Position numbers and translations under genes: made by a program | The notes under the pieces: model-generated | The model's database searches: none | What the model saw: only the letters and a program-made list of their open reading frames with translations | Told to the model about the DNA's origin: nothing | Virus record (IMG/VR): IMGVR_UViG_3300025011_000131 | Span: 1 to 33,073 of that record | Strand: one strand, 5' to 3' | Source: a virus | DNA: 33,073 bases | Shown here: positions 1-33,073 of the stretch, piece by piece | How positions within the stretch are numbered: the first letter of the stretch is position 1 | Layout: each line of letters opens with the position of its first letter

Positions 1-82
1 TACCTTGCTGAGAAAATATTGTAATACCGCTATCATCTAAAGACAAATCAAAACTCCAAATATATTTAGAAATAAATATCAC
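1..82 (-). CDS. RuvC-like Holliday junction resolvase, N-terminal fragment
   Basis: Only the first 27 codons lie in the window; the gene continues beyond base 1. The readable N-terminus contains SFDLSLDDSGITIF, which matches the first beta-hairpin of RuvC/RNase H-fold resolvases, where the Asp of the FDxS motif is the first metal ligand. Phages of this kind use such enzymes to resolve branched DNA before packaging. An in-frame TGA lies just upstream, so translation must begin at GTG (82-80), ATA (79-77) or ATT (73-71). The GTG is only 3 nt from AGAAGG, which is short, so the start is uncertain. Function is inferred from one motif only. Confidence 0.5.
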   Translation of the reverse strand, partial: MIFISKYIWSFDLSLDDSGITIFSQQG

Positions 83-101
83 TCACCTTCTAAATTTATA
101 A

Positions 102-130
102 ATTTTAAAAAATATAAAATCAACTTTCAA
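102..130 (-). promoter_or_regulatory. candidate sigma70-type promoter for the resolvase-like gene
   Basis: On the minus strand TTGAAA (130-125) is followed after 17 nt by TAAAAT (107-102). Transcription would start near 95, just ahead of the AGAAGG ribosome binding site of the gene starting at 82. The terminator at 281-327 separates this gene from the upstream operon, so a separate promoter is expected here. The base composition makes chance matches common. Confidence 0.3.
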
Positions 131-147
131 TTTAACATTAAAAATAC

Positions 148-175
148 TTGACAAATTTCTAAAATCATATATACT
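148..175 (+). promoter_or_regulatory. plus-strand sigma70-type promoter for the CRISPR-repeat-like RNA
   Basis: TTGACA (148-153) is a perfect -35 consensus and TATACT (170-175) matches five of six -10 positions, with a 16-nt spacer. The predicted start, about 182, falls on the first bases of the inverted repeat that encloses the CRISPR-like unit. It reads on the plus strand, opposite to every coding gene in the window, and leads into a terminator at 281-327. Confidence 0.6.
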
Positions 176-187
176 TATATTTAGCAG

Positions 188-217
188 GTTGTACAACTTC
201 CCGTAGGGAATTGAAAC
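188..217 (+). repeat. solitary CRISPR-repeat-like unit (no array)
   Basis: This 30-nt unit begins with the palindrome GTTGTACAAC (188-197), continues with the hairpin TTCCC-GTA-GGGAA (198-210) and ends in ATTGAAAC (210-217). Length of about 30 nt, a 5' GTT, a short internal stem and a terminal ATTGAAAC are the hallmarks of type I-B and type III repeats in clostridia and thermophilic Firmicutes; the last eight bases would be the crRNA 5' handle. No second copy is visible in the next 150 bases or elsewhere, so this is not an array, and no cas gene is present in the window. Confidence 0.55.
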
Positions 218-280
218 ATATTTATACTAATTGTTAACAAATGTTAACAAACATTTAAATCAACCTGCTAATCATGAAAT

Positions 281-327
281 AAAAAATTCTGCTAAGTGAT
301 ACTTTGATATTAATAGCAGAATTTTTT
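281..327. terminator. bidirectional rho-independent terminator
   Basis: A perfect 14-bp inverted repeat, AAAAAATTCTGCTA (281-294) and TAGCAGAATTTTTT (314-327), encloses a 19-nt loop. T-runs follow on the plus strand and end the stem on the minus strand, so it can stop the plus-strand small RNA and the minus-strand operon ending at 396. Confidence 0.85.
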
Positions 328-395
328 ATTTTTTAATGTTTTAATTGCAGATAAATAATAATAATAATGACAATAATAAATTATTCTTCATTAAT

Positions 396-704
396 TTAAT
401 AAAACTTACCATACCATTTAATTTTCTGACCTAAATTGCCTAATACTTTTATTTGTGAAATTTTTAAAAAATCAATAGTTGTAGAACCATTAACCGGAAT
501 GTATACACAATACTCTGATGGCAAAACTTGAATATACAAAGCAGTATTATCTGCTTCAATTGTTAAAGAATTTAAATTTTGATTTTTACCTTGTGCGTCA
601 GTGAAAGAAATTATTTCATTATTAGAAATTGTAGTGTAGAATGGTGTGAGGTTATCTTTATGGATTGATGAAATGTAACCTGAGTGTGCAAGATTTCCTA
701 TCAT
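396..704 (-). CDS. small putative virion protein, 102 aa
   Basis: The product is short, without signal peptide or membrane segment, and looks all-beta: alternating hydrophobic strands such as ALYIQVLPSEYCVYIPV and FLKISQIKVLG. Its C-terminal pattern loosely resembles that of the 94-aa-class protein at 6093-6371. The start has a good GGAAGTG site at an 8-nt spacing. It is the last gene of the structural operon, bounded by hairpins at 776-794 (upstream) and 281-327 (downstream). I do not recognise a family; a small tail or decoration role is inferred from position. Confidence 0.55.
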   Translation of the reverse strand: MIGNLAHSGYISSIHKDNLTPFYTTISNNEIISFTDAQGKNQNLNSLTIEADNTALYIQVLPSEYCVYIPVNGSTTIDFLKISQIKVLGNLGQKIKWYGKFY

Positions 705-775
705 AGATTGTCACTTCCTTTTTATGTATTATTGTGTTTTATTATTGTATTTTATATAATTTCATAAAAATAAAA

Positions 776-794
776 ACCCTTGATTTATAAGGAT
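776..794 (-). terminator. terminator downstream of the homing endonuclease gene
   Basis: On the minus strand ATCCTT (794-789), a 7-nt loop and AAGGGT (781-776) form a 6-bp stem with one G-U pair, followed directly by a T-rich run (TTTTATTTTT). A weaker hairpin GTAGGA/TCCTAC lies just upstream at 866-896. Together they separate the 903-1856 gene from the 396-704 gene. The remaining 705-902 sequence shows nothing else convincing. Confidence 0.6.
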
Positions 795-902
795 TTGTGA
801 GATTGGATATTATTATAAAAGCTGTGTTTGGTTATTATTTTTGTTTAAAAAAAATAATTATAAGGGTAGGAGAGATGATTAATTCCTAAATCCTACTAAA
901 AA

Positions 903-1856
903 TTAAGCAGAAATTGATTTTTTATTAATCTTTTTTAATTTACAAAAATTAATTTTCATTTCTTCATTATTATATTTTATAATACCTTTATCAATATTTA
1001 TTTCAAAATAACTATGCCCATTTTGTAAATGATAACAAGCTAAATTAAATAAATATTTTAATATTTTATTATTAGGCAATTTATCTTTTGTAGAAACAAT
1101 ACGAATCATTTTCCACTTATTATTTTTCATAAAATAAAATCTTTTTAATTCTTTTCTTTGTCTTTCTTCTTCAGTTATATTTCCTAATTTAACTTGTAAA
1201 TCATGACCAGAACCATCGTATTCAATATAAATTTTGTCTTCTGGAAATGCTATATCTAATAAACACTTACCAAATGGATAGTTCAATTCACCACCTAATA
1301 ATTTATGCAAATATATTTGTTGAGTTGATTTTATACCAGAATCATTTTGATACATAGTTTCTCTTATTTTTATAATTCTTTTATCATATTCACCTTCTAA
1401 TTTCATAATATGGTCAACGCCATATTTATCTATATTAGTTTGCTTTCCTTTTAAAACTACTTCTTTTACCTTCATAGGATTATCTGTACCAAATTTATCT
1501 AAAAAAGTTTCTATTCTTTTATCTTGAAACATTTTAATATTAGAAGCATTATTTTTACCATATTTAGCATTCATACTTTCTGCTAATTTTAAATGCCAAC
1601 AATCATCGCAACAATCTTTATCAATTTGTGATTTTTTCTTTTGATTTAAATATGCATAATATGGTTTTTCAACAATTGTTTCTTTACCATTTTCTGAGCA
1701 ATAATCACATAAAACTTTTACCATTTGATGACTACCTTTTGGTAAATCTTCTAATTTAACAATAATTGTTTTTAGATATTCCCAATCATATTTTTTCTCA
1801 ATATAATATTTCTTTCTTGTTTTACAAACCATTTCAACTTCTTTTGTTAATAACAT
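903..1856 (-). CDS. free-standing homing endonuclease, Vsr/EDxHD-like
   Basis: Residues 50-86 hold a zinc-binding cluster (C50, C53, C82, C83, C86). Residues 96-153 hold three KYG/KFG modules (AKYGKNN, DKFGTDNPMK, DKYGVDHIMK) that look like DNA-contact repeats. The catalytic core lies at about 185-245: LLDIAFPEDKIYIEYDGSGH, with D201, E212, D214, H218 and D219, resembling the Vsr-like PD-(D/E)XK group that includes phage homing endonucleases with an EDxHD signature. It would cut an uninvaded allele and promote its own copying. It is clearly homologous to the protein at 18783-19763. The ATG at 1856 follows AAGGAG at a 9-nt spacing. The gene sits between two small structural-operon genes and has its own hairpin leader (1871-1928). 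Confidence 0.75.
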   Translation of the reverse strand: MLLTKEVEMVCKTRKKYYIEKKYDWEYLKTIIVKLEDLPKGSHQMVKVLCDYCSENGKETIVEKPYYAYLNQKKKSQIDKDCCDDCWHLKLAESMNAKYGKNNASNIKMFQDKRIETFLDKFGTDNPMKVKEVVLKGKQTNIDKYGVDHIMKLEGEYDKRIIKIRETMYQNDSGIKSTQQIYLHKLLGGELNYPFGKCLLDIAFPEDKIYIEYDGSGHDLQVKLGNITEEERQRKELKRFYFMKNNKWKMIRIVSTKDKLPNNKILKYLFNLACYHLQNGHSYFEINIDKGIIKYNNEEMKINFCKLKKINKKSISA

Positions 1857-1870
1857 TTAAATTTCTCCTT

Positions 1871-1928
1871 CCGATTATAAAGAGTTTATAAAATGGGAAT
1901 AGACATATGTAATCGGCATATGTCTATT
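1871..1928 (-). promoter_or_regulatory. hairpin/pseudoknot leader abutting the ribosome binding site
   Basis: Minus strand: a perfect 12-bp stem AATAGACATATG (1928-1917)/CATATGTCTATT (1909-1898) with a 7-nt loop CCGATTA. The whole loop is complementary to TAATCGG (1877-1871), which directly adjoins the AAGGAG site of the 903-1856 gene. Both helices can coexist as an H-type pseudoknot. No clean T-tract follows, so a pure terminator role is unlikely. A translational control element is inferred. Confidence 0.55.
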
Positions 1929-1992
1929 AATTACTTCTATTAAGTTTGCAACCTTAATAAAAAACCATTATTTTATCATTCTGTCAATAGTT

Positions 1993-2415
1993 TTATTCAT
2001 ATGATATAATTTTAAAGTCAGATTTACCAATTTCACCTTCATATTTTATTTCAACAAATTCCTTTTGTTTATCAATACCACCTGAAAGAGTTAAACCATA
2101 ATCTTTAAAAGATATTGCAAATATTTCATTTTTAATCCACAGTACTTTGCAAATTTCTTTTTTTAATTGTGGTTTAATTATTTCTTTTTCAATTATATCG
2201 TTTTCTTCAATAATCTTTATATTAGAAATTAATTCGATATTATCCTTTTGTTCCATTTTTTTTGACATTTCTTTACTCCTAACTTTACAATTTATATAAC
2301 TATCTGTATTTTTAATACATTGATTTTCACCACACCAACGAATAAATGTGCAATTATCATTAATTAGATTACAAAAAATACTATCTTCTTTTATTAATCC
2401 ATATTCACAAGTCAT
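1993..2415 (-). CDS. hypothetical protein with Cys-rich N-terminus, 140 aa
   Basis: Six cysteines lie in the first 43 residues (C3, C15, C22, C28, C33, C43), suggesting a small metal-binding or disulfide-bonded head, followed by a charged linker (about 48-80) and a beta-rich C-terminal half (VLWIKNEIFAISFKDYGLTL). There is no signal peptide. No clear Shine-Dalgarno sequence precedes the ATG; it starts 20 bases after the stop of the tail-tube-like gene and may be translationally coupled. Family not recognised. Confidence 0.55.
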   Translation of the reverse strand: MTCEYGLIKEDSIFCNLINDNCTFIRWCGENQCIKNTDSYINCKVRSKEMSKKMEQKDNIELISNIKIIEENDIIEKEIIKPQLKKEICKVLWIKNEIFAISFKDYGLTLSGGIDKQKEFVEIKYEGEIGKSDFKIISYE

Positions 2416-2434
2416 AATACTATATTAATAATAT

Positions 2435-3481
2435 TTACGAACTTGTTACTGTAGCAGTTGTTCCTACTGTATTTTTATCTGTTATTACCACAGTAATTAC
2501 AGATGAACCAGCAGCAACTCTAGTTATAATTCCAGTATGAAGTCCAATTGTGCAAGTACCAACTGTTCCACTAGTGAATGAAAGATCTGCAACAGGGGCG
2601 ATAAAAGCTGCATCACCATTAGTAGGAACTGCCCATACTACAACTGTAGCACTAGGAGAACCAGCAGATATAGCAATGGTATCGTCTTGGATTGCTAAAA
2701 TATTAACATTATCATACCAATTAGCAGAATCTAAAACTTCAGTAATAGTAGCATAAACTCCAGCACTTGAACAACCTGCAACAGTAGAAGCTAAAGCCAT
2801 ACCTTTAATCGGAGTGCTAGAAACACCAGTGGTAGTTAAATTCAATGTAGCAGTACCATCCAATTGTAGCCTGGGAACTTCTACCAAAACTTTGCCTACA
2901 AGAGTAGAAGTACCAACATTACTAGGATCGCCAGAAAACATTTGTGCTTCTACTACTGTTCTAACAATAGCAGGAATAATATTAGCATTTACAGTTACTT
3001 GTCTAGCTGCTGAATCTGCTTTGTAATATCTAACACAAACAGTTCCACTAGATTGACCTACAAGTGTAAAGTCTTTAGTTGAAAAAGTAAATCTTTCAGT
3101 TGTTCCATCTGATAATTCTGCCCATCCATATATTGTGCCACTTGAAGTTGCAATAGGTGTACCTAATAAACTACCTGCACCTGCTGTTAATGTAACATTT
3201 TCTTCTTCCCAAACATTAGCACCAGTTACAATTGAAGAACCAATTGTTTTTGAAATCATTGAAAGATTGAATTGCGATTCTTCCTGTGTAAGCGAAAGTT
3301 GTCCAGTATGGTAATAGATCATTTGTAAAGAATTTCCAGGCCCAGCATTAACATTTTGCGAACCAGTTGATATTTCAATTGAACTATTTAATAATGTTTT
3401 ACCAACCCATAAAAGATTGTCATTAGAATCATAGTTAAATGTACGACCCACACCAGCTAAAAATTTCTTGTTAATAGTCAT
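2435..3481 (-). CDS. putative tail tube / major tail protein with C-terminal Ig-like domain
   Basis: The N-terminal half (about 1-230) is Gly/Ser/Thr-rich and beta-predicted and begins MTINKKFLAGVGRTF, an opening I associate with major tail proteins of large Firmicute phages. The last 80 or so residues (VADLSFTSGTVGTCTIG to the end) resemble a bacterial Ig-like (Big) domain of the kind appended to tail and capsid proteins. It follows the connector and neck genes, where a tube protein is expected. Base composition is visibly richer in GC than the neighbouring genes, consistent with high expression or module exchange. AGGAGG precedes the ATG. A different major structural role cannot be excluded. 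Confidence 0.6.
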   Translation of the reverse strand: MTINKKFLAGVGRTFNYDSNDNLLWVGKTLLNSSIEISTGSQNVNAGPGNSLQMIYYHTGQLSLTQEESQFNLSMISKTIGSSIVTGANVWEEENVTLTAGAGSLLGTPIATSSGTIYGWAELSDGTTERFTFSTKDFTLVGQSSGTVCVRYYKADSAARQVTVNANIIPAIVRTVVEAQMFSGDPSNVGTSTLVGKVLVEVPRLQLDGTATLNLTTTGVSSTPIKGMALASTVAGCSSAGVYATITEVLDSANWYDNVNILAIQDDTIAISAGSPSATVVVWAVPTNGDAAFIAPVADLSFTSGTVGTCTIGLHTGIITRVAAGSSVITVVITDKNTVGTTATVTSS

Positions 3482-3510
3482 ATATATTTCCTCCTTATTA
3501 TAATTATAAT

Positions 3511-4296
3511 TTAAACTTTTGCACTTTCTATCTTTCCTTTAAATTCACTATAATCAACAACTACATCAGAATATTTACTATTAGATAATTCACTCATCCA
3601 ATGATTAATTTCTTCTTTAAAAGTAACCATTCCTGAACATTCCGCTTGTTTATATATTTCATAATGTAATTTATAATCATATCTTTGAAGTATTTTTGAA
3701 AATTTTCTTATTGTTAAATTGTGAATCTTAGATTCATCAGTTTCATGCAAGGCAAGCATTACACATACAATTTGATCTTCTAAAGAAGCCATTTTCTTTT
3801 TATTTCTATTCATAAATTCTTGTGCTTCTTTTAAAGCTGCTTCAACCTTTGGATCTATATATGTATCATCGTAATCAGGAATATTTTGAAGTAATATTAT
3901 ATTTTTAATATTGTCAAAATCTTGTTTGTCTATTGTTATTTTTTTATTTTCACCTTCATATTGTAAATTGAAAATTAAATTTAATTTATTATTTTCATCT
4001 TTTATGTATTCAATTTGCTTATAGTCTATATTCAAACATAGTTTAAATATTTCAAGTAACATCATTAAATATACTTTTCCATTTTCATCTTTATCAAAAG
4101 TATAAAATAAGAAATCTAAATATGACATTTTTATAATATTTACGTCAGGTATTTTATTTTTATCAAAAGTTAAACAATTAACACTTATGAAAAAATTTAA
4201 ATAATCTATAACTTTTACAGGATATATTAATAATTCTTTATATGGCACAGGTTTATCATAAGTAAAATATTCTTCTAATTCAGTTCTTTTAATCAT
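3511..4296 (-). CDS. phage tail-region protein, possible assembly chaperone
   Basis: The 261-aa product opens with YFTYDKPVPYKELLIYPVKV followed by a helical region containing IPDVNIIKMSYLDFL, a pattern I associate with conserved proteins encoded near tail genes of Clostridium phages. No catalytic motif, signal peptide or membrane span is seen. It lies between the neck-type protein (4302-4835) and the tail-tube-like gene (2435-3481), overlapping neither. A role in tail assembly is inferred from position. Confidence 0.5.
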   Translation of the reverse strand: MIKRTELEEYFTYDKPVPYKELLIYPVKVIDYLNFFISVNCLTFDKNKIPDVNIIKMSYLDFLFYTFDKDENGKVYLMMLLEIFKLCLNIDYKQIEYIKDENNKLNLIFNLQYEGENKKITIDKQDFDNIKNIILLQNIPDYDDTYIDPKVEAALKEAQEFMNRNKKKMASLEDQIVCVMLALHETDESKIHNLTIRKFSKILQRYDYKLHYEIYKQAECSGMVTFKEEINHWMSELSNSKYSDVVVDYSEFKGKIESAKV

Positions 4297-4301
4297 TATT
4301 A

Positions 4302-4835
4302 CTACACCGTCCTAGTAGATAAAAAGAAAGAATACCCTGAAAAATTATTATTATAAGAAATAATATTAATAGATGAATTTTGTGTTAAATATAGTAAACC
4401 AATACCACCACAATCAAATCCATTTAATGAATTTAAAATTTCTTGAACCATTACTAAATATCTAAATTTATTATCCTCTAAATCTACTAAAGTATTGTAA
4501 ACAATAACCTCAAATCCTATATTTGCTCCAGTAATATAAATATTATTTGGTTTAAATCTAGGGATGAAGAAACGAAGTTCTGAACGAACACTATCTATAA
4601 TACTATTATTAAAAGGATATTTATAAATTTTTTGTTGATTTAATGGATCATCACCTTTACCTACTAATTTAATTATTTCTTGTATTGGAACATCAGGCAA
4701 AGAAGGTGATAAAGCATCAGGTGTATCGTATGCAATACAACGCATTAGATTTTTGTTTTCTATTAATTTATTACCAATATTTGATAAGATCGTTCCTGCA
4801 TTTGATAAATTTATAATGTTTGACATTATCACCAT
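4302..4835 (-). CDS. neck / tail completion protein
   Basis: The 177-aa protein carries YKYPFNNSIIDSVRSELRFF and a following strand-rich segment (NNIYITGANIGFEVIVYNTL) like proteins encoded between head-closure and tail-tube genes, where tail terminator or neck subunits sit. Two starts are possible: ATG at 4835, overlapped by its only SD-like sequence, or ATG at 4826 (MSNIINL), which follows GGTGAT closely. The gene follows the head-closure gene by 16 bases and precedes the 3511-4296 gene by 5 bases, indicating a tight operon. Confidence 0.5.
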   Translation of the reverse strand: MVIMSNIINLSNAGTILSNIGNKLIENKNLMRCIAYDTPDALSPSLPDVPIQEIIKLVGKGDDPLNQQKIYKYPFNNSIIDSVRSELRFFIPRFKPNNIYITGANIGFEVIVYNTLVDLEDNKFRYLVMVQEILNSLNGFDCGGIGLLYLTQNSSINIISYNNNFSGYSFFLSTRTV

Positions 4836-4851
4836 CTCACTTTAATTTTAA

Positions 4852-6012
4852 TTAAAATAAATTTTTCAATTTAATACTTTTTTCAATAAACATTCCATTA
4901 CTATTATCCGTTGCCTTTAAAATAATATAATATGTAGTTAAATTAGCAGTAATACTACATTGATCATTATCAATAATATTTAGTATATAAGCACTAGTAG
5001 GTGTAGAACCTGGAATCACACTAAATGTAAATTCTACACCTTCAACTAAAATTCCATTATTGTATTTTTTAGCAATATAAGTTTGTGAGTATCCTTTAAT
5101 TATCTCAGAATTACCTTCAATAATATAAGTAAAGTTATCTTGTTGATCTAATACGATTTCAACATTAATACTATCACTAACTTCCTCATCACTTGCCATA
5201 AAAACTGTAATCACCACACTACCCAAACCAACCACACTCACAACTCCATATTCATCAATAGTAGCAATTTCCTCATCTGAACTACTATAAATTAAACTAG
5301 GAGAAGTAACAATCACACCATTATCAGTTAATTGAGAATTAATTATAAGTGATTGAGACTGTGCAATTTGTAGGTTATCATTATTAAGGATAGTAAGTAC
5401 ATATGTATGAGTTCCCTGTACAACTTCACTGTACTTCATTTTAAAAATTAATAATCCAGGATTACTTATATCATCAGCAACAGTTTTCACAGAATAATTA
5501 TATAACCCTATTTTGTATCTATCATTAACATTAATTTGTTTAGTTAATAATGTGCTTGATACAGTTAAAAATAATTCATTATCAACGGTTTCTATGTATT
5601 GATTATCTTCAGTGTTAAGTGATAGTGATTTTGAAATAATACAAGGTATTTGATATGATGTGTTATTTTTGTATATGGTTAGGGTGTTGTTTGATTTACT
5701 AATTATCCCAACATCTGACACCTGAGAAGTAATATCTGTTTCAGTACATATCCAATTATCACTATCCCATACAACAATGTCTCCAACACTTATAGTCTCA
5801 CCTGGATAGCATAATAATCTTTTTTTATTCGGATTTTTTATAATTGAACTTTCTTCAACAATACGAACATCTCTATCAACATTATTAATTTTAACTAAAT
5901 TATAACTTGTAGAATTTTTAAATTCAGTTGATATTGTATTTTTCATATTGTTAACATATAAAGATTTCCTATCTGAACCTCGTCTTGCTTGATAATCTGT
6001 CCACCAAGTCAA
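4852..6012 (-). CDS. head closure / head-tail connector protein with Ig-like domains
   Basis: The N-terminal 110 residues (MTWWTDYQARRGSDRKSLY, then NPNKKRLLCYPGETISVGDI and WICTETD) match a widespread phage head-closure-type protein with a small beta-barrel that binds the connector. Residues about 225-285 form a Big2-like Ig fold (SSSDEEIATIDEYGVVSVVG), and a second beta domain follows (about 290-386). Such Ig domains usually decorate the virion surface. The start is TTG at 6012, with AGGAGG 10 bases upstream. A terminator hairpin lies just upstream at 6048-6078. Confidence 0.65.
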   Translation of the reverse strand: MTWWTDYQARRGSDRKSLYVNNMKNTISTEFKNSTSYNLVKINNVDRDVRIVEESSIIKNPNKKRLLCYPGETISVGDIVVWDSDNWICTETDITSQVSDVGIISKSNNTLTIYKNNTSYQIPCIISKSLSLNTEDNQYIETVDNELFLTVSSTLLTKQINVNDRYKIGLYNYSVKTVADDISNPGLLIFKMKYSEVVQGTHTYVLTILNNDNLQIAQSQSLIINSQLTDNGVIVTSPSLIYSSSDEEIATIDEYGVVSVVGLGSVVITVFMASDEEVSDSINVEIVLDQQDNFTYIIEGNSEIIKGYSQTYIAKKYNNGILVEGVEFTFSVIPGSTPTSAYILNIIDNDQCSITANLTTYYIILKATDNSNGMFIEKSIKLKNLF

Positions 6013-6047
6013 TAAATATCAACCTCCTATAAATTTCTAACAAGTTA

Positions 6048-6078
6048 AAATAGGGAGAAATAGTTACTCTCCCTATTT
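6048..6078 (-). terminator. rho-independent terminator hairpin after the small beta protein
   Basis: A perfect 11-bp stem AAATAGGGAGA/TCTCCCTATTT (6048-6058/6068-6078) encloses a 9-nt loop; on the minus strand it runs into a short T-rich segment. It lies between the 6093-6371 and 4852-6012 genes and probably reduces rather than abolishes read-through. Unlike several hairpins upstream of endonuclease genes, its loop has no downstream complement. Confidence 0.65.
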
Positions 6079-6092
6079 ATATTAACAAAATG

Positions 6093-6371
6093 TTAAAAAT
6101 TTTTTTCTCGTAAACCAATAAATCTAAAAGCAGTAGGATTGGCAGCAGTTTTGTAATATAATTTATGAACATATACTGGGAAGTTTTCTAAACTTTCACC
6201 TGATTTAAGAGTAATTGTATTACCATCTGCTACGGCATTATCAATATTAAAAGTAATATCACCTGCACCATCATTTTTCAAAAGTTTAATTTCATAACAA
6301 TCAACTACAGTATTTAGTTCTGCAACACCAGCATTAGCAGAAAGAGTTACATATCCAGTTATATTTGCCAT
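6093..6371 (-). CDS. small virion beta protein, 92 aa
   Basis: A compact, probably all-beta product (ANITGYVTLSANAGVAELNT, then DGNTITLKSGESLENFPVYVH) ending in PTAFRFIGLREKNF. This resembles small capsid-fiber or decoration subunits that polymerise by strand exchange. An upstream in-frame TTG (6377) exists, but the ATG at 6371 has AGGAGG at a 9-nt spacing and is preferred. It is placed between the fiber-like and head-closure genes. Role inferred from fold and position. Confidence 0.6.
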   Translation of the reverse strand: MANITGYVTLSANAGVAELNTVVDCYEIKLLKNDGAGDITFNIDNAVADGNTITLKSGESLENFPVYVHKLYYKTAANPTAFRFIGLREKNF

Positions 6372-6438
6372 AATCAAATTCCTCCTTAAATTTTATTTTA
6401 TTATTGTTTCATAAGATTAAATATTATCAATATCAATA

Positions 6439-7506
6439 TCAATAAACAGAACCCTTTGTAATTCTTCTCCAGTTGTCATCAGATATTGTATTTACTGCAT
6501 TTAAATAGTATAAATATGTAGCATCATAATGAACAATCTGGCCAATTACAGTACCAATCGTTCCGTCAATCCCTCCACTTAATAAAACTGCACCTCCTGC
6601 AAATGCTCCATTAGCCATTGTTTCACCAATAAGTATATCATTCCCAGCATCACCCTTTGTATCAGCAGTTAATACAACTGTATCTCCTACACCATCTACT
6701 CCACCAACACCTTGAGTATCACTTGTAGTAATAGCTAAAGCTAAAGCTGTCACTGCATCTGCTTGAACACAATCTACTCCTGGAGTAGTTGTACCAAGTG
6801 TGACCGCATCAAAAATATTAGATCCTGCTGTAAATGTTTCAGTTGTCGCAATTAAATCACCTGCGACACCACCAATTAATGCTGTTAATACACAATTATT
6901 GACAGCAAAAGCGGCGGCAGTTACAAAGGTACTAGCAGTATTTACACTATCAGTACCATTAATGGCAGCAACAATTGCAGTTTTTGCAGTAGCTAAATCA
7001 GTACCAACAGACACCTCACCATCTGCATTAGCTGTCCCAACTGGAACAAAAGTATATACTTTAGTACCAATTGTCATTGTATTGCCAGCAGTAGGCTGGG
7101 TGTCAATGGTTAATGTTCCCTGTGATTTTGTTGAAACTGCTTCAATATCTACAGCTATAGTACCTGTGGATAATGATTGGGCAGCATCAGCACAAAATTC
7201 ATAAATATCATCACCAATCGTTACTGTTTCACCATCAATTACAACACCAGATATTGTTAATGTTTTAGTAGCTGCAACCGCATTTACAGGTGTGGCTTGA
7301 GTTGGAATTATTAAACTAGATGTTTTATTAATATCTGCTCCACCTGCAGTTATGGCTACTCCATTAAATTTAGGTGCAGTAATATCAAGTGTATTAATTT
7401 TATTATTTGCATCTGTTATAACTGCTTTCCCAGCAATAACTGTTCCAGGAGTAACATCTATTAAAGAATTTTCGGATGGGCTTTTAAATATAAATTCGTT
7501 CATCAT
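6439..7506 (-). CDS. putative head fiber / capsid decoration protein with nested repeat domains
   Basis: Residues 1-75 form an N-terminal virion-binding region (FIFKSPSENSLIDVTPGTVI). Two related domains follow, each built around TLTI, then a TIG motif, then Y-F: one starts near residue 82, the other near 130. The second appears inserted inside the first, whose other half resumes near 245 (VDCVQADAVTALALA). The C-terminus (IVHYDATYLYYLNAVNTISD) is typical of head fiber proteins. It is rich in Ala, Thr, Gly and Val and noticeably richer in GC than adjacent genes. The second ATG (7503) is better spaced from AGGAGG than the first. A surface-exposed adhesion role is inferred. Confidence 0.55.
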   Translation of the reverse strand: MMNEFIFKSPSENSLIDVTPGTVIAGKAVITDANNKINTLDITAPKFNGVAITAGGADINKTSSLIIPTQATPVNAVAATKTLTISGVVIDGETVTIGDDIYEFCADAAQSLSTGTIAVDIEAVSTKSQGTLTIDTQPTAGNTMTIGTKVYTFVPVGTANADGEVSVGTDLATAKTAIVAAINGTDSVNTASTFVTAAAFAVNNCVLTALIGGVAGDLIATTETFTAGSNIFDAVTLGTTTPGVDCVQADAVTALALAITTSDTQGVGGVDGVGDTVVLTADTKGDAGNDILIGETMANGAFAGGAVLLSGGIDGTIGTVIGQIVHYDATYLYYLNAVNTISDDNWRRITKGSVY

Positions 7507-7545
7507 TTGCCTCCTTTTTATTTATTTCAATAAAATTTTAATTCA

Positions 7546-7983
7546 CTAACCACCTGATTTATAAAAATTAGTATATAAATAACCATCATATAAATAGTCA
7601 TTAACTTTTAATTTTAATTCTTTATCATAAATTAATTTCAATTTACTCATAGTGCCTAATAAATCAGCAGGACTAAAAGTTTTAAAATCTTTATCTGTCA
7701 ATCTTAATTTTAATAATTCACCATTATTTATTTTTTCATCTAACCAAACTTTTCTCATATAATCAGCTAAAATCCATTGTTCCTCTTCGGTTAAATCATT
7801 AGTAAAAACTTCAGTAGTATCATCTCTAACTAAAGATTGTTTACATTTTTTAAATAAAGATACTGCTTTAGAAAGAGTTAATTTATTTTCTGTTAACATT
7901 TGTTCTTCATTTAAAGAAGTTAAATCAAAATCATCAATTTCGTGCATAAATTTTTGAAAAATTAAATCGTAAGAAGTACCCAT
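7546..7983 (-). CDS. head-tail connector (gp6-type adaptor) candidate
   Basis: The 145-aa, mostly helical protein opens MGTSYDLIFQKFMHEIDDFD and has LTEEEQWILADYMRKVWL and YLYDGYLYTNFYKSGG near its end, a pattern of conserved adaptor proteins that follow the capsid gene in Firmicute phages and dock under the portal. No enzyme motif is visible. It begins 18 bases downstream of the previous gene, with an AAGAG ribosome site. Confidence 0.55.
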   Translation of the reverse strand: MGTSYDLIFQKFMHEIDDFDLTSLNEEQMLTENKLTLSKAVSLFKKCKQSLVRDDTTEVFTNDLTEEEQWILADYMRKVWLDEKINNGELLKLRLTDKDFKTFSPADLLGTMSKLKLIYDKELKLKVNDYLYDGYLYTNFYKSGG

Positions 7984-8001
7984 GTAATCAACTCTTTATA
8001 T

Positions 8002-8526
8002 TTATTTTTTAATTTTTTCTTGATTTTCTTTATTAGCTTTTTCATCCTCTTTCATAAGAGAAATTTTAACTTTTGTCTCATCCTCAATAGTATCAATTAC
8101 AGATCCTTTTAAATTGTTATAATCAACAATTGCTAATTCAGCTAATAATTCTTTATTACCATCTGGAAGTTTTGAAATTTCTTCTTTCAATTCTTCTGCT
8201 TCTAAACTTGCTAACATGCGTTTTAATTCAGAATGTAATTTTATATCCTCATGTTTAAGATTTATAATCCCTAATGCATCAAATACTTTTTTATCAGGAA
8301 CATAAATATCTCCTGTTTGAATTAAATCACTAGTATATGCCATATTTTCTAACTCTACATATGGCAATGAAGCGGGAGCAGCAATTTTCATTAAATTAAT
8401 AGGTCTGCCATTTAATTGAATCCAATGAATTCTAGAGTTGGAATTATTGATAATTCTAACTTTAGTATCTGGATCAATTGTATTAAACTCGTTTGATTGA
8501 TTTTTAGATTGAATTGTTTTTGCCAT
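8002..8526 (-). CDS. hypothetical virion-module protein, 174 aa
   Basis: The N-terminal half has short beta strands (KVRIINNSNSRIHWIQLNG) and the C-terminal 80 residues are strongly helical and charged (Glu/Lys-rich), probably a coiled coil. There is no signal peptide and no recognised family. It lies between the major capsid gene region and the connector gene, separated from the capsid gene by an inserted GIY-YIG endonuclease, so in the ancestral order it directly followed the capsid gene. A minor head role is inferred. Confidence 0.5.
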   Translation of the reverse strand: MAKTIQSKNQSNEFNTIDPDTKVRIINNSNSRIHWIQLNGRPINLMKIAAPASLPYVELENMAYTSDLIQTGDIYVPDKKVFDALGIINLKHEDIKLHSELKRMLASLEAEELKEEISKLPDGNKELLAELAIVDYNNLKGSVIDTIEDETKVKISLMKEDEKANKENQEKIKK

Positions 8527-8572
8527 AAAAATAAATCATCCTTTTTATATTTAAATTTTATTATTACTTAGT

Positions 8573-9397
8573 TTATGAAGCGTATTTCCATATAAAACCT
8601 TTGTGAGATTTATATGTACCTTCACAACATCCAAGAAGATAAGTTGTTCTGATTTCAGAATCAATTTTTATATCTTTGTATGTGTCCCATGTTTTAATTA
8701 ATTGACCATCTAAAGTAAATTGATTAATTTTCTTACCAATTCTAGGTATGAATTTGTTTACATCAAAATCTTTTTGTTCATACTCAGATTTAAAAAACCA
8801 TAAATAATTATGTGCATAATTATTATTATGAAGACATGCTCTAGAAATATTAGTTTGAGATAAATTTAATACTTTGGAAACATAAACAGCACTTTCCCAT
8901 TCTTTAATATATCTACCATCAATTGTGCATTGAATTATAGGTTTGCTTTGAGATAAACTTATATTTCTTTTACCTTCATCAGTACGTTTGATACCCTTCA
9001 TTGAATTACTCATTTTTATTTTAGTTTTTTCTGAATGATGACAACCTAATTTGCTTTCAGCAATAGGACATATATTATAAGCAATTTCCTTATTAGTAGC
9101 ATCTAATGTATTTATCCAATATTGTTCTCTTGTGGTTAAATTATTTTCAAATTCTACTTTTTCTAATAAAACAATTATAAAGTATTGTGAACCATATTTA
9201 TTATAAGAATTTTGCAAATAACTATTTTTATGTTTATTATTTTTTAAATCTCTAAGATGCCCTAATTTACGTGACCATATATTTTTAGCACTACCTACAT
9301 AAAATTTATTATTTGCTAAATTTATAATTAAATAAATACCTGGATATTTCATATCTTTTGTGATAATATGTGAATTAATTGTTTCTAATATAATCAT
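8573..9397 (-). CDS. GIY-YIG homing endonuclease with NUMOD3 and two NUMOD1 modules
   Basis: The nuclease domain spans about residues 18-100: YPGIYLIINLANNKFYVGSA gives the GIY and YVG halves, followed by RKLGHLRDL with the catalytic Arg region and NKYGSQYF. A NUMOD3 helix (HHSEKTKIKMSNSMKGIKRT, about 127-150) and two NUMOD1 DNA-recognition modules (about 162-212 and 224-273, each ending in LW or GFIW) follow. It sits between the major capsid gene and the next head gene, a classic target for free-standing mobile endonucleases. The ATG at 9397 abuts its weak GAG site; a later Met at codon 16 is an alternative start. A strong hairpin precedes it. Confidence 0.85.
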   Translation of the reverse strand: MIILETINSHIITKDMKYPGIYLIINLANNKFYVGSAKNIWSRKLGHLRDLKNNKHKNSYLQNSYNKYGSQYFIIVLLEKVEFENNLTTREQYWINTLDATNKEIAYNICPIAESKLGCHHSEKTKIKMSNSMKGIKRTDEGKRNISLSQSKPIIQCTIDGRYIKEWESAVYVSKVLNLSQTNISRACLHNNNYAHNYLWFFKSEYEQKDFDVNKFIPRIGKKINQFTLDGQLIKTWDTYKDIKIDSEIRTTYLLGCCEGTYKSHKGFIWKYAS

Positions 9398-9412
9398 CTC
9401 AATTCTATTTAT

Positions 9413-9454
9413 ATTTTTAAATAAAATAGAGGAGTGTAAAAATCACTCCTCTAT
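9413..9454 (-). terminator. terminator after the major capsid gene; loop can pair downstream
   Basis: A perfect 11-bp stem ATAGAGGAGTG/CACTCCTCTAT (9426-9436/9444-9454) encloses a 7-nt loop and on the minus strand runs into TTTTATTT, so it should terminate capsid transcripts. The loop (plus-strand TAAAAAT, 9437-9443) is complementary to ATTTTTA at 9413-9419, allowing a pseudoknot in the leader of the GIY-YIG gene, but that match is AT-only and weak evidence. Confidence 0.75.
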
Positions 9455-9477
9455 ATAGAATTATTAAATTGTAATGA

Positions 9478-10479
9478 TTACAAACTGGTGTTCCTATACA
9501 TGCAATACCAATTTGAGTAAACAATAGTGACCCCAAATTTTTTATAACTTTTGAACTCTATACTGTCATCGGAATTTTCTGTTTCTTTTACAATAGTATC
9601 ACCTTCAAATGCAACTTTAACAATTTTACTTTCATTAGTTGCAATAATAATAGCATATTGATCACTTAACACTTTACTTGTATTACCATCATCAGCAAAA
9701 GCATTGGGTAATACAATTACACTAGCACCTCTAAATTTACCAATTCTACCAAATTCTCTACGTTCAGTTCTGTCCATATCACTTACAAATCCAGGGGTTT
9801 CTTCGATAGTACCTGCAAAAGTAGGAGTACAGAAAATAACTACGTTATCACCATATGATTGAACATTAGTAATCAATTGACCCATTTGACTAGGAACAAA
9901 AGCATTAGCTTGTACTTTCATATTAGCAGACAAACCAGTGAATGAAGCAATTAAAGTAGTTTGGATTTGAAGATTGATTTTTTCCATAATACCATCTACG
10001 ATAGCATTAATTAAATCAGTCCAATCCACCACACCGTCGAGGAATCTCTCGAATTCCACGAACACAGCTCCTCCAAATGCTTCCATAGTCATATTAATGT
10101 AATCAACATCTAATCTTGTTCTTTCAATTACACCACCTAAACCAACTTTGGTAATAAAGTTAAGTAAACCTCTCTTACCTTTCTTAGTTTTAAATTTAGG
10201 CTTTTGTCCTTGATCTAACATTTGATATTCAACAAAACCACCGTAAGCATCGTCAACTCTCTTAGGTAGAATCTCGTCTACATTCTCTTCAACTAATTCA
10301 AAAATTTCATTCTTGTTTTTACGGAAACTCTTGTATCTATTTTTACCATCTGGTACTAATTCCTTAAAAGCATTTCTTAATGCTTCATTTTTTTCAGCAG
10401 AAGTATATACAATATCATCTACAATTGAATCATTTCTATTATATGTAGCTTTGGCTAATTCAAAATATTTTCTTTCCAT
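9478..10479 (-). CDS. major capsid protein, HK97-fold type
   Basis: The 333-aa protein has the usual size and organisation: a charged helical N-terminus (1-75) that could act as delta/N-arm, an E-loop-like segment (QMLDQGQKPKFKTKKGKRG), a long spine helix region around 150-185 and a beta-rich P/A domain containing VVIFCTPTFAGTI and GASVIVLPNAFADD. It is flanked by decoration and protease-scaffold genes upstream and by a strong terminator downstream (9426-9454), as expected for a very highly expressed gene. AGGAGG precedes the ATG. No intein or intron interrupts it, although a homing endonuclease has settled right behind it. Confidence 0.8.
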   Translation of the reverse strand: MERKYFELAKATYNRNDSIVDDIVYTSAEKNEALRNAFKELVPDGKNRYKSFRKNKNEIFELVEENVDEILPKRVDDAYGGFVEYQMLDQGQKPKFKTKKGKRGLLNFITKVGLGGVIERTRLDVDYINMTMEAFGGAVFVEFERFLDGVVDWTDLINAIVDGIMEKINLQIQTTLIASFTGLSANMKVQANAFVPSQMGQLITNVQSYGDNVVIFCTPTFAGTIEETPGFVSDMDRTERREFGRIGKFRGASVIVLPNAFADDGNTSKVLSDQYAIIIATNESKIVKVAFEGDTIVKETENSDDSIEFKSYKKFGVTIVYSNWYCMYRNTSL

Positions 10480-10527
10480 ATTAAATTAATTCCTCCTTTA
10501 ATTATTATATTTATATTTTATTACTAC

Positions 10528-11079
10528 TTAGGATTTAGTACAAACAAACATCAAGGCTGCCTCACCAGCAGGTAAAGTTACAACTCTAGTTGCCTGTAAT
10601 TCAATAGCAGCACCAGCATTTTGAACTTTTTCTAATTCAATTTGTCCGTTAGTGGAAGGATATGCATATACAGCAGTACCAGCAGTAATATCAGCAACAA
10701 TAGCAGCATAGTTAGCATAATCTCCATCATCATACTTGAAGTTATTAGTGTCAAACATATCACCAATTTGCAAACGATAAATTCTAGGCAAATATTCATT
10801 AAGATTTAATCTAAAATTACCTAAAGACATATCACTTTCATCATACATTTTTTCTACACATGCTACTAAACCAACTCTGTCAGTTGCAGCAGAAGGGAGT
10901 CCAAGAGTTTTTGTGTAATGTTCTTCCACTAAAAGAAATCCATTCTGACATGCAGTAGCAGCAAAATCAGTTGCATTTAAAGCATATTGAATGTTATGCT
11001 CACCTGTTTTAACACCTGCTACTTTACGAAGATTTACAATACCATATCTACCAGTTGCTACATTGTTTACATTAGCCAT
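10528..11079 (-). CDS. capsid decoration / head stabilisation protein
   Basis: The 183-aa product is Ala/Gly-rich with beta-strand patterns (MANVNNVATGRYGIVNL at the start; VVTLPAGEAALMFVCTKS at the end). It sits directly between the protease-scaffold and major capsid genes, the usual place for a decoration or stabilisation subunit. AGGAGG lies 7 bases before the ATG. No catalytic motif, signal or membrane segment is visible. The assignment rests on position, size and composition. Confidence 0.55.
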   Translation of the reverse strand: MANVNNVATGRYGIVNLRKVAGVKTGEHNIQYALNATDFAATACQNGFLLVEEHYTKTLGLPSAATDRVGLVACVEKMYDESDMSLGNFRLNLNEYLPRIYRLQIGDMFDTNNFKYDDGDYANYAAIVADITAGTAVYAYPSTNGQIELEKVQNAGAAIELQATRVVTLPAGEAALMFVCTKS

Positions 11080-11115
11080 GAGTTAATTCCTCCTTAAATT
11101 TAATTTATTATTTTA

Positions 11116-12852
11116 TTATTTCTTAGGTATTAATGAAGTCCAATCTTCTTTTTTCTTAATTGAAAAATTAAAAATTGGAATCTCTGTTTCAGTTTTCTTA
11201 GTTTTCTTTGCAAATTTTGCAGATAATTCTTTTGATGCATACATAAGTTTAAATTCTTTATCCATATCTTCAAGAGATAAATTTTTGTCATTTATTGATT
11301 TAATATCTTCGGCAGATAATACTTTTGAGAAGTTTTCAATTAATTCTGTTTTAAGTTGTAATTGTTGTGCTTCAAATACTTCTTGTTGCTGTTGTTCTAT
11401 GTTGGATCTAAATTCTTGAAGAGTGGAGTTAATTTGAGTAAGCGTTTCATTTGAATTAACAAGTGTTTCATTTTCTGTTTTTAGAGAGTTAAATTGTTCA
11501 GTTAAAGTTGAAATATTATTTTCATATTCTGTTACTTTAGATTTAATATTTTCAAATTCAGGATTTGCTTTTTCATATTCTACAGTAATTGTATCTAATT
11601 TAGTTTGGATTTCATTTTTCTCAGTTTCTAAAATAGTAAATTTCTCATTAACTTCAGCAATTTTAGATTCAGTATCTTGTTTAATTTGTTCAAATTCAGA
11701 AGTTATAACTTCGTCAATATTAGTGAATGTAGCATTATCACCTGCTTGTTTTGGTCTCCAATCAGGAATAAATTCTACTTTTGCTTCAAAATCTAAAGTT
11801 ACAATATCCCCATTTAAACTATAAGGAACACCATAATATGTATCCCAACTATTAGTAACTATAACAGCATTTTCATCTTTTAAATCCATTAAATAAAAAC
11901 TACGTCTTTCAACTAATTCTCCCCAATAATTCTTCTTCATTTCAGTCATGGTTTGAAGAATTTTATCAATTTCTGTCATTAACTGACTATTGCTTAGAGA
12001 AAATTGTTCTTTAATCTTACTTTTAATTTCTTCTAAAGATAAATCATCAATATTAAATGAAATTGTTTCAATAGTAAGATTATATTTTTTCAATAATTCT
12101 AATTTTTCATCCACTAAATTATTTACCTCCTTCTTAATATTATCAACTTCTAATGAAGAAGATTGATTTTTTGAAAAAATTTGAGAGATCTCTTTCAATT
12201 CTTTCATCATTTGAGTAAATTGCTCATTGCAGTTTTGTTTATTAAATAATTGTATACTACTTGATTCAAAACATGGATCTATTGAATTAGATAATATACA
12301 AAACGCTGTAAATTGAAAATCTATAATTTCATAATAACCTTTATCTGAAAAACTACCTTTAGAAACCTCAATTTCCATACTATGATTAAAAACTTTATCT
12401 TCTTTTAATTTATTATATACATCTTGTCTCTTCCATAAAATTACATTAGTACATAGATACTCATGCATTCCAGATTCGTCTTCAATTTCTTCCCACCAAT
12501 AATCTGCACTTTCATAAACTACACCAATTGGATATGTATCATTTATAATCTCAACAGATTGAATATTGCCATTTTCATCTGTATCTACTTCTAAATGTGC
12601 ATCATGTGAACCAAAATCACCTTTATTACCATTTTCATCAGTTATATTCCTATTATAATTAGTTACAATAGGACAATTGTACATACTTTTAATATTTCTT
12701 TCAAAACTTTCCTTTGAAATAAAACTATTATTTCTGTTAAGTCCATGATATGCAATTTTAAGTATACCTGTATCAAAAGAAGAATTTATTTCAGTTATTT
12801 TATCAAATGATGAAGAATAATTAAGATACATTATTTTAGCAATAATTTTCAC
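11116..12852 (-). CDS. prohead protease fused to scaffold
   Basis: Residues about 26-205 form the protease: GILKIAYHGLNRNNSFISKE, a histidine in GSHDAHLEV (about 83-86), NHSMEIEV (H157, S158) as likely active-site residues, and FTAFCILSNSIDPCFESSSI as the closing strand, all typical of phage maturation proteases of the serine type. Residues about 210-530 are Glu/Lys/Gln-rich with long heptad stretches, the internal scaffold. The fusion would build the procapsid core, then digest itself. The first possible start is GTG (12852), but it overlaps the AGGAGG site; in-frame ATT codons lie 5 and 8 bases after AGGAGG and the first ATG is 20 bases after it, so the true start is open. Confidence 0.75.
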   Translation of the reverse strand: MKIIAKIMYLNYSSSFDKITEINSSFDTGILKIAYHGLNRNNSFISKESFERNIKSMYNCPIVTNYNRNITDENGNKGDFGSHDAHLEVDTDENGNIQSVEIINDTYPIGVVYESADYWWEEIEDESGMHEYLCTNVILWKRQDVYNKLKEDKVFNHSMEIEVSKGSFSDKGYYEIIDFQFTAFCILSNSIDPCFESSSIQLFNKQNCNEQFTQMMKELKEISQIFSKNQSSSLEVDNIKKEVNNLVDEKLELLKKYNLTIETISFNIDDLSLEEIKSKIKEQFSLSNSQLMTEIDKILQTMTEMKKNYWGELVERRSFYLMDLKDENAVIVTNSWDTYYGVPYSLNGDIVTLDFEAKVEFIPDWRPKQAGDNATFTNIDEVITSEFEQIKQDTESKIAEVNEKFTILETEKNEIQTKLDTITVEYEKANPEFENIKSKVTEYENNISTLTEQFNSLKTENETLVNSNETLTQINSTLQEFRSNIEQQQQEVFEAQQLQLKTELIENFSKVLSAEDIKSINDKNLSLEDMDKEFKLMYASKELSAKFAKKTKKTETEIPIFNFSIKKKEDWTSLIPKK

Positions 12853-12857
12853 CTCCT

Positions 12858-13043
12858 TTAAAAAGTCATTTTATTACTAAAAACAAATTGTTTTTTATCT
12901 ATTTGTTTAAAGTTAAATGTTGTAATAGTGGAGTTTTCAAAAATAAAAAAACTATTATTTTTAGATAATAGCTTAAATCCTTCTTGGAGCAATTTATTTT
13001 TTAGTTCTTCTGAAAAACAGTGAATGAAATTTATAATAATCAC
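12858..13043 (-). CDS. small conserved-type protein downstream of portal, about 60 aa
   Basis: The readable protein is IINFIHCFSEELKNKLLQEG and onward, ending QFVFSNKMTF, which looks like a real small phage protein: amphipathic helix then short strands with phenylalanine-rich turns. A longer frame reaches back to 13148 but overlaps the portal end and lacks a ribosome site there. AGAAGG (13049-13044) implies a start right here: GTG at 13043 touches it, whereas ATT (13037) is 5 bases away. The position just behind the portal suggests a head assembly role; function unknown. Confidence 0.5.
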   Translation of the reverse strand: MIIINFIHCFSEELKNKLLQEGFKLLSKNNSFFIFENSTITTFNFKQIDKKQFVFSNKMTF

Positions 13044-13065
13044 CTTCTTTATGATACTTAAAAAA

Positions 13066-14631
13066 TTACCTATTATTATTTTCTTTGTCCTGAGAAATAA
13101 TTGTATTATCTGCTGGGTCATCTGTTTCTGGTGCTCCACCTTTATCATCTGAATTTCCAGATTGATTCATGTTAGTAGGAGGTATCCAATTTGATTTAGA
13201 TTTAACAAGATTTTCATATTCCAATGAGGCGTTGTAACAATCACTATCATTACCAATTTTTGACGTAATAATATTAAGAGACCCTCCAATTGTAGTTAAC
13301 TTATACTCATTTTCAATCTGCTCTTTTTGATTAAACCAAGTAATTTTCCATATATTTAATTTAAACGTATATTTTTTACGTAAATTTACATTAGAAATAC
13401 GATAATTAAACCAACTTTGAATCTTATCAAGCATTGAAAAAACAATAGATTGTATATATACTAAATTTTGTGTTATACCTACTGAACTGTTTGTGCTTGA
13501 ACCTCCTAATAATAATGGATTTGCTCCTGCTTGCATATATGCCATTGACTTAGAAAATTCAGCTAAATTTGTTTTTTCATTTTGAATACTTCTAAATGGT
13601 ATCTCTTTCAGAGGATAAGGCGAACCCGTTATAGTAACTTTATCTGAAACACCTGAAGCTACCACATTTACCCACTGTGATACAACATCTGGTTCTACAA
13701 GGGGGATGCCAGTTTCCTTGTCGTGCGGAAATTCAATATTGATGAGTTTGATCGAATCATCCCTAGAACTCTCAATCTCTTCATCAACTAAATCATTTAA
13801 TAAAAATAACTCAGTAAACAATTGACTATATAAAGGCAAAAAGAAAGTATCATTATCTCCACCTAATTTAATGCAACAAACCTTATCACTAGGTAAAGGT
13901 TGCCATTCTGGATATCTTAATCTATCAGAATTAGTTTTATATTTATCATATAATATTTTAAATTCATCAGGATAAATACTCCAAGCAAATTCAGATAATT
14001 CATTATCTCTATTTAAATCTTCAAAATATTTAAAATTGAATTCTACTGCGTATTGTCCATTTTTTATAGAATATAATCTAACATATTTTATAGGCAAGTC
14101 CCATAGATAAGGGAAATTACCATCATTTTTTTCAAATCCACAATAAGCACCATATCTAACTAAACTTTCTATAATTCTACGTCCTGTTTTTTTTATATCT
14201 ATATTATCAATATATTTTCTAACAGTATTAAATTCATTATTAAAGTTTTTTAAAAGTTTATTTATTACTTCTTGAGATTCTTCTTCAGACATTTCTTTTG
14301 AAGTTTGATTAGTAATTTCTTCTTTTAATTTTTGCATTGTATAAAAATCAGGTTGAAGATAATTATCTAATGTTGCCATATTTGTAGTTAGATTTACTAA
14401 AACTTTATAAATACCTTCAGGTGCATATAAATTATCGGATAAATCAAGTATTTCTTTTTGATATTTTTGTGGATTACCTAACCATAATTTTATTTTATCA
14501 ATTGTTATATTTTTTAAATTTCTTCTTTTATTTGTAAAGAAACCACCTATTCTTGATAGGGAGAAGTTTTTAGCTGAATCCCATGATTTCTTTAATGAGA
14601 ATAGGGCAGGGGAGAGGTTTTGATCTGACAT
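13066..14631 (-). CDS. portal protein
   Basis: The 521-aa protein has portal-like size and layout: an N-terminal clip/wing region with WLGNPQKYQKEILDLSDNLY, a central GRRIIESLVRYGAYCGFEKN with WDLPIKYVRLYSI, a long stem/crown helix zone near 290-330 and a C-terminal acidic, disordered tail (DDKGGAPETDDPADN). Twelve copies would form the DNA channel at one capsid vertex and bind the terminase. It directly follows terL (31 bases apart) and precedes the protease-scaffold gene, the canonical order. AGGAGG lies ahead of the ATG. Confidence 0.85.
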   Translation of the reverse strand: MSDQNLSPALFSLKKSWDSAKNFSLSRIGGFFTNKRRNLKNITIDKIKLWLGNPQKYQKEILDLSDNLYAPEGIYKVLVNLTTNMATLDNYLQPDFYTMQKLKEEITNQTSKEMSEEESQEVINKLLKNFNNEFNTVRKYIDNIDIKKTGRRIIESLVRYGAYCGFEKNDGNFPYLWDLPIKYVRLYSIKNGQYAVEFNFKYFEDLNRDNELSEFAWSIYPDEFKILYDKYKTNSDRLRYPEWQPLPSDKVCCIKLGGDNDTFFLPLYSQLFTELFLLNDLVDEEIESSRDDSIKLINIEFPHDKETGIPLVEPDVVSQWVNVVASGVSDKVTITGSPYPLKEIPFRSIQNEKTNLAEFSKSMAYMQAGANPLLLGGSSTNSSVGITQNLVYIQSIVFSMLDKIQSWFNYRISNVNLRKKYTFKLNIWKITWFNQKEQIENEYKLTTIGGSLNIITSKIGNDSDCYNASLEYENLVKSKSNWIPPTNMNQSGNSDDKGGAPETDDPADNTIISQDKENNNR

Positions 14632-14662
14632 TTAAAACCTCCTTTCTGTTTATATTATTATT

Positions 14663-17600
14663 TTATCGTCTTGCTCTGGATGATTTATTTGCTATTGCGA
14701 AATATGATGATGGGGAGATGTTAATTACTGCTTTTTTAACTTTATCTTCAAAATTTTTGATATACCATAAACCATATGCGACAGCGAAAAATCTATCTCT
14801 ATCAACTGATCTAGTAACTTGTTCGACAGATAATTTACCACCTTGTAAATGTTTAATTTTTAAATTTGCAACTTCTTCTACAAATAAATCAGTTTGAACT
14901 TTTGGTAAAACTACATTATTTATATAATCTTCATTACTTAATGAATAATTATTATTTTGATGTTTATCTAATATTTGAAGTTTTTTACCTTCGACAACAT
15001 CAATAAAATTCACAATTATATCAGAGTTAATACCTTGTGAGTGAAGAGCATATAAACATTTTTCTGAACCCTGAACATCTGGTTCATTATCAGTATTAAT
15101 AGTATCCCAACATTTTAATACTTCTTTAGTAATTGGGTCAATTTGTTCTTTTAATAATTCATCAATAATTCCTTTTCCTAGACCATTTTCGTCACAAACT
15201 GCTTTCTTTGCATTATATAAATTTCTTATTCTTTTAAATTCAATTGCTTGGGCAGTAAAATTTAATCCTTGTTTTAGATTAATTAAATTTACTAATTGCA
15301 TATTTATAATTCTATCTTCTTTATTCCTTTTAACCTTAATTACAGCAATGGAAGATTGATTATTACTTGATTTTTGAGAACGTGCAACATCCATACTAAC
15401 ATAATAATCTGATTTTCCGTCATACATTAATTCTGGTGAAGTTAGTGTTCTTAATTTTAAAAGTTTACTAATATCAACTAATGCACCATCTGAGCTTCCA
15501 CACCATTTCGATTCATAATTCTGAGCAAATGCAATAGGAGACATGTTTTTCTTTTTATCTAAAATTTGTTGTTTAGTTGATCCTCTACCGTACCAACATC
15601 CTAAATGCCAATCTGAGCCTATAACTATTTTCCCTTCTAAATTTATCATATCTTCTTTCATGCGAATACTTCTAGTAAACTCATCACTACCTCTAAATCC
15701 AGCAGTTGTATAAAAATTTACTTTTTGACTTAATTCTTCAGGATTTAATATCCCTAAATCACCAACAGTTAATCTACCATGTTCAACAATTGGGAATAAT
15801 GAATCTTGAAATGTAAAATCATCTATTAAAGCTGATTCTTCAATCATAATTACGTGTCTTCTCTGACCTTTTGAAGTGGAAGAATTTGCCAATACATCCA
15901 CTCTAGAATTATTAACAAATTTAATTTCTGCATCACTTTTAGAAAAACGTGCATCATAAATCTCATTTTTAAACCAAGGATATTTTTTTAATATATCATT
16001 ATATTTGTCTTTTAATAATTCTGCTGCATTTTCCTTTGTTTGAGCAGTAAGTGCAAATTCTATTCCTGGAAAAAATACACAAGCTATAAACATAACAATT
16101 TCTTCATTAAATGTATTATGACTTACAAATCCATTAGATATAAATGAATGAGTATCTAATAATGATAAATCATATACATATTCCATATTATTATCAATTG
16201 ATTTTACTTTCGAGTAAAAATAATTTTTATCATATAAGTATTTCATTTCTTCATATTTTTCACATTCATTTGCATTATTTAATTCTAATAAAAATTCTAA
16301 TTTTTCATAGGTTAATTCATTATTGCCTTTTAAAATATGATAAAGTTTATCATATAGATAAGTATTATATTTTTTAGCATCATTAAAATATGTATTTACA
16401 ATTAATTTTTGATTTGGTAATATATCTTTATTTGGATTTCTTTTTACATTACATATTTTAATTAATAAATCCTGTTTTCTCTGACAAGAAAAACCTATTT
16501 CTTTTAAGAATATATCTATATTTTTACCATAAATTTTTATAACGAATGAATTTGTTTTGTATTTTTTACTAAACTTTAAACTTCTGGTTGATACTATGCC
16601 AAAATTTAACAAAACTGTTTGAACCTGTTTAGACATTTTTTCAGATGCAGTACAAAATTCTAAATATGATTCTGATATTCCTCCATCTGTATCAAATAAT
16701 CCTTTAATAAAAGATGAAACTATATTTTTAGGTGCTTCTAATATACATTTAGGTATTTCTTTATTAAAAGCATTAACTTTATGTAATCCTATTTGATTTA
16801 AATATTCTCTAAAATACTGACCGTTTACAGTATAGTCTATATCATTTTTTTTTCTAACTTTTAATCCTATATTATTTTCAATAAAAGATTTATATTTTTC
16901 TAAAATATCATCATCTTTCGTTGAAAAAACAATAAAATTATTTTGAGTCATTGTTCCATCACCAACTAAATATCCTAATATTAAAGATAAATCTTCTGTT
17001 AATATTTCTGGAACATTACATTTAATTATTTTAGATTTAGACTGAGATTTTAATTTACCTAAAAAATCATCCATATTAAAATTTAAATTTATATTATTGC
17101 CCCATATATTATTATTTCTATTAATTAATAAATAATCTCCCACTTGTATATCTTCTGAATTTTTCCATACAATCACACCATTATTATCCATTATTAATAG
17201 AGGATGTTTTAGAGAAGATTGTATTTCATATCCCTCTTGAGTTTTTATTATTTTGGTATCTCTAAGACCACTAGAAACACCAGCTATAGTTGATTCTAAT
17301 TCTCCATTTCTATTTAATAATTTTACATCTGAAGTGAAATACATATCTCCATCAGATTTTATGTAATTAAAATATTCACCTATTTCTTTCATCCCATCTT
17401 CAGTAAATAAAATAGAATCACCAGAAATACATTTCCCCCAACCTCTAGGGTATACACCATACATACTTAAAAATCTCATTGCTATCCTCATAAAAGTGCG
17501 TTGGTCAGAATGTAATTTTATCCCACCCTTTTGTGGTTTAATTAAATCTAACCATAAATCAGGGTAAAATCTTGCCCAAGAAATAAAATCTACATATTTA

Positions 17601-17740
17601 TCTAAATTACTTCTAAATTGATTATTTTCTTCTTCACCTTTTGGATTTACTGTACTATTAAATTCAGGATTATAATTATTTCTACTTTCTTTTGTTGTAT
17701 GTTTTGCATTTTGACTTTGAAAGTTACCATAAGATGACAT
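14663..17740 (-). CDS. terL: terminase large subunit interrupted by an intein
   Basis: The precursor is 1025 aa; removing residues 104-542 leaves a 586-aa terminase. Exteins show the Walker A loop VYPRGWGK/TF split by the intein, Walker B HVIMIEESALIDD (about 629-641), a KGQRRH coupling segment, and the RNase H-like nuclease acid residues in YVSMDVARS and VCDENGLGKGI. The enzyme packages DNA through the portal. Splicing is needed for activity because the intein divides the ATP-binding lysine and threonine. It starts one base after the stop of the small-terminase-like gene and precedes the portal gene. The ATG at 17740 lacks a strong ribosome site, suggesting translational coupling. Confidence 0.95.
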   Translation of the reverse strand: MSSYGNFQSQNAKHTTKESRNNYNPEFNSTVNPKGEEENNQFRSNLDKYVDFISWARFYPDLWLDLIKPQKGGIKLHSDQRTFMRIAMRFLSMYGVYPRGWGKCISGDSILFTEDGMKEIGEYFNYIKSDGDMYFTSDVKLLNRNGELESTIAGVSSGLRDTKIIKTQEGYEIQSSLKHPLLIMDNNGVIVWKNSEDIQVGDYLLINRNNNIWGNNINLNFNMDDFLGKLKSQSKSKIIKCNVPEILTEDLSLILGYLVGDGTMTQNNFIVFSTKDDDILEKYKSFIENNIGLKVRKKNDIDYTVNGQYFREYLNQIGLHKVNAFNKEIPKCILEAPKNIVSSFIKGLFDTDGGISESYLEFCTASEKMSKQVQTVLLNFGIVSTRSLKFSKKYKTNSFVIKIYGKNIDIFLKEIGFSCQRKQDLLIKICNVKRNPNKDILPNQKLIVNTYFNDAKKYNTYLYDKLYHILKGNNELTYEKLEFLLELNNANECEKYEEMKYLYDKNYFYSKVKSIDNNMEYVYDLSLLDTHSFISNGFVSHNTFNEEIVMFIACVFFPGIEFALTAQTKENAAELLKDKYNDILKKYPWFKNEIYDARFSKSDAEIKFVNNSRVDVLANSSTSKGQRRHVIMIEESALIDDFTFQDSLFPIVEHGRLTVGDLGILNPEELSQKVNFYTTAGFRGSDEFTRSIRMKEDMINLEGKIVIGSDWHLGCWYGRGSTKQQILDKKKNMSPIAFAQNYESKWCGSSDGALVDISKLLKLRTLTSPELMYDGKSDYYVSMDVARSQKSSNNQSSIAVIKVKRNKEDRIINMQLVNLINLKQGLNFTAQAIEFKRIRNLYNAKKAVCDENGLGKGIIDELLKEQIDPITKEVLKCWDTINTDNEPDVQGSEKCLYALHSQGINSDIIVNFIDVVEGKKLQILDKHQNNNYSLSNEDYINNVVLPKVQTDLFVEEVANLKIKHLQGGKLSVEQVTRSVDRDRFFAVAYGLWYIKNFEDKVKKAVINISPSSYFAIANKSSRARR
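16115..17431 (-). mobile_element. LAGLIDADG intein within terL (439 aa)
   Basis: The element begins with Cys104 (CISGDSILFTEDG, block A), has a block B Ser-x-x-His (SLKHPLL), and ends with YDLSLLDTHSFISNGFVSHN, giving the penultimate His and terminal Asn; the +1 extein residue is Thr543. A homing domain between them carries two LAGLIDADG motifs, ILGYLVGDGT (about 254-263) and IKGLFDTDGGI (about 345-355), both with their acidic residue intact, so splicing and DNA cutting both look functional. Insertion lies between Lys and Thr of the P-loop, a highly conserved site that protects the intein from loss. Confidence 0.95.
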
Positions 17741-18760
17741 TTAAACACCATCTTCTTTAATAAAAATTTTTATTTTATCTCTATTTTTTTCTGTTGGATC
17801 GTCAGCAAATATTCCATAAGGGTCTCCATATTGTTTAATATAATCTTCTTTTCTCCTATCATAAAAAGCATAAACATCCTCATAATTACATGGAGGTAAA
17901 CCACCTAAATCTCTAATATAATTTACATAGCACCAAATATTAAAATCTAAAGCATCATTTGGTCTATATTTAAATCTTGGTAGTATAGGTATAATATCTA
18001 CTTCTTTTTCAACTGCTTGAGATAATTCTGAAAAAGTAGAAAGTCCATCTGATAAATCTGCTTTACTTAATTGACTAGGATTAATTTTTGCAGATGTTGC
18101 TGCTTTATTTGCAAGTTCTCCCCATTCTTTTGCTTCTTTAACATCACCTTTCGCAGTTGCAATTTCTTCTTTTACTCTATATCTTATATAATTTAATAAT
18201 GCTTCTGTATGTAAATTTGTTTTTTCTTTATAATTATTTTTTAATAAAATATATTTTTTTTCAAATGCTTCATATTCTTCTAATTTATAACCATTTCCCC
18301 ATTTATCTTTAATTTCATCTGTCAATATAAAATTAGATTTTACTTGTGGTTGAGATATAAACATATTATCATAATTTAATTCATTTTCTACTTCTGGTAG
18401 AAATTTAGAATCCTCCCACCCTAATTTACGATATTGTGACATTGCAATATTTTTCATATATGTGCCAAAAGTATCCATACTATCTTTTAAGGATGATTTC
18501 CAAATATTATATAAAAATGGACGATCAATAATTCTTAAAGTTTCTTTAACTTTATCTAAAGTAACATTACCATTTTCATCTGCAATCATTTTTTTTAAGC
18601 AATATTTACAATAAGGTATACGTCCTGTTTGATGTATCGGATTATAACTGATATAATAATCTAAAACTTTTTTTGGTTCACCACACGCAGCACAAGTTAT
18701 TTCAGTAACTTTTTTTTGTGGCTTTGTAGATGTATTATTATTTTTTTTAGTTCTTGGCAT
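17741..18760 (-). CDS. zinc-finger protein, probable terminase small subunit
   Basis: Residues 23-54 form a zinc finger (C23xxC26 and C51xxC54, CAAC and YCKYC). The following PFLYNIWKSSLKDSMDTFGT block and a helical region (150-245) fit a DNA-recognition and oligomerisation protein. It ends exactly where terL begins, which is the position of the small terminase that selects the packaging start. The shorter protein at 20010-20657 shares the zinc finger and the PF(L/I)YN(I/L)W block, so the two are paralogs. The small-terminase name rests on position and the zinc-finger type; sequence evidence is indirect. Confidence 0.6.
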   Translation of the reverse strand: MPRTKKNNNTSTKPQKKVTEITCAACGEPKKVLDYYISYNPIHQTGRIPYCKYCLKKMIADENGNVTLDKVKETLRIIDRPFLYNIWKSSLKDSMDTFGTYMKNIAMSQYRKLGWEDSKFLPEVENELNYDNMFISQPQVKSNFILTDEIKDKWGNGYKLEEYEAFEKKYILLKNNYKEKTNLHTEALLNYIRYRVKEEIATAKGDVKEAKEWGELANKAATSAKINPSQLSKADLSDGLSTFSELSQAVEKEVDIIPILPRFKYRPNDALDFNIWCYVNYIRDLGGLPPCNYEDVYAFYDRRKEDYIKQYGDPYGIFADDPTEKNRDKIKIFIKEDGV

Positions 18761-18782
18761 AAAGCCACTCCTTTTTATTATT

Positions 18783-19763
18783 TTAACTAACTACTTTTAA
18801 ATTTTTTTCTGTTATTCTTCTTAATTTCCCAAATGTATCATCATCAATAAATCCACCAATATTTATATTATAATGAGAATGATATTTTTCATCAGATTTA
18901 AACCATTCTAACGCTTTATTATATTGTTCTAATAAAACTTCATCAGAAGGTAAATAATCTCTAATTGTATTAATAAATATACCTTTCCAACCTCGTCTTT
19001 TTAAATATTGATATCTTCTTATTTCTTTATTTTTAAATTCCTCTTCTGTCATATTACCCATTTTCACACATAAATCATGACCTGATCCATTTACTTCTAT
19101 GTAAATTTTATCTTCAGGAAAACCAATATCTAAACTTGGTGTGTCATTAGAATAATTTAATTTACCACCAAATAATTGATGAATATATCTTTGTTGTCTT
19201 GAAGTTCTAACAGTGCTGTTTTTATAAAATGTTTCTGCCTTTTTAATTTTAACATCTTCAATTTGAGAAATATTTTCTACTCCATACTTTTCTTTTACAA
19301 CTTCTTTTGTCTTTTCAATAAAATATTCTGAACCAAAAATACTCTCAGAATTATATTTCTCTAAATTAGTTTGTTTCTGTTTTTTAATAAATTCAGGTTG
19401 ATTAATATGATATTCAAAACCATAATTAACTAAATTGCATTCTGCTGTTTTCTTTGTTTGACATTTTCTATTGGAGCAACAATCTTTATGTACTACAGAA
19501 TTTAAATTATTTTTAATATAATCCCCTGCATTTTTCGGATAAGTACCTTTACATCCTTCTTCATTATAATCACATTTTACTAATACCTTAACTTCACTAT
19601 AAGGAGGTAAATCTTCAACTTTAACTATTAAATTTTTACTATAATCAATAACTTTTCTACCATACTTATCTGTTTTGTATGGTATTTCATAACCTTTTTC
19701 TTCATAATGAGATAATTTTTTAGAACCCTTTAATTTAACTTCGACCTCTTTTGTAATTAACAT
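18783..19763 (-). CDS. free-standing homing endonuclease, Vsr/EDxHD-like, possibly impaired
   Basis: This is a paralog of 903-1856: same N-terminus (M-L-x-T-K-E-V-E), cysteine cluster (C64, C71, C95, C96, C101), KYG-type modules (VNYGFEYHINQ, EKYGVENISQ) and nuclease core LDIGFPEDKIYIEVNGSGHD with D212, E223, H229 and D230. The second acidic position of the motif is Asn225, where its paralog has Asp, which may weaken catalysis. It is inserted between the two paralogous zinc-finger genes of the packaging block. ACAGGAGG lies about 8 bases before the ATG. The leader (19790-19870) can form a terminator hairpin and a competing or pseudoknotted helix. Confidence 0.75.
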   Translation of the reverse strand: MLITKEVEVKLKGSKKLSHYEEKGYEIPYKTDKYGRKVIDYSKNLIVKVEDLPPYSEVKVLVKCDYNEEGCKGTYPKNAGDYIKNNLNSVVHKDCCSNRKCQTKKTAECNLVNYGFEYHINQPEFIKKQKQTNLEKYNSESIFGSEYFIEKTKEVVKEKYGVENISQIEDVKIKKAETFYKNSTVRTSRQQRYIHQLFGGKLNYSNDTPSLDIGFPEDKIYIEVNGSGHDLCVKMGNMTEEEFKNKEIRRYQYLKRRGWKGIFINTIRDYLPSDEVLLEQYNKALEWFKSDEKYHSHYNINIGGFIDDDTFGKLRRITEKNLKVVS

Positions 19764-19789
19764 TTTATCATCCTCCTGTATATTTTGTT

Positions 19790-19870
19790 TTCTCCTGTGT
19801 TTCTTTATATAAAAAATAAAAAGAGAATACGCACAGGAGAATAGGGAGCTACCCTAAAATCGTATTCTCT
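19790..19870 (-). promoter_or_regulatory. terminator-type leader hairpin with 10-bp downstream complement
   Basis: Minus strand: AGAGAATACG (19870-19861) pairs with CGTATTCTCT (19831-19822), followed by TTTTTATTTTTT, a convincing terminator. Its 29-nt loop contains a small hairpin TAGGG/CCCTA (19856-19852/19846-19842) and TTCTCCTGTG (19841-19832), which is perfectly complementary to CACAGGAGAA (19799-19790) downstream. A promoter-like TTGGAT-17-TATAAT lies upstream (19920-19892). Pseudoknot or attenuation control of the 18783-19763 gene is inferred. Confidence 0.6.
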
Positions 19871-19891
19871 AAAATAAACATATTTAATATT

Positions 19892-19920
19892 ATTATATTT
19901 ATAATCTAATACCAATCCAA
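19892..19920 (-). promoter_or_regulatory. candidate promoter for the 18783-19763 endonuclease gene
   Basis: Minus strand TTGGAT (19920-19915), a 17-nt spacer and a perfect TATAAT (19897-19892). It lies between the terminator at 19976-20001 and the leader hairpin at 19822-19870, so the endonuclease could be transcribed on its own. The -35 half is weak. Confidence 0.35.
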
Positions 19921-19975
19921 CACTACCTAAAATATCACAACCAAATCTCACATTTATACTAAATAAAACACAAGA

Positions 19976-20001
19976 AAACCTACTAAAAATTTAGTAGGTT
20001 T
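19976..20001 (-). terminator. rho-independent terminator after the 20010-20657 gene
   Basis: AAACCTACTAAA (19976-19987) and TTTAGTAGGTTT (19990-20001) are perfect inverted repeats of 12 bases with a very short loop, followed on the minus strand by a T-rich run. It lies just beyond the stop codon of the gene at 20010. Confidence 0.75.
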
Positions 20002-20009
20002 AATCTATT

Positions 20010-20657
20010 TTATTTATCTAATTTATCTTTGTTGTAAGAAGTATTACCTATTATTTTCCATTTATTATGATTTCTTATATTGCCTTCATGATTTTGTTCC
20101 CATACTGCAATTTCTCTACTTATTTTATCTTTACCATCAAGACAACTTTTATATTCTATATCATACTCAGAATACATTAATTGCCAATCATACTTTTTAA
20201 TTAAATCTAATGTTTCTCTTAATGATTTCAATGTTGCAATATATCCATTCATTTCATTATTATTTCTAAATCTCGTAAGTCTATCATTCAAATATTTTGC
20301 TTCTTGTTTAAGATTATTAACAATCCCATCATAGAAATTTATTTCTTCTTTTGATTCTTTATTTTCTTCTAAAATACTATCTTTCCAAGTTAAATTTTTA
20401 TATTGTGGTAAATTTATTCTATTCATATATTCATATATTTGTGTATCACCATTTAACTTAATAATATCCCATAAATTATAAATAAACGGAATATTATATT
20501 TCTTAAATACATCAAACAAATCATTACATTTATAAATTTCTTCTAAAAAACATGATTTACAAACAGGTATATATTTTTCAATACATCCTCTAGATAAAAA
20601 ATACTTACTTTCTTCTTTCTCAATTTCACAATTTTTACATATAATCTTATTTACCAT
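20010..20657 (-). CDS. zinc-finger protein, paralog of the probable small terminase
   Basis: From the preferred start (ATG 20657, GGAGG 8 bases upstream) the protein is 215 aa. Residues 7-36 hold a zinc finger (C7xxC10, C33xxC36), then PFIYNLWDIIKLNG and LPQYKNLTWKDS, matching the equivalent parts of the 17741-18760 protein. The C-terminal half is a charged helical region (FYDGIVNNLKQEAKYLNDRL). It may be a diverged or truncated copy, or a partner in DNA recognition. An upstream in-frame Met at 20684 lacks a ribosome site. It ends in its own terminator, so it may be separately regulated from terL. Confidence 0.6.
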   Translation of the reverse strand: MVNKIICKNCEIEKEESKYFLSRGCIEKYIPVCKSCFLEEIYKCNDLFDVFKKYNIPFIYNLWDIIKLNGDTQIYEYMNRINLPQYKNLTWKDSILEENKESKEEINFYDGIVNNLKQEAKYLNDRLTRFRNNNEMNGYIATLKSLRETLDLIKKYDWQLMYSEYDIEYKSCLDGKDKISREIAVWEQNHEGNIRNHNKWKIIGNTSYNKDKLDK

Positions 20658-20722
20658 ATTTATACCTCCACAGTGGTAAGTCACTACCTATATTTTTATG
20701 CATTTTTTAATGCACAATAAAA

Positions 20723-20746
20723 TTCGCTAATAATTAAACTAGCGAA
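20723..20746 (-). terminator. terminator after the Cys-rich gene
   Basis: TTCGCTA (20723-20729) and TAGCGAA (20740-20746) form a 7-bp stem with a 10-nt loop; on the minus strand it is followed by TTTTATTG. A second small palindrome, TGCATT/AATGCA (20699-20704/20709-20714), lies closer to the next gene. Confidence 0.6.
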
Positions 20747-20795
20747 CTTAATCTACATTAAATATTATTATTAAATATACACTAAAATTATTATA

Positions 20796-21539
20796 TTATT
20801 CTACTAATACTTCATCCATTAGTTCTCTCATAAAGCAACAATGGTCATTCCATCCAATACTTTTCCCCATAGAATATAACCTATATAATGCATTTCTTAA
20901 TTCTGCACCACATTTAATATTCATAATATTATCCGTAAATTCTTCAATTAGATCAATTTCTGTTAATTGTTCATCACTAAATTCTCCATTCTCACATTCA
21001 CATGTGCATTCACAACATACATCACAATCTTCACCATCATTCTCAAATTCATCTTCATCATAATCTGGAATGAAAATATCAGCAAACTCATCTAAAATGT
21101 CCCTGATACATTCAGGACATCCTCCAGTATCTTGAATTCTTTTTGTAAACATTTCTAATAATTCACCGTAATTAAATTCTTCTACTTTACATCCTTCACA
21201 ATCTTCACAAAAATCATTCTCACAATCACAAAAATCATTACAACATTCATCACAATTCATATATTTACAATCATCATTACAACTTTCATATTTCTTTTTA
21301 TCTTTGTATTTACATTCATCACATTCACAAACTTCATCGTCGTTATATTCATAAGGATTTTCTTTTACTGTTTCTTTTACTAATTCTTTATATTCTAATT
21401 TTTTATCCTCAACATCCTTTTCTCTTTCTAAATAAAAATAATATTCATCACAATCTACTGAATTGCCATTGATATAAAATTCTTCTAAAAACCTACCAGT
21501 CTTAGAATCATAGATACTTTTTGCTTCAAATAAATTCAT
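20796..21539 (-). CDS. cysteine- and acid-rich protein, 247 aa
   Basis: About 25 cysteines occur, concentrated in two clusters: residues about 70-117 (VCECDECKYK and then CxxDC, CDECC, CDCEN repeats) and about 170-190 (CDVCCECTCEC). Asp and Glu are extremely abundant, giving a very low pI. There are no signal peptide or membrane segments. The termini (1-40 and 195-247) look folded and ordinary. This suggests a metal-binding domain between two caps, for example a metallothionein-like or multi-zinc module, but no family is recognised. It lies between the ClpP-like gene and the zinc-finger pair, with a good AAAGGAG site. Confidence 0.6.
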   Translation of the reverse strand: MNLFEAKSIYDSKTGRFLEEFYINGNSVDCDEYYFYLEREKDVEDKKLEYKELVKETVKENPYEYNDDEVCECDECKYKDKKKYESCNDDCKYMNCDECCNDFCDCENDFCEDCEGCKVEEFNYGELLEMFTKRIQDTGGCPECIRDILDEFADIFIPDYDEDEFENDGEDCDVCCECTCECENGEFSDEQLTEIDLIEEFTDNIMNIKCGAELRNALYRLYSMGKSIGWNDHCCFMRELMDEVLVE

Positions 21540-21599
21540 GTAAGTATATTCTCCTTTAAATATATATTATTTATATTATATTAATAAATTACTTTCAAT

Positions 21600-22205
21600 T
21601 TAAATAATCTCATCTAAATCCACATCTTCACCAATAATAAAATCTACAAATCCTTTATCTTTGGCCTCAGAAGAATACATATACCATTCTACACGATATT
21701 TTTTATCATATTCCTGTGACGTTAATTTACTTCTTGATAATATATATTCTTTTATTTTCTTTTCTTGTTGCTCTTGAAATTTTGCTGCATCTCTAATTTT
21801 TGCCATAGAATTATACATAAAATTAGAACCATCATGCATTAAATATGTAGAATGTTTTAAAGCATATCTTTTACATCCAGCAAGACCAATGAGAAAACCC
21901 ATTGAATATTCGTAGGCAAGATTAACTGTATAAACAGGAGTTTTACTATTTAATATTACATCAATCAATCCAAAACCATCTACTAAACTACCACCATTGC
22001 TTACACAATAGAGAAGTATAGGTTTACGCTCTGAAATTTCTTTACCTTTATCTTCAGCATTAAATCTAAGTATGTGATAAGTAATCTCAGTTAATATTGT
22101 TTCATCAATATCAAAATCAATATATAGTTTTCTCTGTTTTAAATCTTCAATTTGAAATTTATCACCCAAATCATAATTTATAACCTGTTTAATTTGTTCA
22201 GTCAT
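21600..22205 (-). CDS. ClpP-like serine protease
   Basis: The core shows PILLYCVSNGGSLVDGFGLI (oxyanion glycines), YEYSMGFLIGLAG with the nucleophile Ser in YSMG (usually ASMG), and YLMHDGS with the catalytic His. Near the end, VEWYMYSSEAKDKGFVD corresponds to the region that normally supplies the Asp; a Glu occupies the aligned place. At about 200 aa it has ClpP size. It could act in capsid maturation, although a dedicated protease-scaffold gene exists, or in host proteolysis. The ATG at 22205 (MTEQ) is preferred over GTG at 22214 on ribosome-site spacing. Confidence 0.75.
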   Translation of the reverse strand: MTEQIKQVINYDLGDKFQIEDLKQRKLYIDFDIDETILTEITYHILRFNAEDKGKEISERKPILLYCVSNGGSLVDGFGLIDVILNSKTPVYTVNLAYEYSMGFLIGLAGCKRYALKHSTYLMHDGSNFMYNSMAKIRDAAKFQEQQEKKIKEYILSRSKLTSQEYDKKYRVEWYMYSSEAKDKGFVDFIIGEDVDLDEII

Positions 22206-22248
22206 GGCAATCACACCATTTTAACCTTTCGTTTATAAAATTAAATTT

Positions 22249-23466
22249 TTAATTCAAACTAATATTATATTCAATCGTTTTACCAACACATTCTTCAAAA
22301 ACAACAAATGTAGAACTTGCTTCAGAAATCTTTTTAATTTTTAAACTAAAATCATCTAATCCACAGATCGAACCAACACCAATAGTACCTTTAGAAAAAC
22401 CTAAATTTATACTATTTGCATGATGTTTATGACCAGTTACTAAATAAGAAATATCTTCATTATACATATATGAATAATCTCTAATTGATTGTTGAACATC
22501 TTTTTCTTCACCATGAGTACCTAAAACATTAAACCCTGAAATTTGCGTATAAATCATTTCCGTTTCATTTTCTATACATTCAATATTGGGATTATCTTTT
22601 AATATTTCTTTTGTTAAAACAAAAATTACTTTACTAATATTTTCATGAGGTAATTCTCCTTTTTTAGTCCCTAATAAACGTAAATCTGTATGATTTCCGC
22701 ATGTAGAATAAAATTTTATTTTAACATTATTACTTAATAAACTTAACCATGTTGCTATAAAATAAGCATATTTAATTGCTGATTCAACAACACCATATTT
22801 TAAATTTACCAATTGTCCCAGGTGAATTAATCCATCCAATTCATCACCAAGATTCATTATATGTATTTCTATTAAATTTTCTTTTTTACAAATTTCTATG
22901 GTTTTATCAAGTAGTTTATACATTCTTTGTTTAAATATATCTTCATTATATTCATTAATAATCTCACCTTTAAGTCCCTTAATTAAAATTTCTTTTCCAA
23001 AGTGTGCATCAGAAATACACAATAATCCTTCTATTTTATTTTTATTGTTAATAATTTTAATAGGAGAGGGAAGAGGTTGAATTTCTTTTATTGCTTGAAT
23101 TGCTCTTTCAGTAAACAATTCAAATCTAGCACTTTCTCTTAATAATTGTGATAATACTGCTTTTTCAGTTTGGACTTTTATCTTTTCTTTTTGTAACTCA
23201 CGTTTCTTTGTTTCTAATTCTTGAAGAATGTTATCATCACTAATATTAATTACTTTTTCTTTATCAATTATTTCAATAATATGCTTAATTCCATACATTC
23301 TTTTACGAACTTCTGAAGAATTATAACAATTTCCTTCACCAAATATTTTCTCACTTAATTCTTCGTAATCTGCGTTTATTGTTCTATCAATTAATTTGCC
23401 ACATACTAATCTTTTTATATATTCATATTTAGTTTCATTATTTATTCTATCTAATAAATTATACAT
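22249..23466 (-). CDS. metallophosphoesterase, DNA repair exonuclease type
   Basis: All calcineurin-like phosphoesterase motifs are present: SDAHFG (D153, H155), GDELDG (207-212), GNHTD (257-261), GTHGE (316-320) and GHKHH (345-349). Residues 1-75 look like a helical DNA-binding region and 82-125 a coiled coil, so the enzyme probably acts on DNA, like Mre11/SbcD-type nucleases in phages. It overlaps the end of the 23459-24442 gene by 8 bases. The ribosome site AAAGGAG is 13 bases from the ATG, a little far. Substrate is inferred only. Confidence 0.8.
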   Translation of the reverse strand: MYNLLDRINNETKYEYIKRLVCGKLIDRTINADYEELSEKIFGEGNCYNSSEVRKRMYGIKHIIEIIDKEKVINISDDNILQELETKKRELQKEKIKVQTEKAVLSQLLRESARFELFTERAIQAIKEIQPLPSPIKIINNKNKIEGLLCISDAHFGKEILIKGLKGEIINEYNEDIFKQRMYKLLDKTIEICKKENLIEIHIMNLGDELDGLIHLGQLVNLKYGVVESAIKYAYFIATWLSLLSNNVKIKFYSTCGNHTDLRLLGTKKGELPHENISKVIFVLTKEILKDNPNIECIENETEMIYTQISGFNVLGTHGEEKDVQQSIRDYSYMYNEDISYLVTGHKHHANSINLGFSKGTIGVGSICGLDDFSLKIKKISEASSTFVVFEECVGKTIEYNISLN

Positions 23467-24442
23467 TTATTATTTTATTCTCCTTTGAATTTAATTTTAT
23501 AGACAATATATTATCTATATTTTTAAACTCCCAAAAAGGAATACGTAACAATATTATATTATTCTTATTGCAATATATGTTTTTAATATTATCATTTATT
23601 TTAGTTTTAATAAATCCTTCTTCTCCACCATATATTTCAACTGGTTCAAAATGCTGTCTACCGTCAAATTCTATCAGAAATATTAATTTAGTTTTATTAT
23701 TATTTTGAAAAATAGCAAAATCAAATGGTAATGGATTTGTATTTCTACAATCATTAAACCAATATTGAGGTTCGTAATATATATTATTGTTATTTAAAAA
23801 TATTTGTATTTTCATTTCTCCAATGCTTTTTTCAGTAGAGCAATAAGGACAAGCAGTTTTACCATTTAATAAATTATATAAACTTGCTGGAAATGTATTT
23901 TTACATTTGTTATGTATATAAATACTTTGTTCTCTACTACCATTATATTCTCCGTATAATTCATATTCATTTCCATAAACATCTGTTAATTCTTGTTTAA
24001 CTCTACTTAATGATTTTTTAATATTGTTGCTACAATTACCACATTTTCTCTCAGAAAATAAATTAGTAATATTACATTTTAAAATATGACCACAAATTAA
24101 ACATTCTAAAATAAATACATTATTATGTTCTTTTTTTGTTTTAGTTATTATATCATTTTTATTAACCCATTTTAAATTTTTAATTTTACACTGGGTTTCT
24201 ATTTCTTCAATGGTATATTTCTTATTTAATTCAGACATATATAAATTCCTACATTCAGGACAACCAGCTTTTTTAAAATTATCATATAATACATCATATA
24301 TATGATTATTATTGCATTTTACTTTAAGCCATAATCTGTTTTTATTATTTTCATTAACTCTCCATATTTTTATAATTTCATATTCAGGTTTTATTTCTTT
24401 ACACTTTTTTATAATTTCTTCTGTATTTAATTTTCTTGACAT
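23459..24442 (-). CDS. zinc-finger homing endonuclease with Vsr-like nuclease domain
   Basis: Four CxxC pairs mark tandem treble-clef or ribbon modules (CPEC, CLIC, CGNC, CPYC, residues 61-201). The nuclease domain follows: SIGEMKIQIFLNNNNIYYEP, PLPFDFAIF (D241), FLIEFDGRQHF (E258, D260, H264) and KINDNIKNIY (D284), a PD-(D/E)XK/Vsr-like arrangement known in free-standing mobile endonucleases. It lies between the PhoH and metallophosphoesterase genes and slightly overlaps the latter, as expected of an insertion. The first codons contain a sequence complementary to the loop of the leader hairpin (24481-24505). Confidence 0.75.
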   Translation of the reverse strand: MSRKLNTEEIIKKCKEIKPEYEIIKIWRVNENNKNRLWLKVKCNNNHIYDVLYDNFKKAGCPECRNLYMSELNKKYTIEEIETQCKIKNLKWVNKNDIITKTKKEHNNVFILECLICGHILKCNITNLFSERKCGNCSNNIKKSLSRVKQELTDVYGNEYELYGEYNGSREQSIYIHNKCKNTFPASLYNLLNGKTACPYCSTEKSIGEMKIQIFLNNNNIYYEPQYWFNDCRNTNPLPFDFAIFQNNNKTKLIFLIEFDGRQHFEPVEIYGGEEGFIKTKINDNIKNIYCNKNNIILLRIPFWEFKNIDNILSIKLNSKENKIINV

Positions 24443-24536
24443 TATTATTTAATCATCTCCTTTATTTAACAAATAAAAAAGATGATAGAAATACAGTCTA
24501 TCATCAACTCCACACAGAGAAACGGTCTGAAGGAGT
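24421..24536 (-). promoter_or_regulatory. two-hairpin leader with terminator; loop pairs with early codons
   Basis: Minus strand: ACTCC/GGAGT (24536-24532/24511-24507) encloses a CAGA/TCTG hairpin (24529-24526/24518-24515). A 9-bp stem GATGATAGA/TCTATCATC (24505-24497/24489-24481) with a 7-nt loop CTGTATT follows and runs into TTTTTTATTT, a good terminator for the PhoH gene. The loop is complementary to AATACAG at 24427-24421, inside codons 6-8 of the endonuclease gene. Terminator role is strong; the pairing role is inferred. Confidence 0.6.
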
Positions 24537-24545
24537 AAAATTATA

Positions 24546-25775
24546 TTATAAATCTAATAAACTTGCTAATTGTGCAGTTTTACTTCTTTCCGTAATATTC
24601 AATTCAACACATCCAAATAATTCATTACCTTTTAAACAATTTATAATTTGTTTCAATCCTGAATTTCTTTCAAAAATAATATCGTCAACTTGTTTAAAAT
24701 CACCATTTATCCATAGTGTACTTCCTTCTGCTAAACGTCCAATAAGTAATTGAATATGTTCTTTAGTCATATTTTCTGCTTCGGAAACATAGATGATAGA
24801 GTTTTTAATATCTCTACCTCTAATAAATCCAAAATGTTGTAATTCAATTTTTCTTTGTTCTATCAACATTTTTAAACCATCTACACCACCGACATGATCC
24901 GCAAGGGGCATAGCGAATGGCAAAAGTTTCTCATTTAAATCGCCCTTGAGGAAACCAACTTCTTTGGAATTTTTTACACCATAATTATTTCTAATAAAAA
25001 TTATTTTATCATATATACCACGTTGAATTAAATTTAGAGCATGTGCAGACATAATTATGTCTTTACCTGATCCATACTTACCATATATACATTTCACAGT
25101 TATATTTTTATTTTGAAATAAATCAAATGCTAATTCTTGTTGTGTATTTCTAGGTTTTATTTTTCCTGTATACATATTATCAATTTGCTTATAAGAGATA
25201 GGTGAGAACCCTTTATTACATATGCATTTTTGCTTATCAACTATAACTCCGTCTTTATCCCTAATAATTAAATATTCATTATTTAACAATCCCCATCTAT
25301 TAGTAGGATTTTGATAATGTTCACTCATTTCCTCGTCTGATAAACAAACTTCTTTATATCCAGTATAAATTTCATCGCTCTTACCATCTTCAAATTCAAA
25401 CATTTTACATGGTAATCCTAATGCTTGTGCTTTGACAATTAAATTGTAATCATCTGAAATAAAAATAATATCATCATTATTAAAATAAACTTGATATGCC
25501 ATATTAAGAATTGCGTTATCATTTCCATGTTCTAAAAATCTACTTGTAATATCATAATCATATTTCATAATTACTTCTACATTATCAGCAGACTTTATAT
25601 CTTTGATTATTTTCCTTGCTTGATATGATATTCTTTCATCTCTTTTTAGTTTGTCTAATTCTTCAATTGAAACTATTGAGATATAGACCTTTTGGTAATC
25701 TTGAAGATTAAATTTTTGGTTTAGGAGTACATTCGTATCACAAAAAACTTTAAGTGTTTTTCGTTCTTCTTTCAT
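24546..25775 (-). CDS. phoH: PIN domain - PhoH ATPase fusion
   Basis: Numbered from the upstream Met (25784), the PIN nuclease domain (about 10-130) shows FCDTNVLL (D16), SIEELDKLK, GNDNAILNMA (D89) and FISDDYN (D111, D112). The PhoH domain carries Walker A GKYGSGKD (234-241), where Asp replaces the usual Thr/Ser after Lys, and a Walker B-like SIIYVSEAENMT with a following LIGRLAEGSTLWINGD. Such fusions act as RNA helicase-nucleases. It is a common host and phage gene type. ATG 25775 is preferred because the ribosome site AAAGGA is 9 bases away; the upstream ATG (25784) abuts it. Confidence 0.85.
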   Translation of the reverse strand: MKEERKTLKVFCDTNVLLNQKFNLQDYQKVYISIVSIEELDKLKRDERISYQARKIIKDIKSADNVEVIMKYDYDITSRFLEHGNDNAILNMAYQVYFNNDDIIFISDDYNLIVKAQALGLPCKMFEFEDGKSDEIYTGYKEVCLSDEEMSEHYQNPTNRWGLLNNEYLIIRDKDGVIVDKQKCICNKGFSPISYKQIDNMYTGKIKPRNTQQELAFDLFQNKNITVKCIYGKYGSGKDIIMSAHALNLIQRGIYDKIIFIRNNYGVKNSKEVGFLKGDLNEKLLPFAMPLADHVGGVDGLKMLIEQRKIELQHFGFIRGRDIKNSIIYVSEAENMTKEHIQLLIGRLAEGSTLWINGDFKQVDDIIFERNSGLKQIINCLKGNELFGCVELNITERSKTAQLASLLDL

Positions 25776-25832
25776 AAATTTCATTCCTTTACAGAAAATT
25801 TTTTGTTGCTTACTAAGTATTTAATTTATTAC

Positions 25833-26024
25833 TTATAAACTATCATTCTTCTTATATATCTCTCTTTTAATTATATCTACCATAAAATCTGGTACTGTAG
25901 GTTTTTTCCTACGTGATTTCTTGCCTCTTCCAATGGTAGTCAAGTCAGGGTACTTTCCCCTTTCCATTTTTAAAATTTTTTTAGATATTAACCATTCTTT
26001 TTCTTGTTGACTGATTTGTTTCAA
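25833..26024 (-). CDS. small basic protein, 63 aa
   Basis: The protein is Lys/Arg-rich (KERGKYPDL-like segment, then IGRGKKSRRKKP) and ends with helical VPDFMVDIIKREIY. A nucleic-acid-binding role is plausible. The only start in frame is TTG at 26024, because a TAA lies two codons upstream; the AAAAGGAG site is about 13 bases away. It precedes the PhoH gene closely and likely shares its transcript. No family recognised. Confidence 0.5.
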   Translation of the reverse strand: MKQISQQEKEWLISKKILKMERGKYPDLTTIGRGKKSRRKKPTVPDFMVDIIKREIYKKNDSL

Positions 26025-26119
26025 TGTTTAAATTAATTCTCCTTTTATATTTTATTTTATTTAGTTTTTGTTTATTTAAAAAGAAACGAAAATAGAAAAC
26101 GAATGAGGAAATTAAAAAA

Positions 26120-26172
26120 GAGAGTAGGACGCATCCTAACTCTCTAAGGTGTAGTCCGAAGACAACCACCGC
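26120..26172 (-). ncRNA. two-hairpin small RNA or leader ending in a terminator
   Basis: Minus strand: hairpin 1 has GGTG/CACC at its base (26170-26167/26151-26148) and a TTCG tetraloop closed by GTC/GAC. Hairpin 2, GAGAGT/ACTCTC plus TCCT/AGGA around a GCGT-type loop (26144-26120), is followed by TTTTTT. The very stable UUCG-type loop and terminal T-run mark a finished RNA 3' end, either the RNA polymerase gene's terminator or an independent small RNA. The rest of 26173-26296 is extremely AT-rich and holds only promoter-like matches. Confidence 0.6.
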
Positions 26173-26193
26173 AATTATTAAAAATATATTACT

Positions 26194-26256
26194 ATTATAT
26201 TCATATACTAGAATTTAATAAATATTTATATAATGTTAAAAAACCTTTAAAATCAA
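26194..26256 (-). promoter_or_regulatory. candidate promoters upstream of the two-hairpin RNA
   Basis: Two overlapping candidates on the minus strand: TTGATT (26256-26251) with TATATA 18 bases on (26232-26227), and a perfect TATAAT (26199-26194) with a poor -35. Either would transcribe the hairpin RNA and, on read-through, the small basic and PhoH genes. Composition here makes false matches likely. Confidence 0.3.
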
Positions 26257-26296
26257 TACTTTACGATATATAAAAATTATTCATTTTTAAAAAGTT

Positions 26297-28984
26297 TTAC
26301 TTATTATCATTTTTTATAATATTTTTTTTATAATAATGACCAAAAATATTATAATCCCAATCTTTATTTTCAGGTACTTCAATTAAAATTTTATCTTCAG
26401 AAATATCTTTGTTTTTGAAACATTTAAGTACCTCTAATTTATTAGATAAAAATAAAAGATTAAGACATATAATAGAATATTTAGAAAATCCATAATCATC
26501 TTTTATTACTTTAAAACATCTGCGTAATACATTTAAAATTGTTCTTAAATGTATATTATATTGGTTTAATTTTTTTATTGCTTTTTCTTTTTCTCTTCTC
26601 CTAATAATACTTTTTACCATATCAGTTAAATCGCAATCTTTAGTATTTAGTCCATTGATAGTTTTTCCACATTTACTAATTATATCATAAATAATTTTAA
26701 TTTGTTTCGGATTAAAATTACCTACTTCTTTTGGACTAATTAATAAGTCTTTAAATTCTATATTTTTACTTTTATTTATATTATCAAAAATTATAATTTC
26801 TTGCAATATATCCATAGGAGTATTGAATTTTTCAAAAACTCTATATTCATTTGATTTAAATATCATTGAAAAAAAAGTTGGCACAATCATTTTATCTACC
26901 ATATTACCAAAACAATCTGTATCTAAAATACACTTAATATATTTATTATTTTTTATTATATTTAATTCTTTACTCATATTAACATTATCAAAAACTTTTT
27001 TGCTTTTATCTATTTCAATTTGAGATAAAGATGATAATCTACTGCTTAATTGATATAATTCATTTAATTTATCATTAGGTTCTTTATTAAAGATTGCATC
27101 ATTCATATAAGAATTTACAACTTGTGATAAATTAACAATTTTCCCTATATAATTATTACTTAATATAATATCTAATTCTTGTAATTCTTTCATATTATAT
27201 TTTCTTGATTTTGATTCACCTTTGACCATATTTATAGGGGTCGTAAAATTTTCTTCACAATATTTTGCTTTGTCAATTAAATGAGGAAGAAGTAGAATTG
27301 TGTCGGAATCAGTATCACACCCCTGTAAACGATCTGGAGCATCATTATCAAAAAAATTAATTGCACAAATATTATCTGAAAAATTAAACCAAGTGTCATA
27401 TTCTTTATGATATACATTTTTTGTGTGCATAACATTACCAGAATTTATATGTGGATTCCTAGAAGCACAAAACTCTTGTTTATTTTTATAATATGGACAA
27501 TATATTTCTCTTCCTTCCATTATTGAAATATTTACATATTTTCCAATAGAAGATAATAACATTTCATATGGGTTTGAAAACAAAGTTACATATTTAGTAT
27601 CTTTTAGTCTTATTTTGCCCAATTTTAAATATTTAATATAATTATTAATTAAATCTAATCTTAATTTTTTAAACTTCTTAGTTTGCATTATATCTGAATT
27701 AACCAATAATAAACTATTTATTAAATCAATAGTATCATACGAAGAAATATTCTCTTTATCAATACTATCATGAAATAAATAATTTAATTTATAATCTCTT
27801 ATAAGATAATTATAAAAAACAGTATCATCATTTTTTAACAAATTAACATATTCTCTTTCATCTTTAGTTAATTCTAATAAATCTTCCTTATTTAAATTTG
27901 GAATACTATTTAATAATTGATATGTAGTTCTATTATATGTACCAAAATTTGTATCTTTGTCACATTTGACCACACCAAAAGTAGAATCAACATTATTTAT
28001 CCAATAATCATAACATTCTTTTTTTGTTCCTGAACCAATTTTATAAGCAAACTTTAAAAATTTTAACGAATTAGGAGTAGTAACTAATTTTATCTTATCA
28101 GCATCATATGTATTGCCAAACATATCTTTTAATTTTATTATTTCATTTTTTTTAAACCATACCTGTAATTTAGTATTAAATGCACAACATTTAAACATAT
28201 CACTTCTTAAAAGCATAAAACCTTTATCACTTTTATTATAGTTTACAAACACTGATTCATCTAGCAAACCTTGACCATCTGTAAGACAATTATTTAATAT
28301 TATTTCTTCATCATTTGTATCTATTTTACCATCTATTTCCTTAGTTACACTTGCAGTAACTTTAAATTTTTTACCATAAATATCATCAATTAATAAAATT
28401 TCTGTTTTAGGATTTAAATTAATGATAAATTCAATATTACTTGAAATTAATGATTCGTAAGCTAATAAAGAAGTTAAATCAACTTCTTCGTCTTTTTCAA
28501 ATTTTAATCCTAATCTACTTTTATTCAATAGTTTTTCTTTCATATTTTCTTGAATAAACAATGCAAAACCATTTTTTGCTTTACCAGAACCCCTTTTAAA
28601 AAATACATATTTAATATTGTCTATCTCAAATCCATTATTGTATAAATAACCTCTTATTTTCTTTTTCGTTGCTAATGTTAATCTTTTCCCTTTCTGTTCT
28701 TCACCATTTTTATCTATCCATATTTTTTCTTCGTCCCAAATGGTATAATTTTTATCGAAAGTAACATTAATTATTTTCCTTGTATATTGCTTATCATTTA
28801 AAATATAAAATGTCCCGCTAGAAAACATTTTATCAATTCTAATTGTTTCCAAACTATAAGGAATAGTAGCAGAAAATAGTTTATTTCTATCTCTACTTTT
28901 AGATGTAGTTTTTTTACCTTCTTGTATATCTTTATATATGTATGCTGCTTCAAGATTCATTATATATGTATTTTCAGTTTTCAA
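26297..28984 (-). CDS. YonO/QDE-1-like single-subunit RNA polymerase
   Basis: At about 895 aa it matches the length of SPbeta YonO, a DNA-dependent RNA polymerase of the two-barrel family shared with eukaryotic RNA-dependent RNA polymerases. Numbered from the upstream GTG (28993): CLTDGQGLLD (236-245), GFMLLRSDMFKCCAFN (first barrel region), LFSNPYEMLLSSIGKY (471-486), ASRNPHINSGN (510-520) and the metal-binding loop GCDTDSD with D560, D562 and D564. The family signature is DxDGD; here Ser replaces Gly. It probably transcribes phage genes, as YonO does for SPbeta late genes. TTG 28984 is 8 bases from AGGAGG; the upstream GTG overlaps that site. Confidence 0.75.
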   Translation of the reverse strand: MKTENTYIMNLEAAYIYKDIQEGKKTTSKSRDRNKLFSATIPYSLETIRIDKMFSSGTFYILNDKQYTRKIINVTFDKNYTIWDEEKIWIDKNGEEQKGKRLTLATKKKIRGYLYNNGFEIDNIKYVFFKRGSGKAKNGFALFIQENMKEKLLNKSRLGLKFEKDEEVDLTSLLAYESLISSNIEFIINLNPKTEILLIDDIYGKKFKVTASVTKEIDGKIDTNDEEIILNNCLTDGQGLLDESVFVNYNKSDKGFMLLRSDMFKCCAFNTKLQVWFKKNEIIKLKDMFGNTYDADKIKLVTTPNSLKFLKFAYKIGSGTKKECYDYWINNVDSTFGVVKCDKDTNFGTYNRTTYQLLNSIPNLNKEDLLELTKDEREYVNLLKNDDTVFYNYLIRDYKLNYLFHDSIDKENISSYDTIDLINSLLLVNSDIMQTKKFKKLRLDLINNYIKYLKLGKIRLKDTKYVTLFSNPYEMLLSSIGKYVNISIMEGREIYCPYYKNKQEFCASRNPHINSGNVMHTKNVYHKEYDTWFNFSDNICAINFFDNDAPDRLQGCDTDSDTILLLPHLIDKAKYCEENFTTPINMVKGESKSRKYNMKELQELDIILSNNYIGKIVNLSQVVNSYMNDAIFNKEPNDKLNELYQLSSRLSSLSQIEIDKSKKVFDNVNMSKELNIIKNNKYIKCILDTDCFGNMVDKMIVPTFFSMIFKSNEYRVFEKFNTPMDILQEIIIFDNINKSKNIEFKDLLISPKEVGNFNPKQIKIIYDIISKCGKTINGLNTKDCDLTDMVKSIIRRREKEKAIKKLNQYNIHLRTILNVLRRCFKVIKDDYGFSKYSIICLNLLFLSNKLEVLKCFKNKDISEDKILIEVPENKDWDYNIFGHYYKKNIIKNDNK

Positions 28985-28996
28985 AATTATCACCTC

Positions 28997-29725
28997 CTAA
29001 CTAATTAAAGAATTATAATCTTCTTTATAATACCATAAAAATCCTTTGTGCTGATGACTACCATTTTTATATTTACCTTTACAAGCATATATTATAGAAG
29101 ATGAATTAAAGCCAAATTTATCTGTATCTCTTATAGCATTATATTCTTTAATTATTTTACCATATAAATCCAATTGAATAATAGGTTTCATTAAATGTGA
29201 AACATCATTCTTATATGTATTAGGTTTAATTAAAAGATCTGCTTGAATTGCACTGGAAATAGCAACTCTAGTTATTTTTAATATTTCTGCAATATTTTTA
29301 ATTGTGTACCCATCATCCAATAATTTTTGTGCCTCTAAAATAGACCAATTTCTAGATGTTGATTTTCCCGTCAAATCAATCCATTCTGGTATCCTATCAA
29401 TATCAGGGAAAAATATATTTATCATTTCTAAAATTGTATATTTTCTTATATCTAATTGATAATGCTTATACCCATTATTTTCCCAATATTCTTTTTTTAT
29501 TTTATCTTTTTCTTTTTGTTTTTTATTATCATGAAAATTAGATTGAATTTCTACTGATATTTTTAATTCATGATCTACTATATCAGTTTCAAGAGGTCTT
29601 TTGGTTTTAAAATTAATACAACTTGGGTCTTCCCATACTGCATTTGGATTATAATATTTCCATATTTGTTTTAAAACTGTTGCATGTAAACTTTCTATTT
29701 GTTTATTTCTACAACTATTACACAT
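28997..29725 (-). CDS. C-terminal part of a frameshifted homing endonuclease
   Basis: This frame stays open upstream through two further cysteine modules to about 30002, so it is the tail of the gene starting at 30680. Numbered from Met 29725: a Vsr-like nuclease (TDIVDHELKISVEIQSNFHD with D48, E59, H65, D66, then YWENNGYKHYQLDIRKY), a helix-turn-helix (about 125-160, DDGYTIKNIAEILKITRVAI) and a NUMOD1 module (about 178-236, PIIQLDLYGKIIKEYNAI ending GFLWYY). Gene order suggests insertion next to the RNA polymerase gene, 12 bases away. Met 29725 has no obvious ribosome site, so independent translation is doubtful. Confidence 0.7.
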   Translation of the reverse strand: MCNSCRNKQIESLHATVLKQIWKYYNPNAVWEDPSCINFKTKRPLETDIVDHELKISVEIQSNFHDNKKQKEKDKIKKEYWENNGYKHYQLDIRKYTILEMINIFFPDIDRIPEWIDLTGKSTSRNWSILEAQKLLDDGYTIKNIAEILKITRVAISSAIQADLLIKPNTYKNDVSHLMKPIIQLDLYGKIIKEYNAIRDTDKFGFNSSSIIYACKGKYKNGSHQHKGFLWYYKEDYNSLIS

Positions 29726-29996
29726 TTTTTGTCCACTTAATATTGCGTTAGGAGTTACTAACCAATCCTCTCTTTTACATATAGTACATTGATGATATAT
29801 AGGTGTATGACAACCATTATATTTGTCTATTACTTTAATCGGTATATCTAATAAATTTATTTCATTAATATATTCTTCATGTGTCTTTAATTTAGTTTTA
29901 CTACATTCAGAACATCTTTTTGTTTTTTTATTAATAATACTGGATGGTATAACATTGAATGGTTTTCCACAATCAGGACATTTATGTAAAATTTTA

Positions 29997-30680
29997 TTAC
30001 CCCATTCCTTTATATATTCCTATAACTTCAATATTAATATTATTATCATTTAATAAATTTAAGTAATCTTCATGAGTATACATTGCATTTTTACTACAAC
30101 GTGAACACATTTTTACACCTTTTAATATATCGCATGGTGCAATCATCCATTTATTTTTACATATTGGACATTCATGAGAAATTTTTGTTTTATAATTTAT
30201 GTATTTATCAATAACACATATATTTATATTTAATTCTTTTAATAAATTCAAATAATCTTTATGAGTTCTTGTTGTTTTTTCTTTTCCTCTTTTTTGACCA
30301 CATTTACTACAACCTTTTGTTTTTTTATTTAATATTGTATGTGGTGCTACCACCCAATCATTTTTACAAAATGGGCATTTATGCAATATAGGAGTGTGTG
30401 CATCAATATATTCATCAACTACCTCTATTTCAGTATTTATATTATTAACTTCTAATATATATTCTTCTTGAGTTTTTTTATAATTTCCATAACATTTTTT
30501 ACATTTAGTTGCTTTGCCTGATAATACATCCGTTGGTCTAACTAACCAATCTTCTTTACATATTGGACACTTATGTTTTATAGATGTAGATAAATTTATA
30601 TATTTTTCTATAACATCTATATCACAATTTATTATTTTAACTTCCAAACAATATTCTTCATGTGTTTTTTTTCTAGGCAA
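29997..30680 (-). CDS. N-terminal part of a frameshifted zinc-module homing endonuclease
   Basis: Three complete modules of about 65-70 residues each contain HEEY or EDY, a short IDKY segment, a CPxC knuckle and a second CxxC (about 38-63, 102-127, 171-195). A fourth begins (THEDYLNLLNDNNINIEVIG) but the frame ends at GMG-stop inside a run of four G bases (30003-30000). Reading +1 there restores KILHKCPDCGKPF and continues into 28997-29725. The start is TTG 30680 with AAAGGAGG 9 bases upstream. The intact protein would be about 560 aa. The modules presumably read DNA sequence around the cut site. Confidence 0.7.
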   Translation of the reverse strand: MPRKKTHEEYCLEVKIINCDIDVIEKYINLSTSIKHKCPICKEDWLVRPTDVLSGKATKCKKCYGNYKKTQEEYILEVNNINTEIEVVDEYIDAHTPILHKCPFCKNDWVVAPHTILNKKTKGCSKCGQKRGKEKTTRTHKDYLNLLKELNINICVIDKYINYKTKISHECPICKNKWMIAPCDILKGVKMCSRCSKNAMYTHEDYLNLLNDNNINIEVIGIYKGMG

Positions 30681-30715
30681 TAAATATATCCTCCTTTATA
30701 TTATTTAATATTTAA

Positions 30716-30763
30716 AATATTGATTAGTACAAGGTGAAGGTAAATCATATACTAATCAATATT
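30716..30763 (-). terminator. terminator between the 30802 gene and the endonuclease
   Basis: A perfect 14-bp stem AATATTGATTAGTA/TACTAATCAATATT (30716-30729/30750-30763) with a 20-nt loop; on the minus strand it runs into TTTTAAATATT. It likely terminates the upstream unknown operon. It also forms the leader of the endonuclease gene, though I find no loop complement downstream longer than about 5 bases. Confidence 0.7.
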
Positions 30764-30801
30764 ATTTTATTCAACTAATAAATTTACAAACTAATCAACT
30801 T

Positions 30802-31578
30802 TTATTCTTCATTTACTAAACCCTCAAACACATACCTAGCACCAGCAAAACCTTCATCAATCATTTCTCCATGACCACTACCATCTTCATTTCTAACATC
30901 TTTATATAATGTATAACTTGCTTCCCAACCTTTACTATCTTGCCAATTAATATTATACCTAACCGTAAAATCCTCATCATTTTCATTCTTAATATATACT
31001 CGTTTACTTGGTTCAGCATCAATTAACATAATTCTACCAATCAAACCATATTTATCTCTATCATCTAAATTATGTATTACTTGCTTTACAAATTCAGGAT
31101 AACCATACCCATCATAATATTCATCAAAATCATTTGTAGTTACAATATTAAATCCAATGTAATACTCACAATCCTCACATTCTCTATCTGAACAATCCAA
31201 TTCTCCTAATTCACCATCATATCCACAAAAACTATTATCATCTTCACTAAAAAATTCATCTAATATACCTTGATAAACTCCTTCATTATCACTATTATCA
31301 TTAATTCTGCATAAACAACTTACTCTAGCACCATCTATAAAATAACTCATATCTTCAATTATTCTATTAATTTCCCATTCAATACTTTCACAATAATAAC
31401 CAACAATATGATCTACTAATCCATAGTTAGGAGGATTCCAGAATGATTGTACAAAGAATTTATCCTTTACAGATTTAGATTCTTTGTTTTCTGAGAATAG
31501 AAACTTAAATTCACCTAGTTCTTCAAGATTAATTTCATAAAATGTACCTTGGATTATACTTGCTTGTGCTTTTTTCAT
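30802..31578 (-). CDS. hypothetical protein with acidic Cys cluster, 258 aa
   Basis: From the preferred start (ATG 31578, AAAGGAG 9 bases upstream) it reads MKKAQASIIQGTFYEINLEE. A longer frame begins at 31686 but runs into the neighbouring gene without a ribosome site. The middle (about 115-145) is strongly acidic with five cysteines in GELGELDCSDRECEDCEYY, reminiscent of the Cys/Asp/Glu protein at 20796-21539. Repeated DG and GY motifs and conserved aromatics (FWNPPNYGLVDH) suggest a folded cytoplasmic protein. No family recognised; an early-region function is possible. Confidence 0.55.
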   Translation of the reverse strand: MKKAQASIIQGTFYEINLEELGEFKFLFSENKESKSVKDKFFVQSFWNPPNYGLVDHIVGYYCESIEWEINRIIEDMSYFIDGARVSCLCRINDNSDNEGVYQGILDEFFSEDDNSFCGYDGELGELDCSDRECEDCEYYIGFNIVTTNDFDEYYDGYGYPEFVKQVIHNLDDRDKYGLIGRIMLIDAEPSKRVYIKNENDEDFTVRYNINWQDSKGWEASYTLYKDVRNEDGSGHGEMIDEGFAGARYVFEGLVNEE

Positions 31579-31615
31579 AATATCATTCTCCTTTGTTTTA
31601 TAATTATTTTTATAT

Positions 31616-32626
31616 TTACTTAAAATATCTTCTTGCCAAATGATCATACACATAATATACAAAACCATTATTAATAATATCAGCACTTACTTTTTTCATA
31701 CTATGTAACATATTAGTTTTAGTTTTATCAAATTTCTTTTCTATAACATCTGCACTCATAGTATCTACATTCATATTAATACCTAATGTAATAACATCAT
31801 CTAACATTCCGCAATATATTTTTAATTCATTTACATCAGGAATAAATACATCAGGTATATTTATTTTTATATTATCAACTTTATAGTATAATTCTACAAA
31901 TATATCTTTATATTCATCTCTTGTTCCATTCTTATATTGATAAATATAATACATTAAATCTATTGCTGTTATATTATAATGAAATCCTTGGTTAATTATT
32001 GAATTTAATTCTGAATATTCATCTCTAGTTTTTACTACTTCTCTTAATGTATTAAGATACCATCTTGGTACTGAATAAATATCATCCTCAGATTCTATTT
32101 CTTTTAATTCTCTTTCTTTTTCACCACCATACATATGTCTATTTTGTATATACATTGCGTATTCTTTTCTAATTTCTCCTATATTAAATATATAAGAATT
32201 TAATTCTCCAATACTAATTTGTTTATCTAAATCATTAATAACTCCATTTTCACCATATAAAAATATCATAATTTTCTCTATATTTTCATATGATAATGGT
32301 TTTCCTTTATCATTTTTTGCTTTATTTAAATTCATTAAACATTCATATAAATCTCTATAAGTATAATCTTCAAAAGATATAAATGGATTTATTATATTAT
32401 CCTTAATATCTAATATATCAACTATATTAATATTTAATTGCTTAGATAAATATGATGCTGTATCTTTGCATATATCATTAGAATTATAATATAGAGATAT
32501 TTTATTATATTGATATTCATTTTTTAATTTTTTTATATTTTCTTCTAATTTATTAATATTAATAAAACTTTCATTACTGCATAATATTATTGTTCCTTTT
32601 TCATTAAATTTTAAATTTTTTATCAT
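31616..32626 (-). CDS. hypothetical protein, 336 aa
   Basis: The N-terminal 75 residues resemble a small alpha/beta domain (GTIILCSNESFININKLEEN, then YNKISLYYNSNDICKDTASY), similar in layout to Toprim- or Rossmann-like folds, but no catalytic motif is evident. The rest is helical with WYLNTLREVVKTRDEYSELN and a C-terminal ARRYFK. GGAGAAGTATA precedes the ATG at 32626, and the gene overlaps the upstream one by 23 bases. Function unknown. Confidence 0.55.
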   Translation of the reverse strand: MIKNLKFNEKGTIILCSNESFININKLEENIKKLKNEYQYNKISLYYNSNDICKDTASYLSKQLNINIVDILDIKDNIINPFISFEDYTYRDLYECLMNLNKAKNDKGKPLSYENIEKIMIFLYGENGVINDLDKQISIGELNSYIFNIGEIRKEYAMYIQNRHMYGGEKERELKEIESEDDIYSVPRWYLNTLREVVKTRDEYSELNSIINQGFHYNITAIDLMYYIYQYKNGTRDEYKDIFVELYYKVDNIKINIPDVFIPDVNELKIYCGMLDDVITLGINMNVDTMSADVIEKKFDKTKTNMLHSMKKVSADIINNGFVYYVYDHLARRYFK

Positions 32627-33073
32627 TATACTTCTCCTTTAAAAATTTTTCTACTTCTTTATCTATTGGTCTAATATTAAGTGTATTTTCTAATTTTATA
32701 TTTTTATCAATATATATATTATGTATATATTCATCTGTTTTATCTATATATTCTCTAACAATTGATAACTGTTTGTCTGATATTGGGTATTCAGCAATAC
32801 TTAATACTTCATTATTATCTAATAAATATTGTATCTTCTCTATAAATTTTTTATCCCAATCAGAAGTATAACCAACATACCCACCTATATAATTTATACC
32901 AATAATATTTTTATTATTAAATGTCACAATATCTTTAAAATATAAATTATATTCAGACATATCTTTTGACCAAAATTCAGGTACTTTTATTTTATTATGA
33001 TTAATAATATTAAAACAATTCATATCTTTAATATTTGTTATTGGGTTATTAATTTCCCTAATTAAACCACATT
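32604..33073 (-). CDS. hypothetical protein, N-terminus outside the window
   Basis: The first Met in view is at 33023, but the frame is open to the window edge (reading CGLIREINNPITNIKDMNCF), and no ribosome site precedes that Met, so the gene very probably starts beyond 33073. The visible part contains IIGINYIGGYVGYTSDWDKK and a helical C-terminus with EKFLKEKYNDKKF. It overlaps the start of the 31616-32626 gene by 23 bases, indicating translational coupling. No family recognised. Confidence 0.55.
   Translation of the reverse strand, partial: CGLIREINNPITNIKDMNCFNIINHNKIKVPEFWSKDMSEYNLYFKDIVTFNNKNIIGINYIGGYVGYTSDWDKKFIEKIQYLLDNNEVLSIAEYPISDKQLSIVREYIDKTDEYIHNIYIDKNIKLENTLNIRPIDKEVEKFLKEKYNDKKFKI

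Follow-up and report, generated by a model that had tools for sequence, protein, structure and literature searches.

A phage small-RNA gene built around a clamped CRISPR-repeat end, a probable decoy for type III crRNA processing

The RNA gene and its surroundings

The 33-kb stretch of viral DNA analysed here (hereafter the window) is a fragment of a large siphophage-like genome with a G+C content of 25%. Its proteins include a portal family match and a terminase sharing 48.7% identity with the terminase of Psychrobacillus phage Perkons. As the initial annotation had stated, all major ORFs lie on the minus strand, and close to the left end a small-RNA gene is encoded on the plus strand (Table 1). 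The product of the neighbouring phage gene has a 94% identical homologue in a related contig (L007), at the end of which the 3' part of the same element is present as a truncated copy. A homing-endonuclease-like gene (phrog_12131, DUF7487) is also located near the RNA gene, at 903-1856 on the minus strand. The terminase itself (14663-17740, minus strand), with 1025 aa, is ~440 aa longer than most of its relatives, which align across 1-1025 with about 1,760 nt; the extra part is probably an intein-like element.

Table 1. Features of the small-RNA gene and of the adjacent phage gene
Feature	Position	Strand	Description
Sigma-70-type promoter, TTGACA-16-TATACT	148-175	+	11/12 consensus; conserved in L003, L004 and L005
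Clamp, 5' strand, TTAGCAGGTTG	181-191	+	Perfect 11-bp inverted repeat with 261-271; covariation
CRISPR-repeat mimic, TTCCCGTAGGGAATTGAAAC	198-217	+	Same 20 nt as at the 3' end of the repeat in G326, G522 and G523
Cas6-type hairpin	198-209	+	TTCCC/GGGAA stem
8-nt handle, ATTGAAAC	210-217	+	3' end of the mimic
Second hairpin, TGTTAACA-type	231-250	+	Inside the junction, 13-14 nt 3' of the handle
Clamp, 3' strand, CAACCTGCTAA	261-271	+	Pairs with 181-191
Intrinsic terminator	277-331	+	Perfect 18-bp arms (277-294/314-331), 19-nt loop, T-rich tail
Phage gene, 102 aa	396-704	-	Neighbour of the RNA gene, outside the RNA; no family match

The promoter and the terminator, both claimed by the initial annotation, are present and have been conserved together with the repeat unit in relatives. 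Transcription is predicted to start near 181-182 (near 182 in that annotation), where the clamp begins. Taken alone, the promoter match is weak, because a scan of the window returned 16 promoter-like sites against 14.8 expected; it is its conservation which carries weight, the promoter being kept as ACTTGA(C/T)A...ATATATAC/A in three related virus contigs (L003, L004 and L005). The terminator hairpin, previously described as having 14 bp, proved to be stronger than claimed. It was overlooked by the terminator scan because of its loop length, its arms change in compensation among relatives, and it may also serve the minus-strand genes. The RNA from 181 to 335 has a folding energy of -48.3 kcal/mol (z = -8.6), which none of 200 shuffles equalled, and its structured region spans 181 to 271, upstream of the terminator.

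Two parts of this anatomy go beyond the initial annotation, namely the clamp and the second hairpin. In the predicted fold, the clamp encloses the CRISPR unit and the second hairpin, giving a three-way junction. The solitary repeat that had been proposed is thus no bare repeat: its hairpin and handle are the exact 3' end of type III repeats, set in a clamped junction. Promoter, clamp, unit and terminator are all kept in L003, L004 and L005, and the clamp of L004 shows compensatory pair differences relative to that of the window. The Cas6 hairpin of L004 faces competition from another possible fold, CTAC-TTCCC-GTAG. As these relatives were found through the repeat motif, the sameness of the motif is in part due to ascertainment; clamp, promoter and terminator were not search criteria. 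A search with the exact clamp sequence of the window found no version lacking the CRISPR unit, and the element, blasted against phage records, gave chance AT-rich or short matches only.

Repeat-like viral sequences can mediate integration into arrays (PMC10651486), and the element might accordingly be what is left of a captured CRISPR array, or a site of integration within one. This origin is highly improbable: a second repeat and a spacer are absent nearby, and a dedicated promoter, clamp and terminator have been kept with compensatory changes.

A repeat end shared with type III arrays

The initial annotation had delimited a 30-nt repeat unit, GTTGTACAACTTCCCGTAGGGAATTGAAAC, at 188-217. Its last 20 nt match real repeats; its first 10 nt match no host repeat closely and overlap the clamp. 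The comparison with genomic arrays, which that annotation had named as a check, identified TTCCCGTAGGGAATTGAAAC as the end of 37-nt array repeats in three Bacillota genomes (G326, G522 and G523), with near matches in array repeats of four others (G154, G089, G001 and G538). The Cas6 hairpin and the crRNA handle both reside in the 3' part of a CRISPR repeat, and in the repeat of G523, GTCTAAAAACAAAATAATTCCCGTAGGGAATTGAAAC, both the hairpin and the 8-nt handle are identical to those of the phage unit. The 5' 17 nt of the repeats vary among genomes and are without phage counterpart (4 of 17 match in G523); in the phage element, the clamp sequence stands in their place. The closest Rfam model, RF01376 (CRISPR-DR63), has a consensus which differs from the 20-nt mimic in the loop only.

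Two spaced copies of CTTCCCNNNGGGAATTGAAAC were sought in 85,000 species genomes, and one true array was found, adjoining a putative cas4-cas1 fusion and a small gene resembling cas2, both read from translations; further arrays came from sampled Bacillota genomes. The arrays with the exact 20-mer belong to complete or partial type III-A, III-B and III-D loci, Cas6 being detected at two of them. The G523 locus is of type III-A, with Csm1, Csm3, Csm4, Csm5, Cas6, a TIGR02221 protein and Cas4-Cas1; that of G522 is of type III-B (Cmr1, Cmr3, Cmr4, Cmr6 and Cas10); and that of G326 is III-D-like, with Csx10, Cas10, RAMP genes and, elsewhere or nearby on that contig, three Cas6 genes. All these loci being of type III, the second half of the earlier assignment to types I-B or III holds and type I-B is not indicated. 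Judging from these matches, the mimicked repeat appears to be that of Bacillota type III systems; the genomes with arrays are bearers of the repeat rather than proven hosts. The spacers of the fetched arrays gave no convincing match to the phage and its relatives, the best among the matches listed being 15 nt.

Two peculiarities of the loci were noted. On contig 16 of G326 (L042 and L043), degenerate repeats, single or few, are scattered over ~40 kb among the cas genes, besides the array; their 3' 20 nt are constant and their 5' halves vary. At L045:10469-13342 (+), a Cas4-Cas1 fusion of 957 aa has ~300 extra N-terminal residues and a Cas1 match in two pieces.

The same design in unrelated viruses

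Three other virus contigs (L058, L130 and L143), for which no homology to this phage was detected, carry the same fold as the window element, with a clamp, a repeat hairpin and handle, a second hairpin and a terminator. They differ from it in clamp and loop sequences and in having a handle-less repeat-like hairpin outside the clamp. L058, whose contig has a G+C content of 0.42 and an integrase-like gene beside the element, shares the window's repeat end; CTAATTCCCGTAGGGAATTGAAAC is held there in a different 10-bp clamp (AGCGTCCACA/TGTGGACGCT) with a second hairpin and a strong terminator. The L058 element is also detected by a model derived from the first four elements; used as a query, it matched phages only once, weakly, and plasmids not at all. 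Another repeat family is present in L130 and in L143, a phage contig of 142.8 kb: the repeat end, GCCTACCTATRAGG(G)ATTGAAAC, is enclosed there by 13-bp clamps and accompanied by a promoter, a second hairpin and a terminator. These two elements are alike but differ in clamp length, with one compensatory clamp change. A portal homologue search in both contigs, run without a positive control, found none, and protein homology to the window group returned an empty result in the parts examined.

In L058, a second CRISPR-like hairpin, TTAGCCTACCTATGAGGGAT, lies directly before the clamp (691-710, plus strand), without a TGAAAC handle; it corresponds to 20 nt of Rfam CRISPR-DR2, a different family from the clamped unit. 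In L130 and L143, similar hairpins, handle-less or degenerate, are found 3' of the clamp.

The clamp was assessed by a helix test on 70 solitary motif hits in viruses, in which the top seven helices were those of the clamped elements and motif hits in coding frames did not stand out. Among 20000 shuffles, as good a helix was obtained 28 times for the window, 19 for L004, 56 for L058, 4 for L143 and 155 for L130, the last count concerning the unbulged part of the clamp only. In a five-member alignment, both partners have changed in 8 of the 11 clamp pairs, and the observed score was not attained by any of 500 shuffles; the helix test outweighs this result because the alignment was fitted to the structure. 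An MFE-based test, which counts any enclosing pair, was weaker than the helix test (p = 0.10 for the window).

Several motif hits were rejected. In seven contigs (L006, L057, L059, L060, L062, L064 and L065), the motif TTCCCNNNGGGAATTGAAAC lies inside a conserved protein-coding frame and was considered a chance occurrence, as was the motif in an open frame of L061. Conserved coding sequence with a chance TTCCCNNNGGGAATTGAAAC is a trap for repeat-based scans. The hit in L063 lies near a tRNA-like sequence and is without a clamp, and L056 is a chance match to the clamp pattern.

That the RNA is a structural or regulatory RNA of the phage, unrelated to CRISPR, with a hairpin which resembles a repeat by chance, is quite unlikely. 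The window's Rfam matches to CRISPR families are indeed weak, as such an origin would have it. Against it, the exact 20-mer is expected by chance, from base composition, about 8e-9 times per window, repeats of a different CRISPR family are enclosed in this fold in other phages, and L058 holds its second CRISPR-like hairpin of yet another family.

Proposed mode of action and relation to known elements

The display of a repeat end in a clamped fold, together with the same design in unrelated phages, argues that the RNA is probably a decoy for CRISPR machinery. As read from sequence and predicted folds, the gene would encode an RNA of ~150 nt whose target, on balance, is crRNA processing by Cas6 in the type III CRISPR-Cas of the host. 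The RNA would be transcribed by host RNA polymerase, its 5' end being buried in the clamp, and the three-way junction would display the hairpin and the handle of the repeat to Cas6. Cas6 would bind the RNA, possibly cutting between 209 and 210, and the clamp would hold both cleavage products together. With 5-16 free nt before the next hairpin, the handle-bearing piece would be unable to act as a guide. Cas6, and perhaps handle-capturing Csm/Cmr subunits too, would be stuck in dead-end complexes and the supply of crRNA would drop.

The spacing between handle and second hairpin is 5-16 nt across the clamped elements, which leaves little room for a guide; together with the near absence of RNA upstream of the hairpin, it speaks for a decoy which occupies Cas6 rather than for a guide. 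A phage mini-crRNA, made of one repeat and a guide and directing host CRISPR at a rival phage or a host gene, is therefore very unlikely. Viruses are known to carry mini-arrays with such roles (PMC11656645) and the post-handle segment is conserved between L130 and L143, but that of the window is self-complementary, AT-rich and without a second repeat, its longest match elsewhere in the window is 14 nt, and the second hairpin occupies the guide position.

The handle raises another alternative. It is intact in all members and predicted to be single-stranded in most folds, and type III effectors recognise the 5' handle of crRNA. After cleavage by Cas6, the released ATTGAAAC piece could then load Csm/Cmr as a blank crRNA, making the effector the main target. 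This variant is unlikely: the second hairpin and the clamp strand 5-16 nt past the handle should hinder loading and, in the passages on RacrIF1 in PMC10651486, mutation of the handle appears without the loss seen for stem-loop mutants.

A decoy acting on Cas6 recalls the RNA anti-CRISPRs (Racrs) already tested, which are solitary repeats with their own promoters aimed at types I-C, I-E, I-F and V-A in the 2023 study; Cas6f binds and cleaves RacrIF1, which also traps Cas7f in a dead-end complex (PMC10651486). Like RacrIF1 and other solitary repeat units (SRUs) (Camara-Wilpert et al., 2023, PMC10651486), the phage element is an intergenic repeat mimic with its own promoter, predicted from sequence, and a hairpin that a Cas6-family enzyme could bind. 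As in SRUs, it matches a known repeat and no further repeat occurs within ~100 bp, the next copy of ATTGAAAC being at 25666. Unlike them, it mimics just the last 20 nt of the repeat, and a covarying clamp closes the unit together with a second hairpin. The action of RacrIF1 depends on 70-76 nt lying 5' of the Cas6 site, whereas hardly any RNA precedes the unit in the phage element, and the cognate loci of the element are of type III, a type absent from the main text of PMC10651486. Compared with the type III repeats of Bacillota, it has the same hairpin and handle (G523), but no array, spacer or related 5' 17 nt. It shares a host-type repeat with viral CRISPR mini-arrays, but these have at least two repeats and a spacer matching a related virus; the phage element is a single unit, without a second repeat or usable spacer. 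From these features, it is likely a structurally distinct variant of the known Racr/SRU elements, a clamped solitary repeat with type III as the likely target. Its shape is not described in the text of PMC10651486 or in that of a 2024 review.

A broader proposal, whose chances fall a little short of even, is that clamped solitary repeats form a distinct structural class of RNA anti-CRISPRs, which arose or spread among unrelated phages, whose junction traps Cas6 on its own product, and which, directed against type III, would be re-targeted by swapping only the 20-nt repeat end. If confirmed, they would provide phages with a compact RNA means to block type III immunity, and the clamp with the 20-nt repeat end would serve as a finding rule, including for elements that full-repeat searches would probably miss. 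SRUFinder requires an identity of at least 90% and a bit score of at least 41.1, with a coverage of at least 90% for full matches and 50-90% for partial ones. The coverage of the window element is about 54% (20/37) and its score, by our own short-blastn calculation, ~40.1 bits, just under the cut-off, so that the published scan may have missed it.

Further candidate solitary repeats were observed in other viruses. At L149:240-520 (+), a TTGACA..TATAAT promoter is followed by CCTATAAGGAATTGAAAC, a bulged clamp (TTGTaAGTT/AACTACAA), a degenerate second repeat and a terminator, a possible further clamped repeat. In about 20 virus contigs (L133, L138, L206 and ~17 others), a conserved noncoding block with CCTATTAGGAATTGAAAC precedes different genes. 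It has a handle-less CCCTATTAGGG hairpin and a closing stem that is shorter and imperfect, for which the group was not counted among the clamped elements; it is possibly another solitary-repeat family.
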